DNA of 63,049 nucleotides from a bacterium TMED217. Its GTDB lineage: Bacteria > Fidelibacterota > Marinisomatia > Marinisomatales > UBA1611. A program made the position numbers and the translations under genes. The notes beneath the pieces are model-generated. The model did no database searches and was not told the origin of the DNA. It worked only from the letters and a program-made list of their open reading frames with translations. The stretch spans positions 1-63,049 of the forward strand of contig NHJO01000007.1 in NCBI GenBank assembly GCA_002169695.1, given 5' to 3'. Shown here one piece after another: positions 1 through 63,049 of the stretch. Numbering within the stretch: position 1 is the stretch's first letter; the number at the start of each line of letters is the position of its first letter.

Positions 1-219
1 AATGTTGCTCTTTCTGAGCCACTTCCTGAAGATAATTGGACTGGACCTACAGGTTTTATCCATCAAGTAGCGCATGATAATTATCTTAGTAAGCATGAAG
101 ATCCAACAGAGATTGAGTATTACATGTGTGGTCCACCTATGATGATTAAAGCAGTCGAGGATATGTTAGATGACCTTGGCGTAGAAAAAGAAATGATTGC
201 ATTTGATAGTTTTGGTTAA
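1..219 (+). CDS. nqrF: Na+-translocating NADH:quinone reductase subunit F, C-terminal end (partial)
   Basis: Only the last 72 residues are in the window, and the gene is cut by the left edge. They read in frame 1 to a TAA at 217-219. The CGPPMM motif (residues 43-48 of the fragment) and the terminal FDSFG are typical of the NqrF end, within the ferredoxin-NAD+ reductase-like NADH-binding domain. NqrF takes electrons from NADH through FAD and a 2Fe-2S centre into the sodium-pumping NQR complex of the inner membrane. The neighbours apbE (flavin transferase for NqrB/NqrC) and nqrM (maturation factor) support NQR over a generic reductase. A related oxygenase reductase cannot be excluded from the fragment alone. 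Confidence 0.88.
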
Positions 220-1249
220 TAATTACTTCTCAAAGCAAATAAAAAAAGCCCAATTTATATTGGGCTTTTTATTTTTATTTAATTCATGTGGTAGTAGAAA
301 TGATAGCTATACTTTTTCTGGTAGCACTATGGGAACAACCTATTCTATAAAACTTGTATTTGAAGACATGAAATATGATAAAAAACAAATTGAGAATTCT
401 ATAGATTCTATATTGTCAGATCTTAATCAGCAAATGTCGACTTGGATAAAGGAAAGTGAAATTTCGTTGTTTAATAAAAATTTATCATTAGATCCTCAAA
501 AAGTTTCAGATGATTTTTTTTATGTGCTTGAGCAAGGAAAATTAATACACCAAAAAACTGGAGGAATGTTTGACTACACTATTTTCCCAATTATGGATAT
601 ATGGGGTTTTGGCCCTTTAGCGAATAAAAATAAGAAAATTCCAAGTGATGATGAAATAGAAACTATCTTAGAATATGTTGGTGCTGATAAAATCAAATTG
701 AATTATCCATATGTTAAGAAAACACATCCAAAAACACAATTAGATTTAAATGCAATTGCAAAAGGATATGCAGTAGATAAAATTCATGATTGGTTAATTC
801 TTAAAGGATTTTCAAATATATTTGTTGAAATTGGAGGTGAGATTAGATGTAGTGGGGTAAACATTTTTAACAATCAGTGGAGGGTAGGAATAGATGCACC
901 TATAAGAAATTCACTACCTGGGAAAAATTTGATTTCCAAAACTATACTAGATGATAAGGCCATAGCTACTTCGGGAAATTATAGAAGTTTTAGAGCTAAA
1001 AATGGGAACATGATCAGTCATACAATTAATCCAACTACTGGTTTGCAAAAGGAAACAAACATTGTATCTGTTAGCGTAAAAGCAGATGAATGCCTCACTG
1101 CAGACGCATGGGCAACTGCGTTGATGGTTTTATCGTATGATGTGGGAATCAAAAAAGTAGAAGAAGATGAAACAATAGATGCTCTATGGATTATTTTGAA
1201 TGAGGATAGTACTTTTAGTCAGAGCAGTTCTAGAAATTTTTTCAGATAG
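197..1249 (+). CDS. apbE: FAD:protein FMN transferase, lipoprotein (ApbE)
   Basis: ApbE covalently attaches FMN to threonines of NqrB and NqrC in the periplasm. The protein begins with a lipoprotein signal (KK, hydrophobic stretch, then NSC at residues 29-31). The family motifs follow: GSTMGTTYS (about 42-50), [12 protein letters not shown] (about 183), ATSGNY (about 257) and SHTINPTTG (about 274). Length matches the family (about 350). It overlaps the end of nqrF, as expected for an NQR maturation gene. The start is uncertain. TTG 197 is the longest choice and TTG 203 or 212 are possible. The signal peptide itself would begin neatly at an ATA codon at 239 (then KKAQFILG). No ATG lies upstream of the lipobox in this frame. 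Confidence 0.92.
243..276 (+). terminator. Intrinsic terminator-like hairpin after nqrF, inside the apbE 5' coding region
   Basis: A perfect 12-bp stem (243-254 with 259-270) has a TTAT loop and is followed by ATTTTT. The arms are A5-GCCCAAT and ATTGGGC-T5. It has the form of a rho-independent terminator for the nqr operon. It also lies within the apbE reading frame and encodes most of the lipoprotein signal peptide, so it may work as an attenuator rather than an absolute stop. Confidence 0.8.
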
Positions 1250-1254
1250 TAGAA

Positions 1255-1428
1255 TTATAAAGCTTCAATAGTTTCACATTTTTGAGCGTCACCTTCACAT
1301 ATTGAGCAACTTTCATCTGCTCCCACTCCTCCACAACTTCCTTGGATAGGCTTATCACTAAATATTACTCCAATAGAAAGTCCCAGGATAGCTAAACCGA
1401 GGATTAAGATTGATAAATATACTGTCAT
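1255..1428 (-). CDS. nqrM: Na+-NQR maturation protein NqrM
   Basis: This small protein of 57 residues has one N-terminal membrane helix (SILILGLAILGLSIGVIF) followed by KPIQGSCGG and a cysteine cluster (CSIC, then a final C). That is the NqrM (DUF539) pattern. NqrM is needed to place the iron centre between NqrD and NqrE during NQR assembly. I prefer the ATG at 1428; an in-frame TTG at 1437 would add three residues. It converges on apbE with only five bases between the stop codons, whereas in many genomes nqrM follows nqrF on the same strand. It therefore needs its own promoter in 1429-1523. Confidence 0.85.
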   Translation of the reverse strand: MTVYLSILILGLAILGLSIGVIFSDKPIQGSCGGVGADESCSICEGDAQKCETIEAL

Positions 1429-1523
1429 AATATCCAAATTTACTATAGTATCACTATTACTTATTATAAAGAAAATATTGTAAATTTGATGTTAATTATT
1501 ATTATTTAATATAGGTGTACTTT

Positions 1524-2954
1524 ATGCAAAGAAAATTAATATTATTTTTATCATTTATAATGCCAATCCTATGTCTTGGCGCAGGAGGTGACCACTCTGG
1601 CGGTTATCATTTAGATGGTAGCATTGAGAATATGAGTATTATTTGGGTCGTGCCATTTGCGGGGATTTTATTATCTATCGCTATTTTCCCTTTAGTTTTA
1701 CCAGAATTTTGGCATCATAATTTTGGTAAAATATCTTTATTTTGGGCGACTATATTGATAATTCCCTTTTTAATAAAAGAGGGTGTTTCTGTTACTTTAT
1801 ATGAGCTTCTTCATGTTGGCCTGTTAGAGTATGTTCCATTTATCATATTATTACTTGCTCTTTTTACTATCTCAGGAGGGGTAAGGCTCACGGGTACATT
1901 GGTAGGCACGCCTATCGTCAACCTTTTAATTATTTTGATTGGAACTTTACTTGCGAGTTGGATGGGAACAACCGGTGCGGCGATGCTTCTAATTAGACCA
2001 TTGATCAATGCAAATAAACATAGAAAAGAGAAAGTTCACATTATTGTCTTTTTCATATTTCTTGTTGCAAATATTGGAGGTTCACTTACTCCTCTTGGTG
2101 ACCCACCTTTATTTTTAGGTTTTTTAAAAGGAGTTGATTTCTTTTGGACTACTAGCGCTATGTTTTTGCCAATGGTTTTTATGATAGTTTCGTTACTAAT
2201 AATTTTTTATTTCTTAGACTCATACTATCTAAAGAAAGAAAATATAAATACTAACCCTAGCGCAGAAAAATTAAAGTTAGGCGTAGAAGGGGTTTTTAAT
2301 ATTGGTCTGATTTTAGGTGTCATTGTTGCTGTATTAATAAGTGGTTTTTGGAAACCTCATATTAGTTTTGAAATTTATCATGGCGTTCATCTAGAGCTGC
2401 AGAATATTGCACGAGACCTATTATTATTAGGATTGACATATGCAAGTTGGACATATACGCCGCAACAAATCAGAAAAGATAATGAATACACATGGTTCCC
2501 AATTGTTGAGGTTGCGAAACTTTTTGCAGGAATTTTTATAACTATTATTCCAGCTATTGCCATTTTAAAAGCAGGAACTAACGGTGCACTTGCTTTTATA
2601 ATAAGCTCTGTCTCTAGTGAAAGTGGTCCAATCAATATGATGTATTTTTGGTATACGGGTGTATTATCAAGCTTTTTAGATAATGCCCCAACCTATTTAG
2701 TGTTCTTTAATACTGCCGGGGGTGACCCAATTACTTTGATGGGACAAATGAAAGAGACGCTCTTAGCAATATCTATGGGAGCTGTTTTTATGGGTGCAAA
2801 TACTTATATCGGTAATGCTCCTAATTTCATGGTAAAATCTATATCGGAATCATCAGGAATAGAGATGCCAAGTTTTTTCGGTTATCTTTTTAAGTGGTCG
2901 ATTCCTTTTCTTGTCCCATTATTTATAATTGTAAGTTGGATATATTTTGGATGA
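1524..2954 (+). CDS. nhaD: NhaD-type sodium:proton antiporter
   Basis: This polytopic inner-membrane protein of about 476 residues has a signal-like first helix and roughly a dozen hydrophobic segments. It carries the ion-transporter-superfamily signatures GGSLTPLGDPPLFLGF (near residue 190) and FLDNAPTYLVFF with GAVFMGANTYIGNAPN (C-terminal half). These match NhaD antiporters, which exchange Na+ or Li+ for H+. The antiporter fits the sodium economy implied by the adjacent NQR genes. I start it at ATG 1524, which has AGGTG at 1513-1517 upstream; GTG 1515 is an in-frame alternative. Its TGA overlaps the next start by ATGA, so the adenosyltransferase is translationally coupled. Substrate is inferred from family only. 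Confidence 0.85.
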   Translation: MQRKLILFLSFIMPILCLGAGGDHSGGYHLDGSIENMSIIWVVPFAGILLSIAIFPLVLPEFWHHNFGKISLFWATILIIPFLIKEGVSVTLYELLHVGLLEYVPFIILLLALFTISGGVRLTGTLVGTPIVNLLIILIGTLLASWMGTTGAAMLLIRPLINANKHRKEKVHIIVFFIFLVANIGGSLTPLGDPPLFLGFLKGVDFFWTTSAMFLPMVFMIVSLLIIFYFLDSYYLKKENINTNPSAEKLKLGVEGVFNIGLILGVIVAVLISGFWKPHISFEIYHGVHLELQNIARDLLLLGLTYASWTYTPQQIRKDNEYTWFPIVEVAKLFAGIFITIIPAIAILKAGTNGALAFIISSVSSESGPINMMYFWYTGVLSSFLDNAPTYLVFFNTAGGDPITLMGQMKETLLAISMGAVFMGANTYIGNAPNFMVKSISESSGIEMPSFFGYLFKWSIPFLVPLFIIVSWIYFG

Positions 2955-3496
2955 GAATAACTAAGGTAACTACAAAGACTGGAGATGCTGGACAAACAAG
3001 TCTTGGCTCAGGTGAGAGGGTAAAAAAGACTCATCCTCGAATCAATTTACTTGGTGAATTAGACCATTTTAATTCTGTTCTTGGTTGGACTATTACCTCT
3101 TTATCGGATAATGATTTTATTGAAGAGTTAAAGAATATCCAGCAAGACATATTTAATATTAGTGGAGATGTCTCCATCCCAAAAGCAGATTCTGGTTTGT
3201 TAAAAGAAGAGAGGTTAATATACATTGAAAGTCAAATTGAAATTATTACAAGTAAGCTACCGCCGCTTAGAGAGTTTATTTTACCCGGTGGGAGCGAGCC
3301 TGCATCTAGGTTGCATATTACTAGAACCGTTTGTCGAAAAGTAGAGAGAGCCCTGGTTGCAACGTATGAAAATGATGAGTTTAATGAAATGCATTCGAAA
3401 TATATGAATCGTCTTTCAGATTACTTATTTTTATTAGCGCGATTAGTAAAACATAATGAAGGTCTGAATGAAGAACATTGGAATTTAAATAAATGA
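2951..3496 (+). CDS. pduO: Cob(I)alamin adenosyltransferase, PduO type
   Basis: The enzyme transfers the adenosyl group of ATP to cob(I)alamin to make coenzyme B12. The 181-residue protein has the PduO/MMAB motifs: TKTGDAGQTSLGSGERV near the N-terminus (ATP loop), HPRINLLGELD, LPGGSEPASRLHITRTVCRKVERAL in parts, and YMNRLSDYLF. The start at ATG 2951 overlaps the antiporter stop (ATGA) and gives the usual N-terminus; an upstream in-frame start at 2894 would add residues unlike the family. Its product is the cofactor of the mutase at 8764 and the ribonucleotide reductase at 55105. It ends in an ATGA overlap with nrnA. Confidence 0.93.
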   Translation: MRITKVTTKTGDAGQTSLGSGERVKKTHPRINLLGELDHFNSVLGWTITSLSDNDFIEELKNIQQDIFNISGDVSIPKADSGLLKEERLIYIESQIEIITSKLPPLREFILPGGSEPASRLHITRTVCRKVERALVATYENDEFNEMHSKYMNRLSDYLFLLARLVKHNEGLNEEHWNLNK

Positions 3497-4518
3497 ATTA
3501 TAATAATTCAGATATAGATTGGGGAAAAGTAAATGAGGTTATATCATTAGCGAATAGGATATTTCTAACAACTCATGAAAATCCTGATGGTGATGGACTA
3601 GGTTCAGAGGTGGCTTTATTTCATCATTTAGATGAATTAGGGAAAGATATAAAGATCATCAATTACTCCCAAACTCCATTAATGCTTGACTTTCTAAATG
3701 TAAATAATTGTATTGAAACGTTTGAAGAGTCCAATCATCTAGAATGGATAAAGGGTGCCGACCTTGCGATTGTGTTTGATGTTGGTGATTTTAGACGAAC
3801 TCGCGATATTAAAAGTTTAATTGATAATTTTAGCATACCTGTGATGAATATTGATCATCACCCTCATCCTGATGATCATGGCTTTACTTATAATATAGTT
3901 GATACAAAATCAGCAGCAACAGGATGTATGGTTCGCAGTTATCTAAAAGAAGCTAGAGATAAGCCTCTAACAAGGGAGATATGTGATGGAATCTATACTG
4001 CGGTTATGACTGACACAGGATGCTTCCGATATAGTAATACAGATACATACTGTCATTCAATAGCCATAGAGTGTTTAGAAAAAGGTGTAAATACAAATTT
4101 GATCTATCAAAAAATTTATGAGAATAGTTCAAAAAAACGAGTCAGCGTGTTAGGTGAGATGATTTCAAATATTGGTTATGACCTAGAAGGTAAATTTGCT
4201 TGGTCTGTTGTCATGAATAGCACAATGCAAAAGCACAATGCAACTAAAAATGATTTAGAGGGCTTTGCTGATTTCATACGTTCAATACAAGGTGTAGAGG
4301 TGGCATTAGTCATTTACGAGGCTGATTTGAATTCTTGTAGAATTAATTTACGTTCTAAGGGTAGATTTACTGTTAATAATATTGCAAAATCGTTTGGTGG
4401 CGGTGGCCATGCATTTGCTTCAGGTGCTGTAGTAAATGAACCGCTTAATGATGCAAAAAAAATGATAATAAATAATACAAAAGATATGATATTAGATCAG
4501 ATGAGAACTTTGCAGTGA
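3493..4518 (+). CDS. nrnA: DHH-family oligoribonuclease / pAp phosphatase (NrnA-like)
   Basis: This cytoplasmic DHH phosphoesterase of 341 residues probably degrades nanoRNAs and dephosphorylates 3'-phosphoadenosine 5'-phosphate. The metal-binding motifs are visible: NPDGDGLGSE (near 30), FDVGDF (near 96), NIDHHPHPD (DHH, near 120) and TDTGCFRYSNT (near 173). The C-terminal DHHA1 domain shows GGGGHAFASGA (near 300). The length matches NrnA (about 310-340) and lacks the extra domains of RecJ. It is coupled at both ends, by ATGA with the adenosyltransferase and GTGA with ispH. Confidence 0.9.
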   Translation: MNYNNSDIDWGKVNEVISLANRIFLTTHENPDGDGLGSEVALFHHLDELGKDIKIINYSQTPLMLDFLNVNNCIETFEESNHLEWIKGADLAIVFDVGDFRRTRDIKSLIDNFSIPVMNIDHHPHPDDHGFTYNIVDTKSAATGCMVRSYLKEARDKPLTREICDGIYTAVMTDTGCFRYSNTDTYCHSIAIECLEKGVNTNLIYQKIYENSSKKRVSVLGEMISNIGYDLEGKFAWSVVMNSTMQKHNATKNDLEGFADFIRSIQGVEVALVIYEADLNSCRINLRSKGRFTVNNIAKSFGGGGHAFASGAVVNEPLNDAKKMIINNTKDMILDQMRTLQ

Positions 4519-5390
4519 AAATATTAGTAGCAAAAGATGCTGGATATTGCTTTGGTGTAAGAGATGCAGTAAACCTTGCTCAAAAAAGTGGCGAGGAATA
4601 TGAGTCTGTTTTTATGCTTGGTGATATTGTGCACAATGAAGACGTGGTATCTGATTTAAATAATTCTGGTTCTGTTGTCGTCAACAATCTAGATGAAATT
4701 CCTGAGGATAAGCCTGTTTTATTTCGTGCACATGGAACAGATCCTAAAATATGGAAAGATGCTCAGAAGAAAAAATTAAATATTATTGATGCAACTTGCC
4801 CATTGGTAACGGAAATTCATAAAGAGATTAAGATTCTTGAATCTGAAGGTAGACGTACTATAATTATAGGAGACCATAATCATGATGAGGTTGAGGGTAT
4901 AGCTGCTCAGGTTTCAAAGCCTATTGTTATTTCTAGTGTTAAAGAAGCACGAGCACTTGGTAGAATGAAGAGGGCAGGTGTGGTAAGCCAGTCTACTCAG
5001 ATGATTGAGAACGTTCAAGAAATTCTTAATGTACTAGCAGAGAAAGTATTTGATCTTCGTTTTATAAATACTATTTGTTTCCCAACGAGAAGGAACCATG
5101 AGCAAATCAAAGAATTAGCTGAAATTTGTGATTTAATGATAATAATTGGCTCATTTACAAGTGCTAATTCGAAAAGGTTAACACAGTTATCATTAGCAAG
5201 AAATAAAAACTCACATCAAGTATTAAACGTAAATGATTTAGAGGAATCCTGGTTTAAAAATATTAAAAGTGTTGGAATATCAGCGGGAGCTTCAACGCCG
5301 GATAATATTATTAACCAGGTAATTGAAAAAATTAAAATAATTTCCAAAAATGATTATAAGGAAGAAATATATGAGCAACAATCCGTTTGA
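4515..5390 (+). CDS. ispH: 4-hydroxy-3-methylbut-2-enyl diphosphate reductase
   Basis: This is the last enzyme of the MEP isoprenoid pathway, an iron-sulfur enzyme that makes IPP and DMAPP. The three cluster cysteines are present in GYCFGV (Cys12), DATCPLV and NTICFPT. The substrate residues also appear: VHNEDVV (His40), [23 protein letters not shown] and ISAGASTP. The usual T-x-x-R-Q after the third cysteine is changed to TRRNH here. The start is GTG 4515, overlapping the nrnA stop. The 3' end overlaps pdxS by 20 bases. Two genes downstream lies dxs, the first MEP enzyme. Confidence 0.95.
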
Positions 5391-6252
5391 TGTAAAAATT
5401 GGCTTGGCAGAAATGTTAAAAGGTGGTGTAATTATGGATGTTACGAACCATGAGCAAGCAAAGATTGCTGAAGATGCAGGAGCATGTGCAGTGATGGCTC
5501 TCGAGAGGATACCTTCAGATATAAGAAAAGATGGTGGTATTTCAAGGATGAGTGATCCAGAAATGATAAAAGAAATTCAAAGATCAGTGTCTATTCCTGT
5601 AATGGCTAAGTGTAGGATCGGGCATTTCGCGGAAGCTCAAGTACTTGAGGCTTTAGAAATTGATTTTATAGATGAGAGTGAAGTACTTACACCTGCAGAT
5701 GAGCATAATCATGTATGGAAACATGATTTTAAAGTTCCATTTGTTTGTGGCTGTAGAAATTTAGGTGAAGCATTAAGAAGGATAGCAGAAGGTGCGGCGT
5801 TGATCAGGACAAAAGGCGAAGCTGGTAGTGGTAATATTGTTGAAGCGGTACGCCACATGAGAACCGTAATGAATGATATAAAAAAAATAACGACTTTAAA
5901 TCGAGAGCAGTTAGTTGCTGAATCAAAGAATATGGGTGCTCCTCTGGATTTGGTCATTAAGGTATCAGAAAATGGTAAATTACCTGTTCCTAATTTTGCA
6001 GCAGGAGGTATTGCAACACCTGCAGACGCTTCTTTAATGATGCAATTAGGTGCTGAGACTGTATTTGTGGGATCTGGTATATTTAAAAGTGAAGATCCAG
6101 CGGCAAGGGCAAAAGCTGTTGTCGAAGCAACTACACATTATAAAGATTCAGATAAGGTATTAAAGGCTAGTATCGGATTAAAATCGGCAATGAAGGGATT
6201 AGATATGTCTGAGATACCAGATAGTGAGAGATTGCAGGAGCGTGGCTGGTGA
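5371..6252 (+). CDS. pdxS: Pyridoxal 5'-phosphate synthase lyase subunit PdxS
   Basis: PdxS makes pyridoxal phosphate from ribose 5-phosphate, glyceraldehyde 3-phosphate and ammonia, and forms a dodecamer with PdxT. The 293-residue TIM barrel has the two catalytic lysines in context ([10 protein letters not shown] and [19 protein letters not shown]), plus [13 protein letters not shown] and [14 protein letters not shown] 5371 is chosen because AAGGAAG sits just upstream and it gives the family N-terminus; an earlier in-frame ATG at 5350 lies inside ispH. It ends in a GTGA overlap with pdxT, as expected for a two-subunit synthase. Confidence 0.97.
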
Positions 6253-6860
6253 TAGAGGTTGGTGTGCTTGAGTTACAGGGTAATTACGCTCTGCATCATA
6301 ATATCTTTTCAGATCTAGGTATAAGGTCAAAAGGAGTAAAGCTTCCTAAGCATCTTGATGGGGTAGATGGATTAGTAATCCCCGGTGGAGAGTCAACTAC
6401 TATGTCTTTGTTACTTGATACTTTTAAATTAAGAGAACCGATAAAAGATTTTGCAAAAGAGAATTCAATTATGGGCACATGCGCAGGTTTGATTATGATG
6501 GCAAAAAAAATTGAACATGAAACAAAAGTGGTACCACTTAATATTCTTGATATAATGGTAAATAGGAATGCTTATGGAAGGCAAATAATGTCAAAGAAAA
6601 TGTCTATTAATTTGAAATTGAATAATGAATTAATGCCTTTAAATAGTACATTAATCAGAGCGCCAAAAATTATTGATTATGGTAAAGATGTAATGGTTTT
6701 AACTATGTTAGAAAATTCGCCTGCTGCTGTTATGCAAAATATGCACCTTGGATTATCTTTTCATCCAGAATTGGATGGTATTTCTATTTTTCATGAATTA
6801 TTATTTAACCCCTCTAGTAAATATTATTGGAATAATTTAAATAAAGTTGATGCAGCTTAA
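6249..6860 (+). CDS. pdxT: Pyridoxal 5'-phosphate synthase glutaminase subunit PdxT
   Basis: This class I glutamine amidotransferase of 203 residues supplies ammonia to PdxS. The N-terminal [23 protein letters not shown], the nucleophile in [10 protein letters not shown] (Cys about 78) and the His-Glu pair in LSFHPELDG (C-terminal) define the catalytic triad. The start is GTG 6249, whose TG is shared with the pdxS TGA. The gene end overlaps the dxs start by about ten bases, so the PLP and MEP genes are probably co-translated in one operon. Confidence 0.95.
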
Positions 6861-8757
6861 ATATTTACCTCAAATTAAATCGCCGGAAGACCTTAAAAAG
6901 TTAGACAATGATGATTTGCATAAACTTTGTGATGAATTACGGTTTTATACGGTAAATACAATTACTGAAATTGGCGGTCATTTAGCACCAACTCTAGGTG
7001 TTATTGAGTTAACTACTGCACTACATTATATTTACAATGCCCCTGATGATAAAATTGTCTGGGATGTAGGTCATCAGGCATATGCGCATAAGCTTCTTAC
7101 TGGACGATTTGAAGAGTTTCCAAGTATTAGACAGTTTGGAGGTTTGAGTGGCTTTCTTAAACGAAGCGAGAGTGACTATGATGTATTTGGTGCTGGACAT
7201 GCCTCAACTGCAATATCTGCAGCTTTAGGTATGTCTGAGGCTAGATTTCAAAAGAATGAAGATTATCGCGTCGCTGCAGTCATTGGAGATGGAGCAATGA
7301 CAGGAGGTCTGGCATTTGAGGCAATAAATAATGCAGGGCATCTAGGTAGACAGATCACGGTAATTTTAAATGATAATGAGATGTCTATTAGTCCAAATGT
7401 TGGAGCATTAAGTAAGTATTTCACTAGATTGATATCTAATCCTACTTATAATGCACTTAAAAAAGAAGCTTGGGAAATAACAAAAAAGCTTCCGCTTGCT
7501 AGAAATACTATTCAATCTTTTTTAAGTAGGCTTGATAAAAGTATTAAAAATATTATTGTCCCTGGTATGCTTTTTGAAGAAATGGGCTTTCGTTATTTTG
7601 GTCCTATAGATGGTCATGACTTAGATGAATTATTAAAAACACTAGACACTATTAAAGATATTGAGCGCCCTGTTTTATTACATGTTGTTACTAAAAAAGG
7701 GAAGGGGATGCCTGTTGCGGAAGAAGATCCTATAAAATACCATGGAGTAAAAGCGAATGGAAAAAGTAATGGTAGTGTTAAAAAGAATATAAAAAAAGTA
7801 GAGACACCTTCATTCCAAGATGTTTTTGGGTATTTATCTTGTGAGGTTGCAGAAAATAGAAAAGATGTTGTCTGTATTACTGCAGCGATGAGAGAGGGGA
7901 CAGGTTTAGTTCCCTTTGAGAAAAAATTTAAAGATAGGTATTATGATGTTGGTATTGCTGAGGGTCATGCTGTTACATTTTCAGCTGGTTTAGCAACACA
8001 AGGTATTCGCCCTATTGTAGCAATTTATTCTACTTTTTTGCAAAGAGCTTTTGATCATATAGTACATGATGTATGTGTCCAAAACCTACCAGTAATTTTT
8101 TGTATGGATAGAGCTGGCATTGCTGGCGAAGATGGACCTACTCATCATGGTGCGTTGGATATATCTTATTTCCGTTGCATTCAAGGAATTGTATTGGCAG
8201 CACCGAAAAACGGGAATGAGTTTAGAAACCTTTTATATACTGCATTAAGCTACAATAGACCATTCGGTATAAGATATCCAAAATTTAGTTCTGTAGAATT
8301 TGATGAAGAAGGCCAGGCAAATCTTTTGCCAATTGGGACATGGGAAGTAGATAAAAAAGGAAAAGACATTACTATACTTGCAGTCGGGCCAATGGTATAT
8401 AGTGCTAAAGCTGTGGCAGATGAATTAGATATAGAAGGTGTCTCTTGTGAGGTTGTTAACTGTAGATTTATTAAACCTATGGATACAGCATATTTAGAAT
8501 CAGTTATTAATAGAAAAATCAGTAAGGTAATGACAATTGAAGAAGGGGTAATCAATGGCGGCTTTGGAGATGGTGTATCTTCGTTTTTATTAGAAAATGG
8601 TTATAAAGGGGAGATAAAAAGACTTGGCCTTCCTGATTCTTATGTGGAGCATGGTAGTAGGGCTCAAATATTAGATAAGCTGTTATTGAATGATAAAGGT
8701 ATAAAAATTAGAATAAAACAATTACTTAATATTGATAATGTTCTGGTAGATAAATAA
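6850..8757 (+). CDS. dxs: 1-deoxy-D-xylulose-5-phosphate synthase
   Basis: This thiamine-diphosphate enzyme condenses pyruvate and glyceraldehyde 3-phosphate to DXP, the entry to the MEP pathway. The 635-residue length is normal. The ThDP motif GDGAMTGGLAFEAINNAG, the WDVGHQAYAHKLLTGR segment, GPIDGHD and PTHHGALDISYFRCIQGI of the pyrimidine domain are all visible, followed by a transketolase C-terminal domain. I prefer ATG 6850 over TTG 6847. Since PdxST makes PLP without DXP, Dxs here most likely serves isoprenoids (and thiamine). Confidence 0.97.
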   Translation: MQLKYLPQIKSPEDLKKLDNDDLHKLCDELRFYTVNTITEIGGHLAPTLGVIELTTALHYIYNAPDDKIVWDVGHQAYAHKLLTGRFEEFPSIRQFGGLSGFLKRSESDYDVFGAGHASTAISAALGMSEARFQKNEDYRVAAVIGDGAMTGGLAFEAINNAGHLGRQITVILNDNEMSISPNVGALSKYFTRLISNPTYNALKKEAWEITKKLPLARNTIQSFLSRLDKSIKNIIVPGMLFEEMGFRYFGPIDGHDLDELLKTLDTIKDIERPVLLHVVTKKGKGMPVAEEDPIKYHGVKANGKSNGSVKKNIKKVETPSFQDVFGYLSCEVAENRKDVVCITAAMREGTGLVPFEKKFKDRYYDVGIAEGHAVTFSAGLATQGIRPIVAIYSTFLQRAFDHIVHDVCVQNLPVIFCMDRAGIAGEDGPTHHGALDISYFRCIQGIVLAAPKNGNEFRNLLYTALSYNRPFGIRYPKFSSVEFDEEGQANLLPIGTWEVDKKGKDITILAVGPMVYSAKAVADELDIEGVSCEVVNCRFIKPMDTAYLESVINRKISKVMTIEEGVINGGFGDGVSSFLLENGYKGEIKRLGLPDSYVEHGSRAQILDKLLLNDKGIKIRIKQLLNIDNVLVDK

Positions 8758-8763
8758 TGAGAA

Positions 8764-10416
8764 ATGAATCAAGTATTAAATAAGAAAATGCAAAATAGTT
8801 GGGAAGATACTATTAACAATATAATTGATAGAGAGGGAGATTTTGATACATTAAGTGGACACCCATTAGATGTATGTTATTTTCCTATTAATCCTGATAA
8901 TAATTATCATAGAGATTTGGGCTTCCCTGGCCAGTATCCATACACGCGTGGTATACATCCTAATTTATATAGAGGAAAATTATGGACAATGCGCCAGTTT
9001 GCTGGATTTGGTACACCTGAAGAAACAAATAGAAGGTTCAAGTTATTATTAGATAAAGGGCAGACTGGATTATCTGTTGCATATGATATGCCAACCTTAA
9101 TGGGCTATGACCCAGGACATTCTTTATCTCTTGGTGAGGTAGGAAAATGTGGTGTGAATGTTTTTCATCTAGGTGATATGGAAACCTTGTTTGATGGCAT
9201 TGATCTAGGAAAAGTTTCGGTCTCACAAACAATAAATGGACCAGCTATCATTCTTTTAGCATTTTATATTGCTGTAGCAGAACAACAGGGGGTAGATCCC
9301 AAAAAATTAAAAGGAACGCTACAGAATGATATTTTAAAAGAATTCATTGCACAAAAAGAATGGATATTCCCACCAGAGCCCTCGATGAGAATCATTACGG
9401 ATATGTTATCGTACTGTACAGGTAATATGCCGCAATATAATACAATTTCAGTAAGCGGGTATCATATAAGAGAGGCTGGCTCCACAGCCGCTCAAGAGCT
9501 TGCATTTACGCTTGCTGATGGGTTTACATATTTAGAATATGGTATTCGAGCAGGTTTAGAAGTAGATGATTTTGCACCAAGAATTTCATTTTTTTTCAAT
9601 TCTCATTTAGATTTTTTTGAAGAAATTGCAAAATATAGAGCAGCAAGAAGGATTTGGGCAAAAAGATTAAAAAATAAGTATGGTGCAAAAAATAATAAGT
9701 CAATGATGCTTAGGTTTCATACTCAAACGGCCGGTTGTAGTTTAACAGCTCAGCAGCCAGAGATTAATATAGCAAGAACTAGTTTTCAGGCCATGGCAGC
9801 AGTCCTTGGAGGCACACAAAGTTTACATACTAATTCTATGGATGAAACTATAGCTTTACCTTCTGAAAAAGCAGCAGAAATAGCATTAAGAACTCAGCAG
9901 CTTATTGCATATGAAACAGGCGTTGTTAATGTGGTTGACCCATTGGGGGGATCATGGTTTATAGAAAAGTTAACAGACGAAATGGAAGAAAAAGCCGAAG
10001 AGTATTTTTCTGAGATAGATGATTTAGGTGGTGTAGTTGCTGCTATTGAACAAGGATATCAGCAGAGAGAAATATCGAAATCTGCTTCAGAGTATCAAAA
10101 TAAAATTGATAATAATAATAGGATTGTTGTTGGTGTTAATCAATTTATTAATGATGAGGAAGAAATAGAAATACCAATATTAGAAATAGATTCTAGAGCA
10201 GAACAAAGTCAACTTAAAAAATTATATTATTTAAAAAATAATAGAGATGAGAATAAGGTTGAAAGTTCTTTAAAAGAAATAACAAAAACATGTCAGACAG
10301 ACAATAATCTAGTACCATTTATTATTGATGCTGTTAAATCATATTGTACAGTTGGAGAAATTGTCGATGCTATGAAAACTGAATTTGGTGAATGGAGTGA
10401 AAATTCAGTTTTCTAA
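8764..10416 (+). CDS. Methylmalonyl-CoA mutase-type large subunit, catalytic domain only
   Basis: The enzyme isomerises an acyl-CoA such as (R)-methylmalonyl-CoA/succinyl-CoA using adenosylcobalamin radicals. The 550 residues cover the TIM-barrel substrate domain: [21 protein letters not shown] (in part, near residue 60), [37 protein letters not shown] and [19 protein letters not shown]. The C-terminal cobalamin-binding domain (DxHxxG) is absent, so a separate small subunit must exist elsewhere. The divergent motif around the active site leaves room for a related mutase (isobutyryl-CoA or ethylmalonyl-CoA). The cobalamin adenosyltransferase lies upstream in the same gene run. It starts six bases after dxs. 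Confidence 0.9.
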
Positions 10417-10457
10417 TTATTAGTTTAAATAATTGAAAAATTAAAAGGAAAAATTTC

Positions 10458-11525
10458 ATGGAAAGAAAAATTGTTCATGTTGTTGGTACTGGTACTATCG
10501 GAGAACCATTGATAGGATTATTATGTGATTATCAAGATCAATTAGGAATAGATGAAATTACTTTTCATAAAAATTCCGCTTTAAAACTAGATAGGTCTAA
10601 GGTTACTGATTTGCTTAGACGTGGAGCTAGGTTGGCTGTAGATTCAGATAAAAGGAGTCATTTTAAAAAGCTCAAAATTGATTCTGATTTAGAAACTGAA
10701 GATGCTATAGCAAGAGCGGCAGTTGTAATTGATTGTACTCCTAAAGATATTGGGCATAGTAATAAAGTAAAATATTATGAGAAATTCTCTGATTCTGTAA
10801 AAGGATTTATTGCGCAAGGTAGCGAAGATGGTTTTGGGAAAAAATATGCGAGAGGTATCAATGATAGAATCTTAAATCCTGAAGATCAGTTTATTCAAAT
10901 AGTAAGTTGCAATACTCATAATATTTCTTGTATAGCAAATACTATAGCAATAAATGGAGGTAATGACAATAAATTATTAAGTGGAAATTTTTTATGTGTA
11001 AGGCGGGCTAATGATCTTAGTCAGGAGGATAGTTTTATACCTTCTCCAAAAGTTGGTATTCATGATGATGAAAAATATGGGACACATCATGCAAAAGATG
11101 CAGCGGGATTATTTAATACACTCGGTATAGATTTAGATTTATTTTCTTCTGCGATGAAAGTTAATAGTCAGTATATGCATATCTTATGGTTTCGGTTATT
11201 ATTAAATGATTCGATTCATATGGATGATTTAAAAAATAAATTAAATCAAAATCCACTAGTTGCTATGACTACAAAAGATATGACTAGTTCGGTTTTTTCT
11301 TTCGGGCGAGACCATGGTCATTATGGTAGAATTTTGAATCAGACAGTTATTGTAGAACAGTCTTTGCATATACGCAATGGTAATGAAGTATCTGGGTTTT
11401 GTTTTACTCCGCAAGATGGAAATTCAATTCTAAGTAGTATTGCTGCTACTGAATGGTTTCTTTATCCTCACTCCTATGAAGATAAGATTCAGTGTTTATC
11501 TAATTTATTTTTTGACAATATTTAA
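10458..11525 (+). CDS. Archaeal-type (type II) glyceraldehyde-3-phosphate dehydrogenase-like protein
   Basis: This is a 355-residue cytoplasmic protein. The N-terminus is a Rossmann fold (HVVGTGTIGEPL). VVIDCTPKDIGHSNK, then a QGSEDG segment, and VSCNTHN with Cys151 as the candidate nucleophile, follow the order of archaeal type II GAPDH (VDATPxGxGxxN, FQGG, VVSCNT). RRANDLSQ and a later His-rich MHILWFR stretch fit the catalytic domain. I recognise the family by motif order, not by full alignment. The usual bacterial GapA motif SCTTNCLAP is absent. It could be a true GAPDH, or a relative with another aldehyde or acyl-phosphate substrate. An RBS-like AAAAGGAAAAA precedes ATG 10458. Confidence 0.7.
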   Translation: MERKIVHVVGTGTIGEPLIGLLCDYQDQLGIDEITFHKNSALKLDRSKVTDLLRRGARLAVDSDKRSHFKKLKIDSDLETEDAIARAAVVIDCTPKDIGHSNKVKYYEKFSDSVKGFIAQGSEDGFGKKYARGINDRILNPEDQFIQIVSCNTHNISCIANTIAINGGNDNKLLSGNFLCVRRANDLSQEDSFIPSPKVGIHDDEKYGTHHAKDAAGLFNTLGIDLDLFSSAMKVNSQYMHILWFRLLLNDSIHMDDLKNKLNQNPLVAMTTKDMTSSVFSFGRDHGHYGRILNQTVIVEQSLHIRNGNEVSGFCFTPQDGNSILSSIAATEWFLYPHSYEDKIQCLSNLFFDNI

Positions 11526-11551
11526 TATACTACATTATTATTATCAATAAA

Positions 11552-12952
11552 GTGGAAAACTATTTTATACCAGACCCACTCAAAATTAATGACTCTTTTT
11601 CAGATAATATATTTTGCCATTTTGATAGCGTAATTAATAATAAGAAAAATCATAGATTTATATTGTCAGTTTCTGGTGGAAGTGATTCGATATTATTATT
11701 ATTTCTATTTATAAAATATTTTAAAGGTAATAGCGATAGATTAATTATATGTCATATAAATCACCACCTAAGGCATGATAGTGATATAGATGAAACCTTT
11801 GTATCAATTTTAGGTGAAAAGTTCAATATTAAAACATATAATAAAAATTTAAATCCTAATGATTTACCTAAAGGTGTTAGTATAGAAGCTTGGGCCAGAG
11901 AAAGTAGATATGATTATTTAAATAATATAATGACTAAAACTAGCGCTGATTGGATAGTGACGGCTCATCATGCTAATGATCAAGCAGAAACTATTCTTAT
12001 GAATATATCTGAAAAAACAGGATTGTTTGGATTAGGTGGTATGAAAGAGATAAATAATAAAATAATTAGGCCTTTATTACCATTTACTAAAGATTATTTG
12101 ATGAGAATAATAGAAAAATATTCTATCCCATATGTGATTGATTCAAGTAATAGTAATATTAATTATAAACGTAATTTTATAAGGAATGTAATTATAAAAC
12201 CATGGCAAAAAAATAATCTTAATTTAATTGAAGCTATTACAATAGCAGGTAATAATTTTCAGGAATGGCAAGAGTCCATATTGTACTTTATAAAAGACTT
12301 CATAGTTAAAAACTCATTAGAAAATGAAGATGGAAGTTTTATTATTGAAAAAAAAGAACTAAAAAAACTACCAAAGCTAGCTAGGGTATTCGTTTTTCAA
12401 GTCTTAACAAATTCCATTGGGAAATTACGTAAACATGAAATTGAAAATATTAAATTTTTTTTTGATAAAGATATTATTGGGAATAAGTACTTAACAAAAA
12501 ATAAATATATTATTCTTAATGATCGAAAAGTTTTTATTGTAAAAAAAAATAAATATAGAATAAAAAAATATATTGAATTAACGGTCGGGGATAAATGTAA
12601 ATTTTATGGATATCATTATTCTATAAATAATTTTTCTAAGGTCCCTTTTTTTTCTAATAATCCTGATGATGAATACATTGATCAAAATAAAGTTTTAAAT
12701 AAAAAATTGGTCTTAAGATTGTGGAAATCAGGAGATAGGTTTAAGCCTCTGGGGATGTCAGGTAGCCAAAAAATAAGTGATTTTTTAATAAATAATAAGA
12801 TTAATTATTTTGAAAAGAACTCACAAGTAGTTCTTACAGCTGATGACAAAATTATATGGCTTTGTGGTTATAGGATTGATGATTCAGTGAAAATAAATAG
12901 TAATACAAAAAGCATTATCAGAATTAATAGAATATTAAATAGTCATTTATAA
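11552..12952 (+). CDS. tilS: tRNA(Ile)-lysidine synthase
   Basis: TilS converts C34 of the CAU-anticodon tRNA-Ile to lysidine so that it reads AUA. The N-terminal PP-loop SGGSDS (residues 41-46) and ICHINHHLRHDSD, AWARESRYDYL and TAHHANDQAETILM form the adenylation domain. The C-terminal domain shows LRLWKSGDRFKPLGMSGSQKISDF. The length of 466 residues includes both C-terminal domains. The start is GTG 11552. This gene and hpt look even richer in A and T than their neighbours. The tilS-hpt-ftsH order is a widespread bacterial arrangement. Confidence 0.95.
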   Translation: MENYFIPDPLKINDSFSDNIFCHFDSVINNKKNHRFILSVSGGSDSILLLFLFIKYFKGNSDRLIICHINHHLRHDSDIDETFVSILGEKFNIKTYNKNLNPNDLPKGVSIEAWARESRYDYLNNIMTKTSADWIVTAHHANDQAETILMNISEKTGLFGLGGMKEINNKIIRPLLPFTKDYLMRIIEKYSIPYVIDSSNSNINYKRNFIRNVIIKPWQKNNLNLIEAITIAGNNFQEWQESILYFIKDFIVKNSLENEDGSFIIEKKELKKLPKLARVFVFQVLTNSIGKLRKHEIENIKFFFDKDIIGNKYLTKNKYIILNDRKVFIVKKNKYRIKKYIELTVGDKCKFYGYHYSINNFSKVPFFSNNPDDEYIDQNKVLNKKLVLRLWKSGDRFKPLGMSGSQKISDFLINNKINYFEKNSQVVLTADDKIIWLCGYRIDDSVKINSNTKSIIRINRILNSHL

Positions 12953-13479
12953 TGAATAAATTAAAAAATAATCTAAGTAAATATATTTCCATTGATGATA
13001 TATCTATTAGGATAGAAGGCATTGCTGCCCAATTATCAGAAATATTCTATGATGATATTCCTATATTTATAGGAATATTAAATGGTAGCTTTATTTTTTT
13101 GTCCGATTTAATTAGAAAGGTAAATTTTGAATGTGAGATTGATTTTATTAAAGTAGCAAGTTATGATGGTATCGAAACCACAGGGAAAATTATATTAGAT
13201 AAGGATATTAATTTAGATATTAAAAATAAAAGAGTTATTATAGTTGAAGATATAATTGATTCAGGATTAACAATAAATTATTTATATAAACATATTTTAT
13301 CTTATAATCCTAAGGATATTTCAATCGTAACATTATTATCAAAAAAAGATAATTATAATTTAAATTTTGATATAGACGTTATAGGATTTGAAATTACAAC
13401 AGAATTTGTAGTAGGATATGGGCTTGATTTAAACCAAAGGTTTAGGCAATTAGATTGTTTGTATAAGTTGAAGCCTTAG
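12952..13479 (+). CDS. hpt: Hypoxanthine phosphoribosyltransferase
   Basis: Hpt salvages hypoxanthine and guanine by transferring them to PRPP. The 175-residue protein has the PRPP-binding motif [10 protein letters not shown] (residues 98-107) and the N-terminal [13 protein letters not shown] loop. VASYDG near residue 68 matches the family. The ATG shares one base with the tilS stop (TAATG), so translation is coupled. It sits between tilS and ftsH in the conserved order. Xanthine-guanine specificity is possible but less likely. Confidence 0.93.
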
Positions 13480-13499
13480 ACAACTGCATAGAGGAAAAA

Positions 13500-15503
13500 A
13501 TGGATAACAAAAAGAAATTTTCAAATAACAAAAAGAGTGATAAGAAAGATTTTCAATGGAAAAGGGCTGGCAAAACCAGTTTTATTTGGATTTCTATTAT
13601 TTTAGTAACAGTCTATTTTTCAAGTATTCTTTCTGAAGGTAGAAATAATGAAGTAGATATTGAATACACAGAGTATAAGCATTATTTAAATGATGGTTTG
13701 ATCCAAAAAGCTATTATCATTGATAAAACATTTCATGGCGAATTTAAATCAGTACAAACTATTGATACTCCTTTAGGGGTTAGGGATGATATTGAAAAAT
13801 TTAGATTAACAATGCCCTTTATTGATAGAACGGTCACTGAAGAATGGGATAATGCTGGTATAAACTATACGTTTCAAGAAAAAAGTATAGATTGGACTGG
13901 TTATTTCTTAAATATGCTGCCATGGATATTACTTTTAGGTTTTTGGTTTTTTATGCTAAGAAGAATGCAGGGTGGAGCTGGAGGAATGGGCAGTATTTTT
14001 AAGTTTGGCAAAAGTAAGGCTTCATTATGGACATCTGATCAGCCTAGAGTAACTTTTAAGGACGTTGCTGGCTGTGATGAAGCTAAAGAAGAATTAAGTG
14101 AGGTTATAGATTTTTTAAAAAGTCCAAAAAGATTTCAAAAACTTGGGGCTAAAGTACCTAAAGGTGCTTTACTTGTTGGACAGCCTGGTACGGGAAAAAC
14201 TCTAATGGCTAGGGCTATCGCTGGCGAAGCTGGTGTACCTTTTTATAGTCTGAGTGGTGCAGATTTTGTGGAAATGTTTGTTGGTGTTGGTGCATCAAGA
14301 GTTCGAGATTTATTTGAACAGGCAAAAAAAAGCACTCCTTGTATAATTTTTATTGATGAATTAGATGCTGTGGGTAGACAAAGAGGGGCAGGCATTGGAG
14401 GCGGGCATGATGAAAGAGAGCAAACTTTGAATGCTTTGTTAGTTGAAATGGATGGATTTGATAATAATCATAATATTATTGTAATTGCTGCAACTAATAG
14501 GCCTGATGTCTTAGATGCAGCTTTGTTGAGGCCAGGTAGGTTTGATCGTCAAATTATAGTTGATGTTCCAGACTATAAAGGTAGGTTAGGAATACTACAG
14601 GTACATACCAAAAAAGTTGTTTTAAATAAAAGAAAAGTGGATTTGAAATCTTTGGCAAAAGGTACACCTGGAATGGTAGGAGCAGATTTAGCAAATATAG
14701 TTAATGAAGCAGCACTTCTCGCCGCAAGAGAAAACAAGCGTTCTATTGATATGGATGACTTTGAAGAGGCAAAAGATAAGGTTTTGATGGGAGTTCAAAG
14801 GAAAAGTATGGTTCTTACTGATGAAGAAAAAGAGACCACGGCGTATCATGAGGCAGGTCATGCGATTGTGGCAATTAGGACAGAAGGAGCTGACCCAGTT
14901 CATAAAGTGACTATTATTCCTAGAGGTAGGGCACTAGGAGTCACTATGCAGCTTCCTATGGATGAAAAACATGGATATTCTAAACCTTACGTTGATGGGA
15001 GATTAGCTATTTTGATGGGAGGTCGTGCTGCAGAAATGTTAATTTTTGAGAAAATGACAACTGGGGCCGGCAATGATATTGAGCAAGCTACTCAAATCGC
15101 TAGGAAAATGGTTATGGAGTGGGGTATGAGTGACCTGCTTGGACCAATGACATTCGGGAAAAAAAATGAAGAGATTTTTCTTGGTAGAGAAATTCAATCT
15201 CAAAGAGATTATAGCGAGGTAACTGCAAGAATGATTGATGAAGAAATATCAAAAATTATTCGCACAGCACAAAAAAATTCAGAAGATATATTAAATGACA
15301 ATAAAGATTTGTTACATACTATGGCTAAATCATTATTAAAGCATGAAACAATAGATTCAAACGATATAAAAAAAATACTTGAAGGTAAAAGAATTATTAA
15401 AAGAAAAATTAAACAAAAAAAATTAAATAATGGTAAAGCAAAAATAAAACGTAAAATTAATGTTAAAGAGTCTGATTCATTAAAATCTAATGGCAGTATA
15501 TAA
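13500..15503 (+). CDS. ftsH: ATP-dependent zinc metalloprotease FtsH
   Basis: FtsH is the membrane-anchored AAA+ protease for quality control of membrane proteins. There are two N-terminal membrane segments (about 29-45 and 138-156) around a periplasmic domain. The Walker A is GQPGTGKT (about 227-234), followed by [13 protein letters not shown], the second region of homology and the zinc site HEAGH (450-454). A basic, lysine-rich tail of about 40 residues ends the 667-residue protein. GAGG precedes ATG 13500. It follows hpt by 20 bases. Confidence 0.98.
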
Positions 15504-15577
15504 TTTTAATTTAATTGTATAGAGAAATTAAATATCATTAAGAGGTTTATATAAATATTAATCATTTTAAAACTTGG

Positions 15578-16390
15578 TTGGATCATAGTTCGAATGTATT
15601 GATAATGGGCATTCTAAATATAACTCCAGATTCATTTAGCGATGGTGGTAGATATATTGATTCTAACAATGCAATAAACCATGCTTTAAAAATGATTGAT
15701 ATGGGTGCTGATATTATAGATATTGGTGGTGAGTCTACTAGACCTGGTTCAGATTCTGTTTCTATAGATAACGAATGCCAAAGAATTATTCCAGTAATAA
15801 AGGCAATAAAAAAGATTAATAGTGAAATTTTAATTTCTGTAGATACATACAAATCTTTTGTTGCAAAAAGAGCAATTGATGCAGGTGCAGATATAGTTAA
15901 TGATATAAGTGGTTTAACATTTGATCATAAAATGTTATCTGTATTATCAGAAAATGATGTTCCAATAATCATCATGCATATTAATGGTCGTCCAAAGACA
16001 ATGCAGGATAATCCTTTATATAATGATTTAATTAAAGATATAAGAGATTTTTTGCTTCGACAAGCTAACCTTGCTGAGATGAGTGGAATTAAAAAAAGTA
16101 ATATTATTTTAGATCCTGGGATTGGATTTGGGAAATGTTTTGAACATAACTTTACATTAATTAGAAGGTTAAATGAAATTAGTAGCCTGGGTTATCCATT
16201 AATGATAGGCCCAAGCAGGAAAGCATTTATTGGTGATGCTTTAGGTCTGCCTCCAGAAGATAGAATTGAAGGTACATTGGCAACAGTTATAGCTAGCATA
16301 ATGAATGGAGCAAATATTATTAGAGTACATGATGTAAAAGAGACTAAGAGAGCTGTTATAATTACTGAGAGAATTTTAAGCTCAGCATGA
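15578..16390 (+). CDS. folP: Dihydropteroate synthase
   Basis: FolP joins p-aminobenzoate to 6-hydroxymethyl-dihydropterin diphosphate in folate synthesis. The motifs MGILNITPDSFSDGG, GGESTRPG, DPGIGFGKCFEHN and GPSRKAFIG identify it. The nearest standard start, TTG 15578, leaves only nine residues before MGILN and so cuts the usual first strand. The open frame continues upstream to 15542 with a fitting N-terminus (INHFKTWLDHSSNVLIMGI). It has AGAGG at 15541-15545 and ATA at 15551 or ATT at 15557 as possible starts, with no ATG, GTG or TTG there. It overlaps cdaA by ATGA. Confidence 0.95.
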   Translation: MDHSSNVLIMGILNITPDSFSDGGRYIDSNNAINHALKMIDMGADIIDIGGESTRPGSDSVSIDNECQRIIPVIKAIKKINSEILISVDTYKSFVAKRAIDAGADIVNDISGLTFDHKMLSVLSENDVPIIIMHINGRPKTMQDNPLYNDLIKDIRDFLLRQANLAEMSGIKKSNIILDPGIGFGKCFEHNFTLIRRLNEISSLGYPLMIGPSRKAFIGDALGLPPEDRIEGTLATVIASIMNGANIIRVHDVKETKRAVIITERILSSA

Positions 16391-17166
16391 TTGAATTATT
16401 TAAAATAGGTTTTATTAAAGTATCACTGATTGATGTCATTGATATTCTCCTAGTTACCTGGATTTTTTATAAGGTTTATCAGTATTTTAAAGAAACAAGG
16501 GCTGGGCAAATGCTTATCGGGATAATTATTTTACTAATTGCCTCATTTTTGTTTAATGCTTTTGGTATCAGTGCAACTTCATGGCTAATTAATCAGTTTC
16601 AGACAGTATGGGTTGTCGCTTTTGTAATTTTATTTCAGCCTGAGATAAGAAGACTTTTGATTTATGTTGGGCAAACTAGATTTTTCCGCACAATATTTAG
16701 GGTAGGTACAACTCGTTCATTAGAAGCAGTTGTCGATGCTTCTTTAAAGTTGAGTAAAAAAAAATATGGTGCATTGATTGTTGTGCAAAGAGAAACTGGG
16801 TTGAGAATATATAAGGAATCAGGAACGGCGATTAAAGGAGAAGTCACTTCTGCGTTATTATTATCTATTTTTCATCCTGAATCACCCCTACATGATGGTG
16901 CTATTATTTTACAGAACACATTGGTTGAGGCAGCTGGGTGTATTTTGCCTCTTACAGAGAGTGACATGATTACACCTGATATGGGCACTAGACATAGAGC
17001 TGCATTAGGGCTGACAGAAGAATCGGATGCTATTGTTATAGTTGTATCTGAAGAGCGTGGAGCAATTGCGGCAGCTGAGAATGGAAGATTTGTAAAATTA
17101 GACATGGATGAAATGGATTTGAGGCGTTTTCTTAATGAGAGACTATTTATATCATCTGGTGATTAA
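16387..17166 (+). CDS. cdaA: Diadenylate cyclase CdaA (c-di-AMP synthase)
   Basis: This membrane enzyme makes the second messenger c-di-AMP from two ATP. Three hydrophobic segments lie in the first 85 residues. The DAC domain follows, with the catalytic LHDGAIIL (DGA, near residue 170) and GTRHRAALG (RHR, near 204). The length (259) fits CdaA rather than DisA or CdaS. It is coupled to folP by ATGA. CdaR and GlmM, its partners in Firmicutes, are not seen here. c-di-AMP commonly controls potassium and osmolyte transport. Confidence 0.95.
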   Translation: MIELFKIGFIKVSLIDVIDILLVTWIFYKVYQYFKETRAGQMLIGIIILLIASFLFNAFGISATSWLINQFQTVWVVAFVILFQPEIRRLLIYVGQTRFFRTIFRVGTTRSLEAVVDASLKLSKKKYGALIVVQRETGLRIYKESGTAIKGEVTSALLLSIFHPESPLHDGAIILQNTLVEAAGCILPLTESDMITPDMGTRHRAALGLTEESDAIVIVVSEERGAIAAAENGRFVKLDMDEMDLRRFLNERLFISSGD

Positions 17167-17208
17167 TAATCTAACAAATTAACTTATTCAGAGATATTAA
17201 ATTAGAGT

Positions 17209-18313
17209 ATGGAAATATCTGAAATAAAAGATCTTTTTGTTCAGGCTAGTAAAAAATATTCTCTTCTTAGGGGGTATCTTTGATATTGATGATTTAAATA
17301 AACAACTAGATAGTCTTAAAGAAAAAACTACTGACCCGATATTCTGGAGTGATAATAAGAAAGCATCAGCGATACTTAAAAATATTTCTAGGATAGAAAA
17401 AGAAATAATACTTTGGCATGATATTGAAGCTAAACACAGTGATATAGAAATTTTATTTGAGTTCCATAGTGAGGGTGAAATTTCAAAAAGTGATATATCT
17501 GATGAGGTGTTTCAATATAAAAATATAGTAGAAGATTTAGAATTAAGATTGATTCTAGGTAAGAAAGAAGATACTCAAGATGCTATTATTACAATTCATC
17601 CTGGTGCAGGTGGAACAGAAAGTCAGGACTGGGTTCAGATGCTTTATAGGATGTATGGTCGCTGGGCAGAAAAAAAAGGGTTTTCCTTTTCAGTAATTGA
17701 TTTTCAATCCGGTGATGAAGCGGGTATAAAAGATGTTACTTTTGAAATAAAAGGTGAGTATGCATATGGATTAGCTAAAGCTGAGTTTGGAGTGCATAGG
17801 ATGGTAAGAATTTCACCATTTGACTCTAATAGCAGGCGTCATACCTCATTCGCTTCAGTTTATGTATATCCTTCTATTGATGAAACAATTGAAATCGATA
17901 TAAACCCAAGCGAGATTAGGATAGATACATATAGAGCAAGTGGCGCCGGAGGACAGCATGTAAACAAGACTGACTCAGCCGTAAGAATTACTCATTTAAC
18001 TTCAGGGCTAGTGGCTCAATGCCAAAATGAACGATCACAACATAAAAATAAAAACCAAGCGATGAAGTTATTAAAAGCTCGTCTTTATCAATTAGAGATT
18101 GAAAAAGAAAAAGAAAAACAAAAAAATTTAGAAGATCAAAAAAAAGATATAGCATGGGGAAGTCAAATACGTTCTTATGTTTTTCACCCATATAATCTGG
18201 TAAAAGATCATCGTACAAAAAAGGAAATAGGTAATATCCAAAGTGTAATGGACGGTGACTTAGATAGTTTTATTCGTTCCTTTTTATTAAGCGAGATACA
18301 AGAAAAATTTTAA
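17209..18313 (+). CDS. prfB: Peptide chain release factor 2 (programmed +1 frameshift)
   Basis: RF2 recognises UGA and UAA and releases the finished peptide. The gene is in two frames: 17209-17280 encodes 24 residues ending in RGYL, then an in-frame TGA (17281-17283). Skipping base 17281 moves the ribosome into the frame of 17282-18313, giving about 367 residues. The SPF codon-recognition motif is at residues 202-204 and GGQ at 247-249, close to the E. coli positions. A start inside the second frame (17237) gives a wrong N-terminus. The frameshift is the known autoregulation of RF2, not a mutation. Confidence 0.97.
17269..17283 (+). promoter_or_regulatory. RF2 programmed +1 frameshift site
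   Basis: The site has an internal Shine-Dalgarno AGGGGG (17269-17274), then TAT, CTT as the slippery P-site codon and TGA at 17281. It matches the E. coli prfB site base for base over this stretch. Low RF2 makes the ribosome pause at UGA and slip +1, restoring full-length RF2. Confidence 0.96.
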
Positions 18314-18332
18314 AATATATAATAGAGGTAAT

Positions 18333-19826
18333 ATGTCCGAAGAAAATAAAAACTTAAGTCAAATAATTGGTTATAGGATAGATAAACTAAATAAATTGAG
18401 AGAAATGGGTTTTGATCCATTTCCATATAGATTTGATCCGAACCATAAAAGTACGGAAATACTAAACAACTTTAAAAAATTAGAAAAAAAAGATGTCTGT
18501 ATAGCTGGAAGAATAATGGCGCTAAGAAAAATGGGTAAGGCATCGTTTATGCAACTAATGGATGATAAAGGGCAAATCCAAATATTTATTAAAAGAGATA
18601 GCGTTGGTGAAAAAATTTATGAATGTTTTAAGCTTATGGATATAGGTGATTTTGTAGGCATTAATGGATTCGTTTTTAAGACAAAAACAGGAGAAATATC
18701 AGTACATGCCGAAAAATTTACTGTTTTATCAAAAAGTATTAGACCTTTACCAATTGTTAAAGAAAAAGAGGGGGAAGTCTATGACGCTTTTAAGGATAAA
18801 GAATTAAAATATCGTAATCGCCATCTCGATTTAATAGTAAACTCAGATACTAGAGATGTGTTTCGAAAAAGAACTCAAATTATATCTGAGATTAGAATGA
18901 CACTTGATTCAAAACAATTTTTAGAAGTAGAAACACCTGTTTTGCAACCTATATATGGAGGTGCAAATGCAAGGCCTTTCACAACACATCATAATGCCTT
19001 AGAGCAGAAGTTATATCTTAGAATCGCTGATGAATTATATTTAAAAAGGTTAATAATTGGTGGTTTTGAAAAAGTATATGAAATGTCAAAAGATTTTAGG
19101 AATGAAGGGATGGATAGAAATCATAATCCTGAATTTACTATGTTAGAGTTTTATTGGGCTTATGCGGACTATAGAGATTGTATGATGTTGGTAGAGAAAA
19201 TTATTCGAAATGCTGCAAAAAAAATAGGTGAGCTGAAAATTAAGTGGGGGGAATTTGATATTGACCTATCTAAAAAATTTGAAAATAAAACATTTTATGG
19301 GTTACTAGAAGAGGCTATTGGTTCTGATATATCTATGATGAATGAAGACGAGCTTTTTGAAATTTGTAATGATAATAATATTAAAATTCAAAAAGATTCA
19401 AATATTGGGCAATTACTAGATGCCTTAATGGGCAACTTAGTTGAGCCTAAATTAATTAATCCAACATTTGTAATTGATTATCCTAAATCAATATCACCTT
19501 TAGCAAAGACAAAAAGAGATGGCAGTAAAGATATTGTTGAGAGATTCGAGTTATTTATAGGCGGATCTGAGTTTGCAAATTCATTTACAGAGCTTAATGA
19601 CCCAATTGATCAAAGAGAGAGATTAGAGCAACAAGCAGAACTAAGAGATAGAGGTGACGAAGAAGCGCAGCCTGTGGATGAGGAATTCATTCGTGCGATG
19701 GAAGCTGGTATGCCTCCAACTGGCGGTGTTGGGATTGGTATTGATAGACTTGTTATGCTACTTACAAATAATCGTTGGATCAGGGATGTTATTTTATTTC
19801 CAACCATGCGAATAGAAAAAGATTAA
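18333..19826 (+). CDS. lysS: Lysyl-tRNA synthetase, class II
   Basis: LysS charges tRNA-Lys. The 497-residue protein has an N-terminal OB fold (VCIAGRIMALRKMGKASFMQL in part, near residue 55) and a class II core. Motif 1 lies around EVETPVLQP, motif 2 in FRNEGMDRNHNPEFTMLEFYWAY (in parts) and motif 3 in GIGIDRLVMLL near the C-terminus. AGAGG precedes ATG 18333. It lies 19 bases after prfB; prfB-lysS adjacency is common in bacteria. No T-box leader is visible. Confidence 0.98.
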   Translation: MSEENKNLSQIIGYRIDKLNKLREMGFDPFPYRFDPNHKSTEILNNFKKLEKKDVCIAGRIMALRKMGKASFMQLMDDKGQIQIFIKRDSVGEKIYECFKLMDIGDFVGINGFVFKTKTGEISVHAEKFTVLSKSIRPLPIVKEKEGEVYDAFKDKELKYRNRHLDLIVNSDTRDVFRKRTQIISEIRMTLDSKQFLEVETPVLQPIYGGANARPFTTHHNALEQKLYLRIADELYLKRLIIGGFEKVYEMSKDFRNEGMDRNHNPEFTMLEFYWAYADYRDCMMLVEKIIRNAAKKIGELKIKWGEFDIDLSKKFENKTFYGLLEEAIGSDISMMNEDELFEICNDNNIKIQKDSNIGQLLDALMGNLVEPKLINPTFVIDYPKSISPLAKTKRDGSKDIVERFELFIGGSEFANSFTELNDPIDQRERLEQQAELRDRGDEEAQPVDEEFIRAMEAGMPPTGGVGIGIDRLVMLLTNNRWIRDVILFPTMRIEKD

Positions 19827-19828
19827 AT

Positions 19829-21013
19829 ATGAAATTATATCTGCAGTTCGTCCTGCGATATTTGTATCCGAAGTCTACTAGTAATTTTTCCTCGAACGCT
19901 AGTATTTTGGCAATTATTGGTCTTTCAATTGGTTTATTTGCCTTAATTCTTACGATGAGTATTATAAAGGGTTTTGAAGGTGTATTAGAACAAAAATTGT
20001 CAAGCATAGATGGATTAATTAGAGTTCAAAATATTTTTGGTAAGCCAATTAGTGAAAAAGATAACCTTGATTCACTTTTATATAGTTCTGGTTTGGAAAT
20101 TGATGTAAAACCATATATTCGTGGAACAGCTATGATTCATAAAGGTAAACATACTGAAGGTATTATTATTGAAGGTGTTAATAAAATTCCTAGTCAATCA
20201 TTTTTCATAATGGAAGAAAATATTATTAATGAAGATGATATTATTTTAGGACAATCATTAAGTCATGCCTTGAATGTTGAAATCAAAGATCAAGTGATAG
20301 TCACACCATTGATTAATGCACCTAAAGAATTTATTAAAAAAAAATATAATATAATTGAAGTTAGTGGATTATTTAAATCTGGAATGCAAGAATATGATAA
20401 GATGATCTCTTTTGTTTCTATTGATAAAGCAAAAAGAATATTTGAGATGGATGGCCATGTAACTGGTTACATAGTTAATTCAAATGAAAAGATGGAAGAC
20501 GTTATCAAAGTTTTAAATAATTTTATTAGTTATCCATATTATTTAGAATCATGGAAAGATAGACATCATGTTATTTTTGAATGGATAAATATTCAAAGGT
20601 TACCAATTATTATCATATTTGGTTTAATTGCATTGGTTGCAATTACAAATATAATGGCGACAATATCTATGATTATTAAAGAGAAAAATAGTCAAATAGG
20701 GATTCTTATATCTCAGGGTATGAAAAATTCAGATATACGAAAAATTTTTTTATTTCAAGGTGGTATTATTGGCTTATTGGGGTCTTTTTTAGGTTCGATA
20801 AATGCTTATTTATTTATTAAGCTACAAAATAAATATAAGCTGATTACTCTACCAGAGGATATTTATTTTATGGATTATGTTCCAGCCGTTTTTGATTATT
20901 CTATATTTTTTTTAATTCTCATAATCACATTAATAATTTCAATTATTGCTACTTTAGTACCAACTAAATCTATTTTAAAACTCCAACCTTCAAAACTTCT
21001 GGTACAAGATTGA
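19829..21013 (+). CDS. Lipoprotein-releasing ABC transporter permease (LolC/LolE family), first copy
   Basis: This inner-membrane permease of 394 residues probably releases outer-membrane lipoproteins to the LolA carrier. One membrane helix (about 25-50) is followed by a periplasmic MacB-type domain. Three helices (about 270-390) form the FtsX domain. The start of the mature sequence (SILAIIGLSIGLFALILTMSIIKGFEG in parts) is typical. ATG 19829 is chosen three bases after lysS; an in-frame start at 19775 lies inside lysS. It is a paralogue of the next gene, and both begin MKLYL. LolC versus LolE cannot be decided here. Confidence 0.85.
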   Translation: MKLYLQFVLRYLYPKSTSNFSSNASILAIIGLSIGLFALILTMSIIKGFEGVLEQKLSSIDGLIRVQNIFGKPISEKDNLDSLLYSSGLEIDVKPYIRGTAMIHKGKHTEGIIIEGVNKIPSQSFFIMEENIINEDDIILGQSLSHALNVEIKDQVIVTPLINAPKEFIKKKYNIIEVSGLFKSGMQEYDKMISFVSIDKAKRIFEMDGHVTGYIVNSNEKMEDVIKVLNNFISYPYYLESWKDRHHVIFEWINIQRLPIIIIFGLIALVAITNIMATISMIIKEKNSQIGILISQGMKNSDIRKIFLFQGGIIGLLGSFLGSINAYLFIKLQNKYKLITLPEDIYFMDYVPAVFDYSIFFLILIITLIISIIATLVPTKSILKLQPSKLLVQD

Positions 21014-22185
21014 AATTATATCTATTTATAGCCAGGCAATTTTTGGCTTCAAATAAAGGAGTTGGAAAATTTACTGGAATAATATCTAAGGTTGGTATAG
21101 CGATTGGATCTTTAGCTTTGGTTATTGCCGTTTCTGTGCTTAATGGTTTTGAAGAACAATTGAATAAGAAGATAAGCGATTTTGATGGACATATTAAAGT
21201 ATCGGGGATTGGATTTAATTATGATATATCTATTATAAATAATATTAAAGGAATCATAATGGTTTCGCCTAATAGAGAAAGACGTGGTATTATTAGTTTT
21301 GAATCCAAACGCAAAGTAGTAACATTCAAAGAAATTAATACAGATTTAATAGAACAGTTCTATCAGTTACCAATAATTGGTAAATACCCTAATAAAGATC
21401 AAGTGTTAATTGGTTATGATATAGCATCTCGATTAGGTGTAAAAGTAGGTGATGAAATAATTATTTCATCACCACTTGATCAAATATCAATATTGGGTTT
21501 TTCACCTGCGGTTAAGATTCAAGTTAGTGGATTGTTTTATTCAAAGATTTTAGATTATGATGATAAATTTATTTTTATTCCTGAAAATATAGGTCAGAGA
21601 TTATTTCAATCTATAGCAAATACTAATTATTTAGACATAAAAATAAAAGATGCTGGGTATGAAGAAATTATAAAGGAAAAATTAAACCAATTATTTAATG
21701 GAAATATTAAAGTTCAATCATGGGAAGACCGACATTCAACTCTCGTAAAAGCAATGAAAATGGAAAAAATTGGATCAATTATAGTTTTGAGTCTAATTAT
21801 TCTTGTAGCATCTTTTAATATGGTAGCCACGCTTTCATTGATTACAATAAAAAAAATAAAAGATATTGGAATATTAAGATTATTAGGCGCTAATCTAAAA
21901 GATATTCGGAAAATATTGGTTTCGCAGGCATTGATTATTGGTAGCACAGGTACTCTTTTTGGAATATTTTTTGGTATTATAATTGTATTCTTTCAAAATA
22001 AATTAGGTGTTATTAGTCTGCCTAATGATATTTATGCTATGGATCTATTGCCGATGGTATTGACATTTAAAGATATATTAATAATCTTTTTAATTTGTTT
22101 TTTCTTTATTGTTATTCCGGGGTTTTTTGCTGGGAATAAAGTTTCCAAATTTGATCCATTAGAGGCATTAAGATGGACAAAATAA
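21010..22185 (+). CDS. Lipoprotein-releasing ABC transporter permease (LolC/LolE family), second copy
   Basis: This 391-residue permease has the same plan as its upstream paralogue: N-terminal helix with GIAIGSLALVIAVSVLNGFEEQL in part, a periplasmic domain, and three C-terminal FtsX helices. The start is TTG 21010, overlapping the previous stop (TTGA). Its end overlaps lolD by 13 bases. Two different permeases plus one ATPase match the LolCDE stoichiometry of proteobacteria rather than the homodimeric LolF type. Generic MacB-like export is the alternative. Confidence 0.85.
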   Translation: MKLYLFIARQFLASNKGVGKFTGIISKVGIAIGSLALVIAVSVLNGFEEQLNKKISDFDGHIKVSGIGFNYDISIINNIKGIIMVSPNRERRGIISFESKRKVVTFKEINTDLIEQFYQLPIIGKYPNKDQVLIGYDIASRLGVKVGDEIIISSPLDQISILGFSPAVKIQVSGLFYSKILDYDDKFIFIPENIGQRLFQSIANTNYLDIKIKDAGYEEIIKEKLNQLFNGNIKVQSWEDRHSTLVKAMKMEKIGSIIVLSLIILVASFNMVATLSLITIKKIKDIGILRLLGANLKDIRKILVSQALIIGSTGTLFGIFFGIIIVFFQNKLGVISLPNDIYAMDLLPMVLTFKDILIIFLICFFFIVIPGFFAGNKVSKFDPLEALRWTK

Positions 22186-22847
22186 TTTTAGAGGCAAAAG
22201 GCATAGTTAAATCATTTAAAAATGGGAATAGTGAATTAATAGTATTAAATGGTATTGATATTAGTTTAAAAGTAGGCAGTATAGTTACAATAATGGGTAA
22301 GTCAGGTTCCGGAAAATCAACATTATTGAATATTTTAAGTACTTTAGATATTCCTAATCAGGGATTAATAAGTATAAATGGTAGAAATATAAAAAATTTA
22401 CCAGATGATGATATATCATACATAAGAAATTCATATATTGGTTTTATTTTTCAGTTTCATCATTTATTGCCTGATTTTACTATTTTAGAAAATATTTTAA
22501 TACCGGCTTGGATTAAGAATGAAAAAGATAAATTAGAATTAGCATTAGAATTATTAGACGAACTTGGATTAATAAAATTGAAAGAGAAGTACCCTTTAGA
22601 ATTATCAGGAGGAGAAAGACAGAGAGTTGCTGTAATAAGAGCATTAATTAATAATCCTAGAATTCTATTTGCAGATGAGCCGACCGGTAACTTAGATGAA
22701 AAAAACGCATTAATATTAGTTGACCTTTTTAAGAAAATTAACAGAGATTATAATGTTAGTATTTTATTAACTACGCATAATCCAGATGTCGCTGATATAG
22801 GTGATTTGAAATATGAACTGAAAACAGGGTCATTAAAAATAAAATAA
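22173..22847 (+). CDS. lolD: ABC transporter ATP-binding protein LolD
   Basis: This 224-residue ATPase powers the two upstream permeases. Walker A is GKSGSGKST (near 43), the Q-loop is FQFHHLLPDFT, the signature is LSGGERQRVAV and Walker B is ILFADEPTGNLDE. The FHxLLPxxT stretch is typical of the LolD/MacB group. The 13-base overlap with the second permease argues for a single complex. Confidence 0.92.
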   Translation: MDKIILEAKGIVKSFKNGNSELIVLNGIDISLKVGSIVTIMGKSGSGKSTLLNILSTLDIPNQGLISINGRNIKNLPDDDISYIRNSYIGFIFQFHHLLPDFTILENILIPAWIKNEKDKLELALELLDELGLIKLKEKYPLELSGGERQRVAVIRALINNPRILFADEPTGNLDEKNALILVDLFKKINRDYNVSILLTTHNPDVADIGDLKYELKTGSLKIK

Positions 22848-22854
22848 TATATAA

Positions 22855-25305
22855 ATGAAAAAAAATTTTTCTAAAAATCTCCAAACAATTTTAAAGTATG
22901 CAAAAGAAAATGCAATCCGATTGGGGCATTCCTATGTTGGATCAGAGCATTTATTGATCGGTTTATTAAAAATTAAATCAAGTATATCTTCAAAAATTTT
23001 TGAGCTTTATGATATAAACATAAAAACCGTAATTAAAATGATTGAAGATTTAATTAGTACTACAGATAGCACAATTGCATTAGGTCATTTACCTCTAAGT
23101 ATGAGAGCTGAAAGAGTATTGAAAAATGCTTATTTAGAAGCATCTTCTAGAAATCATCATATTGCAGATGATGAGCATTTATTACTTGCAATGTTACGGG
23201 AAAAAGAAGGAGTTATTTATGAAGTGCTAAATTCTTTTAACCTTGATTTTGATACTGTTTCTGAATTAGTTGATGGTGAGAATATTGACGAAGAAAATAA
23301 TTATGAGATAGGTGATGAATATAACACTGAAGAAAAAACACCTACACTCAATCATTTTTCAAGGGATATTACTAGTTTAGCTTCAAAAGGTAAATTAGAT
23401 CCTGTAATCGGGCGTGAAAAAGAGATTGAGCGAGTTGCTCAGGTATTAGCTCGTAGGAAAAAAAATAATCCGGTTTTAATTGGAGAGCCTGGTGTAGGTA
23501 AAACTGCAATCATAGAGGGGTTAGCTCAAAGAATTGTAAGAAAAACTGTTCCAAGGCTTCTACATAATAAGCGTATTTTATCTCTAGATTTAGCAGCAAT
23601 AGTATCAGGTACTAAATATAGAGGTCAGTTTGAAGAAAGATTAAAAAGCATTATGAATGAGCTTGAATCTCGTCAAAATTTAATAATATTCATAGATGAG
23701 CTTCATACTTTAGTTGGTGCGGGAGGAGCATCGGGTTCATTAGATGCTTCAAATATGTTTAAGCCTTCATTAGCTCGAGGAGATCTTCATTGTATTGGAG
23801 CAACAACTCTTAATGAATATAGGCAACATATTGAAAAAGATGGTGCTCTTGATAGGCGATTCCAAAAAATATTAATTAACGCACCTTCAATAAATGAATC
23901 AATTGAAATATTAATGGGCTTAAAAGAAAAATATGAAGATCATCATAATGTCAAATATTCTAATAATGCTATTGAGGCATGTGTCCACCTTTCAGATAGA
24001 TATATAACAGATAGGTTTTTACCTGATAAAGCAATTGATATATTAGATGAGGCTGGTGCAAGAGCTCACATGTTTAATGATAAAGTACCGAGGAATATAA
24101 TTAAAATTGAAAATAAAATAGAGATTCTACGTTCAGAGAAAGAAGTTAAGGTTACAAAACAACAATTTGAAGAAGCAGCTATTATAAGGGACCAAGAGCG
24201 TAAATTAATTGAAAAATTAAGTGATGCTCAAAAATCATGGAATGAAAAATCAAAAATAAAAAATGTAGATATTTCATCCGAACATGTTGCTGATGTTGTT
24301 TCACTCATAACTGGTATCCCAGTAAATAAAGTTGCAGAGACGGAAAGCCAACGGTTATTAAATCTGCCTAAAAGCTTAAGTCAATTTATTATTGGACAGG
24401 GCAAAGCAATTCATAGTATATCCAAAGCAATCCGTAGAGCTAGGACAGGGCTAAAAAATCCATCTAAGCCTATTGGAGTATTTTTATTTCTAGGCCCTAC
24501 TGGAGTAGGGAAAACTGAATTAGCAAAAGTGCTTGCTAATTATTTGTTTACTCATTCTCATGCTTTAGTAAAGGTGGATATGTCAGAGTTTAGTGAAAAA
24601 TTTTCATTATCAAGGCTCATTGGAGCTCCTCCAGGATATGTGGGTTATGATGAAGGTGGCGAATTAACTGAGAAAATTAGACGAAATCCATATTCCGTTA
24701 TTTTATTAGATGAAATTGAAAAAGCACATCCGGATTTATATAATATTATGTTACAAGTTTTTGATGATGGAGTGCTTACCGACGGGCTTGGTAGGAAAAT
24801 AGATTTTAGTAATACTATAATTATAATGACTTCAAATTTGGGGACAAAAGATCTTAATAGTAATGATTTAGGATTTGGCGAGAGTTTATCATTTGAAAAT
24901 CAAAAAAATATAAAATCAAAAATAATGAAATCTGTCCAAAATACTTTTTCTCCAGAACTTCTTAATCGTATTGATGATACTATAATTTTTCATTCTTTAA
25001 GTGAAAAAGATATTTTTCAAATAATTGATTTACAATTAAATGATCTTTCCGAAAATCTTGCAAAAATTGGTTTAAAAATAAAAATTTCAATAGCTGCAAA
25101 AAGATTGCTAGCTAAAAATGGCTATGATCCAAAGTACGGAGCTAGACCTTTAAGGAGAGAAATTCAAGTATCTATAGAAGATTATTTATCGGAAGTGTTT
25201 TTAAAACGTACGCTTATTGAAGGAACAACTATAAAAGTAGATGCTGATAGGTCTGGTTATAAATTTTCATTTATACAGAAAAAGAAATCACCAGAAAAAA
25301 AATAG
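22855..25305 (+). CDS. clpC: ATP-dependent Clp protease ATP-binding subunit ClpC
   Basis: ClpC unfolds proteins and feeds them to ClpP. The 816-residue protein has an N-terminal double Clp repeat (about 1-145) and AAA-1 with Walker A GEPGVGKT (about 211-218). A UVR-like linker (QFEEAAIIRDQE, about 440) follows, then AAA-2 with GPTGVGKT (about 548-555) and a C-terminal D2-small domain. The UVR motif and short middle domain indicate ClpC rather than ClpA or ClpB. It follows lolD by seven bases. No CtsR or McsB is nearby. Confidence 0.95.
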   Translation: MKKNFSKNLQTILKYAKENAIRLGHSYVGSEHLLIGLLKIKSSISSKIFELYDINIKTVIKMIEDLISTTDSTIALGHLPLSMRAERVLKNAYLEASSRNHHIADDEHLLLAMLREKEGVIYEVLNSFNLDFDTVSELVDGENIDEENNYEIGDEYNTEEKTPTLNHFSRDITSLASKGKLDPVIGREKEIERVAQVLARRKKNNPVLIGEPGVGKTAIIEGLAQRIVRKTVPRLLHNKRILSLDLAAIVSGTKYRGQFEERLKSIMNELESRQNLIIFIDELHTLVGAGGASGSLDASNMFKPSLARGDLHCIGATTLNEYRQHIEKDGALDRRFQKILINAPSINESIEILMGLKEKYEDHHNVKYSNNAIEACVHLSDRYITDRFLPDKAIDILDEAGARAHMFNDKVPRNIIKIENKIEILRSEKEVKVTKQQFEEAAIIRDQERKLIEKLSDAQKSWNEKSKIKNVDISSEHVADVVSLITGIPVNKVAETESQRLLNLPKSLSQFIIGQGKAIHSISKAIRRARTGLKNPSKPIGVFLFLGPTGVGKTELAKVLANYLFTHSHALVKVDMSEFSEKFSLSRLIGAPPGYVGYDEGGELTEKIRRNPYSVILLDEIEKAHPDLYNIMLQVFDDGVLTDGLGRKIDFSNTIIIMTSNLGTKDLNSNDLGFGESLSFENQKNIKSKIMKSVQNTFSPELLNRIDDTIIFHSLSEKDIFQIIDLQLNDLSENLAKIGLKIKISIAAKRLLAKNGYDPKYGARPLRREIQVSIEDYLSEVFLKRTLIEGTTIKVDADRSGYKFSFIQKKKSPEKK

Positions 25306-25637
25306 GACTATAAAATAATTATCAAAAGTCATGGTTTAAATTTTATTAACCCACTCTATATATCTACATTTTTGTGTTTGATTGGGAATGAGATAATTTT
25401 TGATTTAAATATTTAATGTAAATAATATATTATTTCAGATAATTGATAAACGGTGTTATTTGTGGCACCTGTGTAGTTTAATTATATTAATAATTATGAT
25501 TAAATAAAAGTGCCTGTCAAATAGTAATATTTAATATAGTTATCTGCCAAATAGTACTATTAAATAATTTGGAATATTGATTGCAATATAGTAACCGTAC
25601 AAGAAATTTATATTTAAAAATTTTTTAAGGAGATAAA
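25306..25637 (+). other. Intergenic region, clpC to dnaK (332 bp)
   Basis: This is one of the longer non-coding gaps in the window. It holds a pair of imperfect 30-bp-spaced direct repeats (25514-25567), annotated separately, and the strong dnaK RBS AAGGAG at 25627-25632. I see no open frame of note on either strand, no CIRCE (TTAGCACTC-N9-GAGTGCTAA) and no clear sigma-32 promoter. It should contain the dnaK promoter, but I cannot place it with confidence. Confidence 0.7.
25514..25567 (+). repeat. Tandem imperfect direct repeat upstream of dnaK
   Basis: CTGTCAAATAGTAATATTTA at 25514 and CTGCCAAATAGTACTATTAA at 25544 are two copies exactly 30 bp apart (three 10-bp turns), differing at a few positions. 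They lie 70-125 bp before dnaK. The spacing would put both copies on the same face of the helix, which fits a binding site for a dimeric regulator, but the factor is unknown. Confidence 0.55.
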
Positions 25638-27545
25638 ATGTCTAAAATTATTGGAATTGATTTAGGTACAACAAATTCATGTGTTTCGGTATTAGAAGGC
25701 GGTGAACCAACTGTAATTACAAATCCTGAAGGTGGTAGGACCACTCCTTCTGTTGTCGCTTTTTCAAAAGATGAAGAGCGGTTAGTGGGGCAAACTGCAA
25801 AGCGTCAGGCTGTTACAAATCCTGAGAATACTATTTTCTCTATAAAAAGATTTATGGGCAGGATGTTTAAAGAAGTCAATAATGAAATTTCCGAGGTTCC
25901 ATATGATGTAGATAAGAACTCCAATGGTGCTGTAATCGTCAAAATAAATGACAAAGATTATTCTCCACCAGAAATTAGTGCGATGGTATTACAAAAACTT
26001 AAGCAGGATGCTGAGCAATATTTGGGGACTAAAGTGACGGATGCTGTTATTACAGTTCCTGCATATTTCAATGATTCACAGCGTCAAGCTACCAAAGATG
26101 CAGGAAAAATTGCTGGTCTTAATGTTCGTAGAATTATTAATGAACCAACTGCCGCATCGCTAGCTTATGGTCTTGATAAGAAAAAAGATGAGAAAATTGC
26201 GGTATTTGATCTTGGAGGAGGGACATTTGATGTATCTATCCTTGAGTTAGGCGATGGTGTATTTGAGGTTAAGGCATCAAATGGCGATGGTCATTTAGGA
26301 GGTGATGACTTTGACCAAAAAGTTATTAACTGGATCGCTGATGAATTTAAAAAAAGTGATGGGATTGATTTGCGTGAAGACCCGATGGCTTTGCAAAGAT
26401 TAAAAGAAGCTGCTGAATCCGCAAAAAAAGAGTTGTCTTCTTCGAAACAGACGGATATTAATTTACCTTTTGTTACGGCAGATGCTTCTGGCCCTAAACA
26501 TTTAAATTTAAATCTATCAAGAGCAAAGTTTGATGAATTAGTATCTGATTTAGTTGATAGAACAATCGAGCCATGTAAAAAAGCTTTATCTGATGCTGGT
26601 TTAAATTCATCTGATATTGACGAGGTAATTTTGGTTGGAGGGTCAACTAGAATTCCTAGTATACAAGAGAAGGTAAAAGAAATTTTTGGAAAAGAACCAA
26701 ATAAAAGTGTTAATCCTGATGAGGTTGTTGCTTTAGGTGCTGCGATACAAGGAGGTGTATTAGCAGGTGATGTAGATGATGTCCTCTTACTCGATGTAAC
26801 ACCATTATCTTTAGGAATTGAAACATTGGGATCTGTTTCAACTAGACTTATTGAAAGGAACACCACTATTCCTACTAAGAAATCTCAGGTATTTAGTACG
26901 GCTGCTGATAACCAAACGACTGTAGAGATTCATGTTTTGCAAGGTGAAAGAGAAATGGCATCGGACAATAAAACAATAGGGAGGTTCCATTTAGCTGATA
27001 TACCACCTTCACCAAGAGGTGTTCCTCAAATTGAGGTTACATTTGACATTGATGCCAATGGCATTTTAAATGTAAGTGCACAAGATAAAGCTACGGGTAA
27101 AGAACAAAGTATAAGGATCGAGGCATCTAGTGGTATCTCTGAAGCTGAAATAGAAAAAATGATTAATGATTCAAAAAAGAATGAACAAAAAGATAAAGAA
27201 AAAAGAGAACAAGTTGATATAATAAACCAATCAGAACATTTAATATACGAAACTGAGAAAAACATTAACGATAATGATGAAAAATTAAATGATGAAGATA
27301 AATCTCAAGTTAATGAAAAATTAGAAGCTCTAAAGAAGGCTAAGGATAGTGGTAATATTATAGATATGAAAAAAGCCTTAGAAGAGTTAAATAATATATG
27401 GTCTCAAGTTGCAACGAAGATGTACGATGCAAACAATCAAGAAAATCAAACGAAAGAAGCATCATCTAACAATAATGATAATAAAAATAAAAAAGATAAA
27501 AATAAGGATGAAATAGAAGATGCTGATTTTGAAGTAGTTGATTAA
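25638..27545 (+). CDS. dnaK: Chaperone protein DnaK (Hsp70)
   Basis: This ATP-driven chaperone has the N-terminal ATPase domain ([19 protein letters not shown] in part, [25 protein letters not shown]) and the substrate-binding domain ([16 protein letters not shown]). A helical lid and an acidic tail ending DADFEVVD complete it. The length of 635 residues is normal. A full AAGGAG RBS precedes the ATG. It stands alone between its own leader and terminator; grpE and dnaJ are not adjacent. Confidence 0.99.
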
Positions 27546-27570
27546 GTGTTATTTTTAATTTGAAATAATA

Positions 27571-27598
27571 AAAAAGCGTTCAATTGAACGCTTTTTTT
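27571..27598 (+). terminator. Intrinsic terminator of dnaK
   Basis: The sequence A5-GCGTTCAA/TTGAACGC-T7 is a perfect palindrome with an A tract on the 5' side and a T tract on the 3' side, 25 bases after the dnaK stop. It may act in both directions, but the only nearby upstream gene is dnaK. Confidence 0.9.
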
Positions 27599-27649
27599 GT
27601 TTTTGGAACTCATCTATCTTGAAGTAGTTTATAATTAAGAATAATATTT

Positions 27650-30600
27650 ATGTTTTCAAAAAATAAAAAATCTAGAGTTTTTTCATCTATTATAATTTTA
27701 TTTAGTATTGCTATGATAACAAACGCTTTTTTTTGGCAATCGTTTATTATTAAGCAGTTGAATAATCAGTTACTAAATAATAGTTATCAGATTACGTCTG
27801 CTAAAATATCAGGGAATTTATTTTATCAGATAAAAGTCAGTAATGTAAACGTTACACATCCCATATATGGTAGTATGTCAATCAACCAAGGGTCTATAAA
27901 TATAGATTTTATTTCTTCTTTATTTTTTAGACTGACTTTTGATGATATAATAATAGAAAACTTAAAAACTGAATCATTAAATAATAGACTTTCTAAAACT
28001 GGTTCTATGAGAAGTTTTTCTGATCCTAGTTTACCATTTGATGTGGATCATTTTTTCATTAATGGGCAAATACCAATTGAATTTCAGGACAGTATATTAG
28101 TTTTAATTGGAGAGATAGAAGGGAAAATCAAAGGTCAGGAAAATATAAAACTGGAGATTTCAAAACTAAGTCTAATGAATGAAGGTGAGAACTCTATTGA
28201 ATTTAAAATGAGTAATCTAGATTTAAGAGCTAATAAAGAAGGTATTATTATAGAAAAATTTTCAGGTAGAATTGGAAATGCTCCGATAAACGGAGAAATC
28301 TCTTATTTGCGCAATGAAGCTAAGTATATTGGGTCAATTAATATTGATAAATTTTTTATTTCGAAAGATCTTTTTAGTAAGACACCCTTAAAAGGAAAAT
28401 TTAGTGAAATATCTGGAAAAGTAGATTTTGAATCAATTGATGGGAATATTAACAGAAATTTATCTATCTCAAATCAACTTGGTTTATCGATGTCGGGCGA
28501 TATTAACTTAATTAATAAAGATTCTAATATATTATTGAGGTCATTAAATCTATATGGTGAAGAATCTAAGCTACGTGTCAATGGTGTCTGGGAAGATAAT
28601 AGGCGAATAAGTGGGTATTTTTATTTAGATAGTCTAGACTTGAGTCGTTGGATAATTGAGCAAGAACCTACCTTGTTATCAGGTATGGCAATTTTAGAAG
28701 GGTCGATTGATCAAAGAAAAGCTCTTGAAAATATTGAGCTAACTCTTGAGGTTGCAGAGTATGGTGTTTTCGCAAAAGATGAGAGCTCGTTCCATGGAAC
28801 AGTTTCATATAGTGATAGTATAATTTCAACAGTAGACCCTGTAATGTTGATTATTGGTGAAAGTATATTGTCAATTAACGGGAGAACAAATCTGAAAACT
28901 AGGCAGCTAGATATTACCGCTGATTTAGAAAATGCTGATATCGATATTATTAACAGATTTTGGATGGATGAATTCAAAAGTGGATCAGCAACTGGAAAAT
29001 TAAAAATAAGAGGAACCATTGAAAGTCCAGATGCGGTTGCAGATTTAAATTGTAATAATATTGTTTATAGAGACTTTTCATTAAATGCTCTTAGTTTTCA
29101 CTCTGAAATGGAATCGGACTTAAGTGTCCCTTCAGGCTTTGTGAATCTTAAATTTGAAGAGGGGCGATGGAAAAATGAACAATTTGATTCAGGAACTCTT
29201 GATATTTCATTTTCGGAAAATAGAATGGTCGTTGAAAATTGTCATTTCAAATCTGGAAAAGATTATTTGTTAATTTCAGGTTCATGGCTATCTAAGAATA
29301 AATATAAAATAGATAGACTTCAATCTGCATATCGAGAAAATTATCTAATTAATGCAAAACCAATTTATATTATATATAAAGATACAACTGTCTCTATAGA
29401 GCCATTTGAGATTCATATTAATGATGGTATACTAGATGGTATTTTAACATTTGGGTCTGTCTCTGAAGGTCGTTTAAAAATGTCTAATTTTGATGCAAAA
29501 GTGCTTACTCAATTTATTGATAATAGATATTTAGATTTGTCTGGGATCATATATGGGGAACTTGGCTTTAGTGCTTTGGATAATTTTCCTTCATATGATA
29601 TAGATATTTCATTAAAAAAAGGAAAATATTTAGGTGAATCTTTTGATCAAATGAATATATCTGCTTTACTTAAGTCAGATGTAATGCATATAGATGATAT
29701 ATCTATGACTAGGGACACATCTTTAGGTTTTCAATTATCAGGAATATTGCCACTAAAAAAATCTACTAAAGGCAAATCAACTGTTTCTTTAAATACTACT
29801 TATAAAGATTTGCCAATGGCTATGGTTCATAAGCTTATACCTAATTTTTATAATATTGAAGGTAATGCTACTGGAACCTTAAAATTATTTGGTAGCTTAG
29901 ATAAAACTAAATTTGAATTTAATACAAAAGTAAATGAAGCTGTTTTTGATCGTATTTTTCTTGGTGATATAGTTAGTAAGGGTTCATATAATAATAATTC
30001 TTTATTAATTGACTATGCAAATTCAAAAAATAAAGAAGAAAGTATTAGTTCTTATGGCCGGGTACCATTTGATCTAAATTTAGGTTCTAAGCAGTTTGGA
30101 GAATTTTTTGTTAATGATAGCATTGATTATCATTCGACTGCTGCTCTTAAGTCAATGCCTTTTTTAAGTCCATATATACCAGAACTAGATTCAATAAAAG
30201 GGGATGTCAATATTGTTTTATCATTGTCAGGACTTTCTAATTCTATAATAAGAAATGGAAGCATTAAAGTAACTAATGCTAGTATATATACTATGTTAAT
30301 TAATAATCCTTTGATTAATGTAGATGGAGCAGCTGTTGTTAATAATAATAAAATGAAAATTGAATATTTAAAGGGTGCTTCATTAAAATACCCAATCCAA
30401 AATGTTGATAATATTAAAGTAAGTGGGGTTATTGATTTCTCTAGTTTTTTTGAACCGCATTATAATCTATTGGTAAACTCAATCAACAAAAATAATATTT
30501 ATCTAAATGCAATACCTATTGATCTAGTAGGCGCAGTTGATTTTTTGGATGTTGCAATTGCTGGCAAAGATACTTTGTTTATTACTGGCACAATAGAAGC

Positions 30601-31453
30601 AGTTGAAGCGACTCTTTTTCATGAATTTATATCAGAGGATATTGGAACTACTTTATCTAGTAATGATGGAATTACTATGTCATATAGTTTAAATATCCCT
30701 ATCAAGGATGAAGGTAAATTTCAAAATTCACAGGTAGATGCAACGATGGTGGGAGAAATTAGTGTGTCAAAAACAGGGAATGAATTTTGGAATATTGGTG
30801 GTGAAATTTATATAAATGATGGATCTATTTTATCATTTAAAGATAATTTTACGGGTCTTAATGGTTATGTAACTTTTGATAATAATGGTATTAATCCAAA
30901 TATGGATCTTATGGCTTCAACAGATATTGCTGATGAAGAAATAAGGTTAAGAATTACAGGTGACCTAGATGATGCGGATCTAATATTAGAATCTAGTAGT
31001 GGTTTTTCTGAAAGTGATATAATAGAATTATTAACCTTTGGATCTAGATTTGAAGATCAAGAATTATCTTCAACAGGCTTCGGTGTACAAGCCACCTCAG
31101 TATTGGGGTCTTTACTAGAAACTCAATTTGAAAAGAATTTGGAAGAAATGTCAGCACTAAAAATTCTCAGGCCTGATGAAATAGATTTATCTGGTACAGC
31201 TAGTTTTATTAGTGGCCAAAATTTGTCAGCAAGCGAACGTGATGAACTAGAAGATTTTAAGATTTCTGCAAAAAAGAAATTTGGTAGTAAAACATATGCA
31301 AATTTATCATATAAAAAGTCCTTTTCTCTTACAAATCCTGACCAATTACAAATTGGTGTTGAATATAAATTAAATCGTAACTTGTCTCTCGTTGGGAATA
31401 TGGATGATAAAGGCAATCTGCATCTTAAATATCGTTATAGATACGCTTATTAG
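27650..31453 (+). CDS. TamB-like translocation and assembly module protein (DUF490)
   Basis: This 1267-residue envelope protein has one N-terminal membrane anchor (about 10-32), followed by a long beta-rich, AsmA/TamB-like body of repeating beta-strand segments. A C-terminal DUF490-type domain (GYVTFDNNGINPNMDLMAST in part, FGSRFEDQELSSTGFGVQ) ends in a strand-rich LSLVGNMDDKGNLHLKYRYRY. TamB proteins bridge the periplasm and help insert outer-membrane proteins or move phospholipids. The next gene is a BamA/TamA-family barrel, the usual partner. Conservation is low outside the C-terminus, so the name rests on the architecture and the neighbour. Confidence 0.8.
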   Translation: MFSKNKKSRVFSSIIILFSIAMITNAFFWQSFIIKQLNNQLLNNSYQITSAKISGNLFYQIKVSNVNVTHPIYGSMSINQGSINIDFISSLFFRLTFDDIIIENLKTESLNNRLSKTGSMRSFSDPSLPFDVDHFFINGQIPIEFQDSILVLIGEIEGKIKGQENIKLEISKLSLMNEGENSIEFKMSNLDLRANKEGIIIEKFSGRIGNAPINGEISYLRNEAKYIGSINIDKFFISKDLFSKTPLKGKFSEISGKVDFESIDGNINRNLSISNQLGLSMSGDINLINKDSNILLRSLNLYGEESKLRVNGVWEDNRRISGYFYLDSLDLSRWIIEQEPTLLSGMAILEGSIDQRKALENIELTLEVAEYGVFAKDESSFHGTVSYSDSIISTVDPVMLIIGESILSINGRTNLKTRQLDITADLENADIDIINRFWMDEFKSGSATGKLKIRGTIESPDAVADLNCNNIVYRDFSLNALSFHSEMESDLSVPSGFVNLKFEEGRWKNEQFDSGTLDISFSENRMVVENCHFKSGKDYLLISGSWLSKNKYKIDRLQSAYRENYLINAKPIYIIYKDTTVSIEPFEIHINDGILDGILTFGSVSEGRLKMSNFDAKVLTQFIDNRYLDLSGIIYGELGFSALDNFPSYDIDISLKKGKYLGESFDQMNISALLKSDVMHIDDISMTRDTSLGFQLSGILPLKKSTKGKSTVSLNTTYKDLPMAMVHKLIPNFYNIEGNATGTLKLFGSLDKTKFEFNTKVNEAVFDRIFLGDIVSKGSYNNNSLLIDYANSKNKEESISSYGRVPFDLNLGSKQFGEFFVNDSIDYHSTAALKSMPFLSPYIPELDSIKGDVNIVLSLSGLSNSIIRNGSIKVTNASIYTMLINNPLINVDGAAVVNNNKMKIEYLKGASLKYPIQNVDNIKVSGVIDFSSFFEPHYNLLVNSINKNNIYLNAIPIDLVGAVDFLDVAIAGKDTLFITGTIEAVEATLFHEFISEDIGTTLSSNDGITMSYSLNIPIKDEGKFQNSQVDATMVGEISVSKTGNEFWNIGGEIYINDGSILSFKDNFTGLNGYVTFDNNGINPNMDLMASTDIADEEIRLRITGDLDDADLILESSSGFSESDIIELLTFGSRFEDQELSSTGFGVQATSVLGSLLETQFEKNLEEMSALKILRPDEIDLSGTASFISGQNLSASERDELEDFKISAKKKFGSKTYANLSYKKSFSLTNPDQLQIGVEYKLNRNLSLVGNMDDKGNLHLKYRYRYAY

Positions 31454-31470
31454 ATTAAGAATACAAACAA

Positions 31471-33336
31471 GTGTTTAGGTATATTTTTATAGCTTCATGG
31501 GGCTATTTTTTATTTTTTAATTTATTACTTAGCCAAGAATTACCAACAAAAATTAACTCAGTTATTATTTCTGGCAATAAATCTATTTCTAAAAAAGAAT
31601 TGATGCCTTTATTAAGGCAAAGACCCTCTAATTTTTCTTTTACATTTAAAGGAACAAGTTTTAATGGTCGTTTATTAAAGATTGATGCCCTAACATTAAA
31701 AAATTATTTTATTTCAAAAGGTTTTTTAATGGTAGATGTAAAAGAATCATATGAGATTAAAGATAATATTGCGGATATTAAATTTGATATTATTGAAGGT
31801 AAACAGTTTTTTGTTTCTAAAGTAAATATTTTAGGAAACCAAAGTCTCTCAGATGATCAAATCAGGGGAATTTTAGATTTACAAGAAGGTTTACCTTTCA
31901 ACAGTGTCTTATTAAATGAAAGAGTTTCAGAATTACAAAAAGAGCTTGAATTTTTTTCGAAATTATTTTCTATTATTGAAATAGAGCCAATCGTGAGTGA
32001 TTCTGTTGAAGTTTCAGTTTCTATTAATGAAGGGAAAGATATCTATATAAATAAAATTTTTATAGAAGGTAACAGTGTCTCTGATAGTAATTTAGTATTT
32101 AGAGAACTATTATTTGATTCTGGTAATATTTATAACCCAGAAACTGTAGAAAAATCTAAACGAAGGATTAGAGAAACTGGAATATATTCTATGGTTAATC
32201 TTATTCCTATAAAAGTTCCAGATTCCGAATCATTAGTTAATATAATTATATCATTAAATAAATATAAGCAACGAGAATGGTTGTCTGTCGGGGGATATGA
32301 GCCAATAGAATTTTATGAAGGACTTGACCCATTACCAGCTATTGGGGGTTTTATAGAATGGAGAAATAGGTCAATATTTGCAACAAACTCAAATTTTTCA
32401 TCAAAATTTCTTGTCGGATTTCCATGGGAAACTAATTTTACATTACCACGTTTAAGATATGATATAGGATTTGATACAAATTGGATATTAGGAATTCGTT
32501 GGCCAACAAAATTAAGTAGTTTTTATGAAACTTTAATTAATTATGATCAGGAGACTATTGATCAGGTAGAACGATATGGTTTAGAAATGTTGCAGAGTAT
32601 TAGGTTTGATGAAAGATCATATTTTCAAAATATAACAGTATGGGAGAATTTTAGCGATAATAAGATTGATAATAATAGTTTAAATGCAGATGATAGTTCA
32701 AATACAACACAGAAATCTATAAAAAATTTACAACAACGTTCGTTATCCTTCAGAATTCATATAGATAAAAAGGATGACCCATTATTCCCTAAAAAAGGTT
32801 ATTTGTTTGATATATATTTTAAATCAACGGGGTATTTTTTAGGCGGAGAAAGGGATTACCATAAAGTCGATTTTTCTTTTAATACATATCTTTCTTTAAC
32901 CAGGAAATCAATAATTGCTACACGTTTTAAGTTAGGCAAACTATGGTCATGGGAAGACTCATATATTGATTATAGTTATGAAAAATTTTATTTAGGGGGT
33001 AGCTCTAATATGAGAGGTTGGGAAATTTTAAAATATAAAACAAAAGATGATCTTGGAATTACACCTATAGGTGGTACTATGAGATTTTTGACAAATATTG
33101 AGCTGCGCATACAATTAAATCAGAGTTCGGGAATAAATATTTTTTATGATGGTGGCATATTATCATCCAGTTATCAAAGTTTAATTAAAAGTAGATTAGG
33201 CTGGGATATGGGACTTGGTTTAACTTTATCTACGCCCTTAGGGCCAGTAAGATTAGATTATGCAGTGCCATCGGTAAATGGAGATATAGATTTTGGTAAA
33301 GGGAAAATTAATTTTGGAGTTCAATATCTTTTTTAA
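31471..33336 (+). CDS. Outer-membrane BamA/TamA-family (Omp85) protein
   Basis: The 621-residue protein starts with a signal peptide (ends near LLLSQE). Three POTRA-like domains follow (about 25-275; for example INSVIISGNKSISKKEL, VSKVNILGNQSLSDDQ, INKIFIEGNSVSDSN). A C-terminal 16-strand barrel has the FYLGGSSNMRGWE loop and the LGPVRLDYAVP end motif. TamA usually has three POTRAs and BamA five; three here plus the adjacent TamB-like gene favour TamA. The start is GTG 31471. It inserts barrel proteins or works with the TamB-like partner. Confidence 0.85.
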   Translation: MFRYIFIASWGYFLFFNLLLSQELPTKINSVIISGNKSISKKELMPLLRQRPSNFSFTFKGTSFNGRLLKIDALTLKNYFISKGFLMVDVKESYEIKDNIADIKFDIIEGKQFFVSKVNILGNQSLSDDQIRGILDLQEGLPFNSVLLNERVSELQKELEFFSKLFSIIEIEPIVSDSVEVSVSINEGKDIYINKIFIEGNSVSDSNLVFRELLFDSGNIYNPETVEKSKRRIRETGIYSMVNLIPIKVPDSESLVNIIISLNKYKQREWLSVGGYEPIEFYEGLDPLPAIGGFIEWRNRSIFATNSNFSSKFLVGFPWETNFTLPRLRYDIGFDTNWILGIRWPTKLSSFYETLINYDQETIDQVERYGLEMLQSIRFDERSYFQNITVWENFSDNKIDNNSLNADDSSNTTQKSIKNLQQRSLSFRIHIDKKDDPLFPKKGYLFDIYFKSTGYFLGGERDYHKVDFSFNTYLSLTRKSIIATRFKLGKLWSWEDSYIDYSYEKFYLGGSSNMRGWEILKYKTKDDLGITPIGGTMRFLTNIELRIQLNQSSGINIFYDGGILSSSYQSLIKSRLGWDMGLGLTLSTPLGPVRLDYAVPSVNGDIDFGKGKINFGVQYLF

Positions 33337-33446
33337 TGAATTAAAATATTTTGGAACTACTATTTATCTTATTTGTTAATTATTGTAGTATCTTCTTTTG
33401 AGATACGATTTCAAAACATAAATTCTTATACTAAAAAAAACGAAAA

Positions 33447-34175
33447 ATGAAGAAAACACTATTAATATTATTTAGTTTTATAATTATTGGTTGTTCTAAG
33501 AATGCGCCAGAATTAATGGAAATAGCTCAGTCGAATCTGGACGAAAATGATGAGGATAGAGCAATAAAAAATCTAGATTTACTAATTAGTCAATTTCCAG
33601 ATGATAGTCTTGCTTCATTAGCTCAATATAAGCTTGTGAATATATACAAAAACTGGAAGCATGATCCAAACATGGTATTTGAAGCACTTAATAAAACAAT
33701 AGATAATTATCCAAAATCATTACAAGCGGTGCAGGCGAAGAAAGAACTAGGTGCTTTTCAAGAATGGATAATAAATAAAGCGGAATCATTACGTAAAAGA
33801 AAAATGACAAAGGAATCAATTAATAATCTTTTATATTTAGTGGGGAAATATCCAAGTCATGAGTTAGCAAGTAAAGGTCAATATATTATTGGAGATATCT
33901 ATATGAATGACCTTAGAGATTTTGAGAAAGCATTAGATGAATATCGTGTTGTTTTAAATCAATATAAAGACTCAAAAGAGGAGGCTCTTGCTCAGTTTAT
34001 GATTGGGTATATATATGCAAATATATTAAAAGATTTAGATAAGGCCCGTAGTGAGTATCAAGTCTTCTTAAATCGTTTTCCTAGACATGAATTATTTCCA
34101 TCAGTAAAATTTGAAATTGATCATCTAGGTAAAGATATTAATGAAATTCCTGCTTTAAAACATATTACCTCTTAA
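33447..34175 (+). CDS. TPR-repeat outer-membrane lipoprotein (BamD/YbgF-like)
   Basis: A short signal peptide ends in the lipobox IIGC (Cys16), so the 242-residue protein is lipid-anchored. The rest is helical with at least four TPR-like units spaced about 35-40 residues (ISQFPDDSLASLAQYKL, IDNYPKSLQAVQAKKEL, VGKYPSHELASKGQYI, LNRFPRHELFPSVKFEI). This layout matches BamD or the YbgF-type proteins that assist outer-membrane assembly. It follows the Omp85 gene after 110 bp. I cannot tell BamD from a looser TPR lipoprotein. Confidence 0.7.
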   Translation: MKKTLLILFSFIIIGCSKNAPELMEIAQSNLDENDEDRAIKNLDLLISQFPDDSLASLAQYKLVNIYKNWKHDPNMVFEALNKTIDNYPKSLQAVQAKKELGAFQEWIINKAESLRKRKMTKESINNLLYLVGKYPSHELASKGQYIIGDIYMNDLRDFEKALDEYRVVLNQYKDSKEEALAQFMIGYIYANILKDLDKARSEYQVFLNRFPRHELFPSVKFEIDHLGKDINEIPALKHITS

Positions 34176-34199
34176 ATAACAAGAATATTTTATAATATA

Positions 34200-35195
34200 A
34201 TGAGTGATTTCAGTCTTTCAGCAATAAATGATCGCATTTCAGAAGTATCAGGTTTTGTACAACCTTTGCGAGATAATCTTAATCAAATTATTATTGGTCA
34301 AGAGAAATTAATTGACAAGATTATTATTTGTATGCTAGCTGACGGTCATATGCTACTTGAAGGGGTTCCTGGCTTAGCTAAAACATTAACTGTTAAAACT
34401 TTAGCTGCTTCTATTGATACAAATTTTCAAAGAATACAATTTACTCCAGACATGCTGCCTGCTGATTTAATTGGTACTTTGATCTATAATCAAAAATCCG
34501 GTGAATTCGATACTAGAAAAGGGCCAATATTTTCTAATATCATACTTGCTGATGAGATTAATAGGTCGCCTGCTAAGGTACAGAGTGCTCTATTAGAAGC
34601 TATGCAAGAAAAACAAGTAACTATTGGAGAGAATACATTCAAAATGGACCTTCCATTTTTAGTCCTTGCTACTCAAAATCCTATTGAGCAGGAAGGAACT
34701 TACCCACTTCCTGAAGCTCAGGTTGATCGTTTTATGTTTAAACTTTTAATAGAATATCCAAATTTAGATTCTGAAAAAATATTAATGCGCAATAATACGC
34801 AAGCAAAAGAGAATGTTGATATTAAAGCCGTGGTGGGTCCTGAAAAGATTATTAATGCACAAAGTGTAGTAAAAGAAATTTATGTTGATGAAAAAGTAGA
34901 AGATTATATTTTGAAAATAATTTTTTCTACCAGAAATCCTGTTAAATATGATTTAAATGACTTGGATGGAATTATAGATTTTGGTGCCTCTCCACGAGCA
35001 TCTATAAATTTAGTTCGAGCAGCGAAAGCGAGAGCGTTTACTGAAGGTAGAGGGTTTATTACACCTGAAGATGTTAGATATATTGGTGCCGATGTATTAA
35101 GGCATAGAATTATTTTAACGTATGAAGCTGAAGCAGAAGAATTGACAACCGAGGAAGTGATTGATAGGTTATTTGAAAAAATAGAGGTTCCTTAG
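34200..35195 (+). CDS. MoxR-family AAA+ ATPase
   Basis: This cytoplasmic AAA+ chaperone of 331 residues has Walker A GVPGLAKT (about 57-64), Walker B ILADEINRSPAKVQSALLEAMQEKQ in part, sensor LVLATQNPIEQEGTYPLPEAQ in part, and the C-terminal SPRASINLVRAAKARA lid motif. MoxR ATPases act with VWA-domain proteins in assembly or stress pathways. The DUF58 and BatD-like genes follow at once, as in the MoxR-Bat clusters of Bacteroidetes. The VWA genes batA and batB are not present here. Confidence 0.95.
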   Translation: MSDFSLSAINDRISEVSGFVQPLRDNLNQIIIGQEKLIDKIIICMLADGHMLLEGVPGLAKTLTVKTLAASIDTNFQRIQFTPDMLPADLIGTLIYNQKSGEFDTRKGPIFSNIILADEINRSPAKVQSALLEAMQEKQVTIGENTFKMDLPFLVLATQNPIEQEGTYPLPEAQVDRFMFKLLIEYPNLDSEKILMRNNTQAKENVDIKAVVGPEKIINAQSVVKEIYVDEKVEDYILKIIFSTRNPVKYDLNDLDGIIDFGASPRASINLVRAAKARAFTEGRGFITPEDVRYIGADVLRHRIILTYEAEAEELTTEEVIDRLFEKIEVP

Positions 35196-35201
35196 ATTAA
35201 T

Positions 35202-36077
35202 ATGATACCTCGAGAAGTACTTAAAAAAGTTAAACGAATTGAGATTCAAACTCGTGGTTTAGTAAATAATTTTTTCGGTGGAGAATACCACTCAGCATTC
35301 AAAGGCCGAGGAATGACTTTCTCAGAAGTCAGGGAATATCAGCCAGGAGACGATATCAGATTAATTGATTGGAATGTTACAGCGAGGTCTGGTAACCCAT
35401 TCATTAAAGTTTTTGAAGAGGAGCGAGAATTAACCGTTATATTAATTGTTGATATGTCTGCTTCAGGTGTCTTTGGTTCTGAATTAGATTTTAAAAAAAA
35501 TGTCTGTGCAGAAATAGCCAGTGTTCTAGGTTTTTCAGCAATAAAAAATAATGATAAAGTTGGATTAATTCTTTTTTCTAATGAGGTTATTAAATATATA
35601 CCGCCTAAAAAAGGAAAATCGCACGTTTTAAGAGTAATTCGAGAATTATTATATACAGAATCAAATAGCCGCGGGACATCAATAAAAAATGCATTAGATT
35701 TTTTAATGAAAGTATGTAAAAGAAGATGCGTTGTTTTTTTACTTTCAGATTTTTTAGATGATAAATATTGGGATTCAATTAAGATTGTAAATCGTAAGCA
35801 CGATTTAATAGGTATTAATATCTATGACCCATATGAGATGGAATTACCTAATATTGGGATGATAAAAGTTGAAGATCCAGAAACGGGTTCAATGTTTTGG
35901 ATAGATACATCATATGATCCAGACTTGAAACAAATGAATACTGAAAATAATAAAATATTAAGTATATTAGAGAAAAAAACATCTAAAATTGGATTAGATT
36001 TTATATCAATCTCAACAGCTGAAGACTACGTTAATCCGTTGATGAATTTTTTTAAAAAAAGAGGTAAAAAATATTAA
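35202..36077 (+). CDS. DUF58 domain protein (VWA-like)
   Basis: The 291-residue soluble protein shows the DUF58 signature (GEYHSAFKGRGMTFSEVREY in part, then GDDIRLIDWNVTARSG). A VWA-like fold follows, with a MIDAS-type DMSAS near residue 85. DUF58 proteins are encoded next to MoxR ATPases and are thought to be their partners; the biochemical role is unknown. It starts six bases after moxR and is followed two bases later by a BatD-like gene. Confidence 0.9.
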   Translation: MIPREVLKKVKRIEIQTRGLVNNFFGGEYHSAFKGRGMTFSEVREYQPGDDIRLIDWNVTARSGNPFIKVFEEERELTVILIVDMSASGVFGSELDFKKNVCAEIASVLGFSAIKNNDKVGLILFSNEVIKYIPPKKGKSHVLRVIRELLYTESNSRGTSIKNALDFLMKVCKRRCVVFLLSDFLDDKYWDSIKIVNRKHDLIGINIYDPYEMELPNIGMIKVEDPETGSMFWIDTSYDPDLKQMNTENNKILSILEKKTSKIGLDFISISTAEDYVNPLMNFFKKRGKKY

Positions 36078-36079
36078 AA

Positions 36080-36952
36080 TTGAAATTAGTATTATTTTAT
36101 CTGTTTATTTTAGTTGGCGTTTTTGCGCAATCAATCTATATAACTTCTGAAGTAGACACATCTAAGGCAAGTATTGGGGATATAATTATTTGGCAAATTA
36201 AAAGTGATAACCCTAGCCAGGATAATAAATTAGAATTTCCAGAAATAAAAATTAAAAGCGATTCTATATCTATATTTTCTCAAAAATCAATTTTTGAAAA
36301 TAATGAAATAATAGGAAGAACTATTGAAATTGCATTTTGGGATACTGGTAGTTTTTATATCCCTTCATATATTGTAAATGTGCTAGATGAAAAAGGAAAA
36401 TTTAGATATAATCTAGAAACGGAAAAAATTCCTATAAAGGTAATTTCTATTCTAGAATCATTAGATGATGCTAGTGTTAGGCCAGTTAAAGGCCCTGTTG
36501 CTGTTAAAGGTATAATACATTATCGTCAGATATTTTTAATAATTTTAAGTCTATTAATTATATTTTTAATCTTTTGGGTTTGGAAAAAAAGAATTAAAAA
36601 TATTTATGAAAAAAGTAAGCAATCTATTAAGAAAACAGCTATAGAGATAGCTATGGAACGATTATCTTGCCTTGACAGTAAAGGTTTTTCTAAAGATTTT
36701 TATACAGAATTATCACATATAACACGAGAGTATATAGAGTACTCTTCATATATTAGAACCCTTGAAATGACGACTGAAGAAATAATTACGAATAGAAATT
36801 TATTTAGTGTTGATGAAAATTTATTTTTTGATTGGATCACGCTTTTAAAAAAAGCTGATCTGATTAAATATGCAAAAGAATCAAGTAATCATTCTGAAAT
36901 GGAAAATGATAAGGATACAGCCATTAATATTATTAATAATTTTTTTACTTGA
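36080..36952 (+). CDS. BatD-like / DUF4381-like membrane protein
   Basis: The 290-residue protein has a signal peptide (to about 17) and a periplasmic beta domain of about 130 residues. One membrane helix (IFLIILSLLIIFLIFWVW, about 155) precedes a basic, helical cytoplasmic part of about 110 residues (with FYTELSHITREYIEY). The periplasmic domain plus one helix resembles a shortened BatD, and the tail resembles the DUF4381-type proteins of MoxR clusters. The start is TTG 36080. It probably links the MoxR/DUF58 machinery to the envelope. The function is inferred from neighbours only. Confidence 0.6.
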   Translation: MKLVLFYLFILVGVFAQSIYITSEVDTSKASIGDIIIWQIKSDNPSQDNKLEFPEIKIKSDSISIFSQKSIFENNEIIGRTIEIAFWDTGSFYIPSYIVNVLDEKGKFRYNLETEKIPIKVISILESLDDASVRPVKGPVAVKGIIHYRQIFLIILSLLIIFLIFWVWKKRIKNIYEKSKQSIKKTAIEIAMERLSCLDSKGFSKDFYTELSHITREYIEYSSYIRTLEMTTEEIITNRNLFSVDENLFFDWITLLKKADLIKYAKESSNHSEMENDKDTAINIINNFFT

Positions 36953-37044
36953 TATTAGTAAAATATATAAAAAGCCTACGTTTAAAAAATAGTATTGTGG
37001 CCTTATATTTAGATATATTTAATTTTAAATAATTCGAGGTTTTT

Positions 37045-37611
37045 GTGGCAACAACAGCAAATATTAGAAATAATGCAGTCATCCTTTTTAAATCAAAGAG
37101 AATGAAAGTTATAGGTTTTCAACATGTTAAGCCTGGGAAAGGTGGTGCTTTTGTTAGGACTAAATTAAAAGACATTAAAAGTGGGAAAATAATCGATCAT
37201 ACTTTTAATGCTGGTGCTAAATTAGAATTCATTAAAGTTGAAGCAAAAGAAATGCAATTTCTTTATCTTGATGGTGAAAATTTTGTTTTTATGGATAATG
37301 AAACCTATGAACAGTTAATGGTTCATGAGAGTATTGTTTCTAATAATAAACACTTCTTAATAGCGGGGATGAATGTAGATATTATATCTGATAGTGAAGA
37401 AATTTTAGATATTAGGATGCCAGCACATGTTATTCTTAAAGTAGTAAAAACTGAGCCAGGTTTTAAGGGTAATACTGCAACTGGGGCAACTAAACCTGCG
37501 ATAGTTGAGACAGGGTTAGAGCTTAATGTCCCTCTTTTTATTAATGAAGAAGAACATTTGAAAATAGATACTAGAAGCGGTGAGTATGTTGAGAGAGCAA
37601 AGAATAAATAA
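37045..37611 (+). CDS. efp: Translation elongation factor P
   Basis: EF-P relieves ribosome stalling at proline stretches. The 188-residue protein has three beta-barrel domains and the loop KPGKGGAF, with Lys32 at the site that is post-translationally modified in E. coli (Lys34). The C-terminal VPLFINEEEHLKIDTRSGEYVERA motif is visible in parts. The start is GTG 37045 after CGAGG. No EpmA/EpmB or deoxyhypusine enzyme is nearby. efp-accB-accC is a frequent gene order. Confidence 0.97.
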   Translation: MATTANIRNNAVILFKSKRMKVIGFQHVKPGKGGAFVRTKLKDIKSGKIIDHTFNAGAKLEFIKVEAKEMQFLYLDGENFVFMDNETYEQLMVHESIVSNNKHFLIAGMNVDIISDSEEILDIRMPAHVILKVVKTEPGFKGNTATGATKPAIVETGLELNVPLFINEEEHLKIDTRSGEYVERAKNK

Positions 37612-37626
37612 ATATAGGATCAAATT

Positions 37627-38076
37627 ATGTGGCAAGATAAAGTAAAGGAAATTATTTATATTTTAGAAAATTCAAATGTTAATGAAATTGAAGTTACTTT
37701 TTGGGGAAAAAAAATTCGTGTATTAAAAAGCTCACCAAATGTTACAACAAATAATACTGATAAAGTTATAAGCACAAATAAGGTTGAATCATTATCTGAA
37801 AAAAAAGAAGTTGATATAAAAGAAAATAATGAAAATTATAAACAAGTTTTATCTCCAATGCCTGGAGTTTTTTACAGCTCACAATCTCCAGAAAAGCCGC
37901 CTTATGTTAGCGAAGGTGACACAGTTACATCTGGTCAAGTAATCTGTATAATTGAGTCAATGAAAATTATGAATGAGATTGAATCAGAGTACAATGGAGT
38001 TATAAAGAAAATACTTATGAATAATTCTGATCCAGTAGAATTTAATCAACCGTTATTTATTATCGAGCCATCTTAG
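37627..38076 (+). CDS. accB: Biotin carboxyl carrier protein of acetyl-CoA carboxylase
   Basis: AccB carries carboxybiotin for fatty-acid synthesis. An N-terminal helix and a flexible linker lead to the C-terminal biotinyl domain, whose attachment lysine is in ESMKIMNE. SPMPGVFY and EGDTVTSGQVICIIE are typical. The linker is rich in Lys, Glu and Asn rather than the Pro/Ala of many homologues. It lies six bases before accC. Confidence 0.96.
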   Translation: MWQDKVKEIIYILENSNVNEIEVTFWGKKIRVLKSSPNVTTNNTDKVISTNKVESLSEKKEVDIKENNENYKQVLSPMPGVFYSSQSPEKPPYVSEGDTVTSGQVICIIESMKIMNEIESEYNGVIKKILMNNSDPVEFNQPLFIIEPS

Positions 38077-38082
38077 TATAAT

Positions 38083-39432
38083 ATGTTTAAAAAAATTCTT
38101 ATTGCCAATCGTGGTGAAATTGCTCTACGTGTGATAAGGGCATGTCATGAGCTTGGGATTAAGACTGTTGCTATATATTCTACTGCTGATGAGCTTTCCC
38201 TTCATGTAAAGTTTGCTGATGAGGCCGTTTGTATTGGACCACCATTAAGCAGTGATAGTTATTTAAATATACCTAGAATTATCGCGGCTGGTGAGATTAC
38301 AAATTCAGACGCGATACATCCTGGTTATGGGTTCTTGTCAGAATCAGCTGAATTTTCTAAGATTTGCTCTGAGAATGGTTTTCATTTTATTGGTCCAGAT
38401 TCAGATATGATAATGTCAATGGGAGATAAAGCTACGGCTAAAAAAACAATGAAGTTAGCTGGTGTACCAGTAATACCGGGCGGAGAGGGGATTTTATCAG
38501 ATGCTTCAGAAGCGCGCTTATTAGCAAAAAAGATGGGATATCCAATCATGTTAAAAGCCACTGCTGGAGGTGGTGGCCGTGGTATGCGTCTAGTCAGTCA
38601 AGAAAGTGAGTTAAGTGATCTTTATGATGTAGCATATCAAGAGGCTTATACAGGTTTCGGGAATGGTGATTTATATATTGAAAAATTTATTCAGGAACCC
38701 AGACATATAGAGATTCAAATTTTAGCAGATACTTTTGGGACTGTTATCCAGTTTGGTGAAAGAGACTGTTCAATTCAAAGACGACATCAAAAATTAATTG
38801 AAGAGTCGCCTTCTCCTGCTGTTGATGATAAATTAAGAAAAAAAATGGGTGATGCTGCTATTGTTGGAGCAAAAGCTATTAATTATGTTGGTGTTGGAAC
38901 TATTGAGTTTCTTTTAGATAAAGACAAAAATTTTTATTTTATGGAAATGAATACAAGGATTCAGGTTGAGCATCCTGTCACAGAGATGGTTACTGGAGTT
39001 GATTTAATAAAACAACAAATTCGCGTGCATGCAGGAAAGAAGTGCCCTAACTATAGTCCTAATTATAAATTAAGAGGTCATTCTATTGAATGTCGAATAA
39101 ATGCAGAAGATCCTGCAAATAATTTTAGACCCTCCCCAGGAAAAATCGCAAACTTTCATATGCCTGGAGGGAAAGGAGTAAGAGTAGACTCTCATGCATA
39201 TAGCGGTTACATTATACCAACTCATTATGATTCTATGATTGGGAAACTTATTGTACATGCAAAAAACAGACAGCGTGCCATTAATAGAATGCAGAGAGCT
39301 TTAGAAGAGACTATTATTGATGGACCAAAAACAACAATACCTTATCATCAAAAAATAATGGAAAACGGAGATTTTATTTCTGGGGAATTTGATACAAGTT
39401 TTTTAGATAATTTCCCTTATGAAATTGAATGA
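38083..39432 (+). CDS. accC: Acetyl-CoA carboxylase, biotin carboxylase subunit
   Basis: AccC carboxylates biotin on AccB with ATP and bicarbonate. The 449-residue protein starts [19 protein letters not shown], contains [11 protein letters not shown], the glycine-rich ATP loop [32 protein letters not shown] in part, and [17 protein letters not shown] in part. It is coupled to accB as usual. Because the carboxyltransferase is not in the window, use by propionyl-CoA carboxylase is also possible, which would connect to the methylmalonyl-CoA mutase. Confidence 0.97.
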
Positions 39433-39450
39433 TATAGAAAGGATACTATT

Positions 39451-39828
39451 TTGAATATACCAAAAGAATTATTTTATACAAAAGAGCACGAATGGTTAAA
39501 TAATGAAGAAAAAATTGTTACTATTGGCATCACATCCTTTGCCCAGAGTCAGTTAGGTGACATAATATTTCTAGAATTACCAGATATTGGATATAAACTC
39601 ATTGCGGGACAGCCTTTTGGCGAGATTGAAGCTGTTAAGACTGTTTCAGATCTTTTCGCGCCTATTGCTGGCACAGTAGTAGAGGTTAATAATAGTTTAG
39701 AAGACTCACCTGAGAAAATTAATCATGATTGTTATGGTGAAGGTTGGATAATTAAAATAAAGCCTGATGAAAAAATTGAGAAAGGTAATCTTCTAGACTA
39801 TCAAGCTTATACTAATCTAATTGAATAA
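39451..39828 (+). CDS. gcvH: Glycine cleavage system H protein
   Basis: GcvH shuttles the aminomethyl group on a lipoyl arm between the P, T and L proteins. The 125-residue protein has the lipoyl lysine in EAVKTVSDLFAP (Lys63) and the family features EHEWLN and GDIIFLELPDIG. The start is TTG 39451 with GAAAGGA upstream. The P and T genes are not here, so this is a stand-alone gcvH between accC and the GGGP-synthase-like gene. Confidence 0.95.
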   Translation: MNIPKELFYTKEHEWLNNEEKIVTIGITSFAQSQLGDIIFLELPDIGYKLIAGQPFGEIEAVKTVSDLFAPIAGTVVEVNNSLEDSPEKINHDCYGEGWIIKIKPDEKIEKGNLLDYQAYTNLIE

Positions 39829-40566
39829 ATGAGTGTCTTATCTAATTTAAATAAATGCATAGAAAATAAAGGTGCAGGATTTATAATTTTGATTGATCCT
39901 GATAAAAAAAATGATGAAAAAATTGATCAAATAGTTGAGAGTGCCAATGATAATGATGTAGATGCAATATTTGTTGGTGGTAGTATTATGATGGATAGAT
40001 TTTATCATAAAAGAATAGAGCGAATTAAACATATTTCTGATATACCAGTCATTCTTTTCCCAGGCGGAGTTAATCAGGTCAATAAGTATTATGACGCGAT
40101 GTTATTTATGTCATTGATGTCTGGTAGAAATCCACATTATTTGATTGGAGAGCAAGTAATTGCAGCTCCAATTGTTAATGATTTTGGGCTAGAAACGATT
40201 CCAACTGGATATCTATTGATTGATGGCGGCTCACCAACAACTGTTGAGTTTATTAGTGGGACTAAGCCACTTCCTTCAAATAGGCCAGATATTATAATAT
40301 CTCATGCTTTAGCTGCTCAGTTCATGGGGATGCAGTTATTATATCTTGAAGCGGGAAGTGGAGCGATGAATACAGTTCCTGTTGATGTAATTAGTAAAGT
40401 ATCAAATGAAACTAGCTTAAGCCTAGTCGTTGGAGGTGGAATTAGGACACCTAAAGATGCTCTTGAAATAGTTAATGCTGGTGCTTCTTTTGTCGTTATT
40501 GGTTCAGCGATAGAAAAATCATTAGATTTAATAAAAGATTTTTCTTCTGCAATTCATTTTAAATAA
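39829..40566 (+). CDS. Geranylgeranylglyceryl-phosphate synthase family prenyltransferase
   Basis: This soluble TIM-barrel enzyme of 245 residues forms an ether bond between glycerol 1-phosphate and a polyprenyl diphosphate in known members. The motifs LIDPDKKN (phosphate contact), VGGSIMMD, PGGVNQ, YLEAGSGA and VVGGGIRTPKDA match the group II GGGP synthases of archaea and Bacteroidetes, rather than the shorter PcrB heptaprenyl group. The start abuts the gcvH stop. The enzyme could make archaeal-type ether lipids or another prenyl glycerol product. No glycerol-1-phosphate dehydrogenase is seen in the window. Confidence 0.88.
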   Translation: MSVLSNLNKCIENKGAGFIILIDPDKKNDEKIDQIVESANDNDVDAIFVGGSIMMDRFYHKRIERIKHISDIPVILFPGGVNQVNKYYDAMLFMSLMSGRNPHYLIGEQVIAAPIVNDFGLETIPTGYLLIDGGSPTTVEFISGTKPLPSNRPDIIISHALAAQFMGMQLLYLEAGSGAMNTVPVDVISKVSNETSLSLVVGGGIRTPKDALEIVNAGASFVVIGSAIEKSLDLIKDFSSAIHFK

Positions 40567-40589
40567 GGTTAGATATTGATTTTAATTAA

Positions 40590-41168
40590 ATGATTAAAGA
40601 TAATATTAAAAAGCAAATTCTTGAAAGCGCTAGGATAAAAGAAGAGATGGCCGAGAGTGTTGTTTCAGATATCCAAAAAGCAACTGAGTTACTTATGGAT
40701 TGTATTAATTCTGGCGGGAAAATATATTGGTGCGGTAATGGAGGAAGTGCGTCTGATGCTCAGCATCTAGCGACTGAGCTTATGGGAGGTATGTCTGAAC
40801 ATGATAGAATGCCTATTCCTTCGATTGCACTAACTACAGATTCTTCTTTTATTACCGCTTGGTCTAATGATATTGGTTTTGATTCAGTTTTTTCTAGGCA
40901 GATACAAGGTCTTGGCCAAGAAGATGATGTCTTGATTGGCATTTCTACTAGTGGAAATTCTAAAAATATTATAAAGGCTATAAAACAAGCTAAGTATAAA
41001 AAATTAAAGACTATCACTTTTACTGGGAGAGATGGAGGTAAACTTGATGGCTTGGCTGATGTTACGATAAAAGTTCCATCAAAAAATACTCAAAGGATTC
41101 AAGAAGCTCATATTATGGTTGGGCAGATACTTTGTAGTATAGTCGAATTTTCAGTATTAAAAAAATAA
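40590..41168 (+). CDS. gmhA: Phosphoheptose isomerase (sedoheptulose-7-phosphate isomerase)
   Basis: GmhA makes D-glycero-D-manno-heptose 7-phosphate, the first step to LPS core heptose. The 192-residue SIS-domain protein shows CGNGGSASDAQHLATELMGG in part, TDSSFITAWSND, GISTSGNSKNI and QEAHIMVGQILC. It supports a lipopolysaccharide-bearing outer membrane. A DnaA-initiator-associating (DiaA-like) SIS protein is the main alternative. It overlaps the next gene by one base (TAATG). Confidence 0.92.
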   Translation: MIKDNIKKQILESARIKEEMAESVVSDIQKATELLMDCINSGGKIYWCGNGGSASDAQHLATELMGGMSEHDRMPIPSIALTTDSSFITAWSNDIGFDSVFSRQIQGLGQEDDVLIGISTSGNSKNIIKAIKQAKYKKLKTITFTGRDGGKLDGLADVTIKVPSKNTQRIQEAHIMVGQILCSIVEFSVLKK

Positions 41169-42214
41169 TGACAGACCACCTGCAAGAATATTTAACTATG
41201 CTTCGGGTGGATATAGATGCCTCTCCAAAAACATTAGAAGCATATGAGTCTGACCTTATAAGGTATTTGAATTATGTTCAATATTCACATGGTATTGTTT
41301 CAATTAAAAATGTCAAGCAGAGTCATATAAGAGGTTATGTAAAATTATTAAGTGAAATGTTTTTGGCTCCTTCTAGTATTTCTAGGATGTTAGCATCTGT
41401 TAGGTCATATCATAAGTTCCTTTGTACAGAAAAAATAATAAAAGAAAATCCAGCGCTATCGATAAATACGCCGAGGTTAAAGAAAATATTGCCGACGACT
41501 CTTAGTTCAGATGAAATATTTAAAATAATTAATATAATACCAAAAAATTCTCCTCTTAATATGCGAGATCATGCAATTATTGAAATTTTATATTCTTGTG
41601 GTTTAAGAGTTACTGAACTTTGTGAATTAGAGAAAAATCAAGGAAATATAGAGCCTAATATTGTTGATGATGAGAAAATATTTTTTAGAGATAATCATGA
41701 CAATATAGTTGAGATCACTGCTGGTGAAGCTAAGTTATTAGGTAAAAAGCATCTCGCTTTTAATGCATATAGAAAAGAATTAGAAAAAAGACCTGGATTG
41801 CTTACTGTAATAGGTAAAGGGAGAAAACCTAGATATGTTCCTATTGGAAAAAATCCTAGAAAAGTTTGGTTTAATTATGTAACTGAATTTAGAGAACAAT
41901 TGTTAAAAGGTAATGATACGAAAGAATTATTTATTAGTAGAAATGGCAGAGCATTGACTAGAGCAATGGTAAATAAAATTATTAATAAATGGTCTAAGGC
42001 TGCTGGAATAACAAAAAAAGTAACTCCACATACCTTCAGACATTCTTTTGCTACACACTTGATAGAAGGAGGAGCTGATATTAGATTTGTGCAACACATG
42101 TTAGGGCATGCTGATATTTCTACTACCCAAGTTTATACCCACTTAGATAAAACAACTATTAGAGAAAAATATAATGAGTTTGGTAATAAAATATTTAATA
42201 ATAGATTAGATTAA
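41168..42214 (+). CDS. xerC: XerC/XerD-type tyrosine recombinase with internal insertion
   Basis: This site-specific recombinase probably resolves chromosome dimers at dif. The N-terminal SAM-like core-binding domain (1-105) precedes the catalytic domain. The catalytic residues are all visible: Arg in CGLRVTEL, Lys in VIGKGRKPR, HTFRH, the LGHADISTTQVYTH segment and the Tyr within it. The protein is 348 residues, against about 300 for XerC/D. The surplus is a 45-50-residue insertion between the first catalytic Arg and the Lys hairpin (about 41640-41800). XerC versus XerD cannot be told by eye. Confidence 0.85.
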   Translation: MTDHLQEYLTMLRVDIDASPKTLEAYESDLIRYLNYVQYSHGIVSIKNVKQSHIRGYVKLLSEMFLAPSSISRMLASVRSYHKFLCTEKIIKENPALSINTPRLKKILPTTLSSDEIFKIINIIPKNSPLNMRDHAIIEILYSCGLRVTELCELEKNQGNIEPNIVDDEKIFFRDNHDNIVEITAGEAKLLGKKHLAFNAYRKELEKRPGLLTVIGKGRKPRYVPIGKNPRKVWFNYVTEFREQLLKGNDTKELFISRNGRALTRAMVNKIINKWSKAAGITKKVTPHTFRHSFATHLIEGGADIRFVQHMLGHADISTTQVYTHLDKTTIREKYNEFGNKIFNNRLD

Positions 42215-42216
42215 GT

Positions 42217-42846
42217 ATGCTTTTTAGTAATACAGAACCACAGATAATAGTTTTGTTGATACCAGCATTAGTATTTTCATTATCTTTTCATGAATTTGCT
42301 CATGCTTGGATGGCACATAGGTTAGGTGACAGCACAGCTGCTCGAATGGGTAGGTTAACTCTCAATCCAATATCTCATTTAGATCCAGTTGGGTCTATTG
42401 CTTTGTTATTAATGGGATTTGGATGGGCGAAACCAGTGCCTGTGGATTCTAGATATTTAAAAAACCCTAAAGAGGATATGGTTAAAGTTGCAGCGGCAGG
42501 TCCAATTTCAAATATAGTTTTAGCAATAGTCGCTGCTTTAGTACTGCGGTTATTATTTAGCACTGATTTATTAACAAATAGTATTAAAACCTTTTTTATT
42601 ATTTTTATGCAGATAAATATAACGTTAGCTGTTTTTAACCTCCTGCCTGTCTCTCCTTTAGATGGTTCTCAAATATTATCACCTTTTTTAGAAAAGAAAT
42701 TTGGATCTGAAATAGTTTGGAAAATGCAATTGTATGGACCTAGAATATTATTTTTTATTATTTTATTTAGCATGATGACTGATATCCATATTTTTTCTTT
42801 TGTAATTAATCCAATATTTAATCTTTTTATTTTTATTTTTTTCTAA
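42217..42846 (+). CDS. Site-2 protease family (M50) membrane metalloprotease
   Basis: This 209-residue protein with about five to six membrane segments has the zinc motif HEFAHAW (HExxH, near residue 24) and the distal PLDG in LLPVSPLDGSQIL (near 150), which supplies the third ligand. There is no PDZ domain, so it is of the short SpoIVFB/FbpB-like type rather than RseP. It cleaves substrates inside the membrane; the substrate is unknown. It starts two bases after the recombinase. Confidence 0.9.
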   Translation: MLFSNTEPQIIVLLIPALVFSLSFHEFAHAWMAHRLGDSTAARMGRLTLNPISHLDPVGSIALLLMGFGWAKPVPVDSRYLKNPKEDMVKVAAAGPISNIVLAIVAALVLRLLFSTDLLTNSIKTFFIIFMQINITLAVFNLLPVSPLDGSQILSPFLEKKFGSEIVWKMQLYGPRILFFIILFSMMTDIHIFSFVINPIFNLFIFIFF

Positions 42847-42866
42847 TAAAAGAGGTGTCTTAAACC

Positions 42867-43001
42867 GTGTCTTATTTGAAGAGATTTGTAAATGATAAAA
42901 AAAAACAAAATGGATCTTTATTACGATTAATATTATTGTTTGCTGGCGTATTATATTTGATATACTATTTTAATAATATTGCTTTAACAGGATTGAAATA
43001 A
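42867..43001 (+). CDS. Small single-pass membrane protein, 44 residues
   Basis: A short frame starts at GTG 42867 with AGAGG at 42851-42855 and ends in TAA overlapping the ftcD ATG by one base (TAATG). It reads a basic start (SYLKRFVNDKKKQNG) followed by one strong membrane helix (LLRLILLFAGVLYLIYYF) and a short tail. The TAATG coupling, the RBS-like sequence and the plausible protein shape support a real gene. I do not recognise it. The basic N-terminus predicts an N-in orientation with the C-terminus outside. Confidence 0.55.
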   Translation: MSYLKRFVNDKKKQNGSLLRLILLFAGVLYLIYYFNNIALTGLK

Positions 43002-44701
43002 TGCAAAAACTAATTGAGTGTGTTCCAAATTTTAGTGAAGGTATTGATCAAAATAAGATCGATAGTATAGTAAGTAAAATTAAATCTGTTGATGGTGTTA
43101 CTATCCTTGATATTGACTCTGGTAAGGATACAAATCGATCTGTGGTAACATTTGTGGGTGAGCCTGCCGCTGTATTAGATGCAGCTTTTGAAGGTATAAA
43201 AGAAGCTTCAAATTTGATTGATATGTCTAAACATAGTGGAACCCATCCAAGAATTGGAGCTACTGACGTTTGTCCATTAATTCCAATAAAAGATGTGACT
43301 ATTGATGAGTGTATTAAATATTCACATCAATTGGCAGATAGAGTAGGTACGGATTTAAAGATTCCAATATATCTTTATGAAAATTCAGCACAAAACTCAG
43401 AAAGAAAAAATCTTGCTGTAATTAGAGAAGGGGAATATGAAGGCCTTGAAAAAAAATTGGAAGATAAATTATGGAAGCCAGATTTTGGCCCTGCAGTTTT
43501 TAATGCTTCCGCAGGCGCTACTGTAATTGGTTGTCGCGAATTTTTAATTGCATATAATATTAATTTAAATACTAAGGATAAGCGCCTTGCGACTGATATC
43601 GCTTTTGATATTAGAGAGCTAGGAAGAAGTAAAAGAGTAGCAAACCCAGAATCGTTAAATTTATTAGATGGAGAAATAGTTCGTAATGATGATGGCTCTC
43701 CAGTAAAAGTTCCAGGAAAATTTAAGGATGTTAAAGCAATTGGCTGGTATGTCAGTGAATATAAAAGAGCACAGATATCAATTAATTTTATTAATTATAA
43801 AGTCTCTTCTATTCATGATGTTTTTAATACGGTATGTAACTTAGCTGAAAAGAGAGGCGTCAGGGTCACGGGCAGCGAATTAGTTGGTCTTATACCTAAG
43901 GATGCAATTTTATCAGCAGGGAAATATTATTTGGGAAAGCAAAACCGTACGATAGGTGTACCAGAAAAAGATATTATCGAATGCGCTATTCAGTCGCTTG
44001 GTTTAAATGATGTCTCGGATTTTAACTTAAATGAGAAGATCATAGAAAATGCGATTGGTAATGATAAAAATGATTTAATGGATTTAAGCGGGAAAGAATT
44101 GGTCTCCTTAATATCTGATAGTAGCCCAGCTCCAGGCGGAGGGAGTGTATCTGCTATAGCTGGCTCTTTAGGAGCATCTCTTGTATCAATGGTTGCAGCG
44201 CTAACTCATGAAAAGAAAGAATTCATTAGTGCAAGGAAAAAAATGAATGATATCGGCATTAATGCGCAAGACCTTCAATCTAAATTAATTAGGTTGGTTG
44301 AAGAAGATACCAATGCTTTTAATTCAATTTTAAGTGCGAATAGATTACCAGATAAAACCCCTGAACAAAAAAAGTATAAGGATGAAGAAATATTTAAAGC
44401 GAATAAATATGCTATTGATATACCATTAGAAACTGCAAAGTTGTCTTTAGAGGTAATTAAACTATCACTAGAGTTGGTTCAGTATGGTAACCCTAATTCT
44501 GTGACTGATGCTGAAGTAGCTTCAGAGGTTGGCTTAGCAGGTGTTCGAGGAGGATGTATGAATGTAATGATAAATTTATCTGGAACAGATAATATTGAGG
44601 AATATGGTTTGGGTATAATGGATGAGATTGATTTACTTATAAATGAAGCAACTGATATTCATAAAACAGTATTTCATAATACAAAAAAATTAATTAATTA
44701 A
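43001..44701 (+). CDS. ftcD: Bifunctional glutamate formiminotransferase / formimino-THF cyclodeaminase
   Basis: The protein of 566 residues fuses two enzymes. Residues about 1-330 are the formiminotransferase (IECVPNFSEG, HSGTHPRIGATDVCPLIP, FNASAGATVIGCREFLIAYN in part). Residues about 360-560 are the cyclodeaminase (SSPAPGGGSVSAIAGSLGASL in part, EDTNAF, VGLAGVRGGCMN). Together they move the formimino group of histidine breakdown onto tetrahydrofolate. No hut gene is seen here. The fused form is best known from animals and some Bacteroidetes-related bacteria. Confidence 0.93.
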   Translation: MQKLIECVPNFSEGIDQNKIDSIVSKIKSVDGVTILDIDSGKDTNRSVVTFVGEPAAVLDAAFEGIKEASNLIDMSKHSGTHPRIGATDVCPLIPIKDVTIDECIKYSHQLADRVGTDLKIPIYLYENSAQNSERKNLAVIREGEYEGLEKKLEDKLWKPDFGPAVFNASAGATVIGCREFLIAYNINLNTKDKRLATDIAFDIRELGRSKRVANPESLNLLDGEIVRNDDGSPVKVPGKFKDVKAIGWYVSEYKRAQISINFINYKVSSIHDVFNTVCNLAEKRGVRVTGSELVGLIPKDAILSAGKYYLGKQNRTIGVPEKDIIECAIQSLGLNDVSDFNLNEKIIENAIGNDKNDLMDLSGKELVSLISDSSPAPGGGSVSAIAGSLGASLVSMVAALTHEKKEFISARKKMNDIGINAQDLQSKLIRLVEEDTNAFNSILSANRLPDKTPEQKKYKDEEIFKANKYAIDIPLETAKLSLEVIKLSLELVQYGNPNSVTDAEVASEVGLAGVRGGCMNVMINLSGTDNIEEYGLGIMDEIDLLINEATDIHKTVFHNTKKLIN

Positions 44702-44711
44702 GATTATAAAT

Positions 44712-46451
44712 ATGGATATTAATCTTCTTCCTGAAGACCTTCAAAATAAAATCTCAGCTGGTGAAGTAGTCGAAAGGCCCTCATCAGTTATAAAAGAATT
44801 ACTCGAGAATAGTCTAGACGCTGACTCTTCTCAAATTGATATAGTTATTGAACAGGGAGGTAATCAATTAATTCAAGTTAGAGATGATGGAAAAGGAATT
44901 TCTAAAAATCAATTACCTTTCTCAATTAAGCGTTTCCATACTAGTAAAATATCAAAATTAGATGATTTATTTACAATTAGCTCTCTTGGTTTTAGAGGAG
45001 AAGCGTTAGCAAGTATAGCATCAGTTGCTCAGCTTTCAATTATTTCAAGTGAAGGATCAAATGAAGGAGCTGAACTTTCTATAACTAATGGTAAGCTAGG
45101 AGAATTAATCCCTGCAGCTAATATTAATGGGACTCAGGTTACAATCAGGGATTTATTTTATAATACTCCTGCAAGAAGAAAATTTCTTAAAAGTCCAAGA
45201 ACAGAAGGTCGTAAAATTATTGAAATGGTAAGAAGGTTTGGGCTATCAAGGCCTAATATAGGGTTTAGTTTAATCGTTGATGGCAAAAAAGTTATAGATT
45301 TGTTTCCTGAAGAGCTTGAAGATAGAATTGGTTCGTTATTTGATAACACTTATAAAACTAATCTTATACCAATACAAATTTCTAAGGCTGATTATACATT
45401 TACTGGATTTGTAGGAAATTTAAATATTATCCGAAAACGTTTTGGTGAGCAATTTCTTTTTATGAATGGTAGATATATTAAGGATAGATTGCTTAATTCA
45501 GCAGTTTATTCTTCTTATCAATCATTAGTGAAAAGAGGGGAGTATCCATTTTTTGTGATAAATATTCAAATCCCTTATGAACAAGTCGATGTGAACGTAC
45601 ACCCAATGAAAACAGAGGTCAGATTTCATGATGAATGGAGAGTGTACCATGTTCTAAAATCAGGTGTTAGCAATGCTTTATCAGAAATTTTAAATACAAT
45701 TCCTAATTTTCAGAAAATTAGTTCAGAATCTAATTCGTTTTTTGGAAATACCCCTCAGCAGTCTGCTCTTAATTTTAATTCTGTTGGACAAAAAGACCCG
45801 ATAATATCTAATCTAGATAAAACCGATAGAGCAAAAACTTATGCCTCCAATATTGTTCCTGTTGATAACTCAAGTCAAGACTTTAATATTGAAAAAATAT
45901 GGCAGGTTCATAGAAAATATATTATTTCAGAGATTAATAGTGGGTTAGTTGTTATTGACCAACATGTGGCTCATGAGAGAGTACTCTATGAGGAGTGTCT
46001 TAACGCTTTTGAGTCAAAGGTCATGTCTTCTCAGACTTTATTGTTCCCAGAAGAAATTGATTTTGTTAAAGATGAATATGATATTCTTTTAGAAATATTT
46101 CCTTATTTAAAACGTATTGGTTTTAAGATAAAAGAAGGTGATAATTCCAAAATCATAGTTGAAGCGACTCCTGCTGATATTAGTTGGGGTGATGAAAAAA
46201 GAATTATTAAAGAAATTATAGATGAGTTCATAAGCACAAGGAAAACATATAGTTCTTATAAAGAAGCGCTAGCTGCTTCATTCGCATGTAAAGCTGCAGT
46301 TAAAGCAGGTGATCAAATGGAGAGAGATGAGATGGTAGTACTTATTAATCGTCTTTTTTCTACAGAGCATCCTTACTATTGTCCGCATGGTAGACCAATA
46401 ATTATACAGTTATCATTAGACGAATTAGATAAAAGATTTGAAAGAATCTAA
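44712..46451 (+). CDS. mutL: DNA mismatch repair protein MutL
   Basis: MutL links mismatch recognition to strand excision. The GHKL ATPase shows ELLENSLDAD, RDDGKGI and SLGFRGEALASI. The C-terminal half has DQHVAHERVLYE, which keeps the metal residues of the DQHA(x)2E(x)4E endonuclease motif with one change (A to V), plus ACKAAVKAGD and CPHGRP. The protein is therefore probably a nicking MutL, as in bacteria without MutH. The length of 579 residues is slightly short because of the linker. Its stop overlaps the convergent sixA-like gene by four bases. Confidence 0.95.
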   Translation: MDINLLPEDLQNKISAGEVVERPSSVIKELLENSLDADSSQIDIVIEQGGNQLIQVRDDGKGISKNQLPFSIKRFHTSKISKLDDLFTISSLGFRGEALASIASVAQLSIISSEGSNEGAELSITNGKLGELIPAANINGTQVTIRDLFYNTPARRKFLKSPRTEGRKIIEMVRRFGLSRPNIGFSLIVDGKKVIDLFPEELEDRIGSLFDNTYKTNLIPIQISKADYTFTGFVGNLNIIRKRFGEQFLFMNGRYIKDRLLNSAVYSSYQSLVKRGEYPFFVINIQIPYEQVDVNVHPMKTEVRFHDEWRVYHVLKSGVSNALSEILNTIPNFQKISSESNSFFGNTPQQSALNFNSVGQKDPIISNLDKTDRAKTYASNIVPVDNSSQDFNIEKIWQVHRKYIISEINSGLVVIDQHVAHERVLYEECLNAFESKVMSSQTLLFPEEIDFVKDEYDILLEIFPYLKRIGFKIKEGDNSKIIVEATPADISWGDEKRIIKEIIDEFISTRKTYSSYKEALAASFACKAAVKAGDQMERDEMVVLINRLFSTEHPYYCPHGRPIIIQLSLDELDKRFERI

Positions 46452-46936
46452 AGTAATTCTTTTGGTGATTTAATCCATTCAAGGATACCATTTCCAAATT
46501 CTATTTCCTTCCACAGATTAGTTTTAAAATTTATTTTTGCCATTGATGCTGTTGTAAATTTTTGGCTATGGAAAGTACACAATGAAATAAAGCTTGAGCA
46601 AGTTGGTTCATGCCCTACAAAACAAACTGAATTAATTTTATTATTTAAAAAATGAATTAATCCTAAGAGTGTTTTGGATGAACCACCATATATTTTAGAT
46701 TCAATAGAAAATGTTGTATTCCAACTGCCGTGATTTATTGCAAGCTCAGCTGTTTTCTTAGTTCTGGTAGCAGAAGAAGAAATTACTTGTTCAGGAATCT
46801 GATTTATTTTTTCCAGATATTTCCCCATTTTTTTTGCCGCTTTGAATCCTCTTTTTGATAGAGGGCGATTATGATCTCTATCATAAGTGGCATCCCAGTC
46901 AGATTTTCCGTGGCGAAAAATGATTATACTTTTCAT
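46448..46936 (-). CDS. SixA-like phosphohistidine phosphatase
   Basis: This 162-residue histidine-phosphatase-superfamily protein has the phosphate loop FRHGKSDW (His8), NRPLSKRG and VGHEPTCSSF with the second histidine. SixA proteins remove phosphate from histidine phosphotransfer domains. The compact size fits SixA rather than phosphoglycerate mutase. It lies two bases after the cyclophilin gene on the minus strand and converges on mutL with a four-base overlap. Confidence 0.88.
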   Translation of the reverse strand: MKSIIIFRHGKSDWDATYDRDHNRPLSKRGFKAAKKMGKYLEKINQIPEQVISSSATRTKKTAELAINHGSWNTTFSIESKIYGGSSKTLLGLIHFLNNKINSVCFVGHEPTCSSFISLCTFHSQKFTTASMAKINFKTNLWKEIEFGNGILEWIKSPKELL

Positions 46937-46938
46937 AT

Positions 46939-47532
46939 TTAATTACTGATTTTAATATTAATTGGGATAGTTTTTTCTAGTATTTGATCTTTACTACCTA
47001 AGTTTTGAATATTTTTCACTATGTCCATCCCTTTTATTACCTGACCAAATGCAGCAAAGCCTTGCCCATCTGGATTTCGTTTTCCACCAAAGTTTAACTC
47101 TGGTTGGTCTTTTATACATATAAAAAATTCTGAGCTAGCAGTCCCTGGCTCTAACCTTGCCATTGAGATTGTCCCATTTTTATGTAATACCCCTGTCGCT
47201 TTTGTCGTTTCATGCTTGATCGGTTCAAGCTCCATTGGATGTTTTTCAAAACCTAATCCTCCTTGAATTACTTCAATCTGTATATTGTTTTGAGGTTGAT
47301 TTTTTGAATGTACAACTCTATAAAAATGGCAGTCATCATATCTGTTTTGTATTATATAAGATAAAAAGTTGTTTACAGTTATTGGTGCTTTTTTATGGTA
47401 TAGTTCTAATATAATCTGACCGATAGGAGTGTAAATTATAATTATTGGGTTTTTTACTTTCTGACAAGATTCTATATTTATTAAGAATAATAATAGTGAT
47501 ATAGTAGTAAATATTTTTTTTATATAATCCAA
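46939..47532 (-). CDS. Cyclophilin-type peptidyl-prolyl isomerase, probable lipoprotein
   Basis: An N-terminal hydrophobic segment ends in a possible lipobox (IESC, Cys23), so the isomerase is probably exported and lipid-anchored. The cyclophilin domain is clear (YTPIGQIILELYHKKAPITV, FYRVVHS, GTISMARLEPGTASSEFFIC in parts, FAAFGQVIKGMDIV). It speeds proline isomerisation in the folding of envelope proteins. Catalytic residues match the active bacterial type (FxR, and Gln/Phe around SSEFFI). The lipobox has Glu at -2, which is unusual. Confidence 0.88.
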   Translation of the reverse strand: MDYIKKIFTTISLLLFLINIESCQKVKNPIIIIYTPIGQIILELYHKKAPITVNNFLSYIIQNRYDDCHFYRVVHSKNQPQNNIQIEVIQGGLGFEKHPMELEPIKHETTKATGVLHKNGTISMARLEPGTASSEFFICIKDQPELNFGGKRNPDGQGFAAFGQVIKGMDIVKNIQNLGSKDQILEKTIPINIKISN

Positions 47533-47651
47533 TACAAAGCCTAATTTATTTTAATTATATATTATTAATAAATAATTATGCTAAAAATATTACATTGAAT
47601 ATTATGACAATTTTATTTAATAGTATTTAACAGATAATAAAAATTTAATAA

Positions 47652-48581
47652 ATGAAAAAAATAATTACTATCATTGGAGCCACTTCAGTAGGAAAAACAG
47701 ACTTAGCTATAAGAATAGCAGAAGCATTAAATGGTGAAATTATTGGTTTGGATTCTAGGCAGATATATAATTATATGCCTATCGGAACCGCTCAGCCAAC
47801 TGAACATGAAAGAAAATGTATTAAGCATCACTTGATTGGTATTAGAGATCCATGGGATTCTATTTCTGCAGGTGAATATGCAAAAATGGTAATAAAAAAA
47901 GTCAATAATATAATAGAAAAAGGTTCGGTTCCGATAATATGTGGTGGCGCTGGTTTATATTATAGAGCAATAACAAAAGGAATCTTTTCTAAAAGTCATA
48001 CAGATATTGCAATCAGACAAAAATTGGAAAATAATTACATGGAGGATTCAAATTCTTTGATGTTAAGGCTAAAAGATATTGATCCTGCATATGCAAAAAT
48101 TGTTCATATCAATAATAAGAAGCGATTAATTAGAGCATTAGAAATATTTGAGTTAACAGGAATTTCTCCTACTGAGCATTTTGCGAATCAAAAAATTAAT
48201 CAATCTGAATTATTAAACCTTTTTACGGTTTATTTATCATTAGAAAAAAAAAATCATTTAAATAAAATTATTGAACGTACAAATAATATGTTAGAGAATG
48301 GCTGGATAGAAGAGGTCAAAAATTTGCTCTTGATAAAGAAAGAAAAAGAAGTCAGTATTCCTCCTTTAGATTCAATTGGTTATAAGCAAATTATAGATTA
48401 TTTAAATGGTGATATTGATAAAACTACGCTTTTAAATTCAATAGTAGTTAAAACTCGGCAGTATGCTAGGAAGCAAAGCCAATGGTTTAAAAATGAGAAT
48501 ATTGACCTATCTATTGATTTGACAAATTTAAATAATCAGGATATACACAACCACATTTGTGATATTTATAATTTTATTTAA
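47652..48581 (+). CDS. miaA: tRNA dimethylallyltransferase
   Basis: MiaA adds a dimethylallyl group to A37 of tRNAs reading codons that start with U. The 309-residue protein has the P-loop GATSVGKT (9-16), LDSRQIYNYMPIGTAQPT and VPIICGGAGLYYRAI. The C-terminal TRQYARKQSQWFK motif is also visible. Its substrate DMAPP comes from the MEP pathway encoded upstream. It is divergent from the cyclophilin gene, so 47533-47651 should hold both promoters, but I can place neither with confidence. Confidence 0.96.
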   Translation: MKKIITIIGATSVGKTDLAIRIAEALNGEIIGLDSRQIYNYMPIGTAQPTEHERKCIKHHLIGIRDPWDSISAGEYAKMVIKKVNNIIEKGSVPIICGGAGLYYRAITKGIFSKSHTDIAIRQKLENNYMEDSNSLMLRLKDIDPAYAKIVHINNKKRLIRALEIFELTGISPTEHFANQKINQSELLNLFTVYLSLEKKNHLNKIIERTNNMLENGWIEEVKNLLLIKKEKEVSIPPLDSIGYKQIIDYLNGDIDKTTLLNSIVVKTRQYARKQSQWFKNENIDLSIDLTNLNNQDIHNHICDIYNFI

Positions 48582-48652
48582 CCTTTTATTTTGTTTTAGC
48601 TTCATTAATTCATCATCTTTTAGTAACCTTCAATCACAATATTGCCTTTAAA

Positions 48653-48670
48653 CTAGTACAGAGAGACTGG
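48653..48670 (+). promoter_or_regulatory. PyrR-binding RNA hairpin (anti-antiterminator)
   Basis: The loop and flanks AGTACAGAGAGACT (48655-48668) match 12 of 14 positions of the PyrR-binding consensus ARUCCNGNGAGGYU. The flanking bases pair (CTAGT with ACTGG, one G-U). A terminator hairpin follows 18 bases on, before pyrR. UMP-bound PyrR would stabilise this hairpin and favour termination. Confidence 0.8.
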
Positions 48671-48687
48671 TAAGGATATATAATAAC

Positions 48688-48729
48688 ACCTCCTTATGAG
48701 TCTTTTTGTCTTATTCAGGAGGTTTTTTT
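48688..48729 (+). terminator. Attenuator terminator of the pyr operon
   Basis: ACCTCCT (48688-48694) pairs with AGGAGGT (48717-48723), with a further inner stem (48696-48700 with 48710-48714), and a run of seven T follows. It lies between the PyrR-binding hairpin and pyrR. Its 3' arm contains AGGAGG, the only Shine-Dalgarno-like sequence ahead of pyrR, 16 bases before the ATG. Confidence 0.85.
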
Positions 48730-48738
48730 ATAATAAAA

Positions 48739-49281
48739 ATGAAAAAAAATGTACAAATACTTTCATCTAAGGACATTGAAAAAAAACTAATTCGAATTAG
48801 TCATGAGATTGTTGAAAATCATAATGATATTGATAATATCGTTATGCTAGGAATTCATAATAGAGGAGTCCCTATTGCTCAGAGAATAAATGAAATTATT
48901 CTAAAAATTACTAACATAGATATTCCTCTAGGGTCATTAGATATAACTTTTCATAGAGATGATTTTAGAGACAGGTTATTAATGCCAGAGATAAGAGAAA
49001 CAAAAATAAGTTTTTCTCTTGATGATAAAGTTGTCGTTCTAGTCGATGATGTGCTCTATTCTGGTCGAACAATTCGAGCAGCTCTTGATGAGATTAATAG
49101 CTTTGGTAGACCATCATTAGTGAGACTTGCTGTCTTAATTGATAGAGGGCATAGAGAGTTACCAATAAGAGCTGATTTTATAGGTAAAAATATACCCACT
49201 AATAGTGGAGAGCATGTTGATGTTCGTTTAAGAGAATCTGATAATGAGGAAGGCGTTTTTCTTGTTAAAAATGTTGATTAA
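48739..49281 (+). CDS. pyrR: Bifunctional pyr operon regulator / uracil phosphoribosyltransferase
   Basis: PyrR binds pyr mRNA with UMP and causes attenuation, and has weak uracil phosphoribosyltransferase activity. The 180-residue protein has the PRPP motif VVLVDDVLYSGRTIRAAL, GIHNRGVPIAQRI and LVRLAVLIDRGHRELPI. ATG 48739 gives the family length; an in-frame TTG at 48706 begins inside the terminator. A PyrR box and terminator precede it, and pyrB and pyrC follow, so the gene controls its own operon. Confidence 0.95.
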   Translation: MKKNVQILSSKDIEKKLIRISHEIVENHNDIDNIVMLGIHNRGVPIAQRINEIILKITNIDIPLGSLDITFHRDDFRDRLLMPEIRETKISFSLDDKVVVLVDDVLYSGRTIRAALDEINSFGRPSLVRLAVLIDRGHRELPIRADFIGKNIPTNSGEHVDVRLRESDNEEGVFLVKNVD

Positions 49282-49283
49282 AT

Positions 49284-50210
49284 ATGTTAAAAGATAAGCA
49301 TTTATTAAAGTTAGAAGATTATCCTAAAGAAGATATTCAGAATATTATAGAAACTGCGTTTACCTTTAGAGAGGTGCTTGATAGGCCTATTAAAAAGGTA
49401 CCTTCTTTAAAAGGTATTACCGTGGTTAACTTATTTTTCGAAAATTCAACACGAACACGAATTAGTTTTGAGTTAGCACAAAAAAGGTTGAGCGCAGACA
49501 CAGTTAATTTCTCTGCACCAACAAGTAGTTTGAAAAAAGGTGAGAGTTTTAAAGATACTGCTCAGAATATTGAGGCTATGAAAATCGATGCAGTCGTTAT
49601 GAGGCATCCAACGCCTGGAGCGCCAAAACATCTTACTGATTTTATTGATGCTGTAGTTATAAATGCTGGTGATGGTACGCATGAACATCCTACTCAGGCA
49701 ATTTTAGATATGATGAGCCTAAAGGAAAAGTTCGGGTATATTAAAGGTCTTAATGTTGGAATCATTGGAGATATTAATCATAGCAGAGTAGCAAGAAGTA
49801 ACATCTATGGATTGGTAACTATGGGAGCGAATGTGACTCTCTGCGGGCCACCAAATTTGATTCCTGATAATATTATCAATCTAGGAGTAAAAGTTAATTA
49901 TAATATTGATGAGGTTATAGAATGGGCAGATGCGGTTAATGTTTTAAGAATTCAAAGAGAGAGAATGGGTATAGGGATAATACCCTCTGAACGAGAATAT
50001 AGAACGCTGTTTGGAGTTACAGAGGAAAGGCTAGCTAGAAGAGGAAATGAGCTAGTTATAATGCATCCAGGGCCAATGAATCGTGGAGTAGAAATAGATG
50101 ATCGCGTAGCAGATAGTGATCAAGCTATAATTTTAGATCAAGTTCTTAATGGAGTAGCTTCTAGAATGTCGATTTTATACTTATTGTTAGGATCTAAAGA
50201 GGAAGGTTAA
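49284..50210 (+). CDS. pyrB: Aspartate carbamoyltransferase catalytic subunit
   Basis: PyrB joins carbamoyl phosphate and aspartate. The 308-residue protein has the carbamoyl-phosphate loop FFENSTRTRISFE, HPTQAILDMMSL, and VMHPGPMNRGVEIDDRVAD (near the end). It lacks a regulatory PyrI partner here; the PyrR attenuator provides control. Its TAA abuts the pyrC ATG, so the two are coupled. Confidence 0.97.
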   Translation: MLKDKHLLKLEDYPKEDIQNIIETAFTFREVLDRPIKKVPSLKGITVVNLFFENSTRTRISFELAQKRLSADTVNFSAPTSSLKKGESFKDTAQNIEAMKIDAVVMRHPTPGAPKHLTDFIDAVVINAGDGTHEHPTQAILDMMSLKEKFGYIKGLNVGIIGDINHSRVARSNIYGLVTMGANVTLCGPPNLIPDNIINLGVKVNYNIDEVIEWADAVNVLRIQRERMGIGIIPSEREYRTLFGVTEERLARRGNELVIMHPGPMNRGVEIDDRVADSDQAIILDQVLNGVASRMSILYLLLGSKEEG

Positions 50211-51500
50211 ATGAAGACGGAAAGATTACCAGAAAAATTATTATTACAAAATGTAGAAATCTTAGATCCTTTAAATGAAACCAATAAAAAAGGTGATGTT
50301 CTATTAGTAAATGGAAATATTGCTAATATTGGGCAATTTGAGTTTTCTAAAGATATTAAAATTATTAATTGTGGGGGCTTAACTCTTACTCAAGGATTTT
50401 GTGATTTGCATGTTCATTTTAGAGATCCTGGGTATGAAGATAAAGAAACATTAGAGTCTGGGTCTAAAGCTGCTTTAGCTGGAGGGTTTACTCGGGTTTG
50501 CACCATGCCTAATACAAAGCCTACGATTGATTCTCCAGAGTATATTAAATATATAATTGAAAAATCAAAAAAATGCCCTATACATATTCATCCAATTGGT
50601 GCAGTAACAAAAAGACAAAAAGGTAAAGAAATAAGTGAGATGGGCTTAATGAAAAAAGTAGGAGCTATAGCCTTTAGCGATGATGGTATACCTATTCAGA
50701 ATGGACTTGTGATGCGAAAAGCTTTAGAATATTCTAAAATGCTTGATGTCCCGATTATAAATCATGCAGAAGATGATTGTTTGCGATGTGATGGGGTGAT
50801 GAATGAAGGTATAATATCTACAAGACTAGGTTTAAATGGAAATCCTAGCATAGCTGAGTCAACAATGGTATATAGAGATTTAAAATTAGCTGATATTACA
50901 GGTGCTAAGTTGCATGTTCCCCATGTCAGTACAGCTGCTTCAGTCGTTAATATAAAAGAAATGAAGTGTTCTAATAATAAGATTACAGCTGAGGTTACGC
51001 CTCATCATTTGTTTTTCAATGATGAGGATTTACTGAGCTATAACACAAATTTAAAAGTTGCGCCTCCAATAAGAAATAATAGGTCAAGAAAAGCATTAAT
51101 CAAAGGTATTAAGCAAGGAGTCATTGATTGTATAGCAACAGATCATGCTCCTCATAGCCTGTATGAAAAAGAAACTACGTTTGATTGCGCTTCATTTGGC
51201 ATGATTGGTTTAGAATCTTGCTTCGGTATAGTTAAAAAAATATTAGTTGATGAAGAAGGATTAAGCCTCATTAATCTGGTGAAGCTTTTAACGGTATCTC
51301 CAAGAAAAATAATGGGTTTTGATTATAATTTATTGGATATAGGAAAAGAAGCTGAGCTAGTTTTATTTGATTCTAACCAAAATTGGACATTTAAAAAAAA
51401 TAATGTTTTTTCTAAATCTATTAACTCACCTTTTTATGGGAAAGAGCTCTCCGGTAAAATAAAGTACACAATTTCTAAAGGATATCTCTCTCAAATTTGA
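50211..51500 (+). CDS. pyrC: Dihydroorotase
   Basis: PyrC closes carbamoyl-aspartate to dihydroorotate. This is the longer 429-residue amidohydrolase type, with the zinc motif DLHVHFRDPGYE, HAEDD, the EVTPHH segment and the catalytic aspartate in ATDHAPH. It is full length with metal ligands intact, unlike the inactive PyrC-like subunits that pair with some PyrB. It is the last gene of the visible pyr operon; pyrD, pyrE and pyrF are elsewhere. Confidence 0.96.
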   Translation: MKTERLPEKLLLQNVEILDPLNETNKKGDVLLVNGNIANIGQFEFSKDIKIINCGGLTLTQGFCDLHVHFRDPGYEDKETLESGSKAALAGGFTRVCTMPNTKPTIDSPEYIKYIIEKSKKCPIHIHPIGAVTKRQKGKEISEMGLMKKVGAIAFSDDGIPIQNGLVMRKALEYSKMLDVPIINHAEDDCLRCDGVMNEGIISTRLGLNGNPSIAESTMVYRDLKLADITGAKLHVPHVSTAASVVNIKEMKCSNNKITAEVTPHHLFFNDEDLLSYNTNLKVAPPIRNNRSRKALIKGIKQGVIDCIATDHAPHSLYEKETTFDCASFGMIGLESCFGIVKKILVDEEGLSLINLVKLLTVSPRKIMGFDYNLLDIGKEAELVLFDSNQNWTFKKNNVFSKSINSPFYGKELSGKIKYTISKGYLSQI

Positions 51501-51526
51501 TAATCAAATTTTCCTATTAATAAAGA

Positions 51527-51553
51527 TTGAAATTTTTTTATAATTAATATAAG
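51527..51553 (+). promoter_or_regulatory. Possible promoter of the rplM operon
   Basis: TTGAAA (51527-51532) and TATAAG (51548-51553) are separated by 15 bp, which is short for sigma-70. They lie in the 77-bp gap after pyrC, 25 bases before the rplM ATG. An AT-only inverted repeat (51493-51511) spans the pyrC stop and could weakly end the pyr transcript. Confidence 0.3.
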
Positions 51554-51577
51554 TTTGTCGGCTTAATTGTTTTATAA

Positions 51578-52006
51578 ATGAAGACAAAGACATTAAAAAT
51601 ATCGGAAATTGAAAAAGATTGGTGGATAGCTGACGCAGAATCCCAAATCTTAGGGAGGCTTGCTAGTAAAATTGCACAAATCCTAAGAGGGAAGCATAAA
51701 GTCAATTTTGTTCCTCACATGGATAATGGTGACTGTGTAGTTGTTGTTAATGCAGAAAAAGTGATGGTAACGGGAAATAAAGAAAATAATAAATCGTATT
51801 TTAGACACACCGGATATGTTGGCGGTGTTAAAATGACTAGTTTAGCACACTTAAGAAGGACATATCCTGAGAGAATAATTGAGAAGGCAGTTAAAGGAAT
51901 GCTTCCTCATAATAAACTGGGAAGAAGAATGTTAGGACATTTAAAAGTTTATTCGGGGTCTGATCATCCACATATAGCTCAAAACCCAAAAATATTAGAG
52001 ATTTAG
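51578..52006 (+). CDS. rplM: 50S ribosomal protein L13
   Basis: L13 is an early-assembly protein of the large subunit. The 142-residue sequence has [20 protein letters not shown] in part, [12 protein letters not shown] and [15 protein letters not shown]. It begins the classic rplM-rpsI-rpsB-tsf-pyrH-frr run. The rplM-rpsI pair is almost universal. Confidence 0.99.
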
Positions 52007-52007
52007 T

Positions 52008-52406
52008 TTGGCTACAAAACAACAATATATTGGAACAGGAAAACGCAAAAGGTCAGTTGCTCGTGTTTCAATAACTTCTCCAGGAAAAGGTAATATTAAT
52101 ATTAATGGTAATAATATTAATGAATATATGCCGCGTGAGAGCCTTATAACGGTTATTAAACAACCTCTAGCAGCTATTGATCAAGATAATAGATTCGATA
52201 TAAATGTAAATGTTCGAGGAGGGGGTCTGACTGGGCAAGCAGGTGCTATTCGCCTTGGAATATCTAGAGCACTATTAAATGCAAATCCAGATTATAGACC
52301 GGCTCTAAAATCTAAAGGACTCCTTACTAGAGACTCTAGAAAAGTAGAAAGAAAAAAACCTGGTCAGCCTGGTGCCCGTAAGAAATTTCAATTCTCTAAA
52401 CGATAA
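52008..52406 (+). CDS. rpsI: 30S ribosomal protein S9
   Basis: S9 reaches into the decoding region with its C-terminal tail. The 132-residue protein has [14 protein letters not shown] at the start, [20 protein letters not shown] (in part) and the basic tail ending KKFQFSKR, where the final KR is conserved. The start is TTG 52008, one base after the rplM stop. Confidence 0.99.
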
Positions 52407-52417
52407 ATATATAAAAA

Positions 52418-53182
52418 ATGGCTTTTATTAAATTTGAAGATTTATTAGACACTGGAGCGCACTTTGGTCATGTGACTAGAAAATGGCATCCTAATTTCAA
52501 ACCATATATTCTTTTAGAAAAAAATGGTGTTCATATCATTAATCTTGAAGAAACGATAACTTCTTTTAATAAGGCGATGGACTTTATTCAAAGTGTTGTT
52601 AAGAAAAATGGGGAAATTTTATTTGTAGGTACAAAAAAACAGGCAAAAGATATTGTACAGCAGGAAGCTGATAGGTGCGGGATGTTTTATATTGTTGAAA
52701 GGTGGCTAGGAGGATCTTTAACAAATTTTACTACTATAAAGAAAAGTATAAAAAGATTAAAATTATTGGAGAAAGAAGGTTCTAGCCTTTATGAAAATCT
52801 AACAAAAAAAGAAACTCAGATGCTTAATCGTGAAAGAGTTAAGCTTTCTGATCAGCATCGTGGTATTAAAGATATGAGAAAACCACCTGATGCTGTAGTT
52901 ATTGTTGATGGGCAATATGAAGATACAGCAATAAAAGAAGCAACAAGCATGGGTATTCCTGTTGTTGCAATTATTGATTCAAATACTGATCCAAATAAGA
53001 TTAGTTATCCAATTCCAGCTAATGATGATTCTATCAGAACTATACAACTTTTGATAGGAAGTATTTCTGACTCAATACTTGAGATAAAAGGCTCTAAAAA
53101 AGATGATGCGAATCGAAATAATGTAGATTCCGAAACCGAACTAAACAGTATTGATAATGCTATTAAAGATGAAGAAGAATAA
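52418..53182 (+). CDS. rpsB: 30S ribosomal protein S2
   Basis: S2 binds at the head-body junction of the small subunit. The 254-residue protein has DTGAHFGHVTRKWHPNFKPYI (in part), GTKKQAKDIV, RWLGGSLTNFTTIKKSI and PDAVVIVDGQYEDTAIKEA in part. An acidic, Asp/Asn-rich tail of about 25 residues is extra and probably disordered. It lies next to tsf, as in most bacteria. Confidence 0.99.
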   Translation: MAFIKFEDLLDTGAHFGHVTRKWHPNFKPYILLEKNGVHIINLEETITSFNKAMDFIQSVVKKNGEILFVGTKKQAKDIVQQEADRCGMFYIVERWLGGSLTNFTTIKKSIKRLKLLEKEGSSLYENLTKKETQMLNRERVKLSDQHRGIKDMRKPPDAVVIVDGQYEDTAIKEATSMGIPVVAIIDSNTDPNKISYPIPANDDSIRTIQLLIGSISDSILEIKGSKKDDANRNNVDSETELNSIDNAIKDEEE

Positions 53183-53187
53183 TTATT

Positions 53188-53805
53188 ATGAGTATTGATG
53201 CAAAAACAGTAAAAGAATTAAGAAATAAAACTGGTGCTGGTATGATGGATTGTAAAAATGCGCTCAAAGAATCAGATGGAGATATAGACAAAGCAATTGA
53301 TCACTTAAGGAAATCTGGTATTGCAAAGGCTGAAAAAAAAGGTTCTAGAGATACTAAAGAAGGAATAGTTTATTCTTATATACATGCAGGTGGAAGAATT
53401 GGTGTTTTAATTGAAGTAAATTGCGAAACGGATTTTGTTGCAAAAAATAAAAGTTTTATTGAATTAGTAAAAAATGTAGCAATGCAAATTGCGGCTACTA
53501 ATCCTATATCGCTAGATAGAAGTTCTATAGATGAAGCAATGATCGCTAAAGAAAAAGAAATTTATGCTGATCAAGCAAAATCATCAGGGAAACCAGATAA
53601 TATTATTGAAAAAATGGTTGAAGGTAGAATGAATAAATTCTTCCAAGAAAATTGCCTCATGGAACAGGTCTATATCAAAAATTCTGATAAAAAAGTTGTA
53701 GACATAATGACAGAGACGATTGCCACTCTTGGAGAAAACATTACTATTAGTAGATATACTCGATTTGCTGTTGGTGAGTTGAGTATATCAACCGGAGAAA
53801 ATTAA
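53188..53805 (+). CDS. tsf: Elongation factor Ts, short form
   Basis: EF-Ts recycles EF-Tu. The N-terminal UBA-like domain has KTGAGMMDCKNAL (near 12-24). The core contains the EF-Tu-contact segment VNCETDFVAKN. The protein has 205 residues against about 280 in E. coli, which indicates the short type with one core subdomain, as in Thermus. Such forms act as dimers in the cases studied. It starts five bases after rpsB. Confidence 0.97.
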   Translation: MSIDAKTVKELRNKTGAGMMDCKNALKESDGDIDKAIDHLRKSGIAKAEKKGSRDTKEGIVYSYIHAGGRIGVLIEVNCETDFVAKNKSFIELVKNVAMQIAATNPISLDRSSIDEAMIAKEKEIYADQAKSSGKPDNIIEKMVEGRMNKFFQENCLMEQVYIKNSDKKVVDIMTETIATLGENITISRYTRFAVGELSISTGEN

Positions 53806-53814
53806 TTTTTATAA

Positions 53815-54531
53815 ATGTCAGAACCTGTATTTAGCCGAGTTCTTCTCAAACTTAGCGGAGAGGTTCTCTCTAATGACTATGGTTTTGGAATCTCACCAGA
53901 TAAAGTATCTTATTTAGCTGAACAAATTAAACCAATATATGACGCCAATGTGGATATCGGATTAATAATTGGAGCTGGAAATATATTTAGAGGTATGGAA
54001 GCTGCTGCAGGAGGGATGGATAGAGTTACCGGAGATTATTTAGGTATGTTAGCTACTATTATGAATGCTATCTCTCTTCAAGATTCATTAGAAAAAATAG
54101 GATGTGAAACGAGAACTTTGTCGGCTATAAATGTTACTCAAATTGCTGAGCCATATATAAGAAGAAGAGCCATTAGACATATGGAAAAAGGTAGGATTGT
54201 TATAATCGCTGGAGGTACAGGGAACCCTTTTTTCACTACAGATTCAGCTGCTGCTCTTAGAGCTACAGAATTGGGCTCTGAAATTGTTTTAAAAGGCACG
54301 AAGGTGGATGGGGTTTTTGATAAGGATCCTGAGAAATATACAAATGCAAAGAAATATAAAAATTTGTCTTACCAAAAAGTAATACAAGACAATCTTAGAG
54401 TTATGGATATGACAGCGATTACACTTTGTAGCGAAAATAATATTCCTATTAATGTTTTTAATATAAAAAAATCGGGGAACTTGTTAGATATAATTATGGG
54501 AAGTAATATAGGTACAATAATAGGTAATTAA
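53815..54531 (+). CDS. pyrH: UMP kinase
   Basis: PyrH phosphorylates UMP to UDP and is a hexamer of the amino-acid-kinase fold. Motifs include VLLKLSGEVLSNDYGFGI, IIGAGNIFRG, FFTTDSAAALRATELG and KGTKVDGVFDKDP. The 238-residue length is normal. It stands between tsf and frr in the conserved operon. Confidence 0.99.
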   Translation: MSEPVFSRVLLKLSGEVLSNDYGFGISPDKVSYLAEQIKPIYDANVDIGLIIGAGNIFRGMEAAAGGMDRVTGDYLGMLATIMNAISLQDSLEKIGCETRTLSAINVTQIAEPYIRRRAIRHMEKGRIVIIAGGTGNPFFTTDSAAALRATELGSEIVLKGTKVDGVFDKDPEKYTNAKKYKNLSYQKVIQDNLRVMDMTAITLCSENNIPINVFNIKKSGNLLDIIMGSNIGTIIGN

Positions 54532-55089
54532 ATGTTAGATGATATTCATAAAGATGCTTTTTCTCGGATGGATCAAGCATTAAATCATACACAGAGTGAA
54601 TTAAATAAAATAAGAACCGGGAGAGCTAATCCTGAAATTTTTGATGGTATTGTTGTTGATTATTATGGTACACTAACACCATTAAATCAAGTTTCTACTG
54701 TTTCAGTACCTGAACCTAGATTAATCACTCTACAGCCCTATGAAAAGTCATTAATTCCAATTATTGAAAAAGCTATATTGGATGCAAATTTAGGCTATAC
54801 TCCTGGAAATAACGGGACATCGGTTCTTATCCCTATACCATCTTTATCTGAAGAACGTAGAGTTGAATTAATTAAGTTTACACATAAAATTATTGAAGAT
54901 GGAAGAATCGCTGTGCGAAATGTCCGTAGAGATGCACTTCATCGTATACATGACTATGGAAAAGAGGAAAATATTAGTGAAGATGAAATTAAAGGACGGG
55001 AGACTGAATTACAAAGTATCACCGATGAACACATTAAAGGATTAAATAGTCATCAAGAAAAAAAAGAAAAAGAACTGATGGAAGTTTAA
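54532..55089 (+). CDS. frr: Ribosome recycling factor
   Basis: RRF splits the ribosome with EF-G after termination. The 185-residue protein has the three-helix bundle and beta domain, with IRTGRANPEIFDGI, VDYYGTLTPLNQVSTVSVPE in part, and RVELIKFTHKIIEDGRIAVRNVRRDA in parts. The ATG abuts the pyrH stop. It is the last gene of the operon and converges on nrdJ, with 15 bases between the stops and no clear terminator. Confidence 0.99.
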   Translation: MLDDIHKDAFSRMDQALNHTQSELNKIRTGRANPEIFDGIVVDYYGTLTPLNQVSTVSVPEPRLITLQPYEKSLIPIIEKAILDANLGYTPGNNGTSVLIPIPSLSEERRVELIKFTHKIIEDGRIAVRNVRRDALHRIHDYGKEENISEDEIKGRETELQSITDEHIKGLNSHQEKKEKELMEV

Positions 55090-55104
55090 ACTGATATTAT
55101 ATAA

Positions 55105-57495
55105 TTAATCGCATTTTGACCAGCCACAACTTTGGCAGGTCAAACATCCAGCCTCATTTACAACACTTCTACTATCACAGCTCTTACACATCATTAAATT
55201 TGTTTTTGTCTCTGATTTATTTTTTTTGTCAGTTTCCATTGTAATTAATAATTTTTTATCTTGTTCGTTATCAGGATTTTGATTTTTCTCATGTAAATAG
55301 TCATCGAGAGCTTTGCCTATAGCGTCTGGTGTTGATAGAATAAGTCTCCCATCTTCCCATGTTGGGTTTGGGCCAGAAATCCCTTTCAGTTGTCGTACAA
55401 TTGACTGTGGATTAACACCTGACCTTAACGCTAGGGATATAAGTCTGCTGATAGCCTCTGATTGTGCCGCGGCATTTCCGCCTGCTTTACCAATTGTTGT
55501 AAACACTTCACAAAGTCCTTTTTCATCTTCATTGATTGTAATATAAAGAGTGCCCTCTCCAGTTTTTATTCTTCTAGTAAGTCCTTGTGTTTGTGTTGGT
55601 CTTATTCTTGGCTGTTTTTCTTCGACAATTTTTTTAACGGAATCTAAGTTTTGTTCTGAATCTTTATCTTTTTCATCATTTGTAATTAAGATTCCTTCTC
55701 TACTTCCTTCGCGATAAACGGTTATACCTTTTAATCCATTATCATATGCGGTCATATAAATATCAGCTACTGTTTCTACTGGTATATCTTTACGAAGATT
55801 AACCGTAGATGAGATGGATGAATCTATATATTTCTGTAGTGTTCCTTGCATTTTTACTCTGAAAAATGGGTCTATATTATGTGCTGTTGTAACATAATCT
55901 GGTAAATCCTCATCTGTTTTGAATAGTTCTTTAATAATAGGATGATATACTGTGTATTGTTCAAATTCTTTACCATAACCTCCGTCATTCTTTTTTACCA
56001 TTCTATTATATGATGTTGCGAATATTGGTTCAATTCCAGATGTAACTCTAGCAACAATTGCGCCACTTCCGGTAGGGGCAACTGTAGTAAGAGTGGAGTT
56101 TCTAATACCGTTATTTTTGATTTTATTTTTGATTGTTTTAGGAAGTGTCTTTATAAATTTACTTTTATTATATCCTTTCCAATCAAAATTTGGGAATTGA
56201 CCTTTTTCCTTTGCTAGTTCTATACTAGTCTCATATGCGGTGTCTCTAAAGATAGTCATAATTTGATCTATCGTTTGCACTGCATCTTCACTATCATATT
56301 TTATTCCCATACGAACTAGCATATCACCTAATCCAAGTATCCCTAATCCTACTCTTCTATCATTAGTTGCATTCTTTTTTTGGTCTTCGAGTGCATGCCT
56401 CTCCATGTTATAATCAACCACATTATCTAAAAACCTAGTACCTATTTCTACGGTATTTTTGAATTCTTCTATCATAAAATTATGATTATCGTCAACGAAA
56501 CGTTCTAAATTAATAGCTCCAAGATTACAACAGCCACCATCAGGCAGTGGTTGTTCAGCGCAAGGATTTGTAGAAACTAATGGAGAACAATACTCTGCGT
56601 TATGATAGTCAGTCATTGTATCCCAAAATAAAAGGCCTGGTTCAGCACTCGCATGAGCACTATTGATTATTTTATTCCATAAATCTTTTGCTTTGATGGT
56701 TTCATAAACTGTACCATCAAAGACTAGGTCAAAATCTGTATCCTTTTTTACAGCATCCATGAATTTGTGAGTTAATAGGACAGAGATATTTGAATATTTG
56801 ACCATATTAACATCATTCATTTTTATCTTAATAAATTTTTCTATATCTGGGTGGTCTATTCTTAGTGTTTGCATATTCGCACCTCTGCGTCCATGCTGTG
56901 CAATTGTATTTGTATTCTCACTAAATAGATTCATAAATCCAGTTGGGCCACATGAGTCACCGCCTGTACCATTAATAGCATCACCTGATGGGCGAAGAAG
57001 AGAGAGGTCGTGGCCACACCCTCCACCATATTTGTATGTTAAAGCTTCTTCAATAATTGTATTATAGATTGATTTAATTGAATCATCCTTTACTGCAACC
57101 ACATAACAATTATTTAGTGTTGTTGTTATGTCTTCACGCCCCGCTCCATGCATAATTCTACCACCGGGCACAAATTTGAAATTTTCAAGGATTGAATAAA
57201 ATTTTTCTTCCCATTTTTCTTTACTACTTTTATTTTTTTCAACACTAGCTAGTGCCTTAGCTTGTCTTTTCCACATCTCGTGTGGGTGCTTTTCATTAGG
57301 CGCTAAGTATTTCTGTTTGAGTACGTCTGAACCTAGAGTGTCATCTGTATAGTAATTTTCTATATCATATGGATCTATTTTATCTTCTGGTTCTTGATTA
57401 TCTCTATTTAGATTGAGTAAGGGTTTGATTATTTTTTCGACTGACTCAGTTCCGTCTTCGCCAAGTGGTAAGTTTAATTCAATTGCTTCTGCCAT
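55105..57495 (-). CDS. nrdJ: Adenosylcobalamin-dependent ribonucleotide reductase (class II)
   Basis: NrdJ makes deoxyribonucleotides with a coenzyme-B12 radical, with or without oxygen. The 796-residue protein shows GGGCGHDLS and NTIAQHGRRGANMQ. It also has STNPCAEQPLPDGGCCNLGAINL in parts (active-site cysteine and radical-transfer region) and TTVAPTGSGAIVA. A C-terminal extension has a four-cysteine zinc-ribbon-like end (CKSCDSR, CLTCQSC). The start ATG 57495 follows GATGTAA. It needs the cofactor made with the PduO-type enzyme at 2951. A near-consensus promoter lies about 105 bases upstream. Confidence 0.95.
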   Translation of the reverse strand: MAEAIELNLPLGEDGTESVEKIIKPLLNLNRDNQEPEDKIDPYDIENYYTDDTLGSDVLKQKYLAPNEKHPHEMWKRQAKALASVEKNKSSKEKWEEKFYSILENFKFVPGGRIMHGAGREDITTTLNNCYVVAVKDDSIKSIYNTIIEEALTYKYGGGCGHDLSLLRPSGDAINGTGGDSCGPTGFMNLFSENTNTIAQHGRRGANMQTLRIDHPDIEKFIKIKMNDVNMVKYSNISVLLTHKFMDAVKKDTDFDLVFDGTVYETIKAKDLWNKIINSAHASAEPGLLFWDTMTDYHNAEYCSPLVSTNPCAEQPLPDGGCCNLGAINLERFVDDNHNFMIEEFKNTVEIGTRFLDNVVDYNMERHALEDQKKNATNDRRVGLGILGLGDMLVRMGIKYDSEDAVQTIDQIMTIFRDTAYETSIELAKEKGQFPNFDWKGYNKSKFIKTLPKTIKNKIKNNGIRNSTLTTVAPTGSGAIVARVTSGIEPIFATSYNRMVKKNDGGYGKEFEQYTVYHPIIKELFKTDEDLPDYVTTAHNIDPFFRVKMQGTLQKYIDSSISSTVNLRKDIPVETVADIYMTAYDNGLKGITVYREGSREGILITNDEKDKDSEQNLDSVKKIVEEKQPRIRPTQTQGLTRRIKTGEGTLYITINEDEKGLCEVFTTIGKAGGNAAAQSEAISRLISLALRSGVNPQSIVRQLKGISGPNPTWEDGRLILSTPDAIGKALDDYLHEKNQNPDNEQDKKLLITMETDKKNKSETKTNLMMCKSCDSRSVVNEAGCLTCQSCGWSKCD

Positions 57496-57600
57496 ATTTA
57501 CATCCTATTTGGTATGTGATTGTTATACTCTATGAGTATTTTTTATAAAATTAGAGGCTGACATATTAAAGCAAAATTATTTGCTTGATTGGCGAGATGT

Positions 57601-57629
57601 AATATAGAAATTGTAACTTTTTTTGTCAA
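57601..57629 (-). promoter_or_regulatory. Sigma-70-type promoter of nrdJ
   Basis: On the minus strand TTGACA (57629-57624), a spacer of exactly 17 bp and TATATT (57606-57601) form a near-consensus promoter. Transcription would start near 57594 and leave a leader of about 100 nt. That leader holds an ATACTC-3-GAGTAT inverted repeat (57525-57539) 30-44 bases before the ATG. No NrdR box or B12 riboswitch is evident. Confidence 0.7.
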
Positions 57630-57742
57630 TTCTAATCTTGTAATTAAAAAGAAATTTTTCATTTTTTTTAATTTTACCTTAAAGTCCTTATCTAAAAAAT
57701 CTGAATAAATAAATAATATGTAATTTGAAAGAATAAAATAAT

Positions 57743-60700
57743 ATGAAGTCAAAAATAATATTAGGTTTACTATTAATTGCCGGTATTTCACATCCTCAAG
57801 AATTAATAATTAACGAATCTATGTCTAAAAATATTAGCGCTGTTTTTGACGAGGATGGTTCTAGTCCTGATTGGATAGAAATATATAATAAACATAATGA
57901 TTCATTAGATATGTTTAATTATTATTTATCTGATGATCGAGATCAGTTAAATCAATGGAGATTTCCAAACGGGATGCTAAGTCCTAATGAACATTTATTA
58001 GTATTTGCTAGCGATAAAGATAGATCATTATGGCCAAAAGGTGATTGGGTACCAGTAATTAACTTTGGAGCAAATTGGAGATATAAACCTGGTTCAATAA
58101 ATATCCCAACTCAATGGAATACTATAGACTATGACGATGCTGGTTGGTTTATCGGGCCATCTTCAATAGGATACGGGGATGGTGACGATATGACTTCTAT
58201 TGAACCAGTAATATCTATATTTATGCGTAAGACTTTCCAGATTGATAATATCGATAATATCGTCCATGGGCTATTACATATGGATTATGATGATGGCTTT
58301 GTTGCTTATATTAATGGGAATGAGATTATAAGGGAAAATTTAGGAATATCTGGATCTGAGGTTTTATTCGATCAGCAAGCAGAGACGAATGTAGAAGCTA
58401 AAATTTATCAAGGTTTAAAACCTGAGAAGTTTTTAATTGAGGATGTCCAAGACTACTTAATACAAGGCGATAATGTACTAGCTTTACAGGTGCATAATGC
58501 TAGCGAAAACCTGACTGATCTAACTGCACTTCCGATTCTTTCTTTTTTTTATACCAATCCACCTTTACCAAATGAAACAACTGAAATTAAAATACGAATT
58601 AATACTGATAATTATCCTAGTGAGACATCTTGGTCTTTAGAAGGAATAGGTGGTGAAGGATATTTCATAGGGGGAGAAGTGTCTGGTTCAATGACTATCC
58701 CAAATTATAGTTATGAATGGTCTTACAGCGTTCCACAGGGTGATTATCAGTTTACAATAATGGACACCTGGGGAGATGGTATCTGCTGTGAGGATGGTAT
58801 ACCAATAGAAGTGTATAACAACGATTTTGAATCTGATGGAGGGTGGAGCGTCTGGCCGACAGATATAAATAGTGGCAATTGGAATCAGACTCAAGGCGAA
58901 GGGCATAATGATAGTTATAAATCACTAGAGCTTTATGGATCAACTTCTACAGGGTATGTTGCCTTTTGGCAAGAGGTTGGTGTTGTTACTGGTGCATCGC
59001 ACTATGTCGAAGTCTTCGCAAAACATAATAACGACAACCCTATGCTTCCAGGTCAAAGCGCTTATGCTAAAATTGAATTCTGGGGATGGGGTTTTTTTGG
59101 GCCTTATATCATAAGTGAGCAAATCACAAACACAATTGATAATAGTTCAGAGCAGGACATATGGCACAAACTTAGTGCATCAGCAGTCGCACCAGAAGGA
59201 GCCCTTAATACCCATGTTGTAGTGGTCTATAATAATCCAAGTGGGGCAAATAATGGATCTGTGTTTTTTGATAATGTGACTTATAATACAAATGTTCACA
59301 GTTCGGATCCTACATTTTATTCTCCAGGGAACTATTCAATTTTTATTGATGGAAGTCAAATTATAAATGGTGGGTTTTTTACTGATATTCATAGTGATAC
59401 TATGAATACGTTAAATTTTTTTACAGATCTATTAGATTTTCAAGATCCATATTTACATACCAATTTTAAAATCTCATCTAATGGTGAAACTATTTATCTA
59501 AGCGACCAGGGTTCTAATATTATAGATAGTTTATTTGTACCAAGCATGGAGAAAAATTTATCCTATGGCTATCAAAATGATGGTGATGGAGCATTTGTGT
59601 TATTTAGTGAACCGACGCCAGAGTCATCAAATGATGCATCGCAAGGGTATTTTGGCTATACATCTGAACCTGTATTTTCTGATAGTGGTGGATTTAAAGA
59701 AAATTATTTTAATCTTTTTTTGATGTCTGAGACCGAAGACGCAACGATTTACTACACCACAGATGGATCTAAGCCAAATACAAACTCTAACGTTTATAAT
59801 AATTTTATTTCAATTAATAATGCTCTTTTAACTAGTGGTACTCAAACGCCTGATGATTATGGTCTTAGTTTTAATCCAACATACAATGGTATAATAATAC
59901 GTGCTATAGCTATTGCTCCAGATCATGTGCAGAGTCGAGTAATTACTCATAGCTATATTTTTGACCAGGTCAACACTACTCTTCCAATAATATCCATAGC
60001 CATAGCACCAAATGATCTATGGAATCCAAATATAGGTATACATGTAGCAGGAAATTCTTTTTATCCTTGGTATCCTTATTACGGGTCTAACTTTTGGGAA
60101 GATTGGGAAAAAGAGGCACACATTGAATTTTTTGAACCTGGAGGTGAAATTGGTTTTAAGCAAAACTTAGGCATGAAAATATTTGGTGGTTGGTCACGTG
60201 CGGAAGCTCAGAAGTCATTTTCATTTTTTGCTAGGAGTGTTTATGGAAAAGGCGAAATTGATTATAAATTATTTCCAGATAGTGATATTGATAGTTATGA
60301 AACATTTATCTTACGTGCGCATGGCCAAGACAATGTCATGTTCAGAGATGGATTTCATACATCGTTAGCCAGTGAAAATGGTGTAGGCGTTCAAGACTAT
60401 AGACCTGCTGTGGTTTATGTTAATGGTGAATTTTGGGGTATTCAAAATATTCGAGAAAAAGTAAATGAGCATTATATAGAAACGCACTATGGCATTGACC
60501 CAGATAATCTTGATCTTTTATCAACTATATCATCCACACCAGACCCTGAACTGGTACATGGTTCTACAGAGGATTATATTGAATTAAAACAATTTATCAG
60601 CAATAATGATCTTAGTATCCAGAGCAATTATGAGTATGCTGCAAGCCAGTATGATGTAGATAATTTAATAGAATATCACATTGCTCAAATATTTGTCATG

Positions 60701-62263
60701 AACTTTGATTGGCCAGGAAATAATAATAAACTTTTTAAATCAAAATCTGCTGATGGTAAATGGCGGCATATTATGTTTGATAGTGATTTTGGATTTGAAC
60801 GATGGACAGATTTGGTAATTGGATATATTGGTTCTTATGAAAATTATAATATGCTTGATCATTCATATGGAGATGGAAATATATTTAATAATCCTACTTG
60901 GGCCACTTCTATTTTTACTTCTTTTTTAGATAATCCAGGGTTTAGACAACAATTTATTAATACATATTGCGATAGGATCAATACAACCTATAGTACGGAA
61001 CATACACTATATCTAATGGATAGTCTCAAAACAATTATAGAACCTTATGTATTAGATCATATTAACCGCTATGGTCCAAATATTTATGATTCTTATACTC
61101 CAAATAATATTTCTCAATACAACTCAGCTATTCAGCTTATGACAAATTTTGCAAGTTATAGACCGGATAATGCTAGGAATGAGATGGTGGAGATTTTTGA
61201 TCTTGATGGGCCAAGTAATAATATTTCAGTATATACAAATGATATGGAAATGGGTCATGTTAGATTAAACACTTTAAATATTAATAAACAAGGATGGTCT
61301 GGTAAGTATTTTTCAGATGTACCAATTACAATAAAAGCTATTCCGAAATTTGGATATGAATTCTCTCACTGGTCTGGTTTGAGTTCTTTTGAAGACAGTG
61401 TTATACTATATCTTGATGAACCAATCAATATTATTGCTAATTTTATGGAAACGACCAATCAATACCAGAATCTTATTACAATCAATGAGATTAACTATAA
61501 CTCGGATGATAATTTTGATTCTGGAGACTGGATAGAATTATATAATTATTCTGCTCAGATTATAAATCTATCGGGATGGCGTTTTCTTGATGAAGATGAT
61601 TCACATGTATATGCTTTTAATGATAGTGTAACATTGGAAGCAGGTGGTTATTTAGTCCTTTGCCAAGATAGTACTAGTTTTTCAAATCTCTACACAGAAG
61701 TAAATAATTTTATAGGAGATTTAGGCTTTGGTTTTTCTGGCGGTGGGGAGGTACTTCGCCTATTGGATAGTTCAGGAGTTCTTGTAGATTTAGTAGAGTA
61801 TGATGATTCTGATCCATGGCCATCAGAGCCAGATGGAAATGGAGCAACATTAGAATTAATAAATCCTGAGCTTGATAATAGTCAGGCCGCTAGTTGGTCA
61901 TCATCAATTTCTAGCCATGGAACTCCAGGTACGATTAATTCTACTTTTAGTTCTTTGGCAGCTCAAGATAATAACCTTCTACCAACAGTATTTGAATTAT
62001 ATCAAAACTACCCCAATCCATTTAATCCATTAACCAGTATTAAATATGATCTACCAAAGGATGAACATACATTTATTGCTGTGTTTGACATTATGGGAAG
62101 ACATGTAAAAACATTGGTGGATAATAATCAAAGTGCTGGATATAAAACTATAAAATGGGATGCTACAAATACTCTGGGTAAACGCGTCGCTGCCGGTATG
62201 TATATTTATCAAATTAAAGCAGGTGCATTTAATGATTCTAAGAAAATGGTCTTGTTAAAATAA
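57743..62263 (+). CDS. Secreted multidomain CotH / lamin-tail protein with T9SS-type sorting tail
   Basis: A 1506-residue exported protein begins with a signal peptide (to about 18). In order I see a lamin-tail domain (about 20-85) and a beta-galactosidase-type jelly roll (about 90-275). A GDGICC-containing domain (from about 280) is split by an inserted jelly-roll-like segment (about 360-520). A second lamin-tail half (about 565-640) and a chitobiase C-terminal-like YYTTDGSKPN segment (about 665) follow. Then come a CotH kinase-like domain (about 790-1100, with FDSDFGFE near 1012), a short InlB-like repeat and another lamin tail (about 1240-1370). The tail (FELYQNYPNPFNP onward) is the sorting signal common in FCB bacteria. 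It is probably surface-anchored or released; its substrate is unknown. Confidence 0.88.
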   Translation: MKSKIILGLLLIAGISHPQELIINESMSKNISAVFDEDGSSPDWIEIYNKHNDSLDMFNYYLSDDRDQLNQWRFPNGMLSPNEHLLVFASDKDRSLWPKGDWVPVINFGANWRYKPGSINIPTQWNTIDYDDAGWFIGPSSIGYGDGDDMTSIEPVISIFMRKTFQIDNIDNIVHGLLHMDYDDGFVAYINGNEIIRENLGISGSEVLFDQQAETNVEAKIYQGLKPEKFLIEDVQDYLIQGDNVLALQVHNASENLTDLTALPILSFFYTNPPLPNETTEIKIRINTDNYPSETSWSLEGIGGEGYFIGGEVSGSMTIPNYSYEWSYSVPQGDYQFTIMDTWGDGICCEDGIPIEVYNNDFESDGGWSVWPTDINSGNWNQTQGEGHNDSYKSLELYGSTSTGYVAFWQEVGVVTGASHYVEVFAKHNNDNPMLPGQSAYAKIEFWGWGFFGPYIISEQITNTIDNSSEQDIWHKLSASAVAPEGALNTHVVVVYNNPSGANNGSVFFDNVTYNTNVHSSDPTFYSPGNYSIFIDGSQIINGGFFTDIHSDTMNTLNFFTDLLDFQDPYLHTNFKISSNGETIYLSDQGSNIIDSLFVPSMEKNLSYGYQNDGDGAFVLFSEPTPESSNDASQGYFGYTSEPVFSDSGGFKENYFNLFLMSETEDATIYYTTDGSKPNTNSNVYNNFISINNALLTSGTQTPDDYGLSFNPTYNGIIIRAIAIAPDHVQSRVITHSYIFDQVNTTLPIISIAIAPNDLWNPNIGIHVAGNSFYPWYPYYGSNFWEDWEKEAHIEFFEPGGEIGFKQNLGMKIFGGWSRAEAQKSFSFFARSVYGKGEIDYKLFPDSDIDSYETFILRAHGQDNVMFRDGFHTSLASENGVGVQDYRPAVVYVNGEFWGIQNIREKVNEHYIETHYGIDPDNLDLLSTISSTPDPELVHGSTEDYIELKQFISNNDLSIQSNYEYAASQYDVDNLIEYHIAQIFVMNFDWPGNNNKLFKSKSADGKWRHIMFDSDFGFERWTDLVIGYIGSYENYNMLDHSYGDGNIFNNPTWATSIFTSFLDNPGFRQQFINTYCDRINTTYSTEHTLYLMDSLKTIIEPYVLDHINRYGPNIYDSYTPNNISQYNSAIQLMTNFASYRPDNARNEMVEIFDLDGPSNNISVYTNDMEMGHVRLNTLNINKQGWSGKYFSDVPITIKAIPKFGYEFSHWSGLSSFEDSVILYLDEPINIIANFMETTNQYQNLITINEINYNSDDNFDSGDWIELYNYSAQIINLSGWRFLDEDDSHVYAFNDSVTLEAGGYLVLCQDSTSFSNLYTEVNNFIGDLGFGFSGGGEVLRLLDSSGVLVDLVEYDDSDPWPSEPDGNGATLELINPELDNSQAASWSSSISSHGTPGTINSTFSSLAAQDNNLLPTVFELYQNYPNPFNPLTSIKYDLPKDEHTFIAVFDIMGRHVKTLVDNNQSAGYKTIKWDATNTLGKRVAAGMYIYQIKAGAFNDSKKMVLLK

Positions 62264-62273
62264 ATATATTTTT

Positions 62274-62346
62274 GCGGGTGTAGCTTAGTTGATAGAGCAT
62301 CAGCTTCCCAAGCTGGAGGTCGTGGGTTTGAATCCCGTTGTCCGCT
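62274..62346 (+). tRNA. tRNA-Gly (anticodon CCC)
   Basis: The 73-nt cloverleaf folds with acceptor GCGGGTG/TGTCCGC (three G-U pairs), D stem GCTT/GAGC, anticodon stem TCAGC/GCTGG around the loop TTCCCAA, a five-base variable loop and T stem GTGGG/CCCGT. The anticodon is CCC and the discriminator base is T, as expected for glycine. CCA is not encoded. The D loop reads AGTTGATA and the T loop TTTGAAT, so the usual G19 and C56 are A and T here. Confidence 0.95.
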
Positions 62347-62357
62347 CTATAAGATTT

Positions 62358-62405
62358 ATTAGGTCGATTTTTAGAAGTGTTTAATTTTTTGTGAGTAGAC
62401 CTAAT
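62358..62405. repeat. Inverted repeat after tRNA-Gly
   Basis: ATTAGGTC (62358-62365) and GACCTAAT (62398-62405) are perfect 8-bp arms separated by 32 bases. No T run follows, so it is not a typical terminator. It may fold in the tRNA 3' trailer. Confidence 0.5.
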
Positions 62406-62554
62406 TATATAGACGTTTTAATTTTAAAGAATGCTAATCAAAATGAATTCTTATATCTTCTAAAATTGAAATTTTATTTGAGAAGGAACTTTTGGTTCAA
62501 AAAATCGTTTCAAAGAATATATAGAGTTTTTTAAGAAATAAATTTTTATTAATC

Positions 62555-62630
62555 GTATTGGGGCAAATATTTTATAATAGAAAGTCCAACCCTATAATTT
62601 TATTATAATCGCCCATATTTGCTCCAATAC
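62555..62630. repeat. Long 76-bp inverted repeat
   Basis: GTATTGGGGCAAATAT (62555-62570) and ATATTTGCTCCAATAC (62615-62630) are 16-bp arms with one mismatch. Inside them TTATAATA (62572-62579) pairs with TATTATAA (62601-62608). The loop is about 21 bases. It is a long hairpin of unknown role; no transposase is near. It could be a small mobile element, a terminator-like structure or a binding site. Confidence 0.7.
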
Positions 62631-62708
62631 AATTCTATATTAACTATAAATAAATAACGGTGAAATACTTTTAATCATTAATAAAATCATTTAGTAATTT
62701 TAATAATT

Positions 62709-63049
62709 ATGAAAAATACATTATCAATAATTTTAATTTATTTTACTCAGATTTTATATGCAGAATGTTCTGACCTAACCCAGGCTGACTGTGAATATTG
62801 GAGCGCTTATTGCCAATGGAATTCAGATGCAAATGTATGCGAAGAAGTAGGCGGCGGCGGTGGTGGCAATACGAATTATGGACCTTATGAAGTTGCTAAT
62901 TACTCTCAGGAGGATGGAATGCAGTTAGGTACTCAATATGCTGATGTAACTATTTACTATCCTGAAGAATACAATGGTTTACTTGGGAGTATCATTCTTG
63001 GAGCTGGTTGGAGTGGTGATCAAGGATCTATGGCAGATTGGGCTTATTA
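62709..63049 (+). CDS. Secreted alpha/beta-hydrolase-like protein (partial)
   Basis: The frame starts at ATG 62709 and runs off the window after 113 codons. A signal peptide (KNTLSIILIYFTQILYA) precedes a cysteine-rich segment (Cys at about 20, 27, 34 and 43). A glycine linker (GGGGGG) follows. Then YGPYEVANYSQ and ADVTIYYPEEYNGLLGSIILGAGWSGDQGSMADWAY (in parts) resemble the N-terminus of secreted cutinase/PET-hydrolase-type and dienelactone-hydrolase-type esterases (GPxxV, TIYYP, then a P/A-GxxxxxxS segment). The catalytic Ser-His-Asp lie beyond the edge, so substrate and activity are unproven. Confidence 0.6.
   Translation, partial: MKNTLSIILIYFTQILYAECSDLTQADCEYWSAYCQWNSDANVCEEVGGGGGGNTNYGPYEVANYSQEDGMQLGTQYADVTIYYPEEYNGLLGSIILGAGWSGDQGSMADWAY

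Follow-up and report, generated by a model that had tools for sequence, protein, structure and literature searches.

The question raised by this locus is why a bacterial tRNA-Gly(CCC) gene carries A19 and U56 in its elbow in place of the canonical G19-C56. The gene is the only tRNA gene in the window, the 63,049-nucleotide stretch of DNA that was analysed, which has a G+C content of 31.6%. The original prediction took the canonical pair to be near-universal and regarded the change as compensating and suggestive of selection on the elbow rather than decay. The most probable reading (about 0.7) is that the gene encodes an optional tRNA which would be drifting under AT mutation pressure with its 19-56 pairing kept; its product would be an ordinary elongator tRNA-Gly(CCC) that reads GGG.

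ARAGORN calls tRNA-Gly(ccc) on the plus strand at 62274-62347, and Rfam family RF00005 matches 62274-62346 with 57.7 bits where the gathering score is 29, which places the gene in the tRNA family. The anticodon CCC is accompanied by U33, A37 and U73, as expected for tRNA-Gly(CCC). The pattern for A19-U56 tRNAs has one match in the window and none in 100 shuffles; this match, ARAGORN and Rfam together confirm the predicted A19 and U56. All 21 stem pairs are standard and seven of these are G-U (5-68, 6-67, 7-66, 13-22, 27-43, 49-65 and 50-64), in agreement with the prediction of sound stems with several G-U pairs. Judged from the bases alone, a Watson-Crick 19-56 pair can form beside the usual G18 and U55; the anticodon loop is also of the usual kind, as is pair 53-61. 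In the available extracts of a review, C56-G19 is a conserved elbow contact and TruB substrates share the motif 53-GUUYRANYC-61 (PMC7912444); positions 53-61 of the window tRNA read GUUUGAAUC, which fits this motif. The tRNA is presumably expressed, charged and used in decoding.

Table 1. Features of the window around the tRNA-Gly(CCC) gene
Feature	Position	Strand	Remarks
Ribonucleotide reductase (RNR) gene	55105..57495	-	Window ORF; orthologue adjoins CCC tRNA in sister species G006
CotH kinase / lamin-tail / sorting-domain protein gene, 1506 aa	57743..62263	+	Ends 10 bases before the tRNA gene
tRNA-Gly(CCC) gene	62274..62346	+	ARAGORN, Rfam RF00005, sequence; discriminator U73; CCA not encoded
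D loop AGTTGATA	62287..62294	+	G18 and A19; A19 is base 62292
Anticodon CCC	62307..62309	+	ARAGORN
T loop TTTGAAT	62327..62333	+	U56 is base 62329

The pair is not confined to this locus. The A19-U56 pattern, which covers only tRNAs with an 8-base D loop and a 5-base variable loop and was checked on the window itself before the genome, viral and phylum scans, is found in at least 119 stretches of a bacterial and archaeal genome collection. A19-U56 recurs in many ordinary bacterial tRNAs, an outcome that the original prediction had itself named as evidence against it; the pair is neither rare nor a new elbow type. Among the matches listed, 116 were extended to full length (three are cut by locus ends); the stem thresholds are passed by all 116, and in 114 no stem pair is missing. 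With the pattern shifted by one extra N between C25 and position 32 as a spacing control, there is no match in 245 genomes, including that of the window, and there are eight viral stretches, none of which matches the correctly spaced pattern when extended. No report of a natural A19-U56 pair in bacteria was recognised among the papers listed by searches of the open PMC literature.

Glycine tRNAs make up 85 of the 116 listed matches (73 UCC, 11 GCC, 1 CCC), a make-up that may be biased. The others are Ala-CGC (18), Pro-UGG (4), Thr-AGU, Thr-UGU and Ala-UGC (2 each), and Lys-UUU, Pro-CGG and Thr-GGU (1 each). As far as taxa can be taken from the 80 of 119 loci with titles, the UCC loci belong to Bacteroidia (Bacteroides, Prevotella, Alistipes, Tannerella, Marinilabiliaceae, Prolixibacteraceae and others), and the non-UCC loci include Clostridia, Opitutae, Alphaproteobacteria, Saccharibacteria, Oligoflexia and one Pacearchaeota archaeon. 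The listed UCC genes mostly lie in the usual cluster, with tRNA-Tyr or tRNA-Thr within 1 kb in 70 of 73 cases and both in 48.

Viral contigs contain at least 120 A19-U56 stretches; among the matches listed, 115 of 122 extended ones pass the thresholds. The well-formed viral tRNAs are above all Thr-UGU (36 of 115 among the matches listed). The archaeal case is a tRNA-Thr(GGU) on the minus strand of a Pacearchaeota contig (L109, 2185-2238). The extracts of PMC7912444 describe 2'-O-methylcytidine at position 56 as a hallmark of archaeal tRNAs; with A19-U56, position 56 of this tRNA is U and not the hallmark base.

In the phylum of the host, the picture is different. In the scan of related genomes proposed with the original prediction, one genome of 244 has A19-U56 in a tRNA of the window type, and one of 149 has U56 whatever the base at 19; in both cases this is the window's own genome. 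The A19-U56 pairs of Bacteroidia and of the window are consequently not inherited in common, since the rest of the sampled phylum is without the pair.

Where the pair is common, its two sides change together. The Gly(UCC) covariation pattern allowed all four combinations of A or G at 19 with C or U at 56. In class Bacteroidia it gives 61 matches in 55 of 119 genomes (54 G19-C56, 7 A19-U56, 0 mixed). For the order of Bacteroides there are 81 matches, from 65 of 119 genomes (43 G19-C56, 38 A19-U56, 0 mixed); the other 64 and 54 genomes have no match to the pattern. Five A19-U56 rows (G245, G301 twice, G376 twice) are present in both samples, which leaves 137 distinct matches: 97 G19-C56, 40 A19-U56 and no mixed state. 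The split was counted by eye from the 61 and 81 rows and agrees with the genome tallies (55 and 65); the rows are related by descent, and Fisher values make the independent evidence look stronger than it is. In 25 genomes chosen for A19-U56, all 34 U56 tRNAs carry A19, with G19 allowed. Typing of 243 of 356 tRNAs at the 119 genome loci gives 122 G-C, 121 A-U and no other state, and typing of 390 of 760 tRNAs at 128 viral loci gives 252 G-C, 129 A-U, 2 U-A, 1 C-G and 6 non-pairing; nearly all of these loci were picked for A19-U56, so that the proportions mean little. Positions 19 and 56 covary, and the compensation in the window gene reflects a need for the 19-56 pair. The window gene belongs to this recurrent type, with a complete cloverleaf and a covarying pair.

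The same swap has been engineered into tRNAs in the laboratory. In the available extracts on mitochondrial tRNA-Ser(UGA), serylation is lost when the 19-56 pair is broken and returns with A19:U56 or C19:G56 (PMC10412605); this functional mutant, together with the absence of mixed states among the 137 Gly(UCC) matches, bears out the claim that the change is compensating and still Watson-Crick. It has also been made in Thermus pre-tRNA-Gly, which AtPRORP3 cleaves at 1.78 per min (7.7) with A19/U56 and at 1.67 per min (4.8) when unchanged; the bracketed values appear from the flattened table of the extract to be KM in nM (PMC5039416). C56U alone (1.81 per min, 6.4) is cleaved like wild type, so this assay is no test of pairing; with other substrates in the same extract, C56U alone falls to 22% and G19A alone still gives 85% (PMC5039416). 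C56 is a main determinant of m5U54 2-thiolation in thermophiles according to the extracts of PMC7912444, and is thus not always replaceable. A T-box paper (PMC6197855) was set aside as evidence, since the C56U in its available text is in T-box RNA and not in tRNA.

The locus itself can be compared with that of a sister species, G006. There, the run rplM, rpsI, rpsB, tsf, pyrH and frr (from reading of translations) precedes RNR and tRNA, and the orthologous CCC tRNA follows 221 bases from the RNR start codon. The window ORFs match this gene block in size and order, and RNR is 86% identical. In the window, the CotH-kinase/lamin-tail/sorting-domain gene lies between RNR and the tRNA; it is absent there in G006. 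The sorting domain (PF18962) in its product scores 26.8 bits, just below the cut-off of 27. No tRNA is found beyond the RNR start in the fetched flanks of G002 and G003 (about 1.5 kb) and G001 (shorter); the RNR match in G004 is partial and thus uninformative on a flanking tRNA. An inverted repeat, ATTAGGTC...GACCTAAT, with a 32-base loop lies just 3' of the tRNA at 62358-62405. It has no T run after it and is absent from the terminator scan output.

The syntenic G006 gene resembles the window gene in anticodon, D-loop length and U73, and differs in having G19-C56 and four fewer G-U pairs. The two genes differ at 9 of 72 aligned positions. By comparison, 2 of 448 positions differ over six further tRNAs common to both genomes and paired by anticodon (Arg-TCT, Asp, Phe, Arg-CCT, Thr-CGT and Ser-GGA; Fisher p 5e-7). 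The CCC gene is consequently the fastest-changing of the seven tRNAs that can be compared. The Met, Asn and two Leu tRNAs have no counterpart among the 15 of 19 G006 tRNA matches that were fetched and typed, and a second Phe gene was left out because its 21 differences show that it is not an ortholog. At eight of the nine changed positions, G006 agrees with a tRNA-Gly(UCC) from a different family of the order (the exception is position 59), which places those changes on the window's side. A19-U56 in the window gene is derived, the syntenic G006 gene having G19-C56.

Read from G006 to the window, C-to-T or G-to-A accounts for six of the nine changes: through four of them a G-C stem pair has become G-U, and the other two make 19-56 A-U. 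Two further changes compensate each other at pair 52-62. When the nine changes are dealt out at random, A19-U56 arises in 1.0% of 200,000 trials, which leaves room for selection on the elbow. No stem pair is broken in 29% of the trials, so the intact stems say little about whether the gene still functions and were dropped as proof that it does.

The stems, and not the elbow, set the window gene apart. Its cloverleaf has an energy of -14.2 kcal/mol with 7 G-U pairs, compared to -26.9 with 3 G-U pairs in G006, and the unconstrained minimum-energy fold of the transcript, computed without base modifications, is not a cloverleaf. In a second evaluation the window tRNA has -13.0 and 11 other host tRNAs (one of which, L037, may be contamination) have -21.7 to -31.0; it is the weakest-folded of the 12 found. 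Among the A19-U56 tRNAs listed, those that are fully paired (114 genome and 88 viral, 202 in all) range from -35.5 to -23.4 kcal/mol in genomes and from -34.0 to -15.6 in viral contigs, with at most 3 and 4 G-U pairs respectively; none is as weak as the window tRNA. The tRNA-Gly(UCC) of Bacteroides oleiciplenus (L081) has the same D loop AGTTGATA and a TTTGA T loop; unlike the window gene, Bacteroidia A19-U56 tRNA-Gly genes have anticodon UCC and strong stems, and are common in their order. The Oligoflexia tRNA-Gly(CCC) (L079) shares both anticodon and A19-U56 with the window gene, but has 1 G-U pair and a cloverleaf of -31.1 kcal/mol. Such weak stems relative to other A19-U56 tRNAs favour relaxed constraint over a special elbow. 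Selection on the elbow rather than decay therefore holds in one respect, that the pair is kept; for a gene that is the fastest-changing of seven and the weakest-folded of 12, relaxed constraint is the better fit.

The host genome, a draft of 27 contigs that is 64% complete, has 12 tRNA matches. One is the second tRNA-Phe (L037 / L055), on the minus strand of contig C11 at bases 750-821. It has D loop AGTAGTA, T loop TGCGATT, an encoded CCA and G at 55, with A at 18 if numbering runs back from A21. It differs from the G006 tRNA-Phe at 21 positions; the canonical tRNA-Phe of the host is identical to that of G006. Neighbouring genes, from reading of translations, are infA, hisD, murA, dcd, rnpA, yidD and yidC, in an order which we take to be possibly alphaproteobacterial; because of these genes and a G+C content of 28.5%, C11 is suspected to have entered the bin from another organism, possibly an alphaproteobacterium.

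A tRNA-Gly(UCC) should also read GGG by wobble, which would make the CCC tRNA optional; this would explain its fast evolution in the window lineage. The CCC pattern has matches in 12 of the 33 genomes of the family and in 2 of the 7 of the genus. No second CCC gene, which the original prediction had counted as contrary evidence, is found in the 64%-complete host genome. Among the seven genus genomes, G002, G003 and G005 have a true tRNA-Gly(UCC); there is no UCC match in the host genome (64% complete), G006, G004 or G001, since the lone UCC-pattern rows in G006 and G001 are not tRNA-like strings. With no UCC match in the host genome, the redundancy of the CCC tRNA there is putative. The AT-ward changes would then have turned four G-C stem pairs into G-U and, on both sides, the 19-56 G-C into A-U; with both sides changed, the contact between D loop and T loop would stay Watson-Crick and the L shape would be kept. 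AT mutation pressure is the probable driver.

The gene itself may descend from an old gene of UCC type through a switch of anticodon, possibly as a replacement. The window and G006 genes resemble the UCC gene found elsewhere in the order, in families other than their own (84% at best for the window gene); compared with the order-type UCC gene L003, the G006 gene has 5 differences in 73 and the window gene 12. Among the family Gly loci typed (L044-L054, L350, L360-L362, L365-L367, L371), UCC genes and other CCC genes have bodies unlike the window and G006 genes. A phage origin is not supported: the best phage match, at 82.2% identity, falls short of G006 at 88%.

The main rival is that the gene is an early pseudogene, unneeded, which just happens to read as a tRNA still and whose A19-U56 pair is coincidental. 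Very fast change, the weak cloverleaf, an unconstrained fold of another shape and the patchy distribution of CCC genes all fit this, as does the gene for a secreted protein between RNR and the tRNA, which ends so close upstream. The nearest plus-strand promoter-like site upstream ends at 62125 and there is no terminator-like site after the tRNA; the scan carries little weight, since its 38 promoter-like sites are close to the number in shuffled sequence (32.4, sd 5.7). Against decay stand the 21 intact stem pairs, anticodon loop and U73, the change of pair 52-62 on both sides, and the match at 19-56 that random placement so seldom gives. A pseudogene is unlikely. It is also unlikely that A19-U56 is an overlooked, recurrently selected second elbow state, one that bacteria, archaea and phages would favour in tRNA-Gly and in certain other tRNAs of four-codon boxes, and at which the window gene would be an independent recent arrival.

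An adaptive role of the pair at this locus is improbable. A looser elbow might tune the handling of tRNA-Gly by EF-Tu, the ribosome, RNase P or modification enzymes, and the pair may act likewise in Bacteroidales, whose tRNA-Gly(UCC) genes commonly carry it. The glycine share of the cellular matches listed, the 38 of 81 Gly(UCC) genes with A19-U56 in the order of Bacteroides and the usual cluster around the listed UCC genes are consistent with this. However, the glycine share is biased by the restriction to 8-base D loops and to the matches listed, the titled UCC matches come from one class, and the window gene has weak stems, unlike the A19-U56 tRNAs of Bacteroidia. The available extracts of PMC7912444, PMC5039416, PMC6197855 and PMC10412605 describe no function specific to A-U over G-C.

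An assembly or binning error is very improbable: the draft state of the genome and the end of the contig 703 bases from the tRNA would allow one, but the window contains no N, G006 has this gene block, with RNR at its end, next to its own CCC tRNA (which also led to rejection of a chimeric window), and two matching errors at partner positions are unlikely. Staphylococcal cell-wall tRNA-Gly genes have altered D and T loops in which the usual elbow bases and the contact are lost. The window tRNA, in contrast, keeps G18 and a complementary, Watson-Crick 19-56, and a non-translational tRNA-Gly of this type was rejected.

With drift of an optional tRNA as the preferred reading, the lesson of the locus is modest: an optional tRNA drifts, and its elbow pair drifts as a pair. 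The recurrence elsewhere means that a highly conserved elbow pair has a working alternative in seemingly housekeeping tRNAs of many members of a major bacterial order. Filters and reviews which treat G19-C56 as obligatory should allow A19-U56.
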